Shown: in pieces, positions 1 to 64,000 of the stretch
Position numbering within the stretch: the stretch's first letter is position 1
How the letters are laid out: each line of letters starts with the position of its first letter
NCBI RefSeq assembly: GCF_900107535.1
Contig: NZ_FNRA01000015.1
Location: 1-64,000 of the forward strand
Origin: Pedobacter hartonius
GTDB lineage: Bacteria; Bacteroidota; Bacteroidia; Sphingobacteriales; Sphingobacteriaceae
Length of the DNA stretch: 64,000 nt
Direction: 5' to 3'
Notes under the pieces: generated by a model
Database searches by the model: none
What the model was told of the DNA's origin: nothing
Seen by the model: the letters and a program-made list of their open reading frames with translations, nothing else
Made by a program: the position numbers and the translations under genes

Positions 1-34
1 ACTCCTTCGGGTATGCTTTTCTCTCTCGTGACAT
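1..34 (-). CDS. IS3-family transposase OrfA, first 11 codons only
   Basis: The minus-strand frame begins MSRERKAYPKE at position 34 and runs off the window. This start resembles the basic N-terminus of IS3-family OrfA proteins, the DNA-binding partner made ahead of the OrfB integrase. Eleven residues are too few for a firm family call; the nearby terminus-like sequence is the main support. Confidence 0.4.
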   Translation of the reverse strand, partial: MSRERKAYPKE

Positions 35-104
35 AATTTCTGTTAAGGTATGTAAATCCCTTAACTCCGTGTCTACTCAAATATAGCAAGTCCAGGGTTT
101 GACA
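1..104 (-). mobile_element. End of an IS3-type insertion sequence, cut by the window
   Basis: Read on the minus strand, the segment starts with TGTCAAACCCTGGACTTG, has an AT-rich leader, then an ATG at position 34 opening a reading frame that looks like the start of an IS3-family OrfA transposase. A TG...CA boundary is usual for this family, so I place the element edge near position 104. Only the left end is inside the window, so neither the second inverted repeat nor a target-site duplication can be checked. The assignment rests on the protein start and the terminus style and is moderately sure. Confidence 0.5.
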
Positions 105-153
105 ATGTCCCAATTGTATATTAAATTTGGGGAACGGCTTAAAGCCTTTGGCG

Positions 154-199
154 ACTTCTTCTTAGGTGGAGGCTGATCCGCCTCCACCTAAGAAGAAGT
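154..199. repeat. Perfect 20-bp inverted repeat (hairpin)
   Basis: Positions 154-173 and 180-199 are exact reverse complements around a 6-nt loop TGATCC. The hairpin lies 15 nt past the stop of the histidine kinase gene (minus strand) and 50 bp from the IS edge. No T-tract follows it on either strand, so it is a poor classical Rho-independent terminator; it could be an mRNA 3' stabiliser, a factor-assisted terminator, or a repeat left by a mobile element. Confidence 0.75.
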
Positions 200-213
200 G
201 GTGTTGACACAGT

Positions 214-2772
214 TCACTTTACACTTCCTAAAGGCAGGCTAAAATAAAAAGTTGAACCCTTACCAATCGTACTATCTATCCATATTTTTCCTTCGTGTCT
301 TCGTATAATTTCAGCGCATATATATAATCCTATCCCGAATCCAGCGATAGTTTTTGATTCCTGATTGTCAACCCGGTAAAACCTGTCGAATAATTTTATC
401 GCGTCTTGTTGTCGTATTCCTTCACCTTCATCTTTGACACCTACACGGACATTCCCCTCAATTTCCTCACAAAATATCTGTATTTTCTTACCTGTTTGAG
501 AATATTTTATGGCATTGCTTAGAAAATTATTAATTACCTGTCCAATTTTATTCATATCGGCATGAACACTAATAGCCCGGCAATCAGCAATTTCTATTAC
601 ATGGGTAAGCGTTGTGAGCTGCACATCCTTACCGATTTCATCAACCACATCGCTCAAGTTAAAAATTTCCTTGTGTAATGTTATTTTCCCGGCATCCATT
701 TCGGATACATTTAGAAATCCGTCTATGATGGATAACATCTTATTTACTTGTTTATCACCTTTCGCTAGTGCAGAAGTAGTAAATGGGTCTTCATTTTTTT
801 TATTTTTAATATTTAGTAACTGAAGATAGCCTTTCAAGGAGGTAAGAGGAGTTTTAAGCTCGTGGCTGACCATTGCGATAAAGTCGTTCTTACGTATTTC
901 ACCTTCTTTTTTTTCAGTTATATCAATTACAATCCCTGAAAAGTAGGCTGGCTTTTCATCGGAATCAAGTAAAAGTTTTCCTTTAGTTCTCAGCCAACGA
1001 TTTTGATTATCATTTTCTCGAATAATCTTATATTCTACATCAAAAGTTTGAGTTTGCCTTAAGGCGTGTTCAAATTCTTCCTGCACTCTCGACCTATGCT
1101 CTGCAACTATCTGGGTGTTCATAGCTTCAAATGTCATTTCCTGATAGGTTGTAAATCCAAGTAAGTTCTTCAGATTGGCTGATGCCGTAAAATCATCCGT
1201 TTTTAGATCAACCTGCCAGGTATGTACTTCTGCTGCTTCTGTTGAAATCCGTAGCATCTCTTCAGATTTCAATAATAAGACTTTACTTTCCTCTAAACTA
1301 GTCATAGACTGTTGAAGGTATTCCTGAGTTATCGATAATTCTTCATTTGTATCACTTAATTCTTCATTTAACGTAGCGAGTTCTTCATTTGTAGTTGTTA
1401 ATTCCTCATTAATGGTCTGTAATTCCTCTTCGCTCTGCTCTAAAAAAATTCTTGCATTTACAAGTTCGGTAATATTAATTACGGTTGCAACAATGGATTC
1501 GACCTCTCCGAAAATGTCAAATAAAGGGACATATTTTGCGTTGATAATTAGATTCTTTTCTCCCTTATCCGTTGCAATTCTGACACCTATCTCAACTTGC
1601 TCAACAGTTTTGCCGCTGTCAAAAATACCTTCCAATAATTCGGGGAACTGTTGCCCGATTAATTCAGGAAATACAGCTAACAAAGGTTTTCCAAGTGCTT
1701 GGGATGGAGTTCGCCCCCAAATATTATACATTGGTTGATTGGCCAGTTCAATAATGAGTTCCCTGCCTTTGAAAATATTCATCCCAACGGTTGAATTGAG
1801 TACCATGTTTTCAAGTTTGCGCTCGGTAACCTCAATTTGCAATCTGGCATTTACCTGCTGGGTTACATCTGTGGCTACGATTAAAATACTTGTTGTTGCA
1901 TCATCAAGATTTTTTAGCGGGTGATAAACAAAATTAAAATATACGTCTTCATTCTGACCGTTTCTATTGAGCTGTGCCTTAAGTTCGTTCCCGTAGTATG
2001 GTTGGCCACTGGTGAACACATCATTAAGAATGCCCAGGAAGGGTTGCCCTTTCAGCTCTGGAATTGCCAAGTGTAAAGGAACACCTATTATCTTAGACGT
2101 TTTGCCCCATACTTCTAAAATTTTATCATTTGCAGATTCAATTATAAGTTGCTCGCCATTTAATACTCCTATAGCTACTGGTGCGTCGTTAACAATAAGG
2201 CGTGCACGGTATTCACTTTCTGCAAGCAGCAATTGAATTTGTTCCTGCTTTTCATTTTCCTCAATTGCTGATAACCGTAATTCTATATCGTCCATTGCAA
2301 GAGTGGCAAGTCCTTGAAGGATTATTTTATCTTGTTCAGTAAAGATTCGGGTTTTCTTATCAACAACACACAGAGTGCCTATCAGGAAGCCATCCGGAGT
2401 AGTAATTGGCGCTCCGGCATAGAATTTTAAACCAAAATCGCCCGCAACTAAAGGGTTTACCAATAAGCAAGGTTCCACAGTCGCATCCTCAAATACCGTG
2501 ACACCGGGACTGAGAACGGCTAAGGAACATAAGCTGACCCCCCTCGATGTACTTCTAACTTTACCCATCCCTACATTTGCCTTAAAATATACTTGTTCAG
2601 CATCAACAAGAGACACCATGGAAATAGGAACGCCAAATATTTGGGTAGCCAACTTTGCAATATGATCAAAAGCATTTTCGGGTGGTGTATCTAAAATTTT
2701 ATATCGTTTTAGTACCTCGATTCTTTGAAGATCATTTTCAGGAATAATATTTATTCCAAAGGTGTTTTCCAT
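214..2772 (-). CDS. Hybrid GAF/PAS sensor histidine kinase, soluble
   Basis: Predicted two-component sensor kinase of 852 residues that autophosphorylates a histidine and passes the phosphate to a response regulator not encoded next to it. Visible order: GAF domain (about 25-170), two PAS domains (about 190-305 and 320-435), a coiled coil rich in TNEEL heptads (about 440-500) that probably carries the signal, a third PAS/PAC (about 515-625), HisKA with the phospho-acceptor in SHELKTPL (H637), and HATPase_c with the N box NNFLSNAIKY (about 748), DEGEGI (about 781) and GFGIGL (about 811). No membrane segment or receiver domain is visible, so it should act in the cytoplasm. The ligand is unknown. 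The hairpin at 154-199 lies just past the stop. Confidence 0.93.
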   Translation of the reverse strand: MENTFGINIIPENDLQRIEVLKRYKILDTPPENAFDHIAKLATQIFGVPISMVSLVDAEQVYFKANVGMGKVRSTSRGVSLCSLAVLSPGVTVFEDATVEPCLLVNPLVAGDFGLKFYAGAPITTPDGFLIGTLCVVDKKTRIFTEQDKIILQGLATLAMDDIELRLSAIEENEKQEQIQLLLAESEYRARLIVNDAPVAIGVLNGEQLIIESANDKILEVWGKTSKIIGVPLHLAIPELKGQPFLGILNDVFTSGQPYYGNELKAQLNRNGQNEDVYFNFVYHPLKNLDDATTSILIVATDVTQQVNARLQIEVTERKLENMVLNSTVGMNIFKGRELIIELANQPMYNIWGRTPSQALGKPLLAVFPELIGQQFPELLEGIFDSGKTVEQVEIGVRIATDKGEKNLIINAKYVPLFDIFGEVESIVATVINITELVNARIFLEQSEEELQTINEELTTTNEELATLNEELSDTNEELSITQEYLQQSMTSLEESKVLLLKSEEMLRISTEAAEVHTWQVDLKTDDFTASANLKNLLGFTTYQEMTFEAMNTQIVAEHRSRVQEEFEHALRQTQTFDVEYKIIRENDNQNRWLRTKGKLLLDSDEKPAYFSGIVIDITEKKEGEIRKNDFIAMVSHELKTPLTSLKGYLQLLNIKNKKNEDPFTTSALAKGDKQVNKMLSIIDGFLNVSEMDAGKITLHKEIFNLSDVVDEIGKDVQLTTLTHVIEIADCRAISVHADMNKIGQVINNFLSNAIKYSQTGKKIQIFCEEIEGNVRVGVKDEGEGIRQQDAIKLFDRFYRVDNQESKTIAGFGIGLYICAEIIRRHEGKIWIDSTIGKGSTFYFSLPLGSVK

Positions 2773-2822
2773 TGTTGGATTTCGTTAAATCTGGCAAAAT
2801 TGCAGGGAGTGTTTAAAGGTAA

Positions 2823-3036
2823 ATATTTGTTTTAACATTCGTTCCTCTATGGATTATAATAGAACCTGCAAGAATGGCTTTGGCCAAAGTACTTACAGAA
2901 ATCAGTAGCCTTATCAAAGCGGGCAAAGTTACCCCAAAAAATTACACAGGTATTTGCATTTGATCAACTACCCGAGGCACAAGCTGCAGTGGAATCAGGA
3001 AGAGCAACTGGTAAGGTAGCAGTTGAAGTAAAATAA
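2823..3036 (+). pseudogene. Remnant of a zinc-type quinone oxidoreductase (MDR family), C-terminus only
   Basis: The frame covering position 2850 reads WIIIEPARMALAKV, then TEISSLIKAGKVTP; after a one-base shift near 2938-2943 the frame continues TQVFAFDQLPEAQAAVESG and ends RATGKVAVEVK at a TAA (3034-3036). This matches the usual ending of NADP-dependent medium-chain oxidoreductases (...L..LI.AGK..P.....F.L.....A...L.SG...GKVV...). The Rossmann core and start are missing, so it is a decayed fragment. It lies in a patch with other broken genes. Confidence 0.6.
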
Positions 3037-3299
3037 CAATAAGGTCGTAGCAGCCTCAATAAATTTTTGTAAACATATCAAATTTATAAAATCAATGAAT
3101 ACAGATCAAACAGCAAAAGGCTTGGTCAAAGCTTTAACGTAGCAGAAAATCAACACCTTAGAAACATTTTACGGGTTGTTCAGTAGCAACCAACACTCAC
3201 GGCAAGCCGGATAAGGTTTGGAAAATTATTCCATATCAACAGGTAAGGATGACAGAAATGTACTACCTTGCTATGGTATCCATTAATTTTTAGAGACCG
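3037..3299. other. Non-coding or decayed stretch
   Basis: No intact gene is seen. A short frame starting MNTDQTAKGLVKALT at 3095 stops at once; the bases beyond it would continue QKINTLETFYGLF, which suggests a further decayed gene that I cannot identify. Confidence 0.4.
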
Positions 3300-3533
3300 A
3301 TGCAATATATATACGAAGACCATTACAGGGGAAAAATAAGAAAGCTACTGATCCTGACGCCCGGGGAAGGAAGTGATTACAGGGTATTCCATGATTCAGA
3401 TTTCCTCGGTTCGATAAAACCGGTGAATACCGGAAATGATGGTACCATCTGGAAAACCGAATATAATATACTGAAGCCAATCGCTGTTAAGATCGGGGAG
3501 TATATCGAATCCTGTATTGATACACCACAATAA
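3300..3533 (+). CDS. Small hypothetical protein, 77 aa
   Basis: An intact 77-residue frame with a balanced soluble composition, starting MQYIYEDHYRGKIRKL and ending ESCIDTPQ. It has no signal peptide, membrane segment or motif that I recognise. It sits between two broken genes and stops 10 bp before the ATG of the frameshifted tautomerase. No clear ribosome-binding site precedes it. The antisense frame over the same bases is rich in Arg, Phe and Cys and looks like a shadow. Function unknown. Confidence 0.45.
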   Translation: MQYIYEDHYRGKIRKLLILTPGEGSDYRVFHDSDFLGSIKPVNTGNDGTIWKTEYNILKPIAVKIGEYIESCIDTPQ

Positions 3534-3543
3534 ACCTCCACAG

Positions 3544-3925
3544 ATGCCTTATCTACAGCTTGATACTAATGAGAAATACACATTGGAAACGAAGCAGCAC
3601 CTTGCCAAAACTTTGGGTGCCATCTTCGCCAGGTTTATGCATGCTGATATTAAAAGGATAACGGTTGCTATTGGGCGAAGGGTCAGTTTGGCGTTGTACT
3701 GATGACGAACCTTATCCCTCCGCATTACTGATGTGTGATATCAGGGAGGGGCGCCCTCCGGAGATGCGTGCAGAACTTGCAGAAGCACTGATCAGTGCCT
3801 GTGTGGAAATTCTTGGGTTATGTATTGAGCAACTTAATGTAGAGTTTACCCAGCATAAAGGTGACGAAATGTATCACCCTATGCTCGGAGGGCTGAGTGA
3901 CGACTGGACCCCTGATGAGAAATAG
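3544..3925 (+). pseudogene. Tautomerase-family protein, frameshifted
   Basis: The first frame starts MPYLQLDTNEKYTLETK, with Pro right after Met as in 4-oxalocrotonate tautomerase-like enzymes, where Pro1 is the catalytic base, and reads to RITVAI near 3672. The protein then continues one frame over as LGEGSVWRCTDDEPYPSALL and ends at 3925 (DDWTPDEK). The two halves make a plausible tautomerase of about 128 residues. No full-length product is expected unless the ribosome shifts; no slippery heptamer is seen at the junction. The upstream ATG at 3517 would add MIHHNKPPQ and hide Pro1, so 3544 is preferred. Confidence 0.75.
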
Positions 3926-4058
3926 TTTATTCATTCATACATAACGAAATTTATTAGAGGCTTTTGCGTTAATAATACTATGAAACTATACTTATGATTA
4001 AGTAATTATATGCTGTATTTAATTATACGAGGAATGCCATAATATAAATTAACACTGT

Positions 4059-5012
4059 ATGAAGACTTTGAATATCTCAAGATGGATTTTGGCCCTGCTG
4101 CTGATTTCTTTGTCAATATTTTACATTTGTTTATCCACAGGTAATCATAGCAAGATTCCATACCTTGCTTCAAGGTTTAAATCAGAATTAAGTCTGACGG
4201 GCGATTATAACTCATTGATCACAGTGAAGGATACGGTGGTTCATTTGCGTGAATCCATACATTTTAAAAAAAGTACATTGGACACCTTTGTAAAGAACCA
4301 GTATATCAGAAAAAATATGGTGGGACCGAAGAACCGGAAGAAATCTGCCGACCAGGGAAGCAATGTCGTTGATTCAATCGATTTTTTTCAGTCCGTAAGA
4401 GAATCATACATTGCATCCTTAGTAAACAGGGGTTGGATACAGAGTCCAACTAATCCCAGCGATTACCTGTTGAAAAGGGAACGTAACATACCTTACAAAA
4501 TCAGATTTTTAACAAAAACGCAGGTCGTTTCTGTCCCTCTTCTTTTTACAGCAAAAAATACTGATTCTGTAAAAAAAGCGAACCTGAATAAAACACTGGT
4601 AAAGTTTGCATCGTCGTCAATTGTAAATTATATTTTATCGCCTGAATCTGTGATCTCTCTGGTAGCGAAAAAAGGAAGTGTTCTTGAAACCTATCCTGAT
4701 GCCAAAAGACAAAATTTACTGGACAAAGAGGAAAACGAGATTTTTCATTTTCTGCCAAATGATATCAATGGTGATGTTTTGAATCAACATGCCGGCAGAT
4801 CTACCATCATCAACCTGAAACTGCTAAATCCATATTATAATAATTTTATCGGTAATATCCTGCTGGACTGGTCGGTCACAAAAATTCTATCCTGGACCTT
4901 TACTGCACTAATGGCCCTTTTTGCTGATAAACTCAAGAAAATATTTCTGAACCCACTGGTGGATAAGGCTCTCGCCTATTTTAAGCCTCGAAAGGTCAGC
5001 AAGCCAAAATAG
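4059..5012 (+). CDS. Membrane-anchored protein of unknown function, 317 aa
   Basis: I do not recognise this protein. It has one hydrophobic N-terminal helix (about 8-28) that could be an anchor or uncleaved signal, a polar central region of about 230 residues with a basic stretch MVGPKNRKKSADQ, and a second hydrophobic or amphipathic region (about 262-292) before a basic tail. That points to an envelope protein with most of its mass outside the cytoplasm and the C-terminus near the membrane. It stops 27 bp before the EcsC-family gene on the same strand, so the two may be co-transcribed. Confidence 0.7.
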   Translation: MKTLNISRWILALLLISLSIFYICLSTGNHSKIPYLASRFKSELSLTGDYNSLITVKDTVVHLRESIHFKKSTLDTFVKNQYIRKNMVGPKNRKKSADQGSNVVDSIDFFQSVRESYIASLVNRGWIQSPTNPSDYLLKRERNIPYKIRFLTKTQVVSVPLLFTAKNTDSVKKANLNKTLVKFASSSIVNYILSPESVISLVAKKGSVLETYPDAKRQNLLDKEENEIFHFLPNDINGDVLNQHAGRSTIINLKLLNPYYNNFIGNILLDWSVTKILSWTFTALMALFADKLKKIFLNPLVDKALAYFKPRKVSKPK

Positions 5013-5039
5013 AGGCTTGGTTTTTGTTATTTTGTGGGT

Positions 5040-5780
5040 ATGACACCTTACGAAGATCAGGCCTACATGCAATTACAGTTTTGGCAATTAAAAATGCTGA
5101 AGAAACCATCGTTTACTGATCGCGTATCCAAGAATGTGCAGGATAAGATTAATATGGTCATTCCTGAAAAAGTACATGATGTGATTACTTTAACCATTGA
5201 GAATATGATCAAGGCAGTATTATTTGGTGCGAAATACACCACTAGTAAGTCTCCGGACCAAACAGCCTCTCTGCAGCTTCGCGAATCCCATGTCAAAAAA
5301 CAGATCAGCTTTTATCAGAAAACAGCGAGCCTGGAAGGCGCTGTTACCGGTGCCGGAGGTATTTTACTTGGCCTTGCAGATTTTCCTCTGTTGCTTAGCA
5401 TCAAGCTGAAAATGGTTTTTGATATTGCCTCATTGTACGGCTTTGATGTAAAGGACTATAAAGAAAGACTCTACCTTTTATATCTCTTTCAGCTTGCTTT
5501 TTCCAGTCAGCACCACCGGAATGATGTCTATCAGATTGTATCAGGCTGGCAGGGGTACAGCAATTCACTGCCTGACGATGTAACTGCATTCGACTGGAGG
5601 AAATTTCAGCAGGAATACCGTGATTATATTGATCTTTCGAAAATGGCTCAGCTGCTTCCCGTTATAGGCGCGGCAGTAGGTGCAATTGCAAACTATAAAC
5701 TTATCGCACAACTTGGTGATACTGCTATGAATGGTTACAGAATGCGCAGGCTAAGCCAGCTAAAAATACTAAAGGGGTAA
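5040..5780 (+). CDS. EcsC-family protein
   Basis: The 246-residue protein matches the EcsC family: a charged N-terminal helix region, a Gly-rich hydrophobic core around residues 100-130 (GAVTGAGGILLGLADFP), and a later segment of the type LPVIGAAVGAIANYKL that ends the domain. EcsC is named after a protein linked to the Bacillus Ecs ABC exporter, but its biochemical role is not settled; no transporter genes are adjacent here. I start it at ATG 5040; a GTG two codons upstream (5034) is in frame. It follows the membrane-anchored unknown gene closely. Confidence 0.8.
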   Translation: MTPYEDQAYMQLQFWQLKMLKKPSFTDRVSKNVQDKINMVIPEKVHDVITLTIENMIKAVLFGAKYTTSKSPDQTASLQLRESHVKKQISFYQKTASLEGAVTGAGGILLGLADFPLLLSIKLKMVFDIASLYGFDVKDYKERLYLLYLFQLAFSSQHHRNDVYQIVSGWQGYSNSLPDDVTAFDWRKFQQEYRDYIDLSKMAQLLPVIGAAVGAIANYKLIAQLGDTAMNGYRMRRLSQLKILKG

Positions 5781-5820
5781 ACATCCTTCGGGTTCCGGTA
5801 AGTATAAAAGTTCCATGTTG

Positions 5821-6159
5821 TTACTTCAGGAAATCTTCCCTGTGCGGACTGAAGACGTCTACCAATATTCCGGCTTCCATACAAACTACACCATGGATCG
5901 CATTTGGCATCACATAGAACCCATCGCCCTGGTTCAGCGTTTTCTTTTCGCCGGCTATACTTGCTTCAAAGGCACCGCTTTCCACATAACTGATCTGTGT
6001 ATGAGGGTGCTGGTGAAATACTCCGATAGCACCTTGTTCAAACTTCACTTTTACCATCATTACACGGTTATCATATCCAAACACCTGACGCTGGATTCCA
6101 TCGCCCAGGTCCTGCCATTCAGTTTCTGCAGCAATCTGGAATACATTACTTTGTATCAT
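5821..6159 (-). CDS. Cupin-domain protein
   Basis: A 112-residue single-domain cupin. Motif 1 is visible as HQHPHTQISYVESG (metal-ligand His residues and Glu) and motif 2 as GDGFYVMPNAIHG. Such small beta-barrels bind a divalent metal and serve as isomerases, dioxygenases or sensor domains; nothing here fixes the substrate. It lies 13 bp downstream of the ElaA-like acetyltransferase on the same strand, so the two probably form one transcript. Confidence 0.85.
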   Translation of the reverse strand: MIQSNVFQIAAETEWQDLGDGIQRQVFGYDNRVMMVKVKFEQGAIGVFHQHPHTQISYVESGAFEASIAGEKKTLNQGDGFYVMPNAIHGVVCMEAGILVDVFSPHREDFLK

Positions 6160-6172
6160 ATCTTATCTAAAA

Positions 6173-6625
6173 TTAATTGGCTCTCCTGATCATATGTACA
6201 TGATCAATTCCGTCCTCCTCATAAAAATCATCTTCACTTACAAAGCCGAACGACTCATAAAAAGCTTTTAAATATATCTGTGCACCTATTTTTATCGGTT
6301 TGTTCCCGTGCAGGCGTATACAGTTCTCTATTCCAAGCTTTACCAGCTGCTTGCCAAATCCTTTTCCCCTGGCTGCAGGACTGCTCACGATCCTGCCGAT
6401 TGAAGGCTCTGCAAAAGCTATTCCGGCAGGAACTATCCTCGCGTAGGCCGTGAGTTCCTTATTTTGATATAACATCAGGTGCTGACTGACCTGATCATTA
6501 TTATCCATGTCCAGGAATACACAGTTCTGCTCCACAACAAAAATCTCGCTTCTTAACCTGAGTATGGCATAAAGTTCCTTTGCGGTCAATGATTCAAAGG
6601 GTTTGCATATTTCCGTAAATTCCAT
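6173..6625 (-). CDS. GNAT acetyltransferase, ElaA-like
   Basis: A 150-residue GNAT-fold protein with the acetyl-CoA pyrophosphate-binding loop SPAARGKGFGKQL and the ElaA-type opening (LYAILRLRSEIFVVEQNC) and ending (YESFGFVSEDDFYEEDGIDH). ElaA-like enzymes transfer an acetyl group from acetyl-CoA to an amine; the acceptor is not known. Length agrees with the family. First gene of a two-gene unit with the cupin. Confidence 0.88.
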   Translation of the reverse strand: MEFTEICKPFESLTAKELYAILRLRSEIFVVEQNCVFLDMDNNDQVSQHLMLYQNKELTAYARIVPAGIAFAEPSIGRIVSSPAARGKGFGKQLVKLGIENCIRLHGNKPIKIGAQIYLKAFYESFGFVSEDDFYEEDGIDHVHMIRRAN

Positions 6626-6892
6626 TTTTATAAATTATCGCTATTTTTCTGCATTGAGCACTTTATCATTCTTTCAATTCAATTGTTCCCGAATAACGGG
6701 TTTTATATCATTATTTGCAAAATCTTTAAATACATTGGGCATATTTTGTATTGCTTAAAAGAATTCCTGAAGGCTATTTCATTGCATAAAGGAATGTATT
6801 ACACCTGCGTATAATTACCTCAGTAAATCTGTCATTTTTATTAAAATATATATCTTTTGCAATAATATTGTGCATAATTCGTATTTATATAA
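6626..6892. other. AT-rich intergenic region
   Basis: AT-rich spacer holding the divergent upstream regions of the ElaA-like gene (minus) and the chorismate mutase unit (plus). No exact TAnnTTTG box is found; TATATCTTTTGC near 6848-6859 is a near miss for plus-strand transcription. No RNA gene or repeat is seen. Confidence 0.4.
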
Positions 6893-6985
6893 ATGTTTGA
6901 CCTGAAGAAATCATATCATGAACCTGCCGAAGACAAAATAGTCTTTGCTGCAGACTTTAAAAACCATCGAAAAAAATGCAAATGA
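6893..6985 (+). CDS. Possible 30-codon leader ORF ahead of chorismate mutase
   Basis: A short frame MFDLKKSYHEPAEDKIVFAA... of 30 codons ends in a TGA that overlaps the second in-frame ATG of the chorismate mutase gene as ATGA. This is a classic translational-coupling arrangement, but the peptide is short, no strong ribosome-binding site precedes it, and it may be chance. It has Phe and Tyr codons but no run of them, so an attenuation leader is only a weak guess. Confidence 0.2.
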   Translation: MFDLKKSYHEPAEDKIVFAADFKNHRKKCK

Positions 6986-7350
6986 AAAAATATAATTATA
7001 TTATAGCTGTTCTACTTAGTTGTCAAGGAAGTATTTACGCGCAATCTGTCCCAGTGAAAAAACAAGAAACAAAAGATATGACTTTGGAAATGTACCGTAA
7101 ACAGATCGATTCCCTGGATAAAACGTTGATCGAGGTACTAGGTAAAAGAGAAAGAGTAGTGAAAGAGATTGGTATTTATAAAGCCAAACACAATATTCCT
7201 CCATTACAGGCCGCGCGCTTTCAGCAGGTTTTAGATAGGGGAATTGCAGCAGGAGATAAAGAAGGACTGTCAGCAGAGCTGATTACGGAAGTGTTGAATG
7301 CGGTTCATAAAGAGAGCCTGCGCATTGAAGAGGAACTGAAGCATAAATAG
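6982..7350 (+). CDS. Exported AroQ-type chorismate mutase
   Basis: Chorismate mutase turns chorismate into prephenate. The all-helical AroQ fold is supported by residue spacing (numbered from the upstream ATG 6976): R41, R58, K69, R81, S114 and E118 keep the exact spacing of E. coli R11, R28, K39, R51, S84 and Q88. The residue matching E. coli D48 is Gln (Q78). The N-terminus is a signal sequence, either cleaved after SIYA or lipidated at LLSC (C16), so the enzyme should be exported. It is a stand-alone domain, not fused to prephenate dehydratase. Start 6982 gives MKKYNYII; 6976 adds two residues. Confidence 0.85.
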   Translation: MKKYNYIIAVLLSCQGSIYAQSVPVKKQETKDMTLEMYRKQIDSLDKTLIEVLGKRERVVKEIGIYKAKHNIPPLQAARFQQVLDRGIAAGDKEGLSAELITEVLNAVHKESLRIEEELKHK

Positions 7351-7375
7351 TGGCTTGTGTACAGGACATTTTGTT

Positions 7376-8296
7376 TTACTGCTCAGGCTGAGGAAGGTCT
7401 TTCATCCTTTCATTCATTGCTAAGAGCACTATTGTAGCTAAGATCAAGGCGGTACCGAGCCAGTCGTATATCCCAAAAGGCACTTTTAACCAGATTACGG
7501 CCAGCACTGTGGAAGATAGCGGCTCGGTACAACTGAGCAGGCTGGCATTAGTAGGCCCTATTATTTTTACGCTGACCATAAAACTGCAGAAGGCCAAAAG
7601 GCTTCCAAACAAGATGATAAAGCTGAGGAGTACTATTGTGGTCAGGTCAAACTGTCCGCTCACTTTCCAGGGTGCATGTACAAAACTAAAGGCAATTCCA
7701 CCTAAAAGCATGCCCCAACCAACAATTACCGATGAATCCCAACTTTTAAGGAGATCAATCGGCAGTAAAGTATAGGTTGCCAGGGCAAATGCGGAGAGAA
7801 TTCCCCAGAACAAAGCAGTACCGGAAAGTGATAAGCTGCGAAAACTGCCATGCGTAACGATCAGGAAAGTGCCGCAAAGCGTAAGCAGTATGGCTGATCC
7901 TTCAATAACCGTAGGCGCTTTTCTGCCTCGCAATGCTACGTAAATCACAATAATGACGGGTGCCATGTATTGAAGTATCGTAGCTGTGGCGGCATTCGAG
8001 AACTGTATAGCAGCAAAATATGTGTACTGCACTGCCAGCATACCGAGTATGCTGAAGATCAGAATAGAAATTGCATCCTTCCTGTTTTTCCAGATCGCCC
8101 ATACCGAAATGTTCTTTTGCGATTGTGCAAAACAAAGTAGCAGGATGCCGGAGAGCAGGAGGCGTACGGTAACGAGCCATTCTGTATTGATATTTCTGTG
8201 CTGAAATAAAAATTGGACGCAGGTACCCGAAACACCCCACATGATGGCGGCAGTAAGGGCTAATAGAAAACCTTTATATTTTTTCGTATCGGGCAT
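7376..8296 (-). CDS. EamA-family drug/metabolite exporter
   Basis: A 306-residue polytopic inner-membrane protein of the drug/metabolite transporter superfamily: two tandem EamA repeats of about five helices each, the first opening FLLALTAAIMWGVSGTCVQF and the second around LFWGILSAFALATYTLLP. Members export amino acids, nucleosides or other small metabolites; the substrate cannot be read from sequence. It converges with the chorismate mutase gene (26 bp between stops). A TATATTTG promoter box lies 11 nt before the ATG. Confidence 0.9.
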   Translation of the reverse strand: MPDTKKYKGFLLALTAAIMWGVSGTCVQFLFQHRNINTEWLVTVRLLLSGILLLCFAQSQKNISVWAIWKNRKDAISILIFSILGMLAVQYTYFAAIQFSNAATATILQYMAPVIIVIYVALRGRKAPTVIEGSAILLTLCGTFLIVTHGSFRSLSLSGTALFWGILSAFALATYTLLPIDLLKSWDSSVIVGWGMLLGGIAFSFVHAPWKVSGQFDLTTIVLLSFIILFGSLLAFCSFMVSVKIIGPTNASLLSCTEPLSSTVLAVIWLKVPFGIYDWLGTALILATIVLLAMNERMKDLPQPEQ

Positions 8297-8307
8297 GATT
8301 AGGGTAT

Positions 8308-8315
8308 CAAATATA
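8308..8315 (-). promoter_or_regulatory. Bacteroidetal -7 box TATATTTG for the EamA gene
   Basis: On the minus strand the octamer TATATTTG matches the TAnnTTTG consensus and ends 11 nt before the EamA ATG at 8296, so the transcript would have a leader of only a few bases. A matching -33 TTG is not evident. Confidence 0.45.
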
Positions 8316-8419
8316 AATTTATAGTTGATGATTTTCTGCTGATTTTTTATTTTTAAGCAAAATGGCTTCCGCCAGACAGGTAGTTGGTGTTTTTTGTTTT
8401 AATTAACTAAATAAATTAG

Positions 8420-8427
8420 TAATTTTG
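8420..8427 (+). promoter_or_regulatory. Bacteroidetal -7 box TAATTTTG for the Panacea pair
   Basis: TAATTTTG fits TAnnTTTG. Transcription would begin around 8433-8435, past the ATG at 8429, so the real start of the Panacea gene should be ATG 8456, which also has an AGGAGG at 8445-8450, unusually strong for this genome. Confidence 0.5.
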
Positions 8428-8455
8428 TATGGTACTGATAAAACAGGAGGAACAA

Positions 8456-8941
8456 ATGTCATATCCAGCAATCACAGTTGCAAATGAACTGATCAAACTT
8501 TCTTTGTCGGAAGAGATTCCTGTTACCCCTATGAAGCTTCAAAAGATGCTTTACCTGGCAAATGGAATATCTTATAAACGTAAGGGCAAAAAACTCATCG
8601 ATGAGCGTTTTGAAGCATGGGATTATGGCCCGGTGGTTGAAAATGTTTACCATGAGTTTAAGGAATACCGTGGTGACCCGATTCCCGGGCCGAAGAATGT
8701 TCCTGTATTTAAGGAGGGGGGGAGTGTGGTAAATTCGTCTGCTATCAATGTAAACGATGAAGATCTTCAGCTCATCAGAGAAGCCTGGGACAATGCCAAG
8801 AACCTGGATGGCTTAACACTGTCCAAATGGTCACACAATCAAAATTCACCCTGGGATAAGGCTTTTCATTCACAGCCAAAATCAGTATATATCGCTGATC
8901 AGGACATCAGGCAATATTTCGAAAATTTTATAAAAGATTAA
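8456..8941 (+). CDS. Panacea-domain (DUF4065/SocA-like) antitoxin
   Basis: A 161-residue protein carrying the Panacea domain: VTPMKLQKMLYLANG, then FEAWDYGPVVENVYHEFK, the signature of DUF4065/SocA-type proteins. In the known PanAT systems this domain neutralises many unrelated toxins encoded beside it. Here its TAA overlaps the ATG of a small two-helix membrane protein by one base (TAATG), as in toxin-antitoxin operons. The start is set at 8456 by AGGAGG five bases upstream and by the promoter at 8420-8427; the earlier ATG at 8429 would lie at or before the transcription start. The antitoxin role is inferred from the domain and gene order. Confidence 0.82.
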   Translation: MSYPAITVANELIKLSLSEEIPVTPMKLQKMLYLANGISYKRKGKKLIDERFEAWDYGPVVENVYHEFKEYRGDPIPGPKNVPVFKEGGSVVNSSAINVNDEDLQLIREAWDNAKNLDGLTLSKWSHNQNSPWDKAFHSQPKSVYIADQDIRQYFENFIKD

Positions 8942-9273
8942 TGAGTATCCAGGATACAATAGTCGTCGACGCCAATAACTCTTCGAGGGAAGTCGGAGAC
9001 AGGGCTATTGACGAAATGAAGGCTGAGAGTATACGGTCTCAAAGACTTCAGAACGATATTGTTGAACAGGATAAAAATGAAAGAAAAGATTATGCCAATG
9101 TACTGTTTACAGTAACTATCATCTGGCTGTTCCTTGTTCTGGGAATATTTATTTCGGTTGGGAGAGGTATACTGGTCTATTCCGATAGTGTAATCATCAC
9201 CTTACTGACCACCACAACCGCCAACGTAGTAGGGCTTGTGATCATTGTAGCGAACTATCTTTTCAAAAAGTAG
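8941..9273 (+). CDS. Small two-helix membrane protein, candidate toxin of the Panacea pair
   Basis: A 110-residue protein with a charged, probably helical N-terminal half (residues 1-52, rich in Arg, Asp, Glu and Gln) and two hydrophobic helices (about 54-73 and 84-106) joined by SVGRGILVYSDS; the second carries the run ITLLTTTTANVVGLVIIV. It ends in FKK. I do not know a named family for it. Its one-base overlap with the Panacea gene and its lack of its own ribosome-binding site suggest coupled translation; a membrane-acting toxin is the natural inference. A two-way terminator follows at 9353-9408. Confidence 0.72.
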   Translation: MSIQDTIVVDANNSSREVGDRAIDEMKAESIRSQRLQNDIVEQDKNERKDYANVLFTVTIIWLFLVLGIFISVGRGILVYSDSVIITLLTTTTANVVGLVIIVANYLFKK

Positions 9274-9352
9274 TATGATGCATGGAAATAATTGGATACC
9301 GTGTGCATGAACTAGTTAGGACCGATGGGGGGCGGAATTGGTGATATAAAGT

Positions 9353-9408
9353 AAAAGCCCGCACCAGATTAGCTAAAAACGCACAATTGGCTAACAGTGG
9401 GGCTTTTT
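9353..9408. terminator. Two-way terminator between the Panacea pair and the sigma factor
   Basis: AAAAGCCC (9353-9360) pairs with GGGCTTTT (9400-9407), with an inner TTAGC/GCTAA stem, and T-runs flank both sides. It sits between convergent genes and can serve both strands. Confidence 0.65.
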
Positions 9409-9476
9409 ACCTTCAGTCGAAATTTTACGGGCAGTATTGCTGAGCAATGATGATGGTTGTCTGATTTGATACATGG

Positions 9477-10052
9477 CTATATCAGGGTCAGCAAGATCAT
9501 TAATTTTTTCAGAAAATCCCGCAAGCTTGTAAATGAGGTGATCAGTTGATTTTGTACTGTCTTCTGGGATATGCCCAGCATTTCGCTGATCTCTTTTGTA
9601 CTAGAATCTTCTAAGTATTTCAGGCGGAATATCTCCGCCCGTTTCTCCGGCTGCATACTCAGCCATATGGCTATGCAGCCTTTTATTTCTTTAACGTTCA
9701 AAAATGAATCTGCCTCCAGATCTGACAGGGCTATATGTTCCAGGGGCTCTTCAAAATAGGGCAGGGATTTCTTCTTCCCGTACTTTGTATATATTGTGTA
9801 ACGCACCGAGACGATAAGGTACTTGTACAGATGCTCAATCTGTTTTCTTTCCCTGGATATCCACAGGTCAACAAAAACATCCTGTACAGTTTCCTCAACA
9901 AGTTCTGTATTCTTTAGCCTTTTAAAGGCCTCGTTGTAGAGCCTTTTCCAATAGCGGACACAAATTTCATTGTATGCGGATTTGCTTCCGTCCTTCATTG
10001 ACATCAATAATTTAGCATCGCTTGCTCCGGAGAATGAGGCCATATCTGACAA
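9477..10052 (-). CDS. ECF-type RNA polymerase sigma factor
   Basis: A 191-residue ECF sigma factor: region 2 (about 25-95, ICVRYWKRLYNEAFKRLKN then ETVQDVFVDLW) binds the -10 element and core polymerase, and region 4 (about 130-185, YLEDSSTKEISEMLGISQ, then TVQNQLITSF) is the helix-turn-helix for the -35 element. In Bacteroidota such factors usually sit beside a FecR-like anti-sigma and a SusC/D pair; here neither is adjacent. It may be regulated from elsewhere or act alone. The C-terminus is unusually hydrophobic (KKLMILLTLI). Confidence 0.92.
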   Translation of the reverse strand: MSDMASFSGASDAKLLMSMKDGSKSAYNEICVRYWKRLYNEAFKRLKNTELVEETVQDVFVDLWISRERKQIEHLYKYLIVSVRYTIYTKYGKKKSLPYFEEPLEHIALSDLEADSFLNVKEIKGCIAIWLSMQPEKRAEIFRLKYLEDSSTKEISEMLGISQKTVQNQLITSFTSLRDFLKKLMILLTLI

Positions 10053-10196
10053 CGAATTTGGTTTAGGTACACATTGGTTATTACAATTATAAAAAAATAA
10101 TTATCAAAAAAAAGAGGCGTTTATTGCAGCGAAAGACTCAGTTTTTGCTAAAAGCATTTAACTACCTGGCTTTGCATCATTTTTTTTAAAAAAATA

Positions 10197-10227
10197 AACC
10201 CGTTCCGGGAGGTGGTCGGAACGGGTT
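10197..10227 (-). terminator. Rho-independent terminator after dsbD
   Basis: AACCCGTTCC (10197-10206) pairs perfectly with GGAACGGGTT (10218-10227); on the minus strand it is followed by TATTTTTTT. It lies about 20 bp past the dsbD stop. Confidence 0.85.
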
Positions 10228-10247
10228 AGCAGTTTTGATATTTATTG

Positions 10248-11903
10248 TTATTGCATGGCTTTTAAGCCGGTGTTTAAAAACGAAATGTAATTGGTGGCTT
10301 CGTAATCCGCACCCTGCGGCGCAGCCAGCAGTTCTGCTGTATTTGGATTGAGTAACACATAGAATGGCTGGGAATTGGCATTGAATTTTGAAGCCTGCAG
10401 GTCGCTCCATTTTTTTCCTATCGTATTCAGCACTTTGCCTGCCGTAGTGGTAATGACGTCCCCGCCGGCCAGCTCTGTTTTGTCGTCTACGTATAATTGT
10501 ATCAGCACATACTTCTGGCTGATCAGCTGATAAACTTCTTTATCAGGCCATACGTTTGCCTCCATCTTTCTGCAGTTTACACAGGCATGTCCGGTAAAAT
10601 CAATCAGAACGGGTTTATTTACCTCTTTTGCGTAGGCCATGCCTTCATCATAATCAAAGAAGGCATCCAGTTTCAAAGGGGCATGGAACAAGTCGGCATA
10701 CTTATGCGGACCAGAAGATGCAGTGGCATTTTGATTTGCGCCGGCATTACCAGGAATCAGTGTTGGCGTGTACAGATCAAAATCCTGCGTATCCATTGGC
10801 GGCAGAAAAGCTGAAACTGATTTCAGTGGTGCGCCCCATAATCCGGGAATCATGTAGACGCTGAAGGAAAGTACAACCACCGCCATGAGTAGTCTGGGCA
10901 CGGAAATGAAGGCCACAGGGCTGTCATGAGCGAATCTGAGTTTGCCCAGCAGATAAATACCCATCAGTGCGAAGATGATGATCCATAAGGCCAGGAAAAC
11001 TTCCCTGTCAAACCATTCCCAGTGATAGGCCAGGTCTACGTTGCTTAAGAATTTTAAAGCAAAAGCAAGTTCAAGGAATCCCAGAACAACCTTTACGCTG
11101 TTTAGCCATCCTCCGGATTTCGGTAATGCGCTGAGGGCTGAGGGAAACAGCGCGAACAGGACAAAAGGTATTGCCAGGGCAAGGGAAAAACCAAACATCC
11201 CGGTTGCCGGTCCCAGCAGTGCGCCGCTTGTTGCTGCCTGCACCAGGAGCGTTCCGATGATCGGGCCTGTACAGGAAAAGGAAACCAGCGCCAGTGTGCC
11301 CGCCATAAAGAAAAGTCCGGCAATTCCGCCTTTATCAGAATTTGCGTCCATCTTATTTACCCAGGATGAAGGAAGTGTGAGTTCGAACGCGCCCAGAAAA
11401 GAGATTGCAAAAGCAACCAGCATCAGGAAGAAAAAGAAATTGAAGATACCATTGGTGGACAGACTATTTAATGCATCAGCGCCAAACAATACGGTAACCA
11501 GCAAGCCGAGCACCACATAGATGAGGATAATAAAAATTCCATAAAGGGCGGCCCTGCCGAAAGCTTTCCCCTTTTCGCTTCCTTTAGTGAAAAAGCTCAC
11601 GGTCAGCGGAAGCATGGGAAAGATACAGGGCATCAGTATTGCGGCAAGTCCACCAACAAATCCTGTAATAAAGATGCCCCATAATGAAGTCTGCTTGGCT
11701 GTCGTTTTTATGGCCCCGCTTTTTGTAGTCGCCGCTGCGTGAACGGCTGTTGTTTTCGAAACAATGTCTGGGCTGGCTGCAGTAATCTCTGTAAATTCTA
11801 TTCCCGTAGTATCAGCTTCCTGTGCATTTACAGGGAGATTTGATATCAACATGATGAATATTGAGGATAGCAGGACTTTGACGCTGATGTTAAATGTTTT
11901 CAT
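10248..11903 (-). CDS. DsbD-type thiol:disulfide interchange protein
   Basis: Inner-membrane protein that moves electrons from cytoplasmic thioredoxin to periplasmic thiols. It shows a signal peptide ending near VNAQ, a linker, a DsbD/CcdA transmembrane domain with the two redox Cys segments LMPCIFPMLPL and SFSCTGPIIG, and a C-terminal thioredoxin-like domain with CVNC (FTGHACVNCRKMEANVW). At about 551 residues it is near family size, although the N-terminal DsbD-alpha domain of E. coli is not evident. I start it at 11903 (MKTFNISVKVLL); ATGs slightly upstream overlap the cysteine synthase stop. It follows that gene directly, which suggests one sulfur/redox transcript. Confidence 0.88.
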   Translation of the reverse strand: MKTFNISVKVLLSSIFIMLISNLPVNAQEADTTGIEFTEITAASPDIVSKTTAVHAAATTKSGAIKTTAKQTSLWGIFITGFVGGLAAILMPCIFPMLPLTVSFFTKGSEKGKAFGRAALYGIFIILIYVVLGLLVTVLFGADALNSLSTNGIFNFFFFLMLVAFAISFLGAFELTLPSSWVNKMDANSDKGGIAGLFFMAGTLALVSFSCTGPIIGTLLVQAATSGALLGPATGMFGFSLALAIPFVLFALFPSALSALPKSGGWLNSVKVVLGFLELAFALKFLSNVDLAYHWEWFDREVFLALWIIIFALMGIYLLGKLRFAHDSPVAFISVPRLLMAVVVLSFSVYMIPGLWGAPLKSVSAFLPPMDTQDFDLYTPTLIPGNAGANQNATASSGPHKYADLFHAPLKLDAFFDYDEGMAYAKEVNKPVLIDFTGHACVNCRKMEANVWPDKEVYQLISQKYVLIQLYVDDKTELAGGDVITTTAGKVLNTIGKKWSDLQASKFNANSQPFYVLLNPNTAELLAAPQGADYEATNYISFLNTGLKAMQ

Positions 11904-11911
11904 AAACATCA

Positions 11912-12967
11912 TTATTTTAACCTGCAAATAGGGTGGTAATTTAAAAATTCTGTATCCGGACTCAGATAACCTGCTTTCAGGAGTTCTTCTTTCATCAGGT
12001 CAGTACTGAGGTATTTTTTATTGCTGTCTGAAAATATGGTGACCACGCAGCTGTCCATACCCATTTCCTGTTGTAACTTAATGGCGCCGATCACATTTGC
12101 ACCAGACGATATGCCTACTGCCAGCCCCAGCTGGGAGGCCAACTTTTGTGCCATCAGGATCGAGTCACCGTCATTCGCCTGAAGAACCTGGTCCAGCTCA
12201 TCCAGTTTGACGATCTCGGGGATAAACTCGTCTGAGATCCCCTGGATGCGGTGGCTGCCTACCTTATAACCGGTGGTCAGCGTAGGTGATTCTGCTGGTT
12301 CCAGCGGATGTATCCTGACCTTAGGGTTTTTAGCACGTAAATGCCTGCCTACGCCCATGATTGTTCCACCTGTTCCCACACCTGCTACAAAAGCGTCAGG
12401 AGTCAGGTTGTTCAGCTTAAGTTGTTCCCAGATCTCTACTCCTGTGGTTTCCTGGTGGGCCATTGGGTTGTCCACATTTTCGAACTGCCGCGGAAGAAAG
12501 GTGTGACTGTTTGTCGTGGCCATTGTTTCTGCGAGTCTGATACTGCCCAGAAATCCGCCCTGTTCTTTACTGATCAGTACAACTTCGGCTCCCAGGCTTT
12601 TGATGATGTCTATCCGTTCCTTACTCAGCCAGTTGGGCATAATGATCTTTACGGGATGGCCCATTGCCTTACCTATTGCCGCAAATGCTATTCCGGTATT
12701 GCCGCTGGTAGCCTCAATGATCTCATCACCAGGTTTGATTTTACATTCTTTATAAGCATTGTATAGGGTGAAGAGCGCAATACGGTCCTTTATACTTCCG
12801 GTAAGGTTATAATGTTCACATTTCACATAGATTCTGCCTGCTTTGCCTTTATAGGTATAATGCAGGGCGAGCATAGGCGTGTTGCCTACCAGGTGCCACA
12901 GATGTTCAAATTTACTGGCCAGGTCCTCGGTCAAACCTGCCTCGGGTTGTGTTTTAACTGCTATCAT
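11912..12967 (-). CDS. PLP-dependent cysteine synthase family enzyme
   Basis: A fold-type II PLP enzyme of 351 residues. The Schiff-base lysine is K60 in [12 protein letters not shown], the substrate loop is TSGNTG (87-92), and the phosphate-binding loop is [10 protein letters not shown] (about 196-205). The family makes cysteine from O-acetylserine or condenses serine or O-acetylserine with homocysteine (cystathionine beta-synthase); no CBS domains follow, and the choice between these is open. It is divergent from an Lrp/AsnC regulator with an Lrp-like operator between them, and leads straight into dsbD. Confidence 0.88.
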
Positions 12968-13014
12968 GAGTGTTGCGGTTTAGTTGAAATGTCATTATAC
13001 CTGCCTGATGGAAG

Positions 13015-13092
13015 CCGTATAATTATTTAGTAAAACTCCGTAATGCAATTTATAATAACAATGCCTACCTTTAAGTCCGTAAATTATACGGA
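13015..13092. promoter_or_regulatory. Lrp/AsnC-type operator array
   Basis: The palindromic TCCGTAAATTATACGGA (13076-13092) contains a 15-mer matching the E. coli Lrp consensus YAGHAWATTWTDCTR at 13 of 15 places. Its half CCGTATAATT recurs at 13015-13024 on the other strand, about six helical turns away, and a partial copy TCCGTAA lies at 13037-13043. The array sits between the divergent cysteine synthase and lrp genes, where an autoregulating Lrp-type factor would bind. Confidence 0.55.
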
Positions 13093-13185
13093 AAAACAGA
13101 TATCTATTGTACTTTTTTTCAGTATTAGTAACCAATATATATTGCTTGTCATTTTTTTTTCGCTTTATAATTATAACAACCGGCT

Positions 13186-13650
13186 ATGAGTGCAGAGTTA
13201 GACCCTACAGATAAGGAGATTTTAAGGATCCTTCAGAAAGATGCGACCTTAACGAATAAGGAACTGGCGTTTAAATTGAATAAGTCTATCGCTACGGTTC
13301 ATGAAAGAATAAAAAAACTGAAAGAACAGGGCTACATTAAACGTATTGTTGCGATCCTGGACAGGAAGAAGATCAATAAAGGGCTGATTGCATTTCCTCA
13401 GGTACTTTTAAAGGAACATTCTGCGGAAGCGTTGATTGAATTCGAGAAAGAAGTAGCGAAATTTACGGAAGTGATGGAATGTTTTCAGCTGACCGGCTCG
13501 TCCGACTTTATCCTGCGCATTGCAACGGGCGACATGGACAGTTACCATCTTTTTTTGCGAAATAAACTGGCAACATTACCCAATATCAGCACAGTGCAAA
13601 GCTTTTTTGTGCTTTCGGAGACGAAAAGTGATACTGCTTATCCTATCTGA
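13186..13650 (+). CDS. Lrp/AsnC-family transcriptional regulator
   Basis: A 154-residue protein of standard family length: N-terminal winged helix (about 5-60, ILRILQKDATLTNKELAFKL then SIATVHERIKKLKEQG) and C-terminal ligand-binding RAM/AsnC domain (about 75-145, with ECFQLTGSSDFILRIATGD). Such proteins form octamers and sense amino acids. It is divergent from the cysteine synthase gene, so cysteine, serine, methionine or a related amino acid is the likely signal, by inference. Its 3' end overlaps the convergent GNAT gene by 8 bp. Confidence 0.92.
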   Translation: MSAELDPTDKEILRILQKDATLTNKELAFKLNKSIATVHERIKKLKEQGYIKRIVAILDRKKINKGLIAFPQVLLKEHSAEALIEFEKEVAKFTEVMECFQLTGSSDFILRIATGDMDSYHLFLRNKLATLPNISTVQSFFVLSETKSDTAYPI

Positions 13651-14128
13651 TCGGTGATGCCTGCCACCTGATCTTTGCTGCGGAAAGCTGGGAAGATTCT
13701 AAACGCAGCGTTCTGTCGATGCTGAAATGATTTTTAAGGTAGAAGTTCAGAGGTGATTGATACGCCTCGCCGTTTGTCCTGAAATACTGGTCATGGTCTA
13801 CTACCCAGCCGTTCAGTGCGCTTTCATCTTCCTTAAGTTTATCCAGTAATAATGTGCCTATTCCTTTTTTATGGATGCTGCTGTTCAGGATGACGGCAAA
13901 CCAGGTTTCAGATTCACGGGGAAATTTGAACGCCCAGCCAAGAATGGAACCATTTTCCAGATATAAAAAATGTTTTGCTCCCGGCAGATTTGAGATATAG
14001 GCATTTAACCCGTTCAGATCTTTATATTGGAGCTGCTCAGGATACTCCGTATTCCAGAGCGTAAAAATAGCCTTCCTATGCTCATCCGCCAGTTTCGTGG
14101 TATGAATAACTTCCATATTTTCATTCAA
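13643..14128 (-). CDS. GNAT-family N-acetyltransferase
   Basis: A 161-residue single-domain GNAT. The acetyl-CoA loop is in AVILNSSIHKKGIGTLLLDKL, and the N-terminal strand and helix set (HTTKLADEHRKAIFTLWNTE) fits the fold. The acceptor substrate is unknown. Its 3' end overlaps lrp on the other strand by 8 bp, and no neighbour hints at a pathway. Confidence 0.85.
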   Translation of the reverse strand: MNENMEVIHTTKLADEHRKAIFTLWNTEYPEQLQYKDLNGLNAYISNLPGAKHFLYLENGSILGWAFKFPRESETWFAVILNSSIHKKGIGTLLLDKLKEDESALNGWVVDHDQYFRTNGEAYQSPLNFYLKNHFSIDRTLRLESSQLSAAKIRWQASPIR

Positions 14129-14257
14129 TTGTAACTCGGATGTTACATGTTAACACTATTTTGCAAACAAATTCGTTTTATTTATTAATTATGCAATATA
14201 TCTTTCCTTTTCAAAGATATGACGGATATTTTTTATGTTTACAAAAACAAATCATTA

Positions 14258-14788
14258 ATGAAAATTTTAAGACCCCATTTAGTATTGGCCATCATAGGGC
14301 TGATGACGATCTCGCTTCAGGCGTGTAAAACCAAGAAGATAGCAGCAAAGCCAGTTGCTCCGGTAACTAAACCTGTAGAAGAACCTGCAAAGGCTCCTGA
14401 ACCTGCACCTGTTGAAAAGAAAGAAGAACCGGCTCCGGCTCCTGCAAAACCTAATTACACTTTTGATAATATCCAGTTTGAATTTAACTCCGGTGTGTTA
14501 AAAACCGCTTCATTTGCAGTTTTAGACCAGGTAGCTACGGAAATGAAGAAAGATGAATCTGTGAAATTTATATTGAACGGACATTCTTCAGCTGAAGGAA
14601 CTCCCGAGCACAACATGTCATTATCTGTTGACAGGGCCAACTCTGTAAAATCTTACCTGGTAAATGCAGGTATTCCTGCTGCAAACATGAGCATCAAAGG
14701 TTTTGGCGCAACACAGCCGATGACTTCAAACGATACTGAAGAAGGCAAAGTATTGAACCGCCGTGTGGAAATCAGGGCAGTGAAATAA
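14258..14788 (+). CDS. OmpA-family peptidoglycan-binding lipoprotein
   Basis: A lipoprotein with the lipobox LQAC, a Pro/Ala/Glu-rich spacer (KPVEEPAKAPEPAPVEKKEE) and a C-terminal OmpA domain of about 105 residues with the diaminopimelate-binding pattern NGHSSAEGTPEHNMSLSVDR, then AVLNRRVEI-type ending (KVLNRRVEIRAVK). It should tether the outer membrane to peptidoglycan, like Pal. I start it at ATG 14258 (MKILRPHLVLAI), which gives a proper signal peptide; the longer frame from 14219 adds MTDIFYVYKNKSL. A strong terminator follows. Confidence 0.88.
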   Translation: MKILRPHLVLAIIGLMTISLQACKTKKIAAKPVAPVTKPVEEPAKAPEPAPVEKKEEPAPAPAKPNYTFDNIQFEFNSGVLKTASFAVLDQVATEMKKDESVKFILNGHSSAEGTPEHNMSLSVDRANSVKSYLVNAGIPAANMSIKGFGATQPMTSNDTEEGKVLNRRVEIRAVK

Positions 14789-14820
14789 CTGAACCAGGAT
14801 AAAACTTATCCCCTTATAAT

Positions 14821-14863
14821 GGCCGGATGATCATCAGACATGATCATCCGGCCATTTGTTTTT
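14821..14863 (+). terminator. Rho-independent terminator after the OmpA-like gene
   Basis: A perfect 14-bp stem (14821-14834 with 14840-14853) around a 5-nt loop, followed by ATTTGTTTTTA. Confidence 0.88.
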
Positions 14864-14997
14864 ATTGGGTGGTTTTATTTCCAATGGGCATAATTAAATG
14901 CGTGGTATTATTTATGATATAAATTAATCTTAAAATTTTTCTAAAGAACAAAATCCTGAGATCATTGGTTTACATTTAGCTGTTTAAAGACCCCTGC

Positions 14998-15750
14998 ATG
15001 TTTAAAAGATTCATTCTATTCACCCTCATTACGCTGGTATCCATATCTACATTCGCGCAGCCCGTAAGGGTAGCAGTTGCTGCCAACGCACAGTTCGTAT
15101 TAAGGAAGCTGGCCGGTGATTTCAGGAAGCGGACAGGCATCACAGTAGAAGTGATCAGCGGGGCATCCGGTAAACTCACTGCGCAGATAAAAAATGGCGC
15201 TCCCTATGATATATTTCTGTCTGCCGATATGGATTTTGCACAAAGCATATATGCTGACGGTTTTGCGTTAAACCAACCGAAGGTTTATGCATTGGGCAGC
15301 CTTATTGTCTGTTCCTCCACGGGTGCAGATGTCAAAAACTGGAAATCTTACATCAGCAGCAAAACTCCGGGTAAGATCGCGATAGCCACTCCGAAGCTTG
15401 CGCCCTACGGTAAAGCAGCTGAAGAAGCTTTAAACCATTACAACCTTTATCAGGCAGCCACCGGCAGGCTGGTTTTTGCCGAAAGCATCAGCCAGGTGAA
15501 TACCTATGTGCTCAAAGGAGCGGTGAATATTGGCTTCACTACACAGTCGCTGGTCTACGAGCTTGATCCTTTGCAGCAATTCCAATGGCAAAAAGTTGAT
15601 CCTTCGGCCTATGCCCCGATCAGGCAGGGCGCGGTGATGTTAAAGTATTCAAAAAACAAGAATTTTGTAAATAATAAGAGATTTTTTGATTATCTTTTCT
15701 CTGCTGGTGCAAAAGCTATTTTTAAGAAATTTGGCTATACCACAACATAA
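14998..15750 (+). CDS. modA: Molybdate ABC transporter, periplasmic binding protein
   Basis: A 250-residue type II periplasmic binding protein with a signal peptide ending near STFAQ. The ModA signature GASGKLTAQI then NGAPYDIFLSAD is present, and the length is typical. It binds molybdate or tungstate and passes it to the ModB channel. First gene of a tight modABC operon (15 bp to modB). No Moco-type RNA leader or clear ModE site was recognised in the 130 bp upstream. Confidence 0.9.
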   Translation: MFKRFILFTLITLVSISTFAQPVRVAVAANAQFVLRKLAGDFRKRTGITVEVISGASGKLTAQIKNGAPYDIFLSADMDFAQSIYADGFALNQPKVYALGSLIVCSSTGADVKNWKSYISSKTPGKIAIATPKLAPYGKAAEEALNHYNLYQAATGRLVFAESISQVNTYVLKGAVNIGFTTQSLVYELDPLQQFQWQKVDPSAYAPIRQGAVMLKYSKNKNFVNNKRFFDYLFSAGAKAIFKKFGYTTT

Positions 15751-15765
15751 AAAAAGAAAATTTTA

Positions 15766-16437
15766 ATGGAATGGACTCCAATATGGCTCAGCCTTAAGCT
15801 TGCTGCCATTACTACTCTGATACTGCTGGTTACCGGCATTCCTATGGCGTACTGGCTGTCCAGGCGCGGCTCGCTGCTGAAGGTCATTATAGAGGCCATA
15901 CTGACCATGCCGCTGGTACTGCCACCCTCAGTGCTGGGATTTTATTTACTGCTCAGCTTCAGCCCCAACAGCATTTTGGGCAAATGGCTGCTGGAGTATT
16001 TTAACATAAGCCTGGTTTTCTCTTTTGAGGGTTTGGTTGTGGCCTCTGTGATCTATAGTCTTCCCTTCATGGTGAGCCCTGTAAAATCTGCGCTTGCCCA
16101 TTTACCGGCCTCGCTGGCAGAAGCCTCCTATACCATGGGGAAGTCTAAGTTTGAAACCTTCTGCCGGGTGCTGCTGCCGAACATCAAATCATCACTCTGG
16201 ACTGCTGTGGTGCTTACATTTGCGCATACACTCGGGGAATTCGGGGTGGTGCTCATGATCGGCGGAAAATTGGAAGGTGTAACTAAAGTGGCTTCTATTG
16301 CGATTTACGATGCTGTCGACAATAATCAATACCATGAGGCGAACTTATATTCACTGGTCTTATTTGCCATTACATTTGTGATCGTGATCCTGGTCTTTAT
16401 TTTTAACAGAAATTCTTTAAAGGGGCCACTGGAATGA
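15766..16437 (+). CDS. modB: Molybdate ABC transporter permease
   Basis: A 223-residue inner-membrane permease with about five or six helices and the EAA loop that contacts the ATPase (EASYTMGKSKFETFCRVLLP). The start MEWTPIWLSLKLAAITT is typical of ModB. Its TGA overlaps the modC ATG (ATGA), indicating coupled translation. Confidence 0.93.
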   Translation: MEWTPIWLSLKLAAITTLILLVTGIPMAYWLSRRGSLLKVIIEAILTMPLVLPPSVLGFYLLLSFSPNSILGKWLLEYFNISLVFSFEGLVVASVIYSLPFMVSPVKSALAHLPASLAEASYTMGKSKFETFCRVLLPNIKSSLWTAVVLTFAHTLGEFGVVLMIGGKLEGVTKVASIAIYDAVDNNQYHEANLYSLVLFAITFVIVILVFIFNRNSLKGPLE

Positions 16438-17051
16438 TTGAAATAGCTATAGACAAAAAAATAAAAACCTATATGGGATATAACCGCCTGCGGGTGGAAG
16501 ACGTATTTCCCGTATCTTCTGTCACTAAGGTCTACGGCCCGTCTGGAATAGGCAAGACCACTTTTTTAAAGATCATTGCCGGTCTGATTACGCCAGACCG
16601 GGGGATCATTAAAGTAGCCGGCCAGACCTGGCTGGATACGCAGAAAAAGATCAACCTGCCGCCCCAGGAAAGAAAAGCTGGTTTTGTATTCCAGGATTAT
16701 GCGCTGTTTCCGAATATGACTGCCCTGGAACACCTGCGGTATGCCACACAGGACCATCAGCTGGTCAGCCGGCTGCTGCGTGCAGGGAAAATGGAAACAT
16801 TTGCCGGTCACCGTCCGCATCAACTGTCCGGCGGCCAGCAGCAGCGCCTTGCCATACTCCGTGCCCTTGCACAGCGGCCAAAGCTGCTGCTGATGGATGA
16901 GGCATTTTCGGCAATGGACGATGAGCTCCGGGAAACATTGATCACAGACCTGAAAATATTGTTAAAGGAATTTGGAACTACTACCATCATCGTGAGCCAC
17001 CATGCGCAGGAAACCCTGGGTTTTGCCGATCGTAGTTTAAAAATTGATTGA
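16434..17051 (+). CDS. modC: Molybdate ABC transporter ATPase without TOBE domain
   Basis: A 205-residue ABC ATPase: Walker A GPSGIGKTT, signature LSGGQQQR, Walker B LLLMDEAFSAMD and switch His in IIVSHH. It powers molybdate import with ModAB. Canonical ModC has about 350 residues because of a C-terminal molybdate-binding TOBE/Mop domain; this one stops right after the nucleotide-binding domain (FADRSLKID). The nucleotide-binding motifs are complete, so it should be active, but any regulation through TOBE is absent. Confidence 0.85.
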   Translation: MIEIAIDKKIKTYMGYNRLRVEDVFPVSSVTKVYGPSGIGKTTFLKIIAGLITPDRGIIKVAGQTWLDTQKKINLPPQERKAGFVFQDYALFPNMTALEHLRYATQDHQLVSRLLRAGKMETFAGHRPHQLSGGQQQRLAILRALAQRPKLLLMDEAFSAMDDELRETLITDLKILLKEFGTTTIIVSHHAQETLGFADRSLKID

Positions 17052-17070
17052 AATAATAAAATTTTAAGAG

Positions 17071-17874
17071 ATGATTTTTTTTAAAACAGAAGAAGAAATT
17101 GAATTGATGCGGATCAGCGCTATGCTGGTAAGCGATACCATTGCAGAGATCGCCAAAGTATTAAAACCTGGTATCACGACAATGAGCCTGGATAAGCTCG
17201 CCAACGAATTTATCAGCGATCATGATGCTGTCCCTTCTTTTCATAATTACGGTGGTTATCCCTTCCATATCTGTACCTCTGTTAACGATATAATTGTTCA
17301 TGGATTACCTAATGAACTGCCGCTGCGTGAAGGGGATGTGGTCTCTATAGACGTGGGAGTAGTTAAAAATGAATTCCATGGCGATTCTGCCTACACCTTC
17401 ATTTTAGGGGATACCCCGGAGGAGATCCTGAAACTGATAAAAACCGCTAAAGATTCTCTGTTTGAGGGAATTAAACAGGCTATCGCAGGTAACTATCTGG
17501 GGGAGATCAGCAGTGCGATCCAGCACTACAATGAAAAACAGGGATTTGGAGTGGTAAGGGAACTTGTAGGCCATGGGATTGGCCGTGCCATGCATGAAGG
17601 GCCGCAGGTGCCTAACTTCGGGAGAAAGGCAAGCGGCATCCTGATGAGGGAAAACCTGGTACTGGCCATTGAGCCAATGGTGAATCTGGGAAAACATGAT
17701 GTGGTCGATGAAGGCAAAGGCTGGGCGATCAGGACGGCTGACGGCTCAATATCCGTCCATTTTGAACACGATGTTTGTATTAAACCGGATACCGCCCTGG
17801 TGCTTTCAGATTTTGCACCGATCGAAAAAGCGGAAAAGGCAAATCAGAATCTCAACTCTTCGTATTACGAATAA
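17071..17874 (+). CDS. map: Type I methionine aminopeptidase
   Basis: A cytoplasmic metalloenzyme that removes the initiator Met. The five metal ligands are visible: Asp in SIDVGVVKNEFHGDSAYTF (two), His in GHGIGRAMHEGPQVPNF, Glu in AIEPMVNLG and Glu in VHFEHDVCI. At 267 residues it is slightly long for the type, with a Lys/Asn-rich tail. It starts 19 bp after modC and may share that transcript. Confidence 0.93.
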   Translation: MIFFKTEEEIELMRISAMLVSDTIAEIAKVLKPGITTMSLDKLANEFISDHDAVPSFHNYGGYPFHICTSVNDIIVHGLPNELPLREGDVVSIDVGVVKNEFHGDSAYTFILGDTPEEILKLIKTAKDSLFEGIKQAIAGNYLGEISSAIQHYNEKQGFGVVRELVGHGIGRAMHEGPQVPNFGRKASGILMRENLVLAIEPMVNLGKHDVVDEGKGWAIRTADGSISVHFEHDVCIKPDTALVLSDFAPIEKAEKANQNLNSSYYE

Positions 17875-17974
17875 GAACGGTACCCTGGAAATCTTCTTTG
17901 TCATCTGATTTTAATATGATAAACGGGGACTGAAAAAAACCGGGGCATCCTGGTGAATCATTGGCCTATAGCCC

Positions 17975-17982
17975 TATTTTTG
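17975..17982 (+). promoter_or_regulatory. Bacteroidetal -7 box TATTTTTG for the MFS gene
   Basis: The octamer fits TAnnTTTG and ends 6 nt before ATG 17989, so the transcript would be leaderless or nearly so. It also argues against the longer GTG start at 17953. Confidence 0.45.
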
Positions 17983-17988
17983 TCGCCA

Positions 17989-19173
17989 ATGAAAGCTGGA
18001 CATGAAAATTATCACCAGGATGGTGACCCGTTGAAATCAGGTACGATCTTACTAATGGCTATCGCTGCGGGAGTGACCGTCGCGAATATTTATTACAATC
18101 AGCCCATCTTAAAGGAAATGGCCACTTCTCTGCATGCTACTGATGTAGAAATTGGCAGGGTCTCCATGTTTTCACAGCTGGGATATGGCCTGGGTATGTT
18201 CTTCCTGATTCCTATGGGGGATATGGTGAACCGTAAAAAACTGATCCTGACCCTGATGATCCTGCTGGCCCTTTCGCTGGTGCTGATGGTATTATCGAAG
18301 GGCGTGTTTTTTGTCTGGGTGCTGAGCCTGCTGATCGGGATCTGTTCTGCTCCGGCACAGATCATTTTGCCCATGGCGGCAAGCCTGGATAAGGTGAACC
18401 GCGGCAAAACGGTAGGAATCGTTTTCAGTGGTATCCTGGTGGGTATCCTCGGGTCGAGGGTGATCAGCGGATTCATTACAGACTGGCTGGGCTGGAGATA
18501 CGTATATGGCATTTCAGCGGTGATGGTGGTTGTGGTCACTGTATTGTTAAAGCTCTATCTGCCGGATGTAAAACATAAATTTTCAGGGAATTACTTAGCG
18601 TTACTTAAATCAACTCTTGTACTGGTAAAGGAACATCAGATTCTTCGCCAGTCGGCCATTCTGGGTGCATTTACTTTTGGTATTTTCTGTTCTTTCTGGA
18701 CAACTGTCACCTTTTACCTGAGCGGCCCGGCGTTTAACTTTCATGCAGATACCATAGGTTTATTCGGACTGGTAGCTATAGGCGGAGCTCTCGTTGCGCC
18801 GTATTTCGGGAAGCTGGCTGATAAGGGAAATACACGCAGTTCTTTGCTGATGACTGTTTCCATGATCATCTTCAGCCTGATCCTGCTGAAGGTTTTCCCG
18901 CTTTCAGTGCTGGTGATGGTGATAGCCATCTTTGTTCTGGATATCGGTGTGCAGGCCACGCAGATCACCAATTTTGCCAGAATCTATTCCCTGGACGAAA
19001 ATTCACACAGCCGTTTAAATACAATCTATATGACCACCTATTTTATTGGCGGCGGCATCGGTACGTTTTTTGGCCTGCTTTGCTGGAAACATGGCGGCTG
19101 GGATTTGTCTACCTGGCAGATGCTCGCCTGGGCTGCCATTGCCCTGGGGATTGTATTTTTTTCGAAAAAGTAA
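17989..19173 (+). CDS. Major facilitator superfamily exporter
   Basis: A 394-residue MFS protein with about 12 helices. The loop 2-3 motif A is present as LIPMGDMVNRKKLI. Opening text after a polar leader is GTILLMAIAAGVTVANIYYN, which resembles sugar-efflux and drug:proton antiporters of the YdeA/AraJ kind; the substrate is not determined. The start is set at ATG 17989 by the promoter box at 17975-17982. Confidence 0.88.
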   Translation: MKAGHENYHQDGDPLKSGTILLMAIAAGVTVANIYYNQPILKEMATSLHATDVEIGRVSMFSQLGYGLGMFFLIPMGDMVNRKKLILTLMILLALSLVLMVLSKGVFFVWVLSLLIGICSAPAQIILPMAASLDKVNRGKTVGIVFSGILVGILGSRVISGFITDWLGWRYVYGISAVMVVVVTVLLKLYLPDVKHKFSGNYLALLKSTLVLVKEHQILRQSAILGAFTFGIFCSFWTTVTFYLSGPAFNFHADTIGLFGLVAIGGALVAPYFGKLADKGNTRSSLLMTVSMIIFSLILLKVFPLSVLVMVIAIFVLDIGVQATQITNFARIYSLDENSHSRLNTIYMTTYFIGGGIGTFFGLLCWKHGGWDLSTWQMLAWAAIALGIVFFSKK

Positions 19174-19239
19174 TTTCTTAACCGAAACAATTGTTTTAAC
19201 CCCGTTGTTCTGAAACTATACATTCTAAAACAATAGCAG

Positions 19240-19743
19240 ATGAGCAATATATTATCAGCAGGTACTCCTGCGCCTGATTTCGCTTTGCAAAGCACCGCCG
19301 GAACATCGGCAGGAGATGCGGGTGAAATGGTTAAACTCAGTGATCTTAAAGGAAAAAACGTAGTACTTGCCTTTTACCCGGCAGACTGGAGTGCCGTTTG
19401 CGGCGACCAGCTGGCACTGTACAATGAACTGATCCCCATGTTTGAAAAGTTAGACGCAGAACTGATAGGGATATCAGTAGACAGCGCTTTCTGCCACCAG
19501 GCATTCCGTGAAAACAGGGAATATAAAATCAGGTTGCTGGCAGATTTTGAGCCTAAGGGCGAAGTTGCCAGAAAATATGGTGTGTACCGGGAGCAGGATG
19601 GCTTTACAGAAAGGGCCTTATTTGTGATTGACGCCGAAGGCGTGATCCGCTGGAGCTATCTGTCCCCAATGGAAATTAACCCAGGTGCCAATCATATCCT
19701 GGAAGCTTTAAAGGAAATTAAGGAAGGAGTTCATCATGACTGA
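19240..19743 (+). CDS. Peroxiredoxin (AhpC/TSA family)
   Basis: A 167-residue thioredoxin-fold peroxidase. The active-site pattern PxxxSxxC is visible as PADWSAVC, with Ser in place of the more common Thr. It reduces hydroperoxides, with the Cys oxidised to sulfenic acid. No second conserved Cys is obvious close by; a Cys at SAFCHQ may act as the resolving residue. The 3' end overlaps the DsbA-like gene by 8 bp. Confidence 0.9.
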   Translation: MSNILSAGTPAPDFALQSTAGTSAGDAGEMVKLSDLKGKNVVLAFYPADWSAVCGDQLALYNELIPMFEKLDAELIGISVDSAFCHQAFRENREYKIRLLADFEPKGEVARKYGVYREQDGFTERALFVIDAEGVIRWSYLSPMEINPGANHILEALKEIKEGVHHD

Positions 19744-20269
19744 TCTAGGTAATGACTTAACGGTTCCCGTGACTGAAGATGATCATCTTCAGGGAAACAT
19801 CGATGCAGCACTGGTGCTCGTAGAATATGGTGATTATGAATGTGTGCACTGCGGGCGTGCATATCCTATTGTAAAGAAGATCCAGCAGCATCTCGGTAAG
19901 GATCTCTGTTTTGTATTCCGCAATTTTCCGCTTTCACAATCACATCCCCATGCAGAACATGCTGCCGAAGCCTCCGAGATTGCAGATGCGGGAGGCAAAT
20001 TCTGGGAATATCATGATGTGCTGTTTGAAAACCAGGATGCCCTTGATGATTCCAGTCTTGCTACCCATGCTGCCAATCTTGGTTTGGATGAGGAGGGATT
20101 TCAGAACGAGCTGCAGGGCGGTACCTATGAAGACAAAGTGCAGCAAAGTTTTATGAGCGGCGTAGAAAGTGGTGTAAATGGTACGCCTTCATTTTTTGTG
20201 AACGGCAGCAGGTACGATGGCGACTGGGAGTATGAACCCTTGATGGAATATCTTTCCTCCTTAAGGTAA
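19736..20269 (+). CDS. DsbA-family thioredoxin-domain protein, no signal peptide
   Basis: A 177-residue DsbA/FrnE-type protein with the redox motif CVHC in GDYECVHCGRAYP and the cis-Pro loop NGTPSFFVNG, interrupted by the usual helical insertion. It has no signal sequence, so it should work in the cytoplasm. Its overlap with the peroxiredoxin gene suggests it reduces or partners that enzyme; this is inferred from gene order. Confidence 0.88.
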   Translation: MTDLGNDLTVPVTEDDHLQGNIDAALVLVEYGDYECVHCGRAYPIVKKIQQHLGKDLCFVFRNFPLSQSHPHAEHAAEASEIADAGGKFWEYHDVLFENQDALDDSSLATHAANLGLDEEGFQNELQGGTYEDKVQQSFMSGVESGVNGTPSFFVNGSRYDGDWEYEPLMEYLSSLR

Positions 20270-20306
20270 TTCTGCTGCCAATACGTCAAAACCGGAGAAT
20301 TGTGCC

Positions 20307-20314
20307 TACTTTTG
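20307..20314 (+). promoter_or_regulatory. Bacteroidetal -7 box TACTTTTG for mprF
   Basis: The octamer fits TAnnTTTG and lies 35 nt before the mprF ATG, a normal spacing. No clear -33 TTG. Confidence 0.45.
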
Positions 20315-20349
20315 AACGCATTCAAACCTCTTGAAACGTCAATCAGCAA

Positions 20350-22944
20350 ATGAAATTATCGCTAAAATATAATCCCGTTCCTTTCATCAGGGAAAATTAC
20401 AAGATCATTTTCAGCTATATCTTCACCTTGTTTTTTATAGGTCTGGCCATATGGTTTATTCAGCATGAGCAGGCAGAGCTGCAGCAGGTAAAACATCTGG
20501 TGATCACCTCTAAATGGGATTGGATAACCCTGGGTGTAGCATTGAGCGTGGTGTATGTATTTGTGCACGGAGAAATGTACAGGGCATCCTTTGCCGCAGT
20601 TGGCAGTACAGTAGGGCTGATCGATGCCACCATGTTATATATGAAAAGAAATTTCATCAGTGTGTTTTTACCCGCTGGTGGAGTTTCTTCTCTTGCCTTT
20701 TTCAGCGGCAATATCGAGAAAAGCGGAGTCAGCAAGTCGCAGATCAATTTTGCATCTTCCATCTACGGTTTTGTAGGGATTCTCTCTGTAGTGGTGATCG
20801 CCGTTCCCGTTTTTATTTATGCGATCTTTGAAGGGAGCATCGGTGCGGGAGAATGGTTTGGCCTGGTAGCTGTGTTTGCCCTGATCGGCGGTGTTTACCT
20901 CATCTACCGTTCTATCGCGTTGAACGGTAGGTTCTACCGGTTTATCGTCAGATATATTCCGGTGGTAGACGTATTTCTGGCGGAATTCAAAAATAACAAG
21001 ATAGAACGGAAAAGTTTCATCAGGACTTTTCTCTGGAGTATGCTGATCGAGATCTTTGGGGTCCTGCATATTTATATAGCCATGCTGGCACTCGGCATCC
21101 AGCCTTCAGTGCTGATTGCAACGGTTAGTTATGTGGTAGGGGTAGTGTTCCTGATCATTTCTCCATTTCTGCGCGGCCTTGGTGCTGTTGAAGCATCAAT
21201 GACCTTCATGCTGATCAGGATGGGATACACCGAAGCTGCTGCAGTTTCCGTGACCTTCCTTTACCGCTTCATGGAATTCTGGATACCTTTGTTACTGGGC
21301 GCCCTGAGTTTTCTGGTGAAAATCAATAAGCTGCTGATGCGTATTGTTCCGGCCCTGCTGATCCTGGTGCTGGGCATCGTCAATGTGGTGTCTGTATTAA
21401 CGCCAGCTATCCATGAAAGGCTTGTTTTCCTGAAGAACTTCCTCCCCGTATCAGCCATTGCAGCTTCCAACTATTTTGTTCTGGTGGCAGGATTGTTCCT
21501 CCTGGTCACTGCGGCATTTATGCTCAAAGGACTAAAAATGGCCTGGTACTTTGCCATGGGCCTCTGTTTGTTATCATTAATCGGTAACATGACCAAAGCG
21601 ATCGACTATGAAGAGGCCACTTTTTCGGTAATCGTGATCATCGGCCTGATCGCCTCCAGGAAAGAGTATTACGTAAAACATAATTCAAAGCTTCGCTATC
21701 TGGGTATTCAAACAACCTTACTCAGTGTGGCGGCCGTAGTGCTGTATGGCACGTTAGGCTTTTATTTCCTCGATGCCAAACACTTCAATGTCGATTTCAG
21801 TTTCCTGCAGTCCGTTCGTTACACACTGGAAAACTTTGTGCTGATCGGTAATGATGACCTGCTGGCACAGGATTCTTTTGCCCAGGGGTTTTTGTATTCG
21901 ATCAATTTCAGCGGTTTCCTGTCCCTTGCTTTCCTGGTCTACACGCTGATCCGTCCTTATATCCTCAAGGAAACTACGGATGAGGAAGAATTTGAATGGG
22001 CCAGAAAACAACTTGATCTGTATGGCAACTCTGCCATGGATTACTTTAAAACCTATCACGATAAGCTGATCTACCGTGCGGAAGAACTGGAAGGATTTAT
22101 TTCTTATCGTATTTCAGGAAACTTCGCCGTAGTACTGGAATCGCCGGTTACGGCACCGGAGAATCTGGCGGTTTTTATCAGGTCATTTGATAAATACTGC
22201 TTTGAGAGCGGAATGAAAAGTTTCTACTACCGCGTAGCGGAAGAAACACTGGAACCATTTATCGCCTGTGGCAAGAAGAAATTGTACCTCGGGCAGGAAG
22301 GCGTGGTAGACCTGAACACGTTTACGCTGGACGGCGGAAACCGCAAGTCTATCCGTAATGCACTGAAAAAGGTAAGCGAGAAAGGCTTCAAGAGTAAACT
22401 TTACACTGCACCTGTAAAAGACGGGCTGCTCCAGAAAATAAAATCCGTTTCGGATGAATGGCTTGCTGATACCGAAAGGGAGGAGATCGTATTCTCGCAG
22501 GGGATGTTCGACTGGGATGAACTGAAGAAACAAACGATCATCACCGTAGAGAATTCGGAGGAAAAGATTGTGGCTTTCTTGAATGTAATCCCCGATTATG
22601 CCAAAGGCGAAGGAACTTATGACCTCATCCGGAAAACACAGGATGCACCAAACGGAGTGATCGACTTTATCCTCGTGGAGCTGTTCAAATACCTGAAAGC
22701 TGCAGGCCGCAGTTCGGTTAACATCGGTTTTGCGCCCCTGTCAGGATTGGATGATCCCAAAAACCTGACCGAGCGTTCCATGAAATTTGCCTATGAAAAA
22801 ATCCGCTCTTTCTCTCATTATAAAGGACTCAGGGATGCCAAGGACAAATTTTCACCGGAATGGCACAATAAATACCTGGTTTATGACCAGGATTATGATC
22901 TGATCCAGGTTCCTGCTGTTTTAGCAAAAGTGATCAGGCCTTAG
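20350..22944 (+). CDS. mprF: Bifunctional phosphatidylglycerol lysyltransferase/flippase
   Basis: An 864-residue MprF-type protein. The N-terminal part (about 1-545) is a multi-helix flippase domain, and the C-terminal part (about 560-855, DUF2156 GNAT-like) transfers an aminoacyl group from tRNA to phosphatidylglycerol, with RISGNFAVVLESPVTAP early and IDFILVELFKYLKAAGR, then NIGFAPLSGL near the end. It makes and flips positively charged lipid, lowering binding of cationic peptides. The amino acid used (Lys or another) cannot be read. A terminator follows at once. Confidence 0.9.
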   Translation: MKLSLKYNPVPFIRENYKIIFSYIFTLFFIGLAIWFIQHEQAELQQVKHLVITSKWDWITLGVALSVVYVFVHGEMYRASFAAVGSTVGLIDATMLYMKRNFISVFLPAGGVSSLAFFSGNIEKSGVSKSQINFASSIYGFVGILSVVVIAVPVFIYAIFEGSIGAGEWFGLVAVFALIGGVYLIYRSIALNGRFYRFIVRYIPVVDVFLAEFKNNKIERKSFIRTFLWSMLIEIFGVLHIYIAMLALGIQPSVLIATVSYVVGVVFLIISPFLRGLGAVEASMTFMLIRMGYTEAAAVSVTFLYRFMEFWIPLLLGALSFLVKINKLLMRIVPALLILVLGIVNVVSVLTPAIHERLVFLKNFLPVSAIAASNYFVLVAGLFLLVTAAFMLKGLKMAWYFAMGLCLLSLIGNMTKAIDYEEATFSVIVIIGLIASRKEYYVKHNSKLRYLGIQTTLLSVAAVVLYGTLGFYFLDAKHFNVDFSFLQSVRYTLENFVLIGNDDLLAQDSFAQGFLYSINFSGFLSLAFLVYTLIRPYILKETTDEEEFEWARKQLDLYGNSAMDYFKTYHDKLIYRAEELEGFISYRISGNFAVVLESPVTAPENLAVFIRSFDKYCFESGMKSFYYRVAEETLEPFIACGKKKLYLGQEGVVDLNTFTLDGGNRKSIRNALKKVSEKGFKSKLYTAPVKDGLLQKIKSVSDEWLADTEREEIVFSQGMFDWDELKKQTIITVENSEEKIVAFLNVIPDYAKGEGTYDLIRKTQDAPNGVIDFILVELFKYLKAAGRSSVNIGFAPLSGLDDPKNLTERSMKFAYEKIRSFSHYKGLRDAKDKFSPEWHNKYLVYDQDYDLIQVPAVLAKVIRP

Positions 22945-22948
22945 ACTG

Positions 22949-22987
22949 AAAGATCATGCAGGATCTGTTGTGAAATGATCTTTTTTT
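22949..22987 (+). terminator. Rho-independent terminator after mprF
   Basis: AAAGATCAT (22949-22957) pairs with ATGATCTTT (22975-22983), followed by T's. It starts five bases past the mprF stop and separates mprF from anmK. Confidence 0.8.
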
Positions 22988-23262
22988 AAGAAGACTGTAG
23001 TTAAACTCCCGGATTTTTCCTGAAAATGCTATTTTATTTTATTGATGCAGGCTTTATGCGTTTGCTAAATGGTATAAGCTTTCTAAACAGATGCATGTAT
23101 TTATGTTGGCTGCATGTTTTTGCATTTTATTATTTAAAATATGCAAGAATTGTCATTTATAAATCCATATATTTAAAATATCAACGTTTAAAAGGATTTA
23201 TTGCTGTTCTCTGCGGTTTTAATTCCCGGATTACCGGCAAGTCCATATACCAGATTTTTAAA
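22988..23262. other. AT-rich region upstream of anmK
   Basis: This stretch is open in the anmK frame from 23026 but encodes an atypical Tyr/Phe/Cys-rich extension not found in AnmK, so I treat it as non-coding leader and promoter DNA. No exact TAnnTTTG box was found. Confidence 0.5.
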
Positions 23263-24456
23263 ATGAACAATCAAATCTCAAAATTAGCAGGGATAAGCAG
23301 CGCTTCCACAAGGGTCATTGCCGGTTTAATGTCAGGAACATCATTGGACGGGCTTGATATCGCCCTGTGTGAATTTAGCGGCTCCGGATTGAACACCCGG
23401 CTGAAAGTGCTCCATTTTATTACTTTTCCGTATAAAGAAGCATTCAAGGAACAGCTGAAATCAATTTCTTTTAAAGGCCAGGTAAGCCTGCAGCAGGTGA
23501 CGCTGCTGAATGCCCTGATCGGAACGTATTCTGCAGAGCTGATCCTGGAAGCGCTGAAGAAATGGGACTACCCGGTTGACGCTGTAGACCTGATCGCCAG
23601 CCATGGCCAGACAATCTTTCATGCGCCTTTTTCCCTTCATCAGCAAATTCCCTTTCCTGATGCCACCTTACAGATCGGAGACGGGGACCATATCGCGGTA
23701 AAAACAGGCATCATCACCCTGAGTGATTTCCGGCAAAAACATATTGCTGCCGGTGGTGAGGGTGCACCACTTGCCGTTTATGGTGATTACCTCTTATTTT
23801 CAAGTCCTGATGAGAACAGGATCCTGCTGAACATCGGCGGTATTTCCAACTTTACCTATCTGCCTGCCGGAAGGGACGCCAATCACGTTTTTTCTACCGA
23901 TGTTGGTCCCGGAAATACGATGATGGACCAGTTCATACAATTGCATTATCCCGGAAAATATTATGACCAGGATGCTGCTGTCGCGAAAACAGGAAAGGTG
24001 AATGAGGCACTGGTAGCAGCACTGATGGACAACGACTTTTTTGCTGATCCTTTTCCCCGCACCACAGGACCGGAGCTGTTCAATATCGCCTATCTCCGTG
24101 CTGCGCAAAAACAATCAGGACAGGAAGCCCTGGCACCTGAAGATATACTCGCTTCACTGTGTGAGTTTACTGCCAGAAGCATCATTGCTGCAATCAGGAC
24201 TTCGATCGGTGATCAGCCTTTCGCTGTTTACCTGAGCGGAGGGGGGATGCATAACCCGCTGCTGGTAGATAAACTTACCGCAGGACTGGGCTTTGAACTT
24301 AGGAATACTACAGCGCTCGGAATAAATCCGGATGCCAAAGAGGCGGTTCTTTTCGCCCTGCTGGCGAATGAATGTGTGGCCGGTGGCGATACAGATTTTG
24401 GTGCCAGGCAGGGAATCCCCAGTGTAACCATGGGGAAAATAAGCCTTCCTTATTAA
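23263..24456 (+). CDS. anmK: Anhydro-N-acetylmuramic acid kinase
   Basis: AnmK opens the 1,6-anhydro ring of anhydro-MurNAc and phosphorylates it to MurNAc-6-phosphate, a step in recycling cell-wall sugar. Family marks are GLMSGTSLDGLDIALCEF at the start, DVGPGNTMMDQF in the middle and LSGGGMHNPLLVDKL near the end. The start at 23263 gives 397 residues, the family's usual size, and places the phosphate loop near residue 18. It leads into SusC after 40 bp, an unusual link between recycling and outer-membrane import. Confidence 0.92.
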   Translation: MNNQISKLAGISSASTRVIAGLMSGTSLDGLDIALCEFSGSGLNTRLKVLHFITFPYKEAFKEQLKSISFKGQVSLQQVTLLNALIGTYSAELILEALKKWDYPVDAVDLIASHGQTIFHAPFSLHQQIPFPDATLQIGDGDHIAVKTGIITLSDFRQKHIAAGGEGAPLAVYGDYLLFSSPDENRILLNIGGISNFTYLPAGRDANHVFSTDVGPGNTMMDQFIQLHYPGKYYDQDAAVAKTGKVNEALVAALMDNDFFADPFPRTTGPELFNIAYLRAAQKQSGQEALAPEDILASLCEFTARSIIAAIRTSIGDQPFAVYLSGGGMHNPLLVDKLTAGLGFELRNTTALGINPDAKEAVLFALLANECVAGGDTDFGARQGIPSVTMGKISLPY

Positions 24457-24496
24457 TATATCAATCCACAAGACAACCTATCAAATCAATCAAAGT

Positions 24497-27496
24497 ATGA
24501 GAAAAACTTTACTCAACCGACCCTGCCAGCTCGCTCTTCTGCTGGTCTTAATGTTCCTGTTCCACGCAGGTTTGGGAGTTGCCCAAACCCGCGATTATAC
24601 CATAAAAGGTGTAATTACGGATGCAAGAACCAATGAACCGATCCCGGGTGCCACCGTAAGGATCAGCAATGCCAGTGGCGGCGCTGTAGCAAGCCGCGAT
24701 GGCGCTTACCAGATCAGTACCAGCCTGAAACCCGGAAAATATCAGCTTACCTTCAGCTTTATCGGGTATTCACCGGTGCTGAAAGACATTGTGCTGGGGG
24801 GCAGCCCTTTAGTTACGCTGGACGCAAAGATCGCTGAAGATTACCTGCGGTTAAATGAGGTTGTCGTAACAGGAACCTCGGTAGCCACAAGCCGTAAGAC
24901 ACTTGGAAATGCCATTGCTACGGTAAATGCAGGAGATATTGCCAACAGCTCGGCCACCTCAATAGATCAGGCACTGGCGGGCAAGATATCCGGCGCGCAG
25001 ATCACCCAGAATTCAGGAAACCCTGCAGGAGGGATCAGTGTAAGGCTCCGCGGTACAAGTACCGTTGCCGGATCCGGTGACCCGCTGTATATCGTGGATG
25101 GAGTGATCGTCAACAATAACTCTTCGGAACTGCTGGATCTGGGCGGCTATTCCCAGAACCGTATGGTAGACATCAATCCCAATGATATTGACCATATGGA
25201 GATCATCAAAGGTGCTGCCGCTGCCGCGATCTATGGATCGAGGGCAAGTAACGGGGTAGTGCAAATCTTCACCAAGAAAGGTAAAATAGGGAAAACACAG
25301 TTTAACTTTTCTTCACAGCTGAAAGTAAGCGAGCTTAGAAAAAAGCTGGAAGTGAATACTTATCCATTCCGCTTTAACAATACGCTGGCTACCGATCTGA
25401 CGCAAACAGCAGTTAGCCGTTACGATTACCAGGATGATATTTTCAGGACTGCCATCGGAACGGAAAATAACCTGTCTGTTTCGGGTGGAACAGAAAATAC
25501 ACAATATTATGTAAGCGGTAACTTCCTCGGTAACCAGGGAATCATCGATGCTACCAATTTCAGAAGGGCAGGTGTCCGCGCAAAGATCGATCAGAAACTG
25601 AATAACTGGCTGAAGATGTCCATCGGTACCAATTATATCCTGAGTACAAGTAATGAAGTTCCAAACGGTGGTATCAATGAGGCCTATGGTGCATTGACAG
25701 GTTTTATTTTCTCCAATAACTATATTAATCCTTATCCTGTTAATGGGGTGTACCCCTCTCTGTCTACCGCTATTGCCAGAACCAACCCGCTGGAGGCGAT
25801 CAACAGGTTTGACTTTCAGCAGCGTACCAGCCGCTTTATCGGAGATTTCCAGCTGATGGCCAACCCGGTAAAAGGATTGAACATCAACTATGTCCTGGGA
25901 TATGATAATGCCACGCAAATTGGTACAGGATACATCCCGGTGGGCAATACTACGCCAAGTTACAATACAGGTTATTCAAGAAGGGCAGATCAGACCACCT
26001 TCCTGGTGAATAACGATTTGAATATCTCTTACCAGACTAAAATAAATGACTGGCTGGAATCTACTTCGGGCATTGGCGGTACAGCACAAAGTCAGAAAAC
26101 ATACCAGACAAGTATTACGGCTACTTTACTGGGCCCGATTGGCCAGACAATCAATAACGGGGTTTCTGTTGCCTCTGAATACCGCAGTGACGTGAATATC
26201 CTGGGTGCTTTTGCGCAGCAGACTTTTGGCATCCTGAACAAATTCTATATCACCGGTGCAGCACGTTATGATGAGTCGTCTGTTTTTGGTGAAAAATTCA
26301 GGGGCCAGTTCTACCCCAAAGTAAGCGGCAGTTATGTGATCTCCAATGAGAAATTCTGGACCGACTCAAAGATCTCCAATGTGATCTCCAGCTTTAAGAT
26401 CCGTTCATCATACGGACAGGCAGGAAATTTAACGGCAATCGGGGCTTATGATAAAACCACATCCTACGTTCCTGTAAATGTTTCAGGACAACCTTCTGTA
26501 ACATCGCCCACATTACTGGGGAACCCGGATATCAAACCGGAACGCCAGACAGAGTTTGAGGTGGGTACAGACATGAGCTTTTTCAAAGACAGGTTAAGCC
26601 TGGAATTCAGTTACTACAAAAAGGATGTGAAAGACCTGATCCTGCTCGCCAGCCTGGCACCTTCTGAAGGTTACCTGAGTCAGTACCTGAACATCGGGAC
26701 GATGACCAATAAAGGAATCGAGCTGATGGTAAGGGGAGTACCCATCCTCAAGGATAATTTCAGGTGGAACGTAACGGCAACTTATTCAAGGAACCGCAAC
26801 CAGATCAATGACATCCCGGGCGGAGTGTTACTTTTTGCCGGTGGTTTCAGCCAGGTAGCTGCTGTGGACGGACAACCCTTAGGTACGTTTTATTCCACCT
26901 ATTTTGCACGTAACGCCGATGGCTCACTGCTGCTGAATGCAGCCGGTTTGCCTACAACAGAGAAAGTTGGCCGTGACGCCAACGGACAGCCTTCGGGAGC
27001 AACACTGAAAAAGGTGATCGGTGACCCTAACCCGGACTGGATAGGCTCCCTGATCAATGAGTTCAATATCGGTAAACACTGGTCGTTCCGCACACAGTTT
27101 GACGCTTCTATCGGTGGTGATGTGTTTAACTTTACAAAACGGGTGGGCGACCGGGATCTTTACGGAGGACTGGTTGGTTACGAGAAGGAGCTGAAAGGTG
27201 AGGTGCCTAAAGGTACGTCGGCCGCGGAGTTTGCGATCTTTGAAAACTGGATCGAAGATGGTTCTTATGTGAAACTGAGAGAAGCTTCAGTAAGTTATGA
27301 GTTTAAACCAAAATTCCTGAAAACCGGAAGTATGCGGTTCAGCCTTGCAGGACGTAACCTGCTGTCGTTTGATAGTTACAGTGGATATGACCCTGAGGTA
27401 AACGCGGCAGGACAAAGCTCTGCGGTCCGCGGGTTCGACTTCGTGGAAGTGCCGATCCCGAGAACGATCGTTGCAGGTTTTAACATCACTTTTTAA
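24497..27496 (+). CDS. SusC/RagA-family TonB-linked outer-membrane transporter
   Basis: A 999-residue outer-membrane receptor: signal peptide, carboxypeptidase-regulatory-like beta-sandwich (about 33-115, IKGVITDARTNEPIPGATVR), plug domain (about 125-255, from LNEVVVTGTSVATS to SRASNGVVQIFTKKG) and a 22-strand-type barrel ending in PRTIVAGFNITF with terminal Phe. With SusD it imports oligomers in a TonB-dependent way. The neighbour anmK suggests cell-wall sugar or muropeptide cargo, by inference only. Confidence 0.93.
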   Translation: MRKTLLNRPCQLALLLVLMFLFHAGLGVAQTRDYTIKGVITDARTNEPIPGATVRISNASGGAVASRDGAYQISTSLKPGKYQLTFSFIGYSPVLKDIVLGGSPLVTLDAKIAEDYLRLNEVVVTGTSVATSRKTLGNAIATVNAGDIANSSATSIDQALAGKISGAQITQNSGNPAGGISVRLRGTSTVAGSGDPLYIVDGVIVNNNSSELLDLGGYSQNRMVDINPNDIDHMEIIKGAAAAAIYGSRASNGVVQIFTKKGKIGKTQFNFSSQLKVSELRKKLEVNTYPFRFNNTLATDLTQTAVSRYDYQDDIFRTAIGTENNLSVSGGTENTQYYVSGNFLGNQGIIDATNFRRAGVRAKIDQKLNNWLKMSIGTNYILSTSNEVPNGGINEAYGALTGFIFSNNYINPYPVNGVYPSLSTAIARTNPLEAINRFDFQQRTSRFIGDFQLMANPVKGLNINYVLGYDNATQIGTGYIPVGNTTPSYNTGYSRRADQTTFLVNNDLNISYQTKINDWLESTSGIGGTAQSQKTYQTSITATLLGPIGQTINNGVSVASEYRSDVNILGAFAQQTFGILNKFYITGAARYDESSVFGEKFRGQFYPKVSGSYVISNEKFWTDSKISNVISSFKIRSSYGQAGNLTAIGAYDKTTSYVPVNVSGQPSVTSPTLLGNPDIKPERQTEFEVGTDMSFFKDRLSLEFSYYKKDVKDLILLASLAPSEGYLSQYLNIGTMTNKGIELMVRGVPILKDNFRWNVTATYSRNRNQINDIPGGVLLFAGGFSQVAAVDGQPLGTFYSTYFARNADGSLLLNAAGLPTTEKVGRDANGQPSGATLKKVIGDPNPDWIGSLINEFNIGKHWSFRTQFDASIGGDVFNFTKRVGDRDLYGGLVGYEKELKGEVPKGTSAAEFAIFENWIEDGSYVKLREASVSYEFKPKFLKTGSMRFSLAGRNLLSFDSYSGYDPEVNAAGQSSAVRGFDFVEVPIPRTIVAGFNITF

Positions 27497-27517
27497 GAAT
27501 TCTTCAATTTAAACAAC

Positions 27518-28816
27518 ATGAACAAAAGATATAACCCCATAAAATTCACCCTTTTAGCCAGCCTGCTGCTTTTTGCGGGAAGCTGTAAATTGGATACGGT
27601 GAACCTGAACGCACCCGCGGAAACGGACGTGCTGACAACAAGAGAAGGAATCATTGGCTTAAGTGTGGGCCTGAGGCAGTTCAATTCCACCAATGGTATC
27701 AATGCTGCGTATTTTTATCCTGCGGTAACCTCGAGAGAACTGCAGGGAGTAGCCAGCTTTACCAATGTACTGGAACTGGAAGCGGGCGGAACGGCCCTGC
27801 CAACCGCAAACGGCAATATCCTGACGTTATGGTCCAACATGCAGCGCATGATGACCATGAGCCAGAATATCATTGACAATGCACCTAAAGTCAGCACCCT
27901 CACCGGCGGCCTGCTCTCGGGGATCATCGCCAATGCAGAACTTTTTAAAGCGATAGCCCTGGGTAACCTGGCCGTTTCCTTTGAACAGGCGAATATCAAT
28001 ACAAGTACTACCGAAAAAGTGACGTTCGTGCCAAGGGCGCAGGTATTGGCAGAGGCCATACGCCTGCTGGATGATGCAATTGCGAGAACCAATACCACAC
28101 CTCCAACTGCGGAATTCACTACGCTGGTGGCCGGCTCAAGGTTTGACCTCAAAAGCGTGTTGTACGCCTTTAGTGCCAGGTATAACCTGATGGCAGGCAA
28201 TTATGCCGCGGCATTGCTGAGCGCCAATCTGGTAGACCAGACAAAGGCAAATGCATATGAGTATAACGCGCAAAGTGTAAACCCGATATGGAACAATATC
28301 AATACCCTGAAGTATTATACTCCAAGGGCAGGTTTTGGACTGCCTGCAGGACTTTTTGAGGCAGGCGACCTCCGTCTTAACTTTTACGTGAGTATAGTGG
28401 GAACGGTGCGTACGCTGACAGGGTTTGGCGCTACACAAACAGCAAACGTTCCGGTTTACCTGCCTGATGAGATCAAGCTTGACAAAGCAGAAGCAATGCT
28501 GAGAACCGGCGGCTCACTGACGGACGCACTTGCGCAGATCAATGCGGTAAGAACGCAGGCATCGGGAGATCTGTTTGGTGTGAATGCCGGTTTGCCGGCA
28601 TACAGCGGTGCAGTTACACAGGCAGACCTGCTGGTGGAGGTGTACCGTCAGCGTTGTGCAGAGCTGTTCCTTACCGGGCAAAGATGGGAAGACTCGCGCC
28701 GTTTTGGCCGTCCGTTTTCGCTGACCGATTTTACGGAACGTAACCGGAATTTTTATCCTTATCCGGATCAGGAGCGGTTGAATAATCCGAATACTCCGGC
28801 TGATCCGGCGATATAG
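27518..28816 (+). CDS. SusD/RagB-family surface lipoprotein
   Basis: A 432-residue lipoprotein with lipobox FAGSC (Cys23), then the SusD helical TPR-like fold and the family's ending VYRQRCAELFLTGQRWEDSR, then RFGRPF. It forms the lid of the SusC transporter and binds the substrate outside the cell. It is shorter than typical SusD (about 500-550), mostly in the middle. It begins 21 bp after SusC and is followed by a very long terminator hairpin. Confidence 0.9.
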   Translation: MNKRYNPIKFTLLASLLLFAGSCKLDTVNLNAPAETDVLTTREGIIGLSVGLRQFNSTNGINAAYFYPAVTSRELQGVASFTNVLELEAGGTALPTANGNILTLWSNMQRMMTMSQNIIDNAPKVSTLTGGLLSGIIANAELFKAIALGNLAVSFEQANINTSTTEKVTFVPRAQVLAEAIRLLDDAIARTNTTPPTAEFTTLVAGSRFDLKSVLYAFSARYNLMAGNYAAALLSANLVDQTKANAYEYNAQSVNPIWNNINTLKYYTPRAGFGLPAGLFEAGDLRLNFYVSIVGTVRTLTGFGATQTANVPVYLPDEIKLDKAEAMLRTGGSLTDALAQINAVRTQASGDLFGVNAGLPAYSGAVTQADLLVEVYRQRCAELFLTGQRWEDSRRFGRPFSLTDFTERNRNFYPYPDQERLNNPNTPADPAI

Positions 28817-28840
28817 TTGAGGTTTTCCCTGGCTTCGCTG

Positions 28841-28921
28841 AAAAATAAGGTATGCTATATCGATGCTGCCGGCTGCTGAAGCGCAGCCGGAAAGGCATCG
28901 ATATAGCATACCTTATTTTTT
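28841..28921 (+). terminator. Very long perfect terminator hairpin after susD
   Basis: Positions 28841-28866 are the exact reverse complement of 28895-28920 (26 bp), and the enclosed sequence has its own perfect 8-bp stem (28869-28876 with 28883-28890) around TGAAGC. A run of T's closes the right arm. It separates SusCD from the serine hydrolase and can work in both directions. Confidence 0.88.
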
Positions 28922-28940
28922 TTAGATCATCCAATGCATG

Positions 28941-29005
28941 ATGGCCGGTCAGATTGCATACCAGCACAATGGCTGTTCCAGGTTACTGCAGCATGATGGC
29001 TGTTC
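28941..29005 (+). promoter_or_regulatory. Three spaced repeats ATGGCYGKTC upstream of the serine hydrolase
   Basis: ATGGCCGGTC (28941-28950), ATGGCTGTTC (28969-28978) and ATGGCTGTTC (28996-29005) recur at 28 and 27 bp, the first and third also sharing GCATG just before. Spaced direct repeats of this kind are typical operators; the nearby DeoR-family repressor is a possible binder. This is a guess from spacing. Confidence 0.35.
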
Positions 29006-29077
29006 TTATGCAAAGAATCTGTGATGATACATTTATGATATGATCATTTTATATATTTAAAAACAAATACCAACCAG

Positions 29078-30847
29078 ATGAATAAAAGAACTGCCTGCTT
29101 TATTTTAGGGATACTTTTCGGCAGTGCCGGAACATTATCCGCTCAAAACAGCCATCAAAATAATCTGCTCTGGCTGAAAAATGAGCAGGATGCAGAGAAA
29201 AATTCGGTCATTATCCAGAATGAAAAAGGATTGGTGCCGATTATTGGCCTGGAAGAACTCGCTGCCGCAAGTATCAATCTGGGCTCGGCCAACAGTGCCG
29301 TGTTCAATTCCCTGCTGAACAGGTATGTTAAAGTAGATACGCTGAGCGGTTATCCCGCTTCGGATATTAATGGCTATGCGCATTTAAATGACGATCTTAA
29401 ACTTTACCGCACGGCAATTTTCCAGCTTTCTGATGCCACGGTATATGACCAGCGCCTGCTCGGTTTTCTGCAGGAAATGGAAAAAACAAAAACGGTGGTG
29501 ATCGCTGTTTCAGGGAAAAAAGACCATACGGATTTTTTTAAATCTTTAAATGCACCGGTAGTATGGTGTAAGAACGGAACTCCTGAAGGGGCTGCCGTGC
29601 TGGCGCAGCTGATATTTGGCGGGATCAGTCTGGATCAAACGGCTATCCGCCTGAAATATACCGTACCGGAAGATGCCGGTGTGAACAGGGCCGATCTGGA
29701 TAGCATTGCGGTGGTGATGAAAGAGGCAATCGCTGCAAGTGCCGCACCGGGCGGCGTGGTGATGGTATTGAAGGACGGTAAAGTGATCTATGACCAGGCC
29801 TTTGGAAAACATACGTATACCGGTAACAGGGAAATGCGTACCACCGATATTTTTGATATGGCCTCGCTCACGAAAACTTCTGCCACAACGCTCGAAGTGA
29901 TGCGGCTGGTGGAAGAAGGAAAGCTTGGGCTGGACAGTACCATCAGTAAGTATATTGCCAGAACCAGGAGCATGGCCGACAAAAAAGATATCCTGGTGAA
30001 GGAAGTGATGCTGCACCAGGCAGGATTTACGCCTTTTATCACTTTTTATACACAGCTGAAACCGGGTGACATGAGTACGCTGAAGTCTGATAAATATCCA
30101 ACTGAGGTGGCAGATAACTATTTTATCCGGGCAAACTACTACCAGGAGGTCATGTGGCCGCAGATGCTGGCCGATAAGGCGCTGACCAGGGGCAAGTTTG
30201 TCTATAGCGACCTGAGCATGTACTACATGAAAGAGATTGTAGAAAAGGTGGCTGCAACGCCCCTGAATATGTATACAGATCAGAATTTCTACAAGCCCCT
30301 GGGTATGCAGACTGCCGGGTTTCTGCCGAGGGAGCGTTTTGCAAAAGACAGGATCGTTCCCACAACGGAGAATGACAGCTGGTTCAGGGACATGCTGGTG
30401 CAGGGTTTTGTAGATGATCCGGGAGCAGCTATGGCAGGAGGGGTAAGCGGCCATGCCGGTTTTTTTGCTTCAGCCAATGATATGGCTATACTGTACCAGA
30501 TGCTGCTCAATAAAGGCAGTTATGGCGGTAAGCAATATTACAAGCCTGCTACGGTGACTGAGTTTACATCGGGACAATCAAAAGTGAGTCGCAGGGGGTA
30601 TGGGTTTGACCGCAAGGACCCCGATCAGGCTAAAGGTTATCCTTCTTTTTTAGCTACGTCACAGGTATTTGGCCACACTGGTTATACCGGTACATGTGTT
30701 TGGGTAGATCCCTCCTGTAATCTGGTGTATATTTTTTTATCCAACAGGGTTTATCCTGATGCGAAAAAGAACGCATTGCTCACGCTCAGCATCAGGGGCA
30801 GGGTGCAGGATATCATTTACCGTGCCATACAAAAAGGAAAACGTTAA
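29078..30847 (+). CDS. Secreted serine hydrolase with GH3 C-terminal-like domain
   Basis: A 589-residue exported protein (signal peptide ending LSAQ). Residues about 24-195 resemble the C-terminal alpha/beta domain of GH3 glycosidases (EKNSVIIQNEKGLVPI; AQLIFGGISL), and about 205-585 form a class C beta-lactamase-like serine hydrolase with SxxK as S263-L-T-K266, YSD at 376-378 and GHTG at 532-535. Bacteroidota have longer enzymes fusing a full GH3 barrel to these two parts; here the barrel is missing, so glycosidase activity is not expected. DD-peptidase, esterase or amidase action on muropeptides is inferred from the anmK/SusCD neighbours. Confidence 0.85.
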   Translation: MNKRTACFILGILFGSAGTLSAQNSHQNNLLWLKNEQDAEKNSVIIQNEKGLVPIIGLEELAAASINLGSANSAVFNSLLNRYVKVDTLSGYPASDINGYAHLNDDLKLYRTAIFQLSDATVYDQRLLGFLQEMEKTKTVVIAVSGKKDHTDFFKSLNAPVVWCKNGTPEGAAVLAQLIFGGISLDQTAIRLKYTVPEDAGVNRADLDSIAVVMKEAIAASAAPGGVVMVLKDGKVIYDQAFGKHTYTGNREMRTTDIFDMASLTKTSATTLEVMRLVEEGKLGLDSTISKYIARTRSMADKKDILVKEVMLHQAGFTPFITFYTQLKPGDMSTLKSDKYPTEVADNYFIRANYYQEVMWPQMLADKALTRGKFVYSDLSMYYMKEIVEKVAATPLNMYTDQNFYKPLGMQTAGFLPRERFAKDRIVPTTENDSWFRDMLVQGFVDDPGAAMAGGVSGHAGFFASANDMAILYQMLLNKGSYGGKQYYKPATVTEFTSGQSKVSRRGYGFDRKDPDQAKGYPSFLATSQVFGHTGYTGTCVWVDPSCNLVYIFLSNRVYPDAKKNALLTLSIRGRVQDIIYRAIQKGKR

Positions 30848-31587
30848 AGCAGGGTAACCGCTTTGGCATATTGACTTAGATGAGGGTGTTTTGGCTCCAG
30901 GTCTGTGATCACGTAGTTGATCGCATTCAGGTTGCAGACCTTCATCTTATGAATGGAATTTATTTTTTCGGCAATGCTCATGACTGCGGTTTTTTCGGCA
31001 CAATTGATCATTGCCTTTTTGATCTGGATCACCTCCCAGTCGGAGTCTGTGATGCCATCCTGAAGGGAGATGCCATTGGTTCCCATGAAACAAAGATCGG
31101 CCTTGATGTCCGATAATTGATTGATCACCTGCGCACCCACGCAGATCTGTGAATTCTTAGCCAGTTGCCCGCCAATAAGGTGTACTTCAAGATTGGAATG
31201 TTCGGTAAGTTCGAGTGCCAGCAGGGGGCTTACGGTGAACAGCGTACAGCTCAGGTTTTCGGGAACCATCCTGGCCATCTCGATCATCGTCGTGCCGCCG
31301 CCGGTCAGGATCACCATGCCGTTCTGTATCAGTTTAAGTGCCTTCCTGGCAATCTCTTTTTTTCCTTCCCTGGCGTAAACTTCATTTTGCTGAAATGGGT
31401 AGTGGAATGATTTGGAGATGGCCCCGCCATATACCTTAAGTATTTTCCCTGCTTCGGCCATCTCATTCAGGTCCCGCCTGATGGTATCTTCCGAAACGTC
31501 AAGCTGCCTGCTCAGATCAGCCGAAAGCACCTTATTATGAATGTTTATTTGTTTGATAATATAGGCTTGTCGTTCGTCCTTTAGCAT
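30844..31587 (-). CDS. DeoR/GlpR-family transcriptional regulator
   Basis: A 247-residue repressor: N-terminal helix-turn-helix (about 4-58, SADLSRQLDVSEDTIRRDLN) and C-terminal sugar-phosphate sensor domain (DeoRC, about 75-235, with GGGTTMIEMARM and DLCFMGTNGIS). These proteins usually respond to phosphorylated sugars, so MurNAc-6-P, the product of AnmK, is a plausible inducer. It converges on the serine hydrolase with a 4-bp overlap of coding ends. Confidence 0.9.
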   Translation of the reverse strand: MLKDERQAYIIKQINIHNKVLSADLSRQLDVSEDTIRRDLNEMAEAGKILKVYGGAISKSFHYPFQQNEVYAREGKKEIARKALKLIQNGMVILTGGGTTMIEMARMVPENLSCTLFTVSPLLALELTEHSNLEVHLIGGQLAKNSQICVGAQVINQLSDIKADLCFMGTNGISLQDGITDSDWEVIQIKKAMINCAEKTAVMSIAEKINSIHKMKVCNLNAINYVITDLEPKHPHLSQYAKAVTLL

Positions 31588-31707
31588 TCAGCATTAAAAT
31601 TTATGTACTCAAATATATCGAAAACAAAAACTGATAATGATAACATTAATATCATCTTGCATTTTTACATTCAGGTTTTAAAACATTCTTTACATTTAAC
31701 TGTCCTT

Positions 31708-31732
31708 AAGCATATACCACAAGTGTATGCTT
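31708..31732. promoter_or_regulatory. Inverted repeat upstream of the NADH dehydrogenase
   Basis: AAGCATATAC and GTGTATGCTT form a 10-bp dyad (9 of 10 paired) around 5 bases, 29 nt before the ATG at 31762 and between divergent genes. It may be an operator; no T-run follows, so it is unlikely to be a terminator. Confidence 0.35.
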
Positions 31733-31761
31733 ATTTAGAAGATGCGAATAAATATTGAATT

Positions 31762-33072
31762 ATGCAAAAAAGAATAGTGATCATAGGCGGGGGATTTGCC
31801 GGTATCAACCTCTCCCTTGAACTTGGAAAAAATAAACATTATCAGGTTACGCTTGTAGATAAAAACAACTATAATTTCTTTCCGCCGCTGATCTATCAGG
31901 TGGCTACGGCTTACCTCGAGCCATCCAGTATCAGCTATCCCATACGCAAACTCTTCAGAAGTAAAGACAACCTGCATTTCAGGCTGGGAGAATTACAAAA
32001 GATCATCCCTGAATCAAAACAGATTATACTGAACAATGGAACGCTGGATTATGATATGCTGGTTTTCGCTACCGGGGCAGAGACGAATTACTTTGGGATG
32101 GAAAACGTAAGAAAACATGCCATTCCAATGAAAACCCTGAGTGATGCTATCCAGATGCGCAACAGGCTGCTCACACATTTTGAAGAAGCGACCATCTCCA
32201 CAGACAAAGAGGAGGTGAGGAAAATGCTGACGATCGTTGTTGCCGGTGGCGGGCCTACGGGCGTGGAGATCTCCGGCATGTTCGCCGAAATGCGGCACAG
32301 GATTATGCACAAGGATTATCCAGAGCTGAAAAATACGGGAGCACAGATCTATCTGGTGGATGGTGGTGCTGCCTTACTCAAGCCGATGAGCAGGAAATCC
32401 CAGGACCATACTTTAGAATCACTTACCAAACTGGGGGTTAAAGTGATACTAAACAGTCACGTAAGTGATTTTGCAAACGATCAGGTGATCTTTTCTGATG
32501 GTACACAGATAGCCACCAAAAACCTGATCTGGGCGGCCGGCGTAAGTGCAATGCGTTTCGATGGAATACCCCCGACCAGTTATGGCCGCGGAAAAAGGTT
32601 AATGGTGGATGCCTTTCACCAGATAGAAGGCCTTCCTGATATCTATGCCATTGGAGATACCTGTATCCAGTCCGGCGATCCTGCTTATCCTGAAGGACAT
32701 CCGCAGGTGGCACAGGTTGCTATCCAGCAGGGAGTAAGCCTGGCTGCTAACTTTAAACGCCTGGCTGAAAACAAAGCCCTCCGTTCTTTTGTGTATAGCG
32801 ACAGGGGAAGTATGGCCATTATAGGCAGCAATAAGGCCGTGGTGGATCTCCCGAAACCAAAGTTACACCTGCGTGGTTTTATCGCCTGGTGTGCCTGGTT
32901 ATTTATCCACCTCTTATCGCTGATCTCCTACAGGAACAGGATCAATACGCTTTATCACTGGACGGTGGCCTATTTCTCAAAAGACCAGAGTTTACGGATG
33001 ATCATCAGGCCTGTGGATATCCCCAGTGTTGACGATGAGCCGGTGCCGGAAGAGAAAAACAGTGCTGGATAA
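31762..33072 (+). CDS. Type II NADH dehydrogenase (NDH-2)
   Basis: A 436-residue single-subunit NADH:quinone oxidoreductase on the cytoplasmic face of the membrane; it passes electrons without pumping protons. FAD-binding Rossmann motif IIGGGFAGINLSLELG at the N-terminus, NAD-binding motif VVAGGGPTGVEISGMFAE in the middle, and AIGDTC plus QVAQVAIQQGV near the end. The C-terminus is amphipathic and hydrophobic (CAWLFIHLLSLISYRNR), the usual membrane foot. Confidence 0.9.
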   Translation: MQKRIVIIGGGFAGINLSLELGKNKHYQVTLVDKNNYNFFPPLIYQVATAYLEPSSISYPIRKLFRSKDNLHFRLGELQKIIPESKQIILNNGTLDYDMLVFATGAETNYFGMENVRKHAIPMKTLSDAIQMRNRLLTHFEEATISTDKEEVRKMLTIVVAGGGPTGVEISGMFAEMRHRIMHKDYPELKNTGAQIYLVDGGAALLKPMSRKSQDHTLESLTKLGVKVILNSHVSDFANDQVIFSDGTQIATKNLIWAAGVSAMRFDGIPPTSYGRGKRLMVDAFHQIEGLPDIYAIGDTCIQSGDPAYPEGHPQVAQVAIQQGVSLAANFKRLAENKALRSFVYSDRGSMAIIGSNKAVVDLPKPKLHLRGFIAWCAWLFIHLLSLISYRNRINTLYHWTVAYFSKDQSLRMIIRPVDIPSVDDEPVPEEKNSAG

Positions 33073-33172
33073 ACGCCTTTGCAGACCGGTATTTTACAGT
33101 GTGCTACGTTAATATTTACAAAGAGGTACATTAAATTGACGTTTAACAGGTGATTTTTGCTTAAATTATAAA

Positions 33173-33180
33173 TAGTTTTG
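33173..33180 (+). promoter_or_regulatory. Bacteroidetal -7 box TAGTTTTG for the aminotransferase
   Basis: Matches TAnnTTTG and lies 19 nt before the ATG at 33200, leaving a leader of about 12 bases. Confidence 0.45.
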
Positions 33181-33199
33181 TGGCCAAATCACTATTACT

Positions 33200-34387
33200 A
33201 TGATCAGCCACAAAGAACTTTTTCTGCTTAACAATGCCCAGACTTCTACCAGTCCGAATATGCTGGAAGTAGAACGTGCCGCGGGTATGTATTTGTATGA
33301 TAAAAGTGGCAAGGCCTATATGGACCTGGTATCGGGTTTTGCAGTAAGCAACATCGGCCACAGGCACCCCAAAGTACTGGAAGCGATCAGGGCACAGCTG
33401 GATAAATATCTCCACCTTACTGTTTACGGAGAATTTGTACAGTCGCCCATGGTACTTTTCGCCCAAAAACTGATCAGCGTACTTCCTGAACAGCTGAACA
33501 ACGTATATTTTGTGAATTCAGGAACCGAAGCTACCGAAGGGGCGCTGAAACTGGCAAAACGTTATACCGGAAGATCAGGTATCATCTCCTGTCACCATGC
33601 CTATCACGGCAGTACCCATGGTGCGCTGAGCGTAATGGGCAACGAATATTTTAAACAGAAGTACCGTCCGCTGCTTCCTGATGTCAGCTTTATGACTTTC
33701 GGAAAGGAAGACGACCTTTCGCTGATCAGCACCAGCACTGCTTGTGTGATTATGGAAACTGTTCAGGGGGAGGCAGGGATCAGGGTAGCTTCTGCTGAAT
33801 ATATGGAGAAACTGAGGGCACGCTGCACAGCAACGGGCACCTTGCTTATTCTTGATGAAATACAGGCGGCTTTCGGCCGTACAGGTAAATTATTTGCATT
33901 TGAACATTATGGAATAGTACCGGATATACTGCTCCTTGCAAAAGCATTGGGCGGGGGAATGCCAATCGGCGCTTTCATCGCCAACAGAGAGGTGATGGGT
34001 GTCCTGAAGGAAAATCCCATTCTCGGCCATATCACTACTTTTGGCGGGCACCCGGTGTCCAGTGTGGCAGGACTGGCGAGCCTGAATGTGATTTTGGAAG
34101 AAGAACTGGTAAAAGATGTGGATGCAAAAGGCAGCCTGTTCAGGTCACTGCTTGTTCATCCGCTGATCAGGGAGGTCAGGGGAATCGGACTGATGATGTG
34201 TATACAGCTGGACAGTTTTGAGCAGGTAGAGAGGGTCAGCAAACTTTGTGCTGCTGATGGCGTGGTGATCGACTGGTTCCTGCACTGTGAAACGGCCCTG
34301 AGGATAGCTCCGCCACTGATCATCACTGAAGAGGAGATCAAAAAGGCTTCTGCGGTCATATTGAAGGCACTTGACGCATTGAGTTAA
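33200..34387 (+). CDS. Class III (ornithine-type) aminotransferase
   Basis: A 395-residue fold-type I PLP enzyme. The cofactor segment ILDEIQAAFGRTGKLFAFEH and the Schiff-base lysine in LLLAKALGGGMPIGAF are clear. Class III members use ornithine, acetylornithine, lysine, GABA and similar amines; the sequence does not settle which. It stands alone between NDH-2 and a minus-strand response regulator, so the pathway cannot be inferred. Confidence 0.85.
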   Translation: MISHKELFLLNNAQTSTSPNMLEVERAAGMYLYDKSGKAYMDLVSGFAVSNIGHRHPKVLEAIRAQLDKYLHLTVYGEFVQSPMVLFAQKLISVLPEQLNNVYFVNSGTEATEGALKLAKRYTGRSGIISCHHAYHGSTHGALSVMGNEYFKQKYRPLLPDVSFMTFGKEDDLSLISTSTACVIMETVQGEAGIRVASAEYMEKLRARCTATGTLLILDEIQAAFGRTGKLFAFEHYGIVPDILLLAKALGGGMPIGAFIANREVMGVLKENPILGHITTFGGHPVSSVAGLASLNVILEEELVKDVDAKGSLFRSLLVHPLIREVRGIGLMMCIQLDSFEQVERVSKLCAADGVVIDWFLHCETALRIAPPLIITEEEIKKASAVILKALDALS

Positions 34388-34585
34388 CTTATCCAATTAC
34401 TCTTTCCGGCTTCAGGGAAGTATGCAGGTTCGACATAAATCTGATCCAGGTCTGTGCTAACTCCGGGTTTAGGGCCGAAATATCGAACTTACCTCAGACC
34501 TGCGCGCAAGCGCATACGGATCAGCATACACGGCGCAATATCACCACGTGCATACCATAGGGGCTAGGAAGAGAAATAAAGTAGA
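34388..34585. other. Intergenic region, nothing recognised
   Basis: No ORF of note, RNA gene or clean hairpin is seen between the convergent aminotransferase and response regulator; only imperfect dyads (GGTCTG/CAGACC) are present. Confidence 0.4.
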
Positions 34586-34951
34586 TTAAGAGGCCAGCTG
34601 GAAATACACTTTATCGATCAGATCCCCGATGTTAAATGGTTTTGGCAGAAAATCATTAGGGCCGAAGTCCTGATGCTGAGCCGCTTCAGCTCCCTGCTGT
34701 CCTGAAATCAGGATGATGGGAATATGTTTTAACTCAGTGTTTTCTTTGATTGACCTGCAGATTTCTCTTCCGTCAAATCCGTCAAGCAGCACATCCATTA
34801 AGATGAGGTCAGGCTTTTCTTTGCTGATTACTTTTATGGCATCCTGCCCGCTCGAAAATGTCATCAGGTCCCAGTCTACAAAATCAAGTACAGATTCCAT
34901 CGCCGTTAAGATGTCCTGATCATCATCAAAAATTACTATTTTTTTATTCAT
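34586..34951 (-). CDS. Single-domain response regulator
   Basis: A 121-residue CheY-like receiver with no output domain. Acidic pocket DDD at 10-11, phospho-acceptor D53 in LILMDVLLDGFDG, and the Lys in FLPKPFN. It may relay phosphate between proteins or act by binding. No kinase is adjacent; the kinase at 214-2772 is a possible but unproven partner. Confidence 0.92.
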   Translation of the reverse strand: MNKKIVIFDDDQDILTAMESVLDFVDWDLMTFSSGQDAIKVISKEKPDLILMDVLLDGFDGREICRSIKENTELKHIPIILISGQQGAEAAQHQDFGPNDFLPKPFNIGDLIDKVYFQLAS

Positions 34952-35131
34952 TCTTCTTTCTTTTTACCTAATCGTTATACAACGAATACTATGCCAATAC
35001 AATGCGCTGTGAATGTAACATTTTGAAAGGCATTGATCATAAGCAGATAACAGGAAAATCATCCATCCGTTGCAGACTGGTGTAAGTTGTGCTATATTTA
35101 TCGGCAACGCTGACCACAATTAAAATTCATA

Positions 35132-36592
35132 ATGCAGGAAATACGCTGGATACTTATACTTGAAATAGTTTACACACTTGCAATCATCGCTACCTGCCTG
35201 CGCATTATCTACGATACCCGCTCAACAACGAAAACGCTGGCATATCTGATGCTCACGGTCTTTCTTCCCATTTTGGGCATTGTTATTTATTTCTGTATTG
35301 GTACAAACTACCGCAAGCGCAAATTATACAGCAAAAAGATCGTGCTGGATGAGCAGATGCAGCTGAGGATCAGGGAACAGGTCTATCTGGAATCAAAGAA
35401 AATCTGGGATACCGTACCCGATGAAATCCTTAAATACCAGAAGCTTGCACAGCTGCTGCTGAATGATGGCATGAGCTACCTTACGGGGAATAATAAAGTG
35501 CAAGTACTGCTGAACGGAGAGCAGAAATTCCCTGAAGTATTACGATGCCTGCGGGAAGCGAAGGATCATATTCATATTGAATATTACATTTTTGAAGATG
35601 ATCACATTGGCAACGCCATCAAAGATATACTGATTGAAAAGGCGAAGTCGGGCGTCAGGGTGAGATTGATCTATGACGATTTTGGCAGCCGCAGCATCAG
35701 AAAAAACGTGATCACGGAATTGCGGGAAGCAGGGGTGGAGGCCTATCCCTTTTACAGGATCTTATTCATTGCACTCGCCAACCGGATCAACTACCGCAAC
35801 CACCGCAAGATCATTGTAATTGACGGCCATATAGGTTTTACCGGCGGCATCAATGTAAGTGACAGGTACATCAACACGGAGGAAAATAAGGATCAGGTGT
35901 TTTGGAGGGATACACATGTAAAGATCACCGGTACCGGGGCTTTCTACCTGCAATACCTGTTTATATGCGACTGGAACTTTTGTGCGGACGAAGCCCTGAA
36001 AGTTGAACCCGGATTTTTTTATGAACCCAAAGAAAACGGAGGGGATGCAGTAGTTCAGATTGCTGCGAGTGGACCCGATTCGGATAATCCGACCATTTTA
36101 TTTTCACTGATCCAGGCTATAGGCATGGCCGAAGAGGAGATCCTGATCACCACACCGTACTTTATACCGGGTGAAAGCCTGCTTGACGCCATGACTGTTG
36201 CCGCCCTGAGTGGGGTAAGGGTAGTCTTGCTGGTGCCGGATAAATCAGATTCAAGGATGGTGGCCGCTGCCGCCCGCTCCTTTTACAGTGAACTGCTGGC
36301 TGCAGGAGTGGAAATCTACCAGTACGAGAAAGGATTCATTCACGCAAAAACTATGGTGTCAGACCAGCAGCTGTCCGTCATCGGAACCGCAAATATGGAC
36401 AACAGGAGCTTTGAACTGAACTTTGAAGTGAATGCCGTCATCTATGATAACGATACGGCGGAGGAGATGACAAGGATATTTTACCAGGACCTTAAAGTGT
36501 CCAGGAAAATTGATGCTGCAGAATGGGAAAAAAGACCCTTATACAAACAGCTGCCCGAAAAATTAGCCCGGCTATTATCGCCGTTACTGTAA
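35132..36592 (+). CDS. cls: Cardiolipin synthase
   Basis: A 486-residue membrane enzyme of the phospholipase D superfamily that joins two phosphatidylglycerols into cardiolipin. Two N-terminal helices, then two HxKxxxxD motifs: HRKIIVID with downstream GFTGG, and HAKTMVSD with downstream GTANMDNRSF. Length matches the family. Divergent from the response regulator; a hairpin terminator follows. Confidence 0.93.
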   Translation: MQEIRWILILEIVYTLAIIATCLRIIYDTRSTTKTLAYLMLTVFLPILGIVIYFCIGTNYRKRKLYSKKIVLDEQMQLRIREQVYLESKKIWDTVPDEILKYQKLAQLLLNDGMSYLTGNNKVQVLLNGEQKFPEVLRCLREAKDHIHIEYYIFEDDHIGNAIKDILIEKAKSGVRVRLIYDDFGSRSIRKNVITELREAGVEAYPFYRILFIALANRINYRNHRKIIVIDGHIGFTGGINVSDRYINTEENKDQVFWRDTHVKITGTGAFYLQYLFICDWNFCADEALKVEPGFFYEPKENGGDAVVQIAASGPDSDNPTILFSLIQAIGMAEEEILITTPYFIPGESLLDAMTVAALSGVRVVLLVPDKSDSRMVAAAARSFYSELLAAGVEIYQYEKGFIHAKTMVSDQQLSVIGTANMDNRSFELNFEVNAVIYDNDTAEEMTRIFYQDLKVSRKIDAAEWEKRPLYKQLPEKLARLLSPLL

Positions 36593-36605
36593 TCTGGAAA
36601 GTTAT

Positions 36606-36642
36606 GCTCAGCAGCACTGCTGTCATCAGAATGCTGCTGAGC
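36606..36642. terminator. Two-way hairpin terminator after cls
   Basis: An 11-bp stem (36606-36616 with 36632-36642, GCTCAGCAGCA type) between convergent cls and the DUF3606 gene; TTTAATTC follows on the plus strand. Confidence 0.6.
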
Positions 36643-36651
36643 TTTAATTCA

Positions 36652-36864
36652 TTATTTGAAGACGTATTTGTTCCTGATATACTGCTCAACTTCTTCAGCA
36701 GCAGTTGTGCCCGAATTCTTTACCGCCAGCTGTAACAGTTCCGGGGTTATGCCGAACTTCTTGGACCAGTATTCTACATCATAATATTCCTGCAGGTTGA
36801 TCCATTTCCTGTCTTTCAATCTCATTTCATCTCTGTCGTAATAGCTGTGTCGGAGCATAATCAA
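36652..36864 (-). CDS. DUF3606-like small protein, 70 aa
   Basis: A 70-residue protein with the DUF3606 layout: basic start DRKWINLQEYYDVEYWSKKF, then GITPELLQLAVKNSG and a helix to the end. DUF3606 proteins are small, usually stress- or stationary-phase-linked and of unknown activity. An inner ATG near MRLKDRKW would shorten it by 13 residues. Confidence 0.7.
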   Translation of the reverse strand: MIMLRHSYYDRDEMRLKDRKWINLQEYYDVEYWSKKFGITPELLQLAVKNSGTTAAEEVEQYIRNKYVFK

Positions 36865-37000
36865 TAAATATTAAATGGTTTTAGTGAATATCTTATAACA
36901 ATACTTATGCCTAAATGTAACAGATAGTTTTCCGTTTTACTATCCCTAATATATTATTTTTTTGTTAAAATAAAAAATCGCTTCGTGATCGCAGACAATA

Positions 37001-37021
37001 CTGGGTTAACCTATTGTTAAT
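37001..37021 (+). promoter_or_regulatory. Shared element CTGGGTTAAC-N6-TTAAT (copy 1, upstream of the TPR-HTH regulator)
   Basis: CTGGGTTAAC at 37001-37010 and TTAAT at 37017-37021, with TTAA repeated at 11 bp. The same element occurs upstream of the TonB receptor. Direct TTAAC-type repeats at 11-bp steps resemble PhoB/PhoP boxes. It lies 59 nt before the chosen ATG at 37080, and inside the longer frame from 37014, which supports the shorter start. Confidence 0.5.
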
Positions 37022-37079
37022 ACTGGAAGTCGTCCTTTGCAGCAGGCAGATCTCATCAATTTTCTGCCCGAATTTTATC

Positions 37080-38675
37080 ATGATATCTGTTTACCATCGA
37101 ATTTACGGCAAATCTATCCTCACGGTTTTTTTGCTGTGCAGCATCCTGAACGGGCTATCTGCTGCCGGGGATCCTGCACCAGCACTTCAGCACACGCTGG
37201 AGCTGAGCAAGAGTTATCCCGATTCTGCTTTTTTGATTTTGAAGAAGTTACACCATGATGCCCTGCTTAAAAACGATAAACGGGCGATCGGCATCTGCCT
37301 GAAGCAAATGGGAGAGATCTGTTATTCACAGGGACATTATGCCCAGGCATTGGAATACCATCAGCAGGCTAACCGGATCTTTGGTCAGCTCCACGAAAAG
37401 AGCCTGCTGGCTGACAACTATAATGATCTGGGGATTATCTATTACCAGAATATGGACAGGAAATCTTCCCGCAGGCAGTACGACCAGGCGATGCGCTTGT
37501 ATAAGGAAATCAACGATAAGGTCGGCTTAGGCGAGACCTACGGGAATATCGGCCACTTATATGAGAAACAACAGCGTTACGACAGCGCGTTTTATTATCA
37601 GCGGAAAGCCTTAACAGCATACAGCTTTGCAGATCATAAAGGCGGTATGGGAAAGATTTACGAAAACCTGGGCAGTATTTTCGAAGACCTGGCACGTTAT
37701 GACTCTGCCAGGGTTTATTTTGATCAATCGCTCGTATTATACAATGCAGTGAACAACCAGGTGTCAAGCATAGAAGTGATCAATAACATTGGTGATATCC
37801 TGCGGAAAACCGGTAATTACAGTGCAGGCCTGCTGTATTCCAGAAAAGCACTGCAAATGTCTGTCGAAACCAAAAATGAATATCAGCAGGCTTCAGCCTA
37901 CAGGGATATCGCTAAATCCATGAACCTGCTGGGAAAAAATGACAGCGCTTATCATTATATGGAGCTGAGCAGAAAATACCTGCTCAATATTTATTCTGAC
38001 CAGAATAACCGTCAGATGTCTTTTCTTCAGATCATTTATGATACGGATAAGAAGAATGACGAGATCGCGCGATTGGAGAATGCACACAAGGTAAATATGA
38101 TCATCAGCGTTTCGGTTGTGGTGGTGATCCTGCTGCTGGTGGTCATGGGACTGCTCACCATCTCCAGGCAGCGTCTTAAACTCAGGGAGAATATCGCCAT
38201 CGTGGAAAAGAATGAACAGCTGAATCTCGCACAGCAGGAACAGCTGGAACTGAAGAGCAGGGAGCTCACCACCCATACCCTGCAGGTGATCCAGCATAAC
38301 CAGTTCCTCGAAAGCATGCGCAGTAAACTGGATGAGATGATCAACGAAGACAAGCGCGACCAGAAAAAACAGCTGCAGCAACTGGTCAGGCAGATTAACC
38401 AGAACATTAATCACGACCAGCAGTGGAAAGATTTTACGATGGTCTTCGAACAATTACACCAGTCGTTTTTTGATAACCTCAAATCCTATTGCGAAGACCT
38501 GACAGTAAATGACATCCGCCTGATTGCCTTACTGAAAATGAACATGAGCTCGAAGGATATGGCCGCAATATTTGGGATCTCACAAGATAGCCTGAGGGTT
38601 TCAAGATACCGGCTCAGAAAAAAACTGAACATCGCCGAAGGGGACAACCTCAGCTCCTTTATCCAGACCATCTGA
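37080..38675 (+). CDS. Membrane TPR-HTH hybrid regulator
   Basis: A 531-residue Bacteroidota-type regulator: signal sequence (ILTVFLLCSILNGLSA), five or more TPR repeats outside the cytoplasm (NYNDLGIIYYQNMDR and similar), one membrane helix (IISVSVVVVILLLVVMGL), a Gln/Glu-rich coiled coil and a C-terminal LuxR-like HTH (LTVNDIRLIALLKMNMSSKD, then SQDSLRVSRYRLRKKL). It probably senses a periplasmic cue and acts on DNA directly. It sits upstream of the phytase operon and shares an upstream element with it. Start 37080 (MISVYHRIYGKS) is preferred over 37014. Confidence 0.88.
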   Translation: MISVYHRIYGKSILTVFLLCSILNGLSAAGDPAPALQHTLELSKSYPDSAFLILKKLHHDALLKNDKRAIGICLKQMGEICYSQGHYAQALEYHQQANRIFGQLHEKSLLADNYNDLGIIYYQNMDRKSSRRQYDQAMRLYKEINDKVGLGETYGNIGHLYEKQQRYDSAFYYQRKALTAYSFADHKGGMGKIYENLGSIFEDLARYDSARVYFDQSLVLYNAVNNQVSSIEVINNIGDILRKTGNYSAGLLYSRKALQMSVETKNEYQQASAYRDIAKSMNLLGKNDSAYHYMELSRKYLLNIYSDQNNRQMSFLQIIYDTDKKNDEIARLENAHKVNMIISVSVVVVILLLVVMGLLTISRQRLKLRENIAIVEKNEQLNLAQQEQLELKSRELTTHTLQVIQHNQFLESMRSKLDEMINEDKRDQKKQLQQLVRQINQNINHDQQWKDFTMVFEQLHQSFFDNLKSYCEDLTVNDIRLIALLKMNMSSKDMAAIFGISQDSLRVSRYRLRKKLNIAEGDNLSSFIQTI

Positions 38676-38684
38676 TGTCTTTTG

Positions 38685-38716
38685 CTGGGTTAACAATTTC
38701 TTAATGTTACGCTAAC
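38685..38716 (+). promoter_or_regulatory. Shared element CTGGGTTAAC-N6-TTAAT (copy 2, upstream of the TonB receptor operon)
   Basis: CTGGGTTAAC (38685-38694), TTAAT (38701-38705) and CTAAC (38712-38716) step exactly 11 bp apart at their TAA cores. The first 21 bp repeat the element at 37001. It starts 10 bp past the regulator's stop and 239 bp before the receptor ATG. Likely a Pho-box-type operator for the phosphatase genes. Confidence 0.55.
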
Positions 38717-38923
38717 TGAATGATAATGGCGGTTATGTTATTTGCAAATCACTGTATAACAGGTTTTTACCGGATAAATGTATACGCTGTATGCGCTTTG
38801 TATACAGCTGTGGTAACGGTGTTTACGTTTTGTACACGCCGGTTTCTTGACCGCTGCAAAATGATCCTACACATTTGCAGCAGCGTTGTAAAAAACAATC
38901 AGCGCTCAAAAACTAATTAAAAA

Positions 38924-41689
38924 ATGAAACCAATTCTAAAAACGATTTTCTGCTTATTCTTAAGCATTACTGTAGCTAAGGCCAGTAATATTAAAGGGCA
39001 TGTGTATGATCAGAAAACGGGGGAGCCAATGGTAGGCGCTTCTGTCAGACTGGAAAACACTGATAAAGCTGTACTAACCGGTCTTGACGGCTCTTTCGAG
39101 TTCAAAAAGGTCAGTGCCGGACCCGCTACCTTAAGGGTATCTTACATTAGTTACAAGACTTTTAGTAAACAAATCGTGGTGCTGAAAGAGGACAATCCAT
39201 CGCTTAACGTTTATTTATCAGAACAGGGCGGAAATGATTTGAGTGAGATCTCCATCTCAGCGAAACATGACGGCGCAACGGAAAACACAGCCAGGAGACT
39301 GGAGCAGAAATCTATACAGGTGATGAACGTAGTTTCAGGCCGTGCGATGGAAATCTCTCCCGATCTGACTGTGGCTAATGCCATTCAGCGTGTTTCGGGT
39401 GTTTCCGTAGAAAGAAGTAACAACGGTGATGGACAGTATGCCATCCTGAGGGGAATGGATAAACGTTACAATTATACGCTGGTAAACGGCATTAAGATCC
39501 CGAGTCCGGATAATAAATTCAGGTATGTACCGCTGGATATCTTTCCGGTTGAGCTGCTGGAAAGGCTGGAGATCTATAAATCACTGACGCCAAATATGGA
39601 AGGTGATGCTGTTGGTGGTGTAGTGAATATGGTGATGAAAAATGCACCTGCAAAACTACAGATCAATGCCAACCTGGCTTCGGGTTACAGCCAGATGTTC
39701 TTCGACCGTAAGTTCCTGGGTTTTGACGCAGGTTCAGTAAATTATAAATCTCCCTATGAGATCAATGGCAGGAGCTATAATGCAAAACCTTCAGACTTTT
39801 CTACCGCAACGGTTGATTATAAAGAGAAACAGCCTGCACCTAACGTTGTCGGCGGCCTCTCCATTGGTCAGCGTTTCCTGAATAACAAACTCGGGGTGAT
39901 CGTTGCCGGAAGCTACCAGAATACATACAGGGGAACAAATAGTACCTTCTTTAATTCTTCTGTGGTAGATGATGACAGGATCTCCAGGATCACTTCCATG
40001 GACTACCGGCAATACAGTGAGCAGCAGAAACGTTACGGACTGCACGGAAAGGTTGACTATACACTCAATGAAAACAATAAGTTCTCCTGGGTAAATTCAT
40101 ACGTGAACCTGACCAATATCCAGACACGTGACGTGCTGACCACAAATTTCTCCAATGCAGATTATAACCCTGCAGCAGGTAATGCGCAGATCACTTACAA
40201 TACCCGTTCAAGATTAACCGAGCAGCAGATCTACAACAGTACTTTGCATGGGGATCACATCATCATCCCGGGCAGACTGAAAGTGGACTGGTCGGCCGTC
40301 TATTCAACCGCAAAAAATGATGTTCCTGATGAAACTTCGGTTTCACTGAACGGCCTCCGTACCAATTTTAATGAAACCAGAACTACAGCTTCATCACTGA
40401 CCCACAGGTGGTCGCGTAACACGGATGAAGATAAAGCAGGTTACCTGGATATTACCTATACCGCTGATATTGCAGGTATCAAGGTTGATTTTACCGGTGG
40501 TGGCCTGTACAGGGATAAACAGAGAAGCAGTTTTTATAACAACTATAACTTCAAGCCATTGGTTCCGGCCTCATTGTACGGTGTAGCATTTACAAACTAT
40601 GCCGATATCGCATGGGATATCCAGAATCCGCAGGGTGCTGTGGCCAATTCACTGACCTACAACGCGTCTGAAAAAACGTCTGCAGGTTACGGAATGTTTA
40701 GTTTTAAGGTCAACAAGCTGGAGGTGACCGGCGGTGCCAGGGTTGAACATACCAACCAGGGTTACGACCTGCTGTTCCCGGCAGGGGAGGCAAACCCTGT
40801 TGGCAGCCAGCAATATACCGATCTGTTACCCAGCCTGAATTTAAAATACGGGTTAACCCACAGCCAGAACCTGAGAGCCAGCTATTTCCGCTCCCTGAAC
40901 CGTCCTGGTTTTTACGAAATTGTGCCTTCCAAAGTCGTTACTGAAGAATACCAGGAACGCGGAAACCCGGATCTGAAACGTGCGATAGCCGATAACTTTG
41001 ACCTGCGTTACGAGCTGTTTCCGAATAGCTCAGACCAGTTGCTGGTTGGTGCTTTCTTTAAAAACATCAAAGATCCTATTGAATATACCATCCAGGCAGA
41101 CCCAACCAGGGGACAGGATCAGTTCTATTCTCCGGGAAACTTCGGCAATGCAAAAAATTACGGGTTAGAGCTGGATTATATCAAGTTCTTTAACAAATTC
41201 GGGTTTAAAGCCAACTATACCTACACACATTCGAGAATTACAACTGACAAAACGCAACGGATCAGAAATGCGGTTTCGGGTGATGTGCAAACGATCATTG
41301 TTCAGCAATCCAGACCCCTGTACGGGCAGGCTGCGCATATCGGAAACTTGTCCCTGCTGTACAAAGACACTAAACATGGCTGGGATGCACAACTCGCAGG
41401 ATCCTATACAGGGGAGCGGATCAATACGATCTCTCAGTTTGTAGACAATGACCTGTGGCAGAAAGGATTTATCCAGATGGATGCGTCGGTAGAGAAAAAA
41501 TTCAAAAACAACCTGAGTATTTTTATTAAAGCCGGGAACTTGTTGAATACACCTACAGAATTATTTATCAAGGGAACAAATACAGAAAATGCGGGATTGC
41601 CTCAGCAAGAGGCTGGCAGTAACGAAACACTGATCAGAAAAGATTTTTACGAACAGACCTATTTATTGGGCATACGGTACAAGTTATAA
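38924..41689 (+). CDS. TonB-dependent outer-membrane receptor
   Basis: A 921-residue receptor with a signal peptide ending KASN, carboxypeptidase-regulatory-like domain (about 22-105, IKGHVYDQKTGEPMVGASVR), plug (about 125-245, with NAIQRVSGVSVERSNNGDGQ and GDAVGGVVNMVMKNAP) and a beta-barrel ending QTYLLGIRYKL. It is not of the SusC group and has no SusD beside it. The phytase and acid phosphatase genes downstream suggest a phosphorus-containing ligand such as phytate or an organophosphate, by context. Confidence 0.92.
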   Translation: MKPILKTIFCLFLSITVAKASNIKGHVYDQKTGEPMVGASVRLENTDKAVLTGLDGSFEFKKVSAGPATLRVSYISYKTFSKQIVVLKEDNPSLNVYLSEQGGNDLSEISISAKHDGATENTARRLEQKSIQVMNVVSGRAMEISPDLTVANAIQRVSGVSVERSNNGDGQYAILRGMDKRYNYTLVNGIKIPSPDNKFRYVPLDIFPVELLERLEIYKSLTPNMEGDAVGGVVNMVMKNAPAKLQINANLASGYSQMFFDRKFLGFDAGSVNYKSPYEINGRSYNAKPSDFSTATVDYKEKQPAPNVVGGLSIGQRFLNNKLGVIVAGSYQNTYRGTNSTFFNSSVVDDDRISRITSMDYRQYSEQQKRYGLHGKVDYTLNENNKFSWVNSYVNLTNIQTRDVLTTNFSNADYNPAAGNAQITYNTRSRLTEQQIYNSTLHGDHIIIPGRLKVDWSAVYSTAKNDVPDETSVSLNGLRTNFNETRTTASSLTHRWSRNTDEDKAGYLDITYTADIAGIKVDFTGGGLYRDKQRSSFYNNYNFKPLVPASLYGVAFTNYADIAWDIQNPQGAVANSLTYNASEKTSAGYGMFSFKVNKLEVTGGARVEHTNQGYDLLFPAGEANPVGSQQYTDLLPSLNLKYGLTHSQNLRASYFRSLNRPGFYEIVPSKVVTEEYQERGNPDLKRAIADNFDLRYELFPNSSDQLLVGAFFKNIKDPIEYTIQADPTRGQDQFYSPGNFGNAKNYGLELDYIKFFNKFGFKANYTYTHSRITTDKTQRIRNAVSGDVQTIIVQQSRPLYGQAAHIGNLSLLYKDTKHGWDAQLAGSYTGERINTISQFVDNDLWQKGFIQMDASVEKKFKNNLSIFIKAGNLLNTPTELFIKGTNTENAGLPQQEAGSNETLIRKDFYEQTYLLGIRYKL

Positions 41690-41710
41690 TTTAAGCAAAA
41701 GATAAACGCT

Positions 41711-42973
41711 ATGAAGATAAAAGTATTACTACTCTGTGCCGCAATGACGGCCGCAGTATTCACAGGTTGTGAAAAAGCAAATGTTGATGTGGACACTTCG
41801 CCTGTCCCGACCAATACCAGTGGTCTTTCCGGTGAAGTTTACGGAATATGGACCAAAGGAAGTGTGATCCGTGTAACGGGTGACATCATTGTTCCGGTGA
41901 ATAAGTCGCTCACCATTGAAGAAGGCGTTCTTGTGATCATGGATACACTGACAAGGCCTGAGATCATCCTGAACGGGAATTTATATTCCTTAGGTACAGC
42001 AGCAAACCCGGTGAAATTCACCATCGAAGAGAATTACAGAAATGCAGCGCATAGCTTTGGTAAAATGTGGGGCGGTATCCTGGCCTCCAAAACCTGTACT
42101 GAATTGCTGCTGGACAATACGATCGTTGAGTATGGCGGTGCCACTACCACAGAGGCCTCTACTTCAGTAAAACTGGGTTTATACAAAGCTGTCAGCGGTG
42201 AAAACACACCGGCAATCTGGTTCTCCAACGTGAATGGTAAACTGGTGGTTGCCAACAGCACCTTCCGGCACTTTCAGGATGACTGTACCTATATTGAAGG
42301 CGGTCATATCATTTTTACAGGAAACAAATTCTACAATACAGGCCTGGTTGGCGGAGAAGGGATCAATATCAAGTCGGGATGTCTGGCAGATTTATCCTAT
42401 AACCTCTTCTATTCAACCAATACCAATGCGTTTAAACTTTCCAATACGGGCGACCGTACGCCACAGGCACACGTGGTGGTTTACAACAACACCATGCTAA
42501 ACACAGGTTGGAGAAGACCAACCGCCAAAGGTGGTTCAGTGTGGCTGGAAGCAACAGTGTATGCAGAGCTGTACAATAACCTCTTTGCCAATGCCCGTTT
42601 CGGTATAAAAAAAGACACCAAGGCACCTCAGGATGCCAGGTCAAAATTCAGCAACAATCTGTATTACGGTTATGCACAAGCCGCTGTGACCCAGTTTCAG
42701 CCCGCAGCTGATATCGTAGCAGGTACAAATGACGTCATCAGTACGGTAGTGGGTGCCAATGATCCGAAGTTTGCGAACTACCCCTTAAGCACCGCTACCT
42801 CCAACTTTACGTTCAGCGACAGCTGGGATTTTCATCTGCTGACCGGATCGGCAGCGCTGAACAAGGGAAGAAAAGATTTTGTACGTAATTTCCCTGATGG
42901 GATCACCATCAACGGAACAGTGTACGCTTCACCGGAGCCAGCTTCATACATCGGCGCTTTTGGTACAAATTAG
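41711..42973 (+). CDS. Secreted lipoprotein, right-handed beta-helix-like
   Basis: A 420-residue lipoprotein (lipobox AVFTGC, Cys20). After a Pro/Thr linker it shows short beta-strand repeats typical of parallel beta-helices (LTIEEGVLVIMD, IILNGNLYSLG, NKFYNTGLVGGEGINIKSG, VVVYNNTMLNTG). Such folds bind or cut polysaccharides or act as surface scaffolds; no catalytic set is recognised. It lies 21 bp after the receptor and probably binds the same ligand at the surface. Confidence 0.75.
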   Translation: MKIKVLLLCAAMTAAVFTGCEKANVDVDTSPVPTNTSGLSGEVYGIWTKGSVIRVTGDIIVPVNKSLTIEEGVLVIMDTLTRPEIILNGNLYSLGTAANPVKFTIEENYRNAAHSFGKMWGGILASKTCTELLLDNTIVEYGGATTTEASTSVKLGLYKAVSGENTPAIWFSNVNGKLVVANSTFRHFQDDCTYIEGGHIIFTGNKFYNTGLVGGEGINIKSGCLADLSYNLFYSTNTNAFKLSNTGDRTPQAHVVVYNNTMLNTGWRRPTAKGGSVWLEATVYAELYNNLFANARFGIKKDTKAPQDARSKFSNNLYYGYAQAAVTQFQPAADIVAGTNDVISTVVGANDPKFANYPLSTATSNFTFSDSWDFHLLTGSAALNKGRKDFVRNFPDGITINGTVYASPEPASYIGAFGTN

Positions 42974-42983
42974 CAACTTTTTG

Positions 42984-43020
42984 ACATCTCCGGATCAGTC
43001 TTCCGGAGATGTTCTTTATT
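42984..43020 (+). terminator. Terminator-like hairpin inside the phosphate operon
   Basis: ACATCTCCGGA (42984-42994) pairs with TCCGGAGATGT (43002-43012), followed by TCTTTATT. It lies between the lipoprotein and phytase genes, so it may stop or dampen transcription into the enzyme genes, or form an mRNA processing site. Confidence 0.75.
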
Positions 43021-43033
43021 TTTAAATCAAATC

Positions 43034-44122
43034 ATGTTTAAGCATAAAATTATACTGTATACACTGTTACCTCTCGTTCTTGGCGCCTGCAGCGAACACC
43101 TCGCCCCGGTACGTACCTCAGCTGTAACTGAAAATACTTTAGCCGTAAAACCGGTTGTCATCTCTGAAAAAGTAGGTTTTGATTCCGATGATCCTGCCAT
43201 ATGGGTTAATCCGAAGGACGCCTCAAAAAGCCTGGTCATTGGTACTGATAAGTCTGCAACCGGGGCCTTATACGTTTTTGATCTCCAGGGTAAGATACAG
43301 CATGACCTGGTGGTTAAAGGGCTCAAAAGACCCAATAATGTAGATATCGCCTACGGCCTGAAACTGAACGGCAAAGCAACCGACATTGCGGTCACTACAG
43401 AACGTTTCAGCCATCAGCTGCGCATCTATGCTTTGCCGGATATGAAACCTGTGGACGGAGGAGGCATTCCTGTATTTGAAGGGGAGACCGGTGCCGAATA
43501 CCGCGACCTGATGGGCATTTCCATTTATACCGCCAAATCCGGAAAGATGTACGCGATAGTTGGCCGTAAAACAGGCCCTGCAGATGGGTCTTATCTCTGG
43601 CAGTACCTGCTGTCTGACAACGGATCCGGACAGGTGAAAGCCGAACTGGTACGTAAATTTGGTATTTACAGCGGAAAAAAGGAGATCGAATCCATTGCGG
43701 TGGACAATGAGCTGGGTTATATCTATTATTCAGATGAGCAATACGGTGTGCGCCAGTATTATGCCGATCCTGAAAAGGGCAATGAGCAGCTTGCCCAGTT
43801 TGGTACCACCGGTTTCCTGGAAGACCATGAAGGAATATCAATTTATAAGACTTCGTCGCGTAAAGGTTATATCTTAGTATCTGATCAGGGAGCCAACCGT
43901 TTCCAGATCTTTAGCAGGGAAGGAAGCCTGAAAAACCAGTTTGACCATCAGCTGCTGAAAATCGTTAAAGTGAGCGCAGGCCATAGTGATGGTTCGGATG
44001 TGGTAAATGTGCCGCTGAATGATACTTTTAAACATGGCCTGTTCGTCGTGATGAGCGATGACAGAACTTTTCATTATTACCGCTGGGAAGATATAGCCGG
44101 AACGGAACTAAAAATAAATTAA
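43034..44122 (+). CDS. Beta-propeller phytase
   Basis: A 362-residue secreted 3-phytase that removes phosphate from inositol hexakisphosphate with Ca2+. The family signature DSDDPAIWVNP with following LVIGTDKSATGALYVFD is clear, followed by propeller blades to LFVVMSDDRTFHYYRW. The N-terminus is a lipoprotein-like signal (VLGACSEHL, Cys at about 19), so it may be anchored at the outer membrane. It precedes the metallophosphoesterase by 6 bp. Confidence 0.93.
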   Translation: MFKHKIILYTLLPLVLGACSEHLAPVRTSAVTENTLAVKPVVISEKVGFDSDDPAIWVNPKDASKSLVIGTDKSATGALYVFDLQGKIQHDLVVKGLKRPNNVDIAYGLKLNGKATDIAVTTERFSHQLRIYALPDMKPVDGGGIPVFEGETGAEYRDLMGISIYTAKSGKMYAIVGRKTGPADGSYLWQYLLSDNGSGQVKAELVRKFGIYSGKKEIESIAVDNELGYIYYSDEQYGVRQYYADPEKGNEQLAQFGTTGFLEDHEGISIYKTSSRKGYILVSDQGANRFQIFSREGSLKNQFDHQLLKIVKVSAGHSDGSDVVNVPLNDTFKHGLFVVMSDDRTFHYYRWEDIAGTELKIN

Positions 44123-44128
44123 TATAAA

Positions 44129-45526
44129 ATGATAAAGAAACCGCTATTCCTGCTGTTATCACTGGCCTTACTGTTTACAGAGGCAGCTTTATCGCAGGAC
44201 AAAAAAGAGCCTGGGGCAGCTACTGAGCCGGTAAGGCTGATCCGGGGACCGTACTTGCAGGTGGCAAGCAGCAGGGGTATACTGATCCGCTGGAGAACTG
44301 ACGTTTCCTCGAGAAGCAGGGTGCGTTACGGTACCGACAAAGCGAAGCTCGACCAGTCGGCCGAAGATACCAAACTCCTTACCGAACATCAGGTAAAACT
44401 CAGTGGCTTAAAGCCGTATACGAAATACTTTTACAGTATCGGAGGCTTGCGCGATACCTTACAGGGTGATGAAAACAACTTTTTTGTCACACTTCCGGAG
44501 CCCGGAAAACCGGGGCATTACCGCATTGCCGCTTTAGGTGACTGTGGTGATAACTCTGTCAACCAGCGTCATGTAAAAGAACAGCTGCTGAAATACCTTG
44601 GCCCCAATGAACTGAACGCCTGGATACTTTTAGGGGATAACGCCTATCAGGACGGAACCGATTCAGAATTTCAAAGCAAGTTTTTTAATATCTATAAGAA
44701 CGACCTGCTCAAGAAATACCCGTTGTTCCCTGCACCGGGAAATCACGACTATCATGATACCGACTTGAGTGCCAAACATGCGCAGGAGACCCACGAGACC
44801 GCTTATTACCAAAATTTCTCAATGCCAACAGAGGCTGAATCAGGTGGTGTGCCCTCACATACACAGGCCTTTTATTCATTTGATATCGGCAATATTCATT
44901 TTCTTTCACTTGATTCTTATGGCAAAGAGGAAAATTCCTACCGCCTGTATGATACCCTGGGCCCGCAGGTGCAGTGGATCAAAAAAGACCTGGCTGCCAA
45001 TAAAAACAAAGGCTGGGTAATCGCTTTCTGGCACCATCCGCCATATACTATGGGCTCGCATAATTCAGATCAGGAAGAAGAGCTGGTAAAGATCAGGGAA
45101 AACTTTATTCAGATCATTGAACGTGCCGGGGTAGACGTAGTGCTGAATGGTCACAGCCATGGTTATGAGCGCAGTCGCCTGATGATGGGGCACTATGGTA
45201 TGGAAAATACATTTGATCCTAAAAAGCATAACCTGAGTTCTTCGTCAGGAAAGAATGACGGCAGTAAGGATGCTGCACCGTATAAAAAGACCATTAAGAA
45301 CAGAAAGGGAACAGTATATGTATTGAGTGGCTCCGCCGGGAAACTGGGAGGCAAGCAGGCTTCCTATCCGCATAACGCCATGTATTTCTCGGATGCAGAC
45401 CACGGTGGCTCCTGTGTGCTGGATGTGCAGGACAATACGCTTGAACTGAAATGGATCTGTGCCGATGGCGTGATCCGCGACCAGTTCACGATGATGAAGG
45501 AAGCCGGTAAAAATGTTTCAAAATAA
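44129..45526 (+). CDS. Purple-acid-phosphatase-like metallophosphoesterase
   Basis: A 465-residue secreted phosphatase: signal peptide, an N-terminal fibronectin-like domain (about 35-120, IRGPYLQVASSRGILIRW) and a metallophosphoesterase core with the five motifs LGDCGDN, LGDNAYQDG, PGNHDYHD, WHHPPYTMGSHN and NGHSHGYERS. It should hydrolyse phosphomonoesters such as those left by phytase. The 3' end overlaps the cytochrome c peroxidase start by 14 bp. Confidence 0.92.
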   Translation: MIKKPLFLLLSLALLFTEAALSQDKKEPGAATEPVRLIRGPYLQVASSRGILIRWRTDVSSRSRVRYGTDKAKLDQSAEDTKLLTEHQVKLSGLKPYTKYFYSIGGLRDTLQGDENNFFVTLPEPGKPGHYRIAALGDCGDNSVNQRHVKEQLLKYLGPNELNAWILLGDNAYQDGTDSEFQSKFFNIYKNDLLKKYPLFPAPGNHDYHDTDLSAKHAQETHETAYYQNFSMPTEAESGGVPSHTQAFYSFDIGNIHFLSLDSYGKEENSYRLYDTLGPQVQWIKKDLAANKNKGWVIAFWHHPPYTMGSHNSDQEEELVKIRENFIQIIERAGVDVVLNGHSHGYERSRLMMGHYGMENTFDPKKHNLSSSSGKNDGSKDAAPYKKTIKNRKGTVYVLSGSAGKLGGKQASYPHNAMYFSDADHGGSCVLDVQDNTLELKWICADGVIRDQFTMMKEAGKNVSK

Positions 45527-47387
45527 AGTTAAGATATTTATTGTTACCAGTTTATGGTTGACCATCCTCTGCATTGTCCTGGGTTTAAAAACCGGGAACA
45601 GCAGTATAGGAGTGGCCAATGCCATTGATGGCTTTAAAACAGGTACCGCAGCATTTAACAGTTCCGGACGGGAGCTGAAAACTGCGGTATCTTTATTATC
45701 AGCCAGGGACAGCAGCACGCTTATCAATGCCCGGCTCGCGTTGAAAAGGAGCCGTACGGACTATAAAAGAATAGAATTCTTTATGGATTATTTCTTTGAA
45801 AGTTCATCGCTGATCTATAACAGGCCGGCAAAAACAGAGGTCGATGAGCCTTATATGGAATACCAGGAACCCTCGGGTTTCCAGGTGATGGAAGCAATGC
45901 TGTTCGGCGAAGATCCGTTTGCGCAGCAGGCAGCCTTATTGGAACAGGCCGATTTGATTTCTTCCTCTGCTGCAGATCTGAACGCCCTGCTCTATGGCTT
46001 TGAAGGTACAGACCAGGAGGTACTGGAAAGTGTACGTTTAGCGCTGATCAAAGTAATTACCTTAAGCATTACGGGGTATGATGCCCCCGAGCTGAAAAGC
46101 GGTATAGAAGAATCCTGGCAGTCGGTCGCTGCCATCAGGCAGGTCCTGCAGCCTTATCTGAAATCCGGCATTGCTGCCGGGCAACAGTCTTCTCCAACTA
46201 ACTCCCGTCCTGGTATACAGCCTGAAACGCTCAGTAAGACTATCGCAGAAACACTGGCGTATCTGAAAGCACATCCGGATTTTGACAGCTTTAACCGGAT
46301 GGAGTTTTTGACCGGTTATGCGCTGCCACTGCAGGAGCAACTGGGCGGATTCATCGCTGCCCTAAACCTCGATGTGAATCACAAAAGCGCCCTCAATTAC
46401 CAGGCGAAAAATATCTTCAGCCCCGATGCTATTCCTCCCGGAGCTTTCGGAGGGGCGGCCGCAAAGAATGACCTGAAGGCAGCACTGGGAAAAAGACTTT
46501 TCCGGGAGACAGCCTTATCGGGAAATTTGCAGAGGAGCTGCGCAAGTTGTCACCGTGAGCAGCAGTATTTTAGTGATGGCTTAAAAACAAGCCTGGCCTT
46601 TGACGGTAAGAATTTTGTGCAGCGGAACGCACCAACCTTGTTATATGCGGGTTTCCAGTATGCCCAGTTTTGGGATGGGCGCGTGAAAAACCTTCAGGAA
46701 CAAATCCGCACAGTAATAGCTAACCCGCTTGAGATGAACGGAAATCATGCTGTGGTCATCACTGGGTTACAGCAAGACAGCGCATACCGGAAAGAATTTC
46801 TGAAAGCTTTTCCGGACAGTGCGGGAAACCCCGTCAGCATGACCAATCTCTCCGATGCGCTGGCAGCCTTTATCAGGGGTTTAGCGCCCAGGAATTCCGC
46901 TTTCGATCAGTATATAGCGGGCAATAAAACAGCAATCGATGCTGAACAAGTAAAAGGTTTCAACCTGTTTATGGGAAAGGCGCAATGTGGAAGCTGTCAT
47001 TTTGCGCCTTTATTTAACGGGCTGATCCCGCCATTGTATAAACGTACTGAATATGAAATCCTGGGGACGCCTGCAAATGATGATTTTGACCGTCCGCAGC
47101 ATGATCAGGACCAGGGCAGGTTTGGTTTTTTCCCGATCGAATATTACAAAGCCGCCTTCAAAACCCCTACGGTAAGAAATGCGGCGATGACGGCGCCCTA
47201 TATGCACAACGGAGTATTTAAAGACCTCGAAAAAGTGGTTGAGTTTTACAACCAGGGCGGGGGAGCAGGCCTTCATATGGAGCAGCCGCAACAGACGCTT
47301 TCTGCAAAACCGCTGCATTTATCTGATGATGAAATGCATCAGATCGTAGTATTTATGCGCTCTTTAACCGATAAAATTGATCAATAA
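45513..47387 (+). CDS. Di-haem cytochrome c peroxidase with long N-terminal helical domain
   Basis: A 624-residue exported protein. The C-terminal part (about 310-624) is a CcpA/MauG-type domain with two haem-binding sites, CASCH (RSCASCHREQQYFSDG) and CGSCH (QCGSCHFAPLFNG). The first 290 residues are mainly helical (RARLALKRSRTDYKRIEFF type) and resemble imelysin-like regions found on Bacteroidota peroxidases. It reduces H2O2 or oxidises a partner protein in the periplasm. Its link to the phosphatase operon by overlapping coding sequence is unexplained. Confidence 0.9.
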   Translation: MFQNKVKIFIVTSLWLTILCIVLGLKTGNSSIGVANAIDGFKTGTAAFNSSGRELKTAVSLLSARDSSTLINARLALKRSRTDYKRIEFFMDYFFESSSLIYNRPAKTEVDEPYMEYQEPSGFQVMEAMLFGEDPFAQQAALLEQADLISSSAADLNALLYGFEGTDQEVLESVRLALIKVITLSITGYDAPELKSGIEESWQSVAAIRQVLQPYLKSGIAAGQQSSPTNSRPGIQPETLSKTIAETLAYLKAHPDFDSFNRMEFLTGYALPLQEQLGGFIAALNLDVNHKSALNYQAKNIFSPDAIPPGAFGGAAAKNDLKAALGKRLFRETALSGNLQRSCASCHREQQYFSDGLKTSLAFDGKNFVQRNAPTLLYAGFQYAQFWDGRVKNLQEQIRTVIANPLEMNGNHAVVITGLQQDSAYRKEFLKAFPDSAGNPVSMTNLSDALAAFIRGLAPRNSAFDQYIAGNKTAIDAEQVKGFNLFMGKAQCGSCHFAPLFNGLIPPLYKRTEYEILGTPANDDFDRPQHDQDQGRFGFFPIEYYKAAFKTPTVRNAAMTAPYMHNGVFKDLEKVVEFYNQGGGAGLHMEQPQQTLSAKPLHLSDDEMHQIVVFMRSLTDKIDQ

Positions 47388-47389
47388 TT

Positions 47390-48748
47390 TTACCGGGCAA
47401 GTGGTATGGAATTAAATACATGATCCGGATCAAATTTCTTCTTCACCAATTGTAATCTTTGAAGGTTGCTGCCATAGGCCTGAGAAATCTGGTTAGTGTT
47501 TTCACTGCCCAGGACATTCGGATAGCCACCCGGTAAAGAATAGGGTGCTGTCAATTCAAAATAATCATCTGCCCATTCTTTATGTATGTGACTGGTACCG
47601 GTATCTTCCGGCTCCCACTCGGTGGCAATCAGCAAAGTATAGTGGACATCCCTGATCCCGAATGCGGTTTCAGCTAAAGGCACTCTTGTAGGTTTTCCAT
47701 GTAAGTAAAACAAAGTGATAATGGAGAACGGGGAGGATATCCGCGCTGCAGCAGCTGTAATACCGTCAATAACTTCAGGCAGGAGTTTCGCTATCCACCT
47801 GGTTTTTAAATAACGGTAGCGCCCGTTGCCGATATAAGGGGCGAAGGACTCCATCAATCCGAGCATACTTGATGCTGAAATCTGTTCCATAACCGGTGTA
47901 CCCAGTTGCCGTATAGACTCAATTACTGGTTTTCCAACCTCAGGATCACCGTACCATGTCGGCGTTACCAAAAGGAAGATTCCGCCATCAGGCACTGTTC
48001 TGATGGATAGAAGGGTATAGAGTTCATCCGGTGCATTTTTCATCAGCTCTTCAAAGCCCCGCAATACCTTTTCGGCCTCTGCTAATGCAAACATGATAAA
48101 GCCGGACAGCACGGGTTTGGCCTCATGAAGCCTGATCTGCAGGGAAGTCACCACACCGAAATTCCCGCCGCTACCGCAGAGGGCCCACAATAAATCCGGA
48201 TTTTCTGTTTGACTCGCTGTAACGAGGCTGCCATCTGCAAGGACCAATTCTGCACTGAGCAGATTATCTGTGCCCAGTCCATTTGAAGGACTGGTTAATC
48301 CATAACCTCCACCCATTGTAAAGCCCGCTACCCCGACTTCTCCGGAGGTGCCAATCACAGGTATCAGCCCGTATGCATCTGCTGCCTTAGTAAGGTCTAT
48401 TGTTTTTACACCACCTCCAATCACTGCTGATTTTGCTGTTTCGTCGATTTTTATCGTATTTAACCCGGTCAGATCAATCACCAGTCCGCCGTTAATAAAT
48501 GAACGGCCCTGCCAGTCGTGCCCTCCGCCGCGAACGGATAAAGGGATATTTTTTTTAACTGCCAGTACCACGGCTGCCTGAACGTCTGCTGTGTTCGCGC
48601 ATAAACAGATCATTGCAGGCTCATGATCCGTCGCTGCCCATCCCTGGTAGCACTCAGCATATTTTTCATTTCCGGGCAGGATCATTTTATCTCCTAAATA
48701 ATTTTCCAGTTCATCAGCTGATTTCTGGCTCCACTCTTTACCGCTCAT
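47390..48748 (-). CDS. FAD-binding oxidoreductase, berberine-bridge-enzyme type
   Basis: A 452-residue flavoprotein of the PCMH/VAO superfamily with a C-terminal BBE domain (NVLGSENTNQISQAYG, NLQRLQLVKKKFDPDHVF). The FAD-linking His in VRGGGHDWQGRS is visible; the second link, usually Cys, is not obvious. These enzymes oxidise alcohols, sugars or ring substrates with O2. Start set at 48748 (MSGKEWSQKSADEL). Convergent with the peroxidase gene, only 2 bp between stops. Confidence 0.88.
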   Translation of the reverse strand: MSGKEWSQKSADELENYLGDKMILPGNEKYAECYQGWAATDHEPAMICLCANTADVQAAVVLAVKKNIPLSVRGGGHDWQGRSFINGGLVIDLTGLNTIKIDETAKSAVIGGGVKTIDLTKAADAYGLIPVIGTSGEVGVAGFTMGGGYGLTSPSNGLGTDNLLSAELVLADGSLVTASQTENPDLLWALCGSGGNFGVVTSLQIRLHEAKPVLSGFIMFALAEAEKVLRGFEELMKNAPDELYTLLSIRTVPDGGIFLLVTPTWYGDPEVGKPVIESIRQLGTPVMEQISASSMLGLMESFAPYIGNGRYRYLKTRWIAKLLPEVIDGITAAAARISSPFSIITLFYLHGKPTRVPLAETAFGIRDVHYTLLIATEWEPEDTGTSHIHKEWADDYFELTAPYSLPGGYPNVLGSENTNQISQAYGSNLQRLQLVKKKFDPDHVFNSIPLAR

Positions 48749-48849
48749 CGTACTTAGTTTTATCGTAAAAATGAGTCGCCAAATTGCAGATCTTTTCATT
48801 TGATAGCAATCCCCTATAATGGGGAACTGACAAGCTACTGACCGCTTTA

Positions 48850-49956
48850 TCAGAAAAGTTCCAGCTGGTCCGGGTCCGTTACCTTAGCAGATGCCGGGAG
48901 ATTGCCGAAATTGCTCAGGGAGATACCCAGCAGCCTTACTTTGCTGTTCTCAAGATCTGCCCTGATGAGCAGGTCTTTCACGCCGGCAATGATGGAGAGG
49001 TAATCGCCGATAGGGGTAACGTAGGACTGGTTCCGGGTGATCTGTGTAAAATCACTGAATTTCACCTTCAGCGTCAGTGTTTTACCCTTCAGCTGGCTTT
49101 TCTCCAATCTGGCAGTTACCTTTTCCGCGATCTGTTCGAGCTCGGTAATCATTTCTTCCTGTGTGGACAGGTCTTCCTCAAAAGTATCTTCGGCACCCAG
49201 TGATTTGGTCAGCCGGTGGGGCTGTACAGGCCTTTCATCAATTCCGCGGACGATCCTGTAATAGAATTTCCCTGTTTTCCCGAATTTGGTAACCAGGTCC
49301 TGTTCGGTTAGCTGTTTCAGGTCGGCACCACTATGCAGGCCCATTTTTTTCATCCTTTCGGCCGTTACCTTTCCCACGCCAAAGAACTTTTCTACGGGCA
49401 GGTTTTCCATGAAACGCTCTATTTTTGAGGGCCCGATGAAGGTAAGCCCATCCGGTTTATTCATGTCTGAAGCAATCTTGGCGATAAACTTGTTGCTGGA
49501 AACACCTGCCGAAGCAGAGAGGTTGAGCTCATCCCTGATGGCATCTTTGATTTGTTTCGCAATTTCCAGTGCAGAGCCGATATTGAGCTTGTCTTCCGTC
49601 ACATCGAGAAAAGCCTCGTCCAGTGACAGCGGTTCAATGAGGTCGGTATAACGGTTGAATATCTCCCTGATATGTACTGAAACACTTTTGTAAGCATCAA
49701 AGCGGGGCCGCACAAATATCGCTTCAGGACATAACTGAATGGCCCTCCTGGCAGACATGGCCGAATGAATGCCAAACTTACGCGCTTCATAACTTGCCGT
49801 GGCAACCACTCCGCGGCCATCGGGAGAGCCGCCTACAACGATCGGTTTTCCCCTGTACTGCGGAAAATCCCGCTGCTCAACAGCAGCATAAAACGCATCC
49901 ATATCGATATGGATGATCTTTCGCTGAAGGGGTTTTGGGATCTCTGGTGTTATCAT
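48850..49956 (-). CDS. dinB: DNA polymerase IV (Y family)
   Basis: A translesion DNA polymerase. Catalytic carboxylates in IIHIDMDAFYAAVEQRD and SLDEAFLDVTE; helix-hairpin-helix thumb (GVGKVTAERMKKMG) and little-finger domain (LTLKVKFSDFTQITRNQ). The end DPDQLELF is a beta-clamp-binding motif of the QL[SD]LF type. Start at 49956 (MITPEIPKPLQRK) gives the normal N-terminus; 50004 adds 16 basic residues. Confidence 0.92.
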   Translation of the reverse strand: MITPEIPKPLQRKIIHIDMDAFYAAVEQRDFPQYRGKPIVVGGSPDGRGVVATASYEARKFGIHSAMSARRAIQLCPEAIFVRPRFDAYKSVSVHIREIFNRYTDLIEPLSLDEAFLDVTEDKLNIGSALEIAKQIKDAIRDELNLSASAGVSSNKFIAKIASDMNKPDGLTFIGPSKIERFMENLPVEKFFGVGKVTAERMKKMGLHSGADLKQLTEQDLVTKFGKTGKFYYRIVRGIDERPVQPHRLTKSLGAEDTFEEDLSTQEEMITELEQIAEKVTARLEKSQLKGKTLTLKVKFSDFTQITRNQSYVTPIGDYLSIIAGVKDLLIRADLENSKVRLLGISLSNFGNLPASAKVTDPDQLELF

Positions 49957-50014
49957 GTTACGGGCTCTTGCAAATCTCCTGATTAAACCCGGTTTTTTTA
50001 TCAAATTCTATACC

Positions 50015-50022
50015 TATATTTG
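50015..50022 (+). promoter_or_regulatory. Possible -7 box TATATTTG upstream of the GH18/CE4/GT2 gene
   Basis: Exact TAnnTTTG match, 106 bp before the ATG at 50129. It would give a leader of about 100 bases. Confidence 0.35.
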
Positions 50023-50128
50023 AACCTTATAAGGATTTTTGATACATACAGCTGTTTTCCCCCATATCTTTTTTTATTGAGGTTTCCATGTAATTTAATG
50101 TCCCCAACGGTAACTATTCATTCCTAAA

Positions 50129-53100
50129 ATGTCAGAAAAACAGATTTTTCAAACTTCTAAAAAAAGCAGGTGGATCACCTTTAAATGGGTAACCAGGTTA
50201 CTGATCATCACCTTCCTTGTGGCTACTGCCTGTGTGGCTTATACGCTGATCTCCAACCATTACCCCGCATTGCCGATCATCACGTCAACGGTCACCCTGT
50301 CCAAAAAACAGCTGGAGCAGATCAGGAAATCGACAACCTATAAGGATTTTAAGATCTCCAAAAAGAGATTATTGAAGATCAGGCATGACCAGCAGGCCCA
50401 CCGCCTGAAACATCCCAACAACAAAGCAAGGATCAACGCCGGATTTTATGTAAACTGGGACCCCCAGTCCCTGACAGACCTGCAGGACCATATCAAACAG
50501 CTCGATATGGTGGTTACCGAGTCTTTTTTTGTTAAAAATGGTGCTGATACGCTGATCGATAAGGTAGATAATGACGCCATGAAGCTCATCAGGAAAAACA
50601 AAAAGACGGCCATCGCCCTGGTTTCCAATTTTACTGATGATCATTTTGACGGTGATGCCATCCATAAACTGCTGCAGGATACTGATCTGCAGAACAGATT
50701 TATAGCCAACCTGATCAAGTCCCTGAAATCGTATGGTTTCCAGGGTGTAAATATAGATTTCGAAGAGATCAAAGAAACGTCTGACCTTCCTCTGGCCGCT
50801 TTTCAGAAGAACCTGTACGAAAAGCTGCATGCCCAAAACCTTATCGTATCCCAGGATATCTCTCCGGATAACGAAGATTATAACCTGAGTGTACTCGAAA
50901 AATATAACGACTATATCTTTGTGATGGCGTACGATCAGCACAGCGAAAGCAGCAATGCCGGTGATATTTCCCATCAGCAGTGGGTAGAAGAACAACTGGA
51001 CAGGATCTGTGAGCAAATCTCCTCAGACAAGGTGATCCTTGCCCTGGCCTGTTACGGGTACGACTGGCCGAATGGTGACGTCGGCAATACGATCACCTAT
51101 CAGCAGGCGATCGCTACTGCTAACCGCTATAACGGCAAAGTGAAATATGACCCGCTCTCTGCAAACCTGAATTTTTCCTATAAAGATGAATCTTCAATAC
51201 AGCACCGCGTGTTTTTCACCGATGCTGCAACTAATTTTAACCTGATCAGGAAAGCGGACGACTGGGGTATAGCGGGCGTTGCACTCTGGCGGATGGGTGC
51301 TGAGGATCCGAGAGTGTGGACCTTCATCTCCAAAGACCTGAGCATCGATTCTGTAAAGAAAACCGGTGTGGATCTCAAAAGGCTGACCAACATCGGGTTA
51401 AATGACAGGATAGATTATTCCGGCGAAGGGGAAATCCTGGACCTGGTATCCACGCCTAAGGCTGGAAAGATTGACGTGAAGCTCGATACCAATAATTATG
51501 AGATCACTGACCAGCATTATGTGGTCTTACCAACCAAATACAGCATACGCCGGTATGGCCACGCTGAAAAGAAGATCGTGCTGACTTTTGACGACGGGCC
51601 CGATCCCGTTTATACACCACAGATCCTGGATATCCTGCACGATGAAAAAGTACCGGGCAGTTTCTTTGTCGTGGGCATTATGGCAGAGCAGAACATGGGG
51701 CTCCTGCTGAGGGAGTACAACATGGGCCATGAGATCGGTAACCATACGTTTTTTCATCCGGATATGTCTAAAATGGGTGTCGAACGGGTGAACTTTGAGC
51801 TGAATGCTACTAGGAAAATCATTGAGTCTGTTACTGGCCACAGTACCATCCTGTTCAGGCCGCCATACAATGCCGATGCCGAACCTACAACCTCTGCGGA
51901 GATTTTGCCGGTGATGCAGAGCAGGGCAGAAAACTATATCAATATCGGGGAATCGATTGACCCGCAGGACTGGCAGCCGGGAATTACGGCAGACCAGATT
52001 TTTAATGCTGTTGTCAAACAGCAGAACCTAGGCAATGTTTTGCTGCTTCACGATGCAGGGGGCAACCGCCAGGCAACGGTAGAGGCGCTTCCCAGGATCA
52101 TTCAGTATTTCAAATCCAAAGGATATGAGTTTGCAACAGTCGGGCAGCTGATCGGAAAACAAAGGGACGCGCTGATGCCTCCGGTAAAGCTGAACAGCAG
52201 TGATTTTATCAGCTCAGGCGATGATCTGTTCCTGAGGGCCTTCTCTTACGGAACCCTGACACTGAACTTCATCTTTATCGTTGCGATCATCCTGGCGATG
52301 CTGAGGAGTATTTTTATAGCCATTCTTGCCATCAGGCAGAAAGCTGTTTCGAAAAAAGAGCGGGAACTATTGTTAAAGGACCCGGATATGAAAGTGAGCA
52401 TTATCATCCCCGCCTATAACGAAGAGGTAACAGTGGTACAAACCCTGAAGAGTTTACTGAAAACCACCTATAAAAATGTAGAGTTTATTTTTGTTGATGA
52501 TGGTTCCAAAGACCGTACCGTTGAACTGGTGAAGGAAAACTTCGGGCATCTGGAACATATAAAGATTTTTGCCAAAGCAAACGGGGGAAAGGCTTCTGCT
52601 TTAAACTTTGGTGTTGCGCATTCAACAGCCGGTTTTGTGATCTGCATTGATGCTGATACCCAGTTGAAAACCGATGCCATCACCGAGCTGATGCGGTATT
52701 TTTACAATGAAGAAACTGCTGCTGTTGCAGGAACGGTAAAGGTGGGGAACAAGACCAACCTGATTACCAACTGGCAGTCTATAGAATATATTACAGCGCA
52801 GAATATGGACAGGCGTGCATTTGATCTGCTGAATACTATCACTGTGGTTCCGGGCGCAATCGGAGCGTTCAGAAAGAAGGTGATCCGGGAAGTGGGCGGT
52901 TTTACCACCGATACCCTTGCGGAAGACTGTGACCTGACGATGCGCATCCTGAGGGCAGGATATGACGTGAGGAACTGTGACAGTGCCATCGCCTATACTG
53001 AAGCGCCGGAAACGGTCAATATGCTGCTCAAACAGCGTTTCAGATGGAGTTTTGGCGTGATGCAGAGTTTCTGGAAAAACAGGCAGACCCTGTTTAATAA

Positions 53101-53530
53101 AAAATATGGTTATTTCGGAATGGTGGGCATGCCAAACATCCTGATCTATCAGATCATCCTGCCGCTGTTTTCTCCTCTGGCTGATTTCTTCATGCTGCTC
53201 TCGATCATTACCGGGCTATTCTCCTTGTCATCCGTGAACTCTCTCAACATGGATGGTATCAGTAGTTTGCTTAGCCTGCACAACGGCTTTGGGCAGGTGT
53301 TTTTCTATTACTGCGTTTTTATCCTGGTAGATTTAGTATTTGCAGGGATCGCATTCAGAATGGAGAAAGAAGCATATAAAAAGCTGATCTATCTGATCCC
53401 TCAGCGTTTCTACTGGAGACAGCTCATGTACCTGGTATTGTTCAAGTCGGTACGTAAGGCTTTAAAGGGTGAGCTGGAAGGCTGGGGAGCATTAAAGCGG
53501 ACGGGAAATGTAAGGGAACAGGAGGCTTAA
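50129..53530 (+). CDS. Three-domain GH18-like/CE4 deacetylase/GT2 synthase membrane protein
   Basis: A 1133-residue fusion. After one membrane helix (about 20-42) comes a GH18-like hydrolase domain (about 100-415, GVNIDFEEIKE near 209), then a NodB/CE4 deacetylase (about 475-680, LTFDDGPDP near 489, NHTFFHPDMS, RPPYN), a membrane helix (about 705-738), a GT2 synthase (about 750-975, SIIIPAYNEE, FVDDGS, IDADT, QRFRW near 968) and further helices. This joins in one chain what PgaB (hydrolase plus deacetylase) and PgaC (GlcNAc polymerase) do, so it likely makes a partly deacetylated amino-sugar polymer. Substrate is inferred. Confidence 0.9.
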   Translation: MSEKQIFQTSKKSRWITFKWVTRLLIITFLVATACVAYTLISNHYPALPIITSTVTLSKKQLEQIRKSTTYKDFKISKKRLLKIRHDQQAHRLKHPNNKARINAGFYVNWDPQSLTDLQDHIKQLDMVVTESFFVKNGADTLIDKVDNDAMKLIRKNKKTAIALVSNFTDDHFDGDAIHKLLQDTDLQNRFIANLIKSLKSYGFQGVNIDFEEIKETSDLPLAAFQKNLYEKLHAQNLIVSQDISPDNEDYNLSVLEKYNDYIFVMAYDQHSESSNAGDISHQQWVEEQLDRICEQISSDKVILALACYGYDWPNGDVGNTITYQQAIATANRYNGKVKYDPLSANLNFSYKDESSIQHRVFFTDAATNFNLIRKADDWGIAGVALWRMGAEDPRVWTFISKDLSIDSVKKTGVDLKRLTNIGLNDRIDYSGEGEILDLVSTPKAGKIDVKLDTNNYEITDQHYVVLPTKYSIRRYGHAEKKIVLTFDDGPDPVYTPQILDILHDEKVPGSFFVVGIMAEQNMGLLLREYNMGHEIGNHTFFHPDMSKMGVERVNFELNATRKIIESVTGHSTILFRPPYNADAEPTTSAEILPVMQSRAENYINIGESIDPQDWQPGITADQIFNAVVKQQNLGNVLLLHDAGGNRQATVEALPRIIQYFKSKGYEFATVGQLIGKQRDALMPPVKLNSSDFISSGDDLFLRAFSYGTLTLNFIFIVAIILAMLRSIFIAILAIRQKAVSKKERELLLKDPDMKVSIIIPAYNEEVTVVQTLKSLLKTTYKNVEFIFVDDGSKDRTVELVKENFGHLEHIKIFAKANGGKASALNFGVAHSTAGFVICIDADTQLKTDAITELMRYFYNEETAAVAGTVKVGNKTNLITNWQSIEYITAQNMDRRAFDLLNTITVVPGAIGAFRKKVIREVGGFTTDTLAEDCDLTMRILRAGYDVRNCDSAIAYTEAPETVNMLLKQRFRWSFGVMQSFWKNRQTLFNKKYGYFGMVGMPNILIYQIILPLFSPLADFFMLLSIITGLFSLSSVNSLNMDGISSLLSLHNGFGQVFFYYCVFILVDLVFAGIAFRMEKEAYKKLIYLIPQRFYWRQLMYLVLFKSVRKALKGELEGWGALKRTGNVREQEA

Positions 53531-53568
53531 CCCTAAAAAATTAGTAATTACAAGAATATAATATCAAT

Positions 53569-53898
53569 ATGACCAACACAAAAGAAACTTATCCGGATTT
53601 TAAAGAATTTTATACAAGGGCAGTTGAGCCTTTAAAAGCAGCGAATCCGGCATTTATCCGCCTGGACGGCAAACCAAAGGGAGATACGAGGATAGTTTTT
53701 GCTTATTTTTTGTACCAGGAAAAGAAGTGGAAGGTAAATGCCGATACACATATAGACAGGCTTAAGCTTGCCTTTGATGAAATCGCGAAAGGAAATGACC
53801 CCTTTGTGATCAAAGCATTAAGGGACGACAGGGGGGCTTATCTTGCCATTAAAGGGCAGCCTGTCAGGAACAGTAAATTATATATCTACGCTGCATAA
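53569..53898 (+). CDS. Hypothetical protein, 109 aa
   Basis: A soluble, Lys-rich protein with a mixed alpha/beta composition (FKEFYTRAVEPLKAANPAF, GDTRIVFAYFLYQEKKWKV, LAIKGQPVRNSKLYIYAA) and no signal or motif that I recognise. It lies 38 bp after the fusion synthase gene on the same strand and ends at a strong terminator, so it may be co-transcribed and accessory to it. Confidence 0.65.
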   Translation: MTNTKETYPDFKEFYTRAVEPLKAANPAFIRLDGKPKGDTRIVFAYFLYQEKKWKVNADTHIDRLKLAFDEIAKGNDPFVIKALRDDRGAYLAIKGQPVRNSKLYIYAA

Positions 53899-53933
53899 CA
53901 GGCGGACAGATTATACTTCATATGTGTGTTTTT

Positions 53934-53964
53934 TTAACAGGAAAAGCCCGGCTTTTCCTGTTAA
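53934..53964. terminator. Two-way terminator
   Basis: A 15-bp stem (53934-53948 with 53950-53964) with T-runs on both outer sides (TTTTTT before, CCCTTTTAA after), between convergent genes. Confidence 0.82.
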
Positions 53965-53980
53965 CCCTTTTAATAAATAC

Positions 53981-55159
53981 TTAGCGTATCTTTTTGAGCT
54001 TGATCACGGTAATCTCCGGCCAGATGCCAATCCTGCCTGAAAATCCGATAAAGCCAAAGCCACGGTTAATATTGATCACACTGTTATTCTCGGTTTTTAA
54101 GCCGGCCCAGTGTTTATACCTGTACTTTACGGGGCTCCATTTGATGCCAAATGCTTCGAGGCCAAACTGCATCCCATGGGTATGGCCGGAAAGTGTGAGC
54201 TGTACATTAGGAATATAGCTTTTAACCTGTGCTTCCCAATGTGTAGGATCGTGCGAAAGCAGGATCTTAAATTCCCTGTCGGTGGTGTTTGACAGTGCCC
54301 TTTTCAAATCCCCGCGTTCGCCAAATCCAATCCCCCAGTTTTCTACTCCTGCAAGGACGATATGCTGATCATCTTTTTTGATGTGCACATGTTCATCCAG
54401 TAAAAGCCTAAATCCCAAATCTTTATGGTAGGCCTTCAGCTGGTTCAGGTTGGCGGTCTTCTCCGCTTCGGTCCCCCATTTGATGTAATCCCCGTAATCG
54501 TGGTTTCCGAGAATGGAGAACTGGCCGTAAGGTGCCCTGATCTGCGAAAAATAACTGATCCAGGGCTTAATCTCTTCCGCTTTGTTGTTCACAAGGTCAC
54601 CGGTAAAGACAAAAAGATCGGCATGCTGTCTATTGATCAGGTCTATACCCCGCTGTACGGCTTTGGGGTTATTGAAACTCCCGGCATGTATATCAGATAT
54701 TTGCACCAGCTTAAATTCGTCAAAGCTTTCAGGAAGGTCTTCAAAATATAAGGTGTGTTCGATCACCTTGTAGTTGTACTTACCAAATATCATCCCGTAG
54801 ACGAATAGAAATATGGTAAATAGCATCAGCATAAAACTGGCTTCTACCCAGCGAACATTTCTCGGTGTTCCGGTGATCAGACCGTAAGCATCACCCAGGA
54901 ACAGCATCATCACCATGATCAGTTCTGAAACGACAAGTGTAATGGCCATATGGCTGGCAATCTTGAAAAACAGGTCCAGACCATGCTGGCGTAACCTTTG
55001 GGTCCCATAAATAACAGCAGCTGTGATCAGCACGATGGCAAGCCAGAAAATAGGGGTAACATAGGGGCTGTAACTTAACGTATGTATCCCGGAAAGTACA
55101 TAGCCGTTGAGCAGGAATATAAAAAATAAGATAATCAGGAGCGGTAAAATGCGTTTCAT
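53981..55159 (-). CDS. Membrane metallophosphoesterase (YaeI/YkuE-like)
   Basis: A 392-residue protein with four N-terminal helices (about 1-125) and a calcineurin-like phosphoesterase domain: VQISDIHAGSFNN, FTGDLVNN, ILGNHDYGDY, SHDPTHWEA, SGHTHGMQFG. The catalytic domain faces the periplasm or the cytoplasm depending on topology, which is not clear. YkuE and YaeI relatives act on phospholipids or UDP-sugars; the substrate is unknown here. Confidence 0.9.
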   Translation of the reverse strand: MKRILPLLIILFFIFLLNGYVLSGIHTLSYSPYVTPIFWLAIVLITAAVIYGTQRLRQHGLDLFFKIASHMAITLVVSELIMVMMLFLGDAYGLITGTPRNVRWVEASFMLMLFTIFLFVYGMIFGKYNYKVIEHTLYFEDLPESFDEFKLVQISDIHAGSFNNPKAVQRGIDLINRQHADLFVFTGDLVNNKAEEIKPWISYFSQIRAPYGQFSILGNHDYGDYIKWGTEAEKTANLNQLKAYHKDLGFRLLLDEHVHIKKDDQHIVLAGVENWGIGFGERGDLKRALSNTTDREFKILLSHDPTHWEAQVKSYIPNVQLTLSGHTHGMQFGLEAFGIKWSPVKYRYKHWAGLKTENNSVININRGFGFIGFSGRIGIWPEITVIKLKKIR

Positions 55160-55226
55160 GACATGAATATAGGCAGTTCACTGTCTATGCAACGAAATAT
55201 TGATTATTAATACAAAATAATTACAA

Positions 55227-56144
55227 TTAATAATGGAATTTGTGTGTAATGACTTCCGGTTGTATAATGACAAAATGGATCAGATCAAATTCCTGACGGA
55301 TTTTTGTACGTATCCGCTCAATTCCTTCATTGATCTCCTGGGTATCCAGGTCTTCCTGAAAAGCGACAATGAGTATCAGCATCACATCTTCGGGCGACTG
55401 ATAAGTAGAGATGATCCGCATTACTTTCAATACAGTGGGATCTTCTGCTGTGATTTGCGTGATCTTCTGTTTGGATACGTCAGAAATTCCCTCGCCCATC
55501 AGCAGGCTCCTGCTTTCCCGGGCCAGGATTAATGATACGCCCACCAGGAGCAGGCCAACCAGCAGTGAGGCTACACCATCAAGCTGGGGAATGTGGTACC
55601 GGTGGCTAAAGAACATACAGATCATTACAGTGAACAATCCGAGTACGGCAGCCCCGTCTTCAAACAGTACAAGGAAACTCGCGGGATCTTTGCTTTTAAC
55701 AATCGCATTCCACCAGCTTTCGTTACCACGGGTTTTATTAAATTCCTTCGCGGCAATAAGAAATGAGGTCCCTTCAAATACCACAGATAACGCAAGCACA
55801 ACGTAATTCCAGGTCGGATTTCCGAGTTCCTGGGGCGTAATCACATGGATAATTCCCTGGTAGATGGATATTCCGCCTCCCAGTCCGAAAATCAGGATGG
55901 AAACGATAAATGAATAGAAATAAAGTTCCCTGCCATATCCGAATGGCCGGAGGGCGTCTGCGGGTTTTTTGCTGCGTCTTAAACCAAACAGCAACAGTAT
56001 CTGATTCACTGTGTCAACCAGGGAATGTATCCCTTCTGATAGCATTGCAGCGCTGTTGCTGAAGGCACCGGCTGTGAATTTCGTAATTGCAATCAGAAGG
56101 TTTGCAGCAAGGGCACTATAAATCGATTTATTTGAAGAGGCCAT
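55227..56144 (-). CDS. Cation diffusion facilitator metal exporter
   Basis: A 305-residue CDF-family transporter with about six helices and a C-terminal cytoplasmic domain. The first metal site HSLVD is clear in SEGIHSLVDTVNQ; in the second helix pair the motif is LDGVAS (Asp without a matching His). The unusual second site and long N-terminus make the metal (Zn, Fe, Mn) uncertain. A basic pocket RRSKKPADALRPFGYGRE follows the first site as usual. Confidence 0.9.
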   Translation of the reverse strand: MASSNKSIYSALAANLLIAITKFTAGAFSNSAAMLSEGIHSLVDTVNQILLLFGLRRSKKPADALRPFGYGRELYFYSFIVSILIFGLGGGISIYQGIIHVITPQELGNPTWNYVVLALSVVFEGTSFLIAAKEFNKTRGNESWWNAIVKSKDPASFLVLFEDGAAVLGLFTVMICMFFSHRYHIPQLDGVASLLVGLLLVGVSLILARESRSLLMGEGISDVSKQKITQITAEDPTVLKVMRIISTYQSPEDVMLILIVAFQEDLDTQEINEGIERIRTKIRQEFDLIHFVIIQPEVITHKFHY

Positions 56145-56344
56145 ATTGAATTGTTAATAGCCAACAGACAAACTGCATACCACAATAACCGGGGAGCAAT
56201 ACTAAATTAAATAAAGAAGGAGCAGAGCACCTGTATGGACATCCTGATCCTCGTTTTGATGGTACCCACAGATAGGTCAGGTTCCCGGAATGCTTCAGTT
56301 TATTCCTTACTGTATAGAAATTTATTCATAAAGTTAAAACAGGA

Positions 56345-57706
56345 CTACCTTTCAGGCAACAGCATTTTTGTCCGCTTTTGAAACCTGAAGAATAGCAGGA
56401 CGGAGGCGGTGAGCAGCCCGAATGTAAGGCCATACCAGATCCCATTTACGCCCAGCCCGAGTGGAATGCCCAGAAAATAGCCCAGAGGAATACCAATGAC
56501 CCAGTAGGCGAAAAAGGTGATGATCGTTGGGTAATTTACATCTCCGAGACCCCGCAATACGCCCAGGCCAACTACCTGTGTGCCATCAAATAACTGGAAA
56601 AATCCCGCGATGATCAGTAGGTGAGAAGCGATCCCGATCACAGCGAGGTCTTCTGTATAAATATAGGGGAGTACTCCGCTTGCTAAAATAAAAATAACAG
56701 CAGTAATGGCCATAAACACCAGGATGACATGGTAGCTGGCTAAAGCCGACTTGCGCAGGTCGCCGAAGTTATTTTTACCAAGGTTGTTCCCTGTTTTAAT
56801 GGTAGCTGCTGAGGCAATTCCACTGGATATCATATAGGTGACAGAGGCCAGGTTAATCGCTACCTGGTGCGCGGCCTGTTCTACTGCCCCGATGGTGCCG
56901 ATCAGGATGGCGGCGCCACTGAAAGCGCTGATCTCAAATGAATACTGCAGTGATACCGGTGCCCCGATCTTTAAGATCTTCAGGCTCCTAACCTTATCAA
57001 AAAAGGTTAACCGGAAGTTGCGGAGATAAGGTCTGAAATTTCTGGAGCTGAATACATAATACCCCATTACCACACACATCAGTACCCTGTCTATCAGCGT
57101 ACTCAGGCCCACGCCCTTTACGCCCATCGGGGTAATGCCAAACAGACCCTTTACAAAGACCAGCCCAAACAGGATGTTGATGAGGTTGCCCCAGATAGAG
57201 ATATACATGGCTTGTTTGGTAAAGCCCAGTCCTTCAGTGAACTGTTTAAAGGTCTGAAAGATCATTAATGGAATGATGGATACGCCCAGGTACTGAAGAT
57301 AGGGTTTTGCATAGGTAACTACATCCCTCGACTGCCCGATATGGTCTATGAACAGTAAGGTTCCGTAATTCACGAACAGGTAAAGCAGTACGCCCATCAC
57401 CATATTGATCATCAGGCTATTTGATAATAACTTGCCGCATTCCTGGTAGTTTTTGCTTCCGTTTTCCCGTGCGATAAGGGGGGTGAGGCCGTAGGAAATT
57501 CCAAGACCCATAACCAGGATCAGCATAAATATGCTGTTTACCAGCGAAACAGCAGCCAGTTGTATCGTACCGGCAAAATGGCCAACGATCACACTGTCAG
57601 CCAGGTGAACGAGCGTATGCCCGATTTGTGAGACCACAATAGGCATCGCCAGTCTTAGATTATCGGCATAATAAGGCTTATATTTTTCGTACAGAGCGAG
57701 TAGCAT
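56345..57706 (-). CDS. MATE-family efflux transporter
   Basis: A 453-residue, 12-helix multidrug/toxin extrusion protein. The two halves start AMPIVVSQIGHTLVHLADSV and GAPVSLQYSFEISAFSGAA, the repeated pattern of NorM-type pumps driven by Na+ or H+. Start 57706 (MLLALYEKYKPYYADN) avoids overlap with the upstream gene and gives the usual short N-terminus; 57748 is the alternative. It is the last gene of a likely three-gene unit. Confidence 0.9.
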   Translation of the reverse strand: MLLALYEKYKPYYADNLRLAMPIVVSQIGHTLVHLADSVIVGHFAGTIQLAAVSLVNSIFMLILVMGLGISYGLTPLIARENGSKNYQECGKLLSNSLMINMVMGVLLYLFVNYGTLLFIDHIGQSRDVVTYAKPYLQYLGVSIIPLMIFQTFKQFTEGLGFTKQAMYISIWGNLINILFGLVFVKGLFGITPMGVKGVGLSTLIDRVLMCVVMGYYVFSSRNFRPYLRNFRLTFFDKVRSLKILKIGAPVSLQYSFEISAFSGAAILIGTIGAVEQAAHQVAINLASVTYMISSGIASAATIKTGNNLGKNNFGDLRKSALASYHVILVFMAITAVIFILASGVLPYIYTEDLAVIGIASHLLIIAGFFQLFDGTQVVGLGVLRGLGDVNYPTIITFFAYWVIGIPLGYFLGIPLGLGVNGIWYGLTFGLLTASVLLFFRFQKRTKMLLPER

Positions 57707-57734
57707 AAAATAGATTTGAACCTGTAAAGGTAAC

Positions 57735-58367
57735 CTATTTTGCTTCAATCATAGTGAAATATTCTTCTTTCTCCGAAGTATGGGGCTGGATCAGATCTGC
57801 AAGAATAAAGCTTACCAGGATCTTGCGGGCTTGTTTATGAGAGCACCTGCTGAGCTTGCTAAACTGTTTTAAGGTGATACGTCCTTCATCTCCAAGGTAT
57901 TCCAGCAGTATCTTTTCCTGTGCCGTATAGGTGATCAGCTGTCCCGTTTGCATATGTTCGTTTTTCAGCACATCAACAATAATCTTACTGGCCAGGATAC
58001 TTTTATCTTTCACACGGAAATATACCCACCATTTTTTATTTTCATCCAGTGCATAATGCGGCTTTGTATCGCTCTGCGCGATTTTTGCAACCAGAACCAG
58101 CTTGCTATCTACATATACTTCTTCAAATTCGGGTTCTATGGCCGGCCTGCAAAACTGGTGTGCAGATTTAATGATCATGTATTTTTCCTCTTCCTCAGAT
58201 TTGACTCCCTTAATGCTGCCATCATCCGCTACACCGATCAGCAATTGTCCGCCTCTGTTATTTGCAAAGGCAACAAGGCTCTTTGCAATTTTCTCATTAT
58301 TGGTAATGGTCTTTTTAAAATCCAGTGTAGTTCCCTCACCTTGTAAGATTAGTTTCCTGATGTTCAT
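57735..58367 (-). CDS. AlbA_2 (Schlafen-like) domain protein with C-terminal winged helix
   Basis: A 210-residue protein. The AlbA_2 domain (about 5-125) is plain: EGTTLDFKKTITNNEKIAKSL, then VAFANNRGGQLLIGVADDGS. The last 70 residues look like a winged helix (LEYLGDEGRITLKQFSKLSR). Such proteins are often transcription regulators with nucleic-acid-binding domains. It sits between a DUF4442 gene and a MATE gene, and may control the latter. Confidence 0.85.
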   Translation of the reverse strand: MNIRKLILQGEGTTLDFKKTITNNEKIAKSLVAFANNRGGQLLIGVADDGSIKGVKSEEEEKYMIIKSAHQFCRPAIEPEFEEVYVDSKLVLVAKIAQSDTKPHYALDENKKWWVYFRVKDKSILASKIIVDVLKNEHMQTGQLITYTAQEKILLEYLGDEGRITLKQFSKLSRCSHKQARKILVSFILADLIQPHTSEKEEYFTMIEAK

Positions 58368-58396
58368 TTTTCTGGGTTTATGCGCGCAAAATGGTG

Positions 58397-58882
58397 TTAA
58401 TAAGCTACGGGGCCATATTCGCCCTTATGCAGGTTCCTGATGTAAACTTCATTCATTACAGTGGCACAAACCTCTCCGTTGATATCTTTGATTTCCATAG
58501 GGTAGGCTTTAATGAATTTACCATTGGTATTTAACGTCTCAATTGCTTCGTTCAGCATGTCGTCCGTGATGACTACCGTAAAATAAAGTGCCGAGCGGCC
58601 TGGTTTGAGATATTGGATACTGGCACTTTTGAGCCACACCCTGATCTTAAAACCTTGCCGCTGAAGAAGCTGGTCAAATAAGATGGCATAAAAAGGATCT
58701 GTAGCGGCATAGATCGTCCCTCCGAATATGGAGCCGTTGTAATTTTTATTGAAAAGACTTTTGCTGATTTTTACGTCTACACCCCTGAAACCGCTATGGA
58801 ATTTTTTTACCCGGATACGCTGAAAAAAAAGTGGCGGATATAAACACAGCGCCCATTCAAGTGTTTTTTCTGATACGATCAT
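58397..58882 (-). CDS. DUF4442 hotdog-fold protein
   Basis: A 161-residue DUF4442 protein of the PaaI/YiiD thioesterase-like hotdog group: FHSGFRGVDVKISKSLFNKN, then YNGSIFGGTIYAATDPFYAI, and a C-terminal strand set. An acyl-CoA or acyl-ACP thioesterase role is possible; catalytic residues are not certain. First gene of a minus-strand unit (29 bp to the AlbA_2 gene). Confidence 0.82.
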   Translation of the reverse strand: MIVSEKTLEWALCLYPPLFFQRIRVKKFHSGFRGVDVKISKSLFNKNYNGSIFGGTIYAATDPFYAILFDQLLQRQGFKIRVWLKSASIQYLKPGRSALYFTVVITDDMLNEAIETLNTNGKFIKAYPMEIKDINGEVCATVMNEVYIRNLHKGEYGPVAY

Positions 58883-59066
58883 GACGCTTAAATATCTGAA
58901 ACATTATTGAAACTTTCATCAAAGCTCTGTCTTTAATATTTTTCTTGAATGAGATATATATAATGTGTTTATTGCCTTGTAACAAAAATAAAACAATAGG
59001 GTGTGCTGTTTGTTGTATAAAGAGAACTAATAAAACTCATCACATTTAAAAAACAAAAATAAAGAG

Positions 59067-59285
59067 ATGAAAAAAACGATTTTAAGTCTTGCTTTTGCAG
59101 GTTCAATGATATTAGCCGCCTCAGCATGCAACTCGACGAAAAATGTATCCGGATCGTCTGACAGTACGGCATCAGACTCCAGTTCTATTACTCCGGCAAC
59201 CGATACCGTCCTTAAAGACACTGCTAAAACTACACCGGATACGTCTAAAACTACGCCGCCAGACACTACCAGGACCCAACAATAA
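59067..59285 (+). CDS. Small Thr/Ser/Asp-rich lipoprotein
   Basis: A 72-residue lipoprotein precursor: lipobox ASAC (Cys21), then about 50 residues almost wholly of Ser, Thr, Asp, Pro and Lys (SSDSTASDSSSITPATD; TTPDTSKTTPPDTTRTQQ). It should be a disordered, membrane-tethered spacer or surface peptide. No domain is recognised. It is well formed with its own terminator, which supports it as a real gene. Confidence 0.75.
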   Translation: MKKTILSLAFAGSMILAASACNSTKNVSGSSDSTASDSSSITPATDTVLKDTAKTTPDTSKTTPPDTTRTQQ

Positions 59286-59302
59286 TTGCTGAAGATTTAT
59301 AG

Positions 59303-59334
59303 GAAAGGCTGTCTGGAGACAGCCTTTCTTGTTT
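59303..59334 (+). terminator. Rho-independent terminator after the small lipoprotein
   Basis: A 12-bp stem (59303-59314 with 59317-59328) closed by only GG, followed by TTGTTT. Confidence 0.82.
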
Positions 59335-59392
59335 AAGTGTCAAATTGGGAAACTTAAACTTGAATCGTTCCCCCATTAAATTTTATAAAACT

Positions 59393-59400
59393 TAACTTTG
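59393..59400 (+). promoter_or_regulatory. Bacteroidetal -7 box TAACTTTG for hemF
   Basis: Exact TAnnTTTG match 17 nt before the hemF ATG, giving a leader of about ten bases. Confidence 0.5.
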
Positions 59401-59417
59401 ATTATATTTCAATAATC

Positions 59418-60311
59418 ATGTTTAAAGATAGAGTAGTAGCAGCGTATCAGAAGATACAGGATGACATTTGCCAGGGTCTGGCATTAGCGGATGGAAAAGG
59501 CAGGTTTGAAGAAGAGATATGGACAAGAGAGGGCGGCGGCGGCGGACGTACCCGGATCTTTCAGCATGGAAATGTGATTGAAAAAGGCGGCGTCAACTTC
59601 TCTGCTGTCCACGGAAAACTTCCTGAAGCGGTAAAAAAAGCGTTTAAAGTGGAGAGCGATGATTTTTTTGCTGCTGGTGTATCTATAGTTATTCACCCCT
59701 CGAATCCCTTTGTGCCTATCATACATATGAACATCCGTTATTTTGAAATGGATGAGCAAACGCGATGGTTTGGCGGTGGTATTGATCTTAGTCCTCATTA
59801 TATCATTGATACCGATGCAAGGTTTTTTCATCATCTGCTCAAACAGACCTGTGATGAATTCGATTCATCATTCTACCCAAAGTTTAAAAAACAGGCTGAC
59901 GACTATTTCTATATTAAACACAGGGAAGAGACGCGCGGAATAGGCGGTATTTTTTATGACCGTCTTCAGCCATCCAATACAGGGTTTGACTGGGAGCAGC
60001 TCTTCAGCTTTTCGCTGGGCGTAGGCAATACCTTTATCCCTGTCTACACAGAACTGATCGACAGGAACAGGGATACAGAGTTTACCGAGGCAGAGCAGGA
60101 GTGGCAGTACCTCAGAAGAAGCCGTTACGTAGAGTTTAACCTGGTTTACGATTCAGGTACAAAATTTGGTCTGGAAACTAACGGAAGGATAGAATCTATC
60201 CTAATGAGCTTACCACCAACAGTAAAATGGGCCTATAACCACAAACCTTCAGAAAACAGTCCAGAAGCTGAAACTCTGAGCAAGTTAATAAAAGGTATAG
60301 ACTGGGCTTAA
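59418..60311 (+). CDS. hemF: Oxygen-dependent coproporphyrinogen III oxidase
   Basis: The aerobic heme enzyme that turns coproporphyrinogen III into protoporphyrinogen IX. The family signature is seen as WTREGGGGGRTRIF, NIRYFEMDEQTRWFGGGIDL, SPHYI, HREETRGIGGIFYD and YDSGTKFGLETNGRIESI. Length 297 fits the type. A TAnnTTTG promoter box precedes it. It stands alone between a small lipoprotein and gyrA. Confidence 0.95.
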   Translation: MFKDRVVAAYQKIQDDICQGLALADGKGRFEEEIWTREGGGGGRTRIFQHGNVIEKGGVNFSAVHGKLPEAVKKAFKVESDDFFAAGVSIVIHPSNPFVPIIHMNIRYFEMDEQTRWFGGGIDLSPHYIIDTDARFFHHLLKQTCDEFDSSFYPKFKKQADDYFYIKHREETRGIGGIFYDRLQPSNTGFDWEQLFSFSLGVGNTFIPVYTELIDRNRDTEFTEAEQEWQYLRRSRYVEFNLVYDSGTKFGLETNGRIESILMSLPPTVKWAYNHKPSENSPEAETLSKLIKGIDWA

Positions 60312-60410
60312 TTTTTTTCCACAATACGCTTAAACAGCAATATTTTCTTAAATTCGCAAGGTTATAACATTACCTTATTTAAATCGTTTTTAAACGAACA
60401 TTAATTTTTT

Positions 60411-63035
60411 ATGGCAGAAGATTTAGAAAATCAGGAAAACGACAAAATAATAAAGATTGATATAGACGAGCAGATGAAGTCTGCTTACATCGATTATTCG
60501 ATGTCCGTTATTGTATCAAGAGCGTTACCTGATGTACGCGATGGATTAAAACCAGTGCACCGTCGTGTACTTTACGGGATGCTTGATCTCGGTTTGGCAA
60601 ATAATAAACCTTATAAGAAATCAGCCCGTATCGTTGGAGAAGTACTCGGAAAGTATCACCCGCACGGTGATTCTTCGGTATATATGACTATGGTCCGTAT
60701 GGCCCAGCCCTGGAGTTTAAGATATTTGCTGGTAGATGGTCAGGGTAACTTCGGTTCCGTTGACGGTGATTCTCCGGCAGCAATGCGTTACACAGAAGCA
60801 AGATTTCAAAAGATTGCTGAAGATATGCTGGCCGATATCAATAAGGATACAGTAGATTTTCAACTCAACTTTGATGATTCCCTGCAGGAGCCAACAGTGC
60901 TTCCTTCTAAAGTACCAAACCTGTTGATCAACGGTGCTTCCGGTATTGCGGTAGGTATGGCAACGAATATGCCGCCCCACAATATCACAGAGGTTATCAA
61001 TGCGACTATAGCTTATATTGAAAACAATGAGATCACTATTCCCGAGCTCATGAAATTCGTAAAAGGACCTGATTTTCCTACCGGTGCCCTGATATACGGA
61101 TACAACGGCGTTCAGGAAGCTTTTGAAACAGGCAGGGGACGTATCGTGATGCGTGCCAAAGCTGAAATCGAAGCCGTTAAGGACCGCGAGGTGATTATTG
61201 TTACCGAGATTCCTTACCAGGTGAATAAGGCGATGATGATTGAGCGTACCGCTGAACTGATCGGAGAAAAGAAAATTGAAGGGATCTCTAATATAAAAGA
61301 TGAATCAAATAAAGATGGTATCCGTATCGTTTATGAGATCAAACGTGATGCGAATGCCTCTATCGTTCTGAATAACCTTTTCAAACAAACTGCACTGCAG
61401 ACCTCATTCAGTGTAAATAACATTGCACTGGTGAACGGCAGACCGCAGATGCTGAACCTGAAAGACCTGATCAGGCATTTTGTTGACCACAGACATGACG
61501 TGATTGTCCGCCGGACGAAATTTGAGCTGAACGAAGCCCAGAAACGTGCGCATATCCTGGAAGGTTTATTAATTGCCTTAGACCACCTCGATGAAGTGAT
61601 CAAACTGATCAGGGGATCAAATACACCGGATGAAGCGAGATTAGGTTTAATGGAGCAGTTCGGCCTCAGTGATATTCAGTCGAGAGCAATTCTGGACATG
61701 ACTCTTCGCCGTTTGACAGGTCTGGAAAGAGACAAGATCAAAGACGAATACAACGAGCTGATGAAAACCATTGAATACCTGAATTCAATTTTAGCTGATG
61801 AAGGGCTGAGAATGCAGATCATCAAAGATGAACTCGCTGAAATGATGGAGAAATACGGTGATGAGCGCAGAACTCAGATCGTTCACTCTGCCGAAGATAT
61901 GAGCATGGAAGACTTTATCGAAGATGAAGAAGTGGTGATCACGATCTCCCATGAAGGTTATATCAAACGTACTCCTGCCACAGAATACCGTACCCAGGCC
62001 AGGGGCGGAAAGGGCTCTAAGGGAAGTGATTCAAGAAATGAAGATTTTATTGAGCACCTGCTGATTGCCTCTAACCATAATTACATGTTATTCTTCACGG
62101 AAACAGGCCGCTGTTTCTGGTTAAGGGTTTATGAAATCCCTGAAGGATCAAGGTTAAGCAAAGGAAGGGCAATCCAGAATATCATCAATATTCCGAAGGA
62201 AGAAAAAATAAAGGCTTATATTAAAGTCAAAAACCTGAAAGATCAGGAATACCTGGAAAACAACTACATTATCATGTGTACCAAAAAGGGAACGATTAAG
62301 AAAACTTCGCTGGAAGCTTATTCGAGACCAAGGGTAAATGGTATCAATGCGATCAACATCAATGAAGGTGACCAGTTGCTGGAAGCAAGTTTAACCAGCG
62401 GGTCAAGTGAAATTGTGATGGCTTTACGTTCAGGCCGTGCAATCAGGTTCAATGAGAGTACAGTCCGTCCGATGGGCAGAACGGCTACCGGTGTGAGAGG
62501 TGTTACTTTAGCACATGATAAAGATGAGGTAGTAGGAATGATCGCTGTTGATGATGCGTCTGCAACAGTGATGGTTGTTTCTGAAAAAGGTTATGGTAAA
62601 CGTACGGATATCGAAGATTACCGTGTAACGAACCGTGGTGGTAAAGGGGTGAAAACCATTACGATCACAGAGAAAACCGGCGACCTGATCGCTATTAAGA
62701 GCGTTACCGATAACGATGACCTGATGATCATTAACAAATCTGGTATCGTGATCAGAATTGTGCTGAGCCACCTAAGGGTAATCGGAAGGGCTACACAGGG
62801 TGTGCGCCTGATCAATTTAAAAGGGAATGATGCTATCGCTTCAGTGGCCAAAATTGAACATGAAGATGATGAGGAAGAAGTTTCTGAAGATGTGCTGATC
62901 ACCGACCAGGCTGATGTGCTGCCCGAAGAAGGAGCAGTGACCGAAGGCGAAGATGCTGCAGTAGAAGAGGAGGAAGAAGATGAAGAAGAGGACGATACTA
63001 CTGAAGATGAGGAAGCCGGGGACGAAGAAAAATAA
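60411..63035 (+). CDS. gyrA: DNA gyrase subunit A
   Basis: Gyrase A subunit of 874 residues: winged-helix/tower/coiled-coil core with catalytic Tyr127 (AMRYTEARF), then the C-terminal DNA-wrapping beta-pinwheel (about 510-820) with the GyrA box ARGGKGSKG (QARGGKGSK) and related GGKGVK blades. The quinolone-contact region reads [13 protein letters not shown]: Ser88 equals E. coli S83, but the E. coli D87 place holds Met92. The last about 45 residues are strongly acidic ([19 protein letters not shown]), a common tail type that may tune wrapping. Confidence 0.97.
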
Positions 63036-63060
63036 AGTTAAAAAATAAATACAAATCCCG

Positions 63061-63115
63061 TAAAACCTGCCGGAGAAGAGAATATTCAAAACATTCTTGG
63101 CTCCTGCAGGTTTTA
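63061..63115 (+). terminator. Terminator after gyrA
   Basis: TAAAACCTGC (63061-63070) pairs with GCAGGTTTTA (63106-63115), with an inner CGGAG/CTCC extension. The T-rich right arm ends 24 bp before the next ATG. Confidence 0.7.
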
Positions 63116-63139
63116 TAATTATTAAAAAACCAACCCATT

Positions 63140-64000
63140 ATGAAAAAAGTACTTTTAAGTATGTTATTTATAGGTGCTGCCACCTATGCTGCGAATGCTC
63201 AAAAGAGTGAAGTTTCAAAAGCGAAGAATGCCTGGGCATTAGCCAAATTTGCCAATACAACTACGCCTCTTGATGCTACCCTGAAATCTTTAGGAGAAGG
63301 ATTAAAATCTACTGATAATGCCATTGCCAACGAAAAATCGAAAGATATGCCTGAAGCATGGTCTTACAGGGCACTGTTCGCTTCAAGGATTGCGTTTGTA
63401 GACTCACTGAATGTACAGAATGCAGTAGCTAATGAGAAAATTGCTGAAGAAGCAATAACAAAAGCCAAAGCTTTAGACACAAAAGGGGGGGAGAAAGAAA
63501 ATATTCAGGAAGCAGAAACAACTTTGTCTAATGCCTTGAGAAACAGAGCTATTTTTGCCTACAACAAAAAGGATTTTAAAAACGCTTTGGTGTTTTTCAA
63601 TGAGGTAACTGCCAAAAACCCTCAGGATACATCTACTTTTGTAAATGCAGGTGTAACAGCTAAACAAATAGAAGATTATCCTCAGATGATCACAAACTTT
63701 AAAAAAGCAATTGATCTGGGTTACAAAGACAGTGAATCATTGTACAGTGAGGTGATCTCTACCACTTTTGATAAAGTTAAAGATACTGTTGCCGGTTCAG
63801 CTTTACTGGAAACTGCTGCTGCCAAATATCCTGAGAATCCTTATTTCGTAGGAATGCAGACAGATCTTTTTATCAAACAGGGTAACATTGCCAAATCACA
63901 GGAGATGTTAAACAAACTGATCACTAAAGATCCAAAAAATGCCGCTTACCAATATGCAATGGGGGATACCTATTACAAACAAGCGCTGGACCTGCAGGGA
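63140..64000 (+). CDS. Exported TPR protein, N-terminal 287 residues (runs off the window)
   Basis: The frame is open from ATG 63140 to the window end, so it is partial. It starts with a signal peptide (MKKVLLSMLFIGAATYAANA), then helical TPR-like repeats (ALRNRAIFAYNKKDFKNALV, FFNEVTAKNP; YPQMITNFKKAIDLGYKDSE). TPR proteins of this type act in periplasmic or outer-membrane assembly complexes; the role is not known. It follows gyrA by 104 bp and a terminator, so it is probably separately transcribed. Confidence 0.88.
   Translation, partial: MKKVLLSMLFIGAATYAANAQKSEVSKAKNAWALAKFANTTTPLDATLKSLGEGLKSTDNAIANEKSKDMPEAWSYRALFASRIAFVDSLNVQNAVANEKIAEEAITKAKALDTKGGEKENIQEAETTLSNALRNRAIFAYNKKDFKNALVFFNEVTAKNPQDTSTFVNAGVTAKQIEDYPQMITNFKKAIDLGYKDSESLYSEVISTTFDKVKDTVAGSALLETAAAKYPENPYFVGMQTDLFIKQGNIAKSQEMLNKLITKDPKNAAYQYAMGDTYYKQALDLQG

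Follow-up and report, generated by a model that had tools for sequence, protein, structure and literature searches.

The anmK, susC and susD genes of Pedobacter hartonius, with or without the serine hydrolase gene that follows them (herein referred to as serH), probably form an operon that scavenges sugar fragments derived from peptidoglycan. The substrate is deduced from the coupling of an outer membrane importer to AnmK and from the additional pathway genes that lie beside the importer in some relatives. The window (the whole 64,000-nucleotide stretch of DNA analyzed here) carries at 23263–31587 the five genes described in the initial annotation, each recovered as an open frame, and the 40 bp reported there between the end of anmK and the start of susC is confirmed:

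23263..24456, + strand: anmK, 1,6-anhydro-N-acetylmuramic acid kinase (PF03702)
24497..27496, + strand: susC-type TonB-dependent transporter (TIGR04056)
27518..28816, + strand: susD-type surface lipoprotein (PF07980, model vs. solved SusD proteins)
29078..30847, + strand: serH, serine hydrolase, probably secreted (PF00144)
30844..31587, − strand: deoR-family regulator, convergent with serH, the two stop codons overlapping (PF08220, PF00455)
23111..23128, + strand: candidate DeoR operator TGCATGTTTTTGCATTTT (comparison with relatives)
28829..28966, + strand: dispersed palindromic repeat, an insertion in the susD–serH junction (own-genome matches, fold)

The Kinase and the SusC/SusD Pair

AnmK scores 305.5 bits against PF03702 (cut-off 24), placing it in the AnmK family, and 598.6 bits against the NCBIfam equivalog NF007149, just below the cut-off of 616; it is the sole PF03702 match in its genome. 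Its frame has a possible earlier opening at 23026, and 23263 is the better start because the AnmK model aligns from position 1 and a conserved block lies at ~23111–23175. SusC (584.6 bits against the SusC/RagA model TIGR04056, cut-off 368; plug, barrel and carboxypeptidase-regulatory-like domains) and SusD (32.9 bits against PF07980, cut-off 23.1) are encoded in tandem and both exceed their cut-offs, and hence constitute a SusC/SusD pair. The predicted structure of SusD (pLDDT 84.9) matches the fold of solved SusD proteins with a best E of 1.5e-9, whereas a sequence search against solved structures reached only 0.024. Peptide-binding RagB, NanU and chitin-binding AqSusD are all among the matches to this predicted fold, which is thus neutral with regard to ligand. 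C23 is invariant across 49 aligned sequences (the window and 48 of 60 SusD proteins), within a lipobox judged by eye.

Linkage of anmK to susC and susD in Relatives

A susD relative was matched 31 times (≥167 bits) in 151 family genomes and, counted by hand, anmK lies a few kb upstream on the same contig and strand in 20 of these 31, indicating that the anmK–susC–susD order is beyond chance. Among public species genomes, anmK lies 5–57 bp upstream of susC in 34 of 60 readable susD relatives, a count that omits L231 and keeps six copies duplicating other genomes, each being the sole representative within its own genome set. The SusD tree omits those six copies (L188, L198, L200, L201, L202, L225) and ten loci with no usable susD frame; on it, anmK is linked in 35 of the 43 rows of the window's clade, and the linkage label changes 8 times versus 27.5 in shuffles. 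Three of the eight unlinked rows are contig edges and five are Sphingobacterium pairs, for which no anmK was found within the stretch read. The initial annotation had named absence of linkage in relatives as grounds for abandoning the idea; such absence does not describe most of the window's clade, but does describe the five Sphingobacterium loci and ten sister-clade copies.

This linkage bears on a passenger reading, in which anmK would serve housekeeping recycling and merely share its promoter with a SusCD pair that imports something unrelated. Indeed, nearly all genomes of the family sample carry anmK (148 of 151) and a susD relative occurs in only 32 of 151, so anmK can do without the pair. 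We nevertheless consider a passenger role highly improbable, since the linkage is kept in Sphingobacteriaceae, Hymenobacteraceae and one Puia bin (Chitinophagaceae), murQ and a symporter gene have been added in several loci, and a candidate operator is shared with deoR loci (see below).

Pathway Genes beside the Pair

Neighboring genes were counted with the same six copies omitted and the truncated anmK of L215 scored as absent (34 linked loci rather than 35). On this basis murQ occurs in 7 of 43 loci of the window's clade and a sodium symporter in 6 of 43, versus 0 of 63 control loci in either case, and serH and deoR occur in 16 and 12 of the 43, respectively. Some relatives also encode beside the pair an enolase-superfamily epimerase-like protein and a YdiJ-class FAD/Fe-S oxidase (both scoring below NCBIfam cut-offs), GH18 or GHL10, and GH9, GH18 or GHL10 is present in some relatives' loci; for the type of YdiJ-class oxidase found in L214, the P. 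hartonius genome yielded only a partial, 27% match.

These neighbors also allow that the pair imports GlcNAc-containing oligosaccharides in general, such as chitin fragments or host and fungal glycans, with anmK present as all amino sugars are handled together. Sister-clade pairs adjoin nagB/PIG-L fusions (17 of 24 loci) and nagX-like genes, and four of the loci add an N-sulphoglucosamine-type sulfatase; such glucosamine-6-phosphate and sulfatase genes suit other amino-sugar glycans too. Moreover, a Sphingobacterium pair of the window's own clade, scanned by Pfam, lies beside GHL10 and NagA-like genes, and GH18 genes adjoin several pairs. General GlcNAc import is nonetheless unlikely in our view. 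AnmK phosphorylates 1,6-anhydroMurNAc to MurNAc-6-P, from which MurQ yields GlcNAc-6-P and D-lactate, and muramic acid derivatives are the substrates of both families. Within the window's clade anmK is the most constant neighbor and murQ recurs, whereas nagB/PIG-L is found in only 1 of 43 loci.

The reading of a polysaccharide-utilization-like locus for cell-wall fragments, as first proposed, is thus upheld in part. Conserved gene order, pathway neighbors and the homology of serH to NagZ fusions favor the cell-wall fragments, and the locus has the regulator gene of such loci, a member of the DeoR family; strict polysaccharide use is not favored, as Pfam finds no glycoside hydrolase, and thus no carbohydrate-active enzyme, among the five genes of the window locus, which likewise encodes no peptidoglycan-cutting enzyme. 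Scavenging from outside is argued for over turnover of the cell's own wall alone because the importer is in the outer membrane, and the suggestion that the fragments come from prey bacteria is unsupported.

Recycling Genes Elsewhere in the Genome

MurQ is encoded elsewhere in the P. hartonius genome (319.9 bits, cut-off 302), as is a separate NagZ-like GH3 protein (PF00933, 252.7 bits) that scores 132.6 against the NCBIfam beta-N-acetylhexosaminidase model, below its cut-off of 207. The AmpG model TIGR00901 gave one weak partial match (23.5 bits vs. 350); of 14 control genomes, the model hit only 5 and exceeded its cut-off in 2, and it could therefore overlook a divergent AmpG.

serH Resembles the Rear of NagZ Fusions

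The serH product (163.9 bits against the beta-lactamase-like family PF00144, cut-off 27) has a signal peptide read by eye, followed by a NagZ domain-2-like N-terminal domain and a beta-lactamase-fold domain whose motif residues S263xxK266, Y376 and H533xG535 are invariant in 16 aligned sequences (the window and 15 serH frames passing a filter). It aligns with the rear part of Bacteroidota fusions of NagZ to a serine hydrolase, and the match to NagZ domain 2 is supported by profile comparison (probability 97.3, E 2e-11). It is not itself a full fusion, having the GH3 C-like and beta-lactamase-like domains without a GH3 domain. Direct BLASTP of its N-terminus against the NagZ-like protein of the same genome gave no match, the relation being visible only via full fusions or profiles. 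The structure model of serH is poor (pLDDT 64.7), and its fold search retrieved no NagZ among the 50 matches listed, all of which are beta-lactamase-fold hydrolases or their relatives. Two candidate fusions were rejected: a 974-aa serH relative of G038, taken for a GH3 fusion, carries a Peptidase_M19 domain, and a 940-aa neighbor of nagX, taken for a NagZ fusion, is by eye an M16-type peptidase.

Among solved structures serH comes closest to family VIII esterases and PBP-like proteins, which raises the alternative that serH lies outside the pathway as an esterase or as a beta-lactamase protecting the cell. We regard this as unlikely, given that serH scores far below the cut-off of true beta-lactamase models, that its homology spans the rear of the NagZ fusion with domain 2 included, and that a gene homologous to it adjoins murQ–murP in Escherichia coli. 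The product of that gene, YfeW, is 28% identical to serH, which scores 174.2 against the PBP4B/YfeW equivalog NF002968, short of the cut-off of 385.

A strong hairpin at 28840–28921, with a T run at its end (fold −63.7 kcal/mol, z −10.1), separates serH from susD in this strain and belongs to the dispersed repeat, which is absent from the susD–serH junction in L171, a locus of P. westerhofensis DSM 19036 with the same gene order, and in L172. At least 43 matching rows were found in the genome (40 of 66 candidates scored). The best of the other copies listed is 89% identical over the 28829..28966 stretch, and three of the rows are this copy, its own inverse and the inverse of that best match.

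A Candidate DeoR Operator Upstream of anmK

The regulator scores 56.7 bits against PF08220 (cut-off 21) and 138 bits against PF00455 (cut-off 31.8); among NCBIfam models, GlpR-like and AgaR match it best, each below cut-off. Its candidate operator upstream of anmK rests on sequence comparison: the block around it (~23111–23175) is conserved between the window and both L171 and L172, and the only occurrence of the pattern's long form across the 5.19 Mb genome lies 134 bp upstream of anmK, the short core occurring once in the window versus 0.20 expected. It is overlapped by an inverted repeat, TTGCAT-N15-ATGCAA (23120–23146). Of 41 anmK upstream regions, only two, those of the window and L171, contain this palindrome exactly (N12 to N18), and the direct-repeat core was therefore used instead. 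Derived from eight loci including the window and tested on the remaining loci, the core is found in held-out deoR loci far more often than in the background, both in this test and in a second count from which three copies, the eight training loci and the sister-type loci within the window's genus were excluded. In the first test it precedes 5 of the 32 held-out anmK genes whose locus includes deoR versus 1 of the 64 whose locus lacks it; the window anmK, itself a training locus, was scored there from a too-early start and counted as a miss. For other held-out genes the counts are nagB/PIG-L 3/38, window-type susC 1/53, sister-type susC 3/24, murQ 0/7, serH 0/28 and linked symporter 0/4. Held-out loci L084 and L086, which were viewed beside the training loci, have no core match. 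The p-values of the held-out tests are not independent, because the genomes are related and intergenic regions overlap.

Proposed Pathway and Known Systems

We hypothesize that SusC and SusD import (anhydro)muropeptides, or the disaccharides or monosaccharides these contain, across the outer membrane. In the periplasm serH would probably act as an AmiE/YfeW-type hydrolase that attacks peptide bound to MurNAc, and together with the separate NagZ-like enzyme would strip peptide and GlcNAc, as their partnership on one chain in other Bacteroidota suggests. The 1,6-anhydroMurNAc may then cross the inner membrane by a carrier, perhaps a sodium symporter like that linked in relatives, to be converted by AnmK to MurNAc-6-P and by MurQ to GlcNAc-6-P and D-lactate. 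DeoR would repress from the site upstream of anmK, which comparison supports, and may be released by an amino-sugar phosphate, MurNAc-6-P being the candidate inducer named in the initial annotation.

No anmK–susCD operon is described among the matches listed from open-licence literature, mostly titles and abstract openings, and the closest systems each share some of its features. In the available text on the NanOU sialic acid loci of Tannerella forsythia and Bacteroides fragilis, a TonB-dependent SusC/SusD-type pair able to carry a monosaccharide serves an acidic amino sugar from within a catabolic operon, with sialic acid rather than muramic acid as the substrate (PMC3969230); B. fragilis NanU (4l7t) is only a remote relative of the window SusD, with 15% identity in the fold match. 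The ampG–murTKQ operon of T. forsythia, likewise from the Bacteroidota, handles MurNAc and muropeptides taken from outside and encodes MurQ together with a kinase and a carrier for MurNAc, but its kinase is MurK (no AnmK ortholog is predicted), AmpG is present and the available passages name no outer membrane transporter (PMC7670621, PMC5388701, PMC5790795). One such passage assigns the carrier, MurT, to the sodium symporter superfamily and another to the major facilitator superfamily (PMC5790795).

A hydrolase of the serH kind (YfeW, by sequence) and a dedicated regulator accompany MurNAc uptake and MurQ in murR/murQ–murP–yfeW of E. coli, and in Bacillus subtilis amiE (likened by description) and nagZ come after murQRP in the published passages seen (PMC5061867); both systems differ in their PTS carrier MurP, the lack of SusCD, and a MurR-type rather than DeoR regulator. 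A locus of the mussel symbiont Urechidicola, as described in the accessible text, has two SusCD pairs with deoR, murQ, nagB, ampG, L-Ala-D/L-Glu epimerase, ampD, DD-carboxypeptidase, GH3, GH18, GH171 and GH10, but is a large cluster of another lineage in which that text names no anmK and the authors leave the substrate source open (PMC10199937). Finally, the RmNag3-type NagZ of Rhodothermus marinus is described in the passages available as GH3, domain 2 and beta-lactamase, in that order, and its authors note that AmpG is absent and draw a connection with peptidoglycan turnover (PMC6987092). By that description serH matches the last two domains, in the fusions read here, and differs in lacking the GH3 catalytic domain, the NagZ-like protein being a separate gene. 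The NagZ/hydrolase chain would be two proteins here, each retaining a version of the shared middle domain.

We tentatively suggest a Bacteroidota branch of muropeptide use, with SusCD uptake (possibly without AmpG), NagZ/amidase trimming, a MurT-like symporter, AnmK/MurQ and a DeoR switch; the evidence makes this somewhat less likely than not. If this reading is true, a SusCD family would be assigned to muramic acid sugars, for which we found no description in the open-licence literature searched. T. forsythia depends on outside MurNAc, and the outer membrane route for cell-wall fragments goes unnamed in the available text of its papers. The conserved anmK–susC–susD operon provides a named, testable gene pair in culturable soil bacteria. 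Many SusCD pairs have no assigned substrate, and this operon would aid their annotation.

Conservation of the anmK–susCD locus

The five genes at 23263–31587 (anmK, susC, susD, the serine hydrolase gene serH and a convergent deoR) lie where the initial annotation had placed them, their open frames and Pfam/NCBIfam matches confirm the families it named, and the end of anmK is, as it had reported, 40 bp before susC. The stop codons of serH and deoR overlap. The window is part of contig C33; the genome assembly totals 5.19 Mb over 42 contigs, and a genome-wide profile search in it matches PF03702 to anmK alone. The closest among the one-genome-per-species loci is that of Pedobacter westerhofensis DSM 19036 (L171; SusD 88%), where all 14 of the window's query genes keep their order; on this likeness the window genome is probably a Pedobacter. 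Immediately 5' of the operon, at 20350–22944, lies a lysyl-phosphatidylglycerol-synthase-like (MprF-type) gene, which among the relatives' loci compared occupies the equivalent place in L171 and in L172, another relative.

Across the family, anmK is present in 148 of 151 genomes and a susD relative (E 1e-10 or better) in 32 of 151. By hand count, anmK precedes 20 of the 31 susD places scoring at least 167 bits by a few kb on the same strand, and 10 are located elsewhere; the other (genome G020) is divided between two contigs, both ending within susC. Of the 20 genomes sampled from the window's genus, 12 contain a susD relative, linked to anmK in all 12. The initial annotation had named a lack of linkage between anmK and the pair in relatives as one finding that would refute it, and linkage was found: in a one-genome-per-species scan (61 loci; seeded by short peptide patterns, so that some relatives were missed), anmK lies on the same strand 5–57 bp before susC at 34 of 60 readable susD genes. 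It is divergent in two Lacibacter loci, with deoR in between, and 3–4 kb upstream in two Flavobacteriales bins.

A tree was built from 85 SusD proteins; the window's clade in it comprises 43 rows, 35 with anmK upstream; the remaining eight are five Sphingobacterium rows forming a single group and three loci at contig edges (L090, L208 and L216). The anmK label requires 8 changes on this tree against 27.5 in shuffles, none of 500 shuffles being as low. The sister clade (24 rows, 14 anmK-linked) has a different set of neighbours. Deep placements are unsure, since some deep joins connect long branches, as the tree tool warned. Distant SusCD relatives (L209, L219, L222–L224, L228–L230) include several in Gemmatimonadota and Chlorobiota bins; the L209 pair adjoins a GH18 and a beta-lactamase-like gene, and the L228 pair a GH18 and a NagZ-like gene.

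We found no description of an anmK–susCD operon in the open-licence papers searched. The nearest published cases found are the ampG–murTKQ operon of T. forsythia, the NanOU pair and a mussel-symbiont polysaccharide-utilization locus whose murein genes were pointed out by its authors (PMC10199937).

Genomic neighbours and the predicted substrate

The SusD model, of good quality (pLDDT 84.9), matches the fold of solved SusD proteins, among them RagB (peptide), NanU (sialic acid, rank 12) and AqSusD (chitin, rank 40) at 14–16% identity; because these matches span peptide, sialic acid and chitin binders, the structure gives no choice of ligand. Of the 43 loci in the window's clade, 7 carry murQ and 6 a sodium:solute symporter, and both are absent from 63 control loci (48 anmK-centred without the pair, 15 serH-centred; Fisher p 0.0013 and 0.0036, respectively, values that ignore relatedness); 16 of the clade's loci have serH and 12 have deoR. 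Two Mucilaginibacter loci (L187 and L203) carry an extra enolase-superfamily gene by the pair, for which the best models, N-acetyl-D-Glu racemase and L-Ala-D/L-Glu epimerase, both score below cut-off. A neighbouring protein of 962–979 aa is encoded in L203, L214 (a Puia bin) and L182 (Pontibacter harenae); those of L214 and L182 are of the FAD-oxidase plus Fe-S class by Pfam, and that of L214 is nearest YdiJ in NCBIfam (589 bits, below the cut-off of 1350). D-lactate, the other product of MurQ, would be a plausible substrate of such a YdiJ-like oxidase. GH18 genes occur in L214 and L203 and, outside the window's clade, in L209 and L228; GHL10 genes occur in L182 and L177.

Of the 24 sister-clade loci, 17 carry a nagB/PIG-L fusion, 15 a DUF5009 gene that we take to be nagX-like and 17 deoR; four also have a sulfatase. 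Judged by these neighbours, the SusCD group as a whole seems to be connected with amino sugars, and the window's clade with muramic acid in particular. On comparison, the proposal of a polysaccharide-utilization-like locus taking up cell-wall fragments is largely upheld and extended, its substrate being a prediction by comparison.

The nagX-like gene and nagB/PIG-L fusion also lie near or divergent from anmK at L063:2257–5470 and like places in L062–L080; many genomes of the window's genus have this arrangement, and in a good number of them a further SusCD pair and deoR accompany it. A fuller variant, L082 (genome G037; same contig as L225, Olivibacter sitiensis), has the pair followed by a GH9 enzyme, which was unexpected, a polysaccharide deacetylase, murQ and a sodium symporter.

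Candidate regulatory elements

The window, L171 and L172 share a conserved block 5' of anmK, and a core, TGCRNNTTNTTGCR, was derived from eight loci.

23111–23128: candidate DeoR operator; core with TTTT behind it, once in the 5.19 Mb window genome
28829–28966: dispersed palindromic repeat, about 130 bp, between susD and serH; very strong hairpin

In held-out loci, 14 of 38 deoR genes and 11 of 24 susC2 genes have the core in the 300 bp upstream (in many cases one intergenic region shared by the two), compared with 5 of 1235 other genes. With the window's genus, training loci and copies left out, it precedes at least one pathway gene in 9 of 20 deoR loci; in roughly matched draws, each of four other genes, it appears in 45 of 2580. 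The signal is weaker before held-out anmK genes: 5 of 32 where the locus includes deoR and 1 of 64 where it does not. This co-occurrence suggests that DeoR binds the candidate operator; murQ and the NagZ-like gene lack such a site, as the core with TTTT is single-copy in the genome.

Spacing between susD and serH is 261 bp in the window genome versus 8 and 10 bp in L171 and L172, where serH is therefore probably part of the operon. The intervening repeat (fold z −10; ending in a T run) recurs at some 40 further sites in the genome, which is a minimum because scoring covered 40 of 66 candidates, and looks like a REP- or MITE-type element; serH expression may be uncoupled from the operon here.

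serH and the NagZ fusions

In the serH product, an N-terminal domain that no Pfam model matches is followed by a beta-lactamase-fold domain with S263xxK266, Y376 and H533xG535, residues invariant in 16 aligned sequences. Matches (E 1e-20 or better) in 150 of 151 family genomes mark it as an old family; a second copy, 55% identical, lies on C27.

Among 24 genomes from the other families of the class, 22 have a GH3 match within an open frame of 929–1035 aa, judged by length only. Six such frames were read and aligned to serH, at 31–40% identity (E 1e-79 to 1e-103), and to the window genome's own NagZ-like protein (L109, 590 aa), which aligns to about residues 20–590 in all six. The serH alignment runs from about residue 392–423 to the end in four fusions, and only from about residue 553–570, the start of the hydrolase domain, in two. 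Profile comparison scores the serH N-terminal domain at probability 97.3 (E 2e-11) against NagZ domain 2 and at 99.7 (E 5.8e-27) against the middle of the fusions, with about 0.1 for two control comparisons; in three fusions and one two-domain NagZ, Pfam finds GH3, GH3_C below cut-off and, in the fusions, beta-lactamase. The window genome thus has two proteins where others have one, and, to judge from these alignments, serH and the NagZ-like protein each keep a version of the middle domain, a split that may be general in the family.

In E. coli, yfeW, homologous to serH, comes after murQ–murP; in B. subtilis, murQRP is followed by amiE and nagZ, whose products act one after the other on muropeptides outside the cell (PMC5061867). 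Given the fusion homology and these neighbours, our best guess for serH is a putative muropeptide hydrolase, an amidase or carboxypeptidase. At L232:6596–9520 (genome G038), a single protein of 974 aa joins a serH relative to a Peptidase_M19 (membrane dipeptidase) domain.

Pathway genes elsewhere in the genome

Outside the locus, the genome encodes MurQ (C20; TIGR00274 over cut-off), the NagZ-like GH3 protein (NCBIfam beta-N-acetylhexosaminidase, below cut-off) and a member of the enolase superfamily that shares 50% identity with the epimerase-like gene of L187. No AmpG permease scores above the TIGR00901 cut-off in this genome, which does encode MurQ, AnmK and a NagZ-like protein; this negative is weak, as the model is insensitive and passes cut-off in just 2 of 14 control genomes. 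A study of Rhodothermus marinus describes NagZ-type breakdown in the periplasm and the lack of AmpG in that species (PMC6987092). Signal peptides in serH and the NagZ-like protein were read by eye. These data are compatible with trimming of cell-wall fragments in the periplasm, after which the sugar alone would pass the inner membrane.
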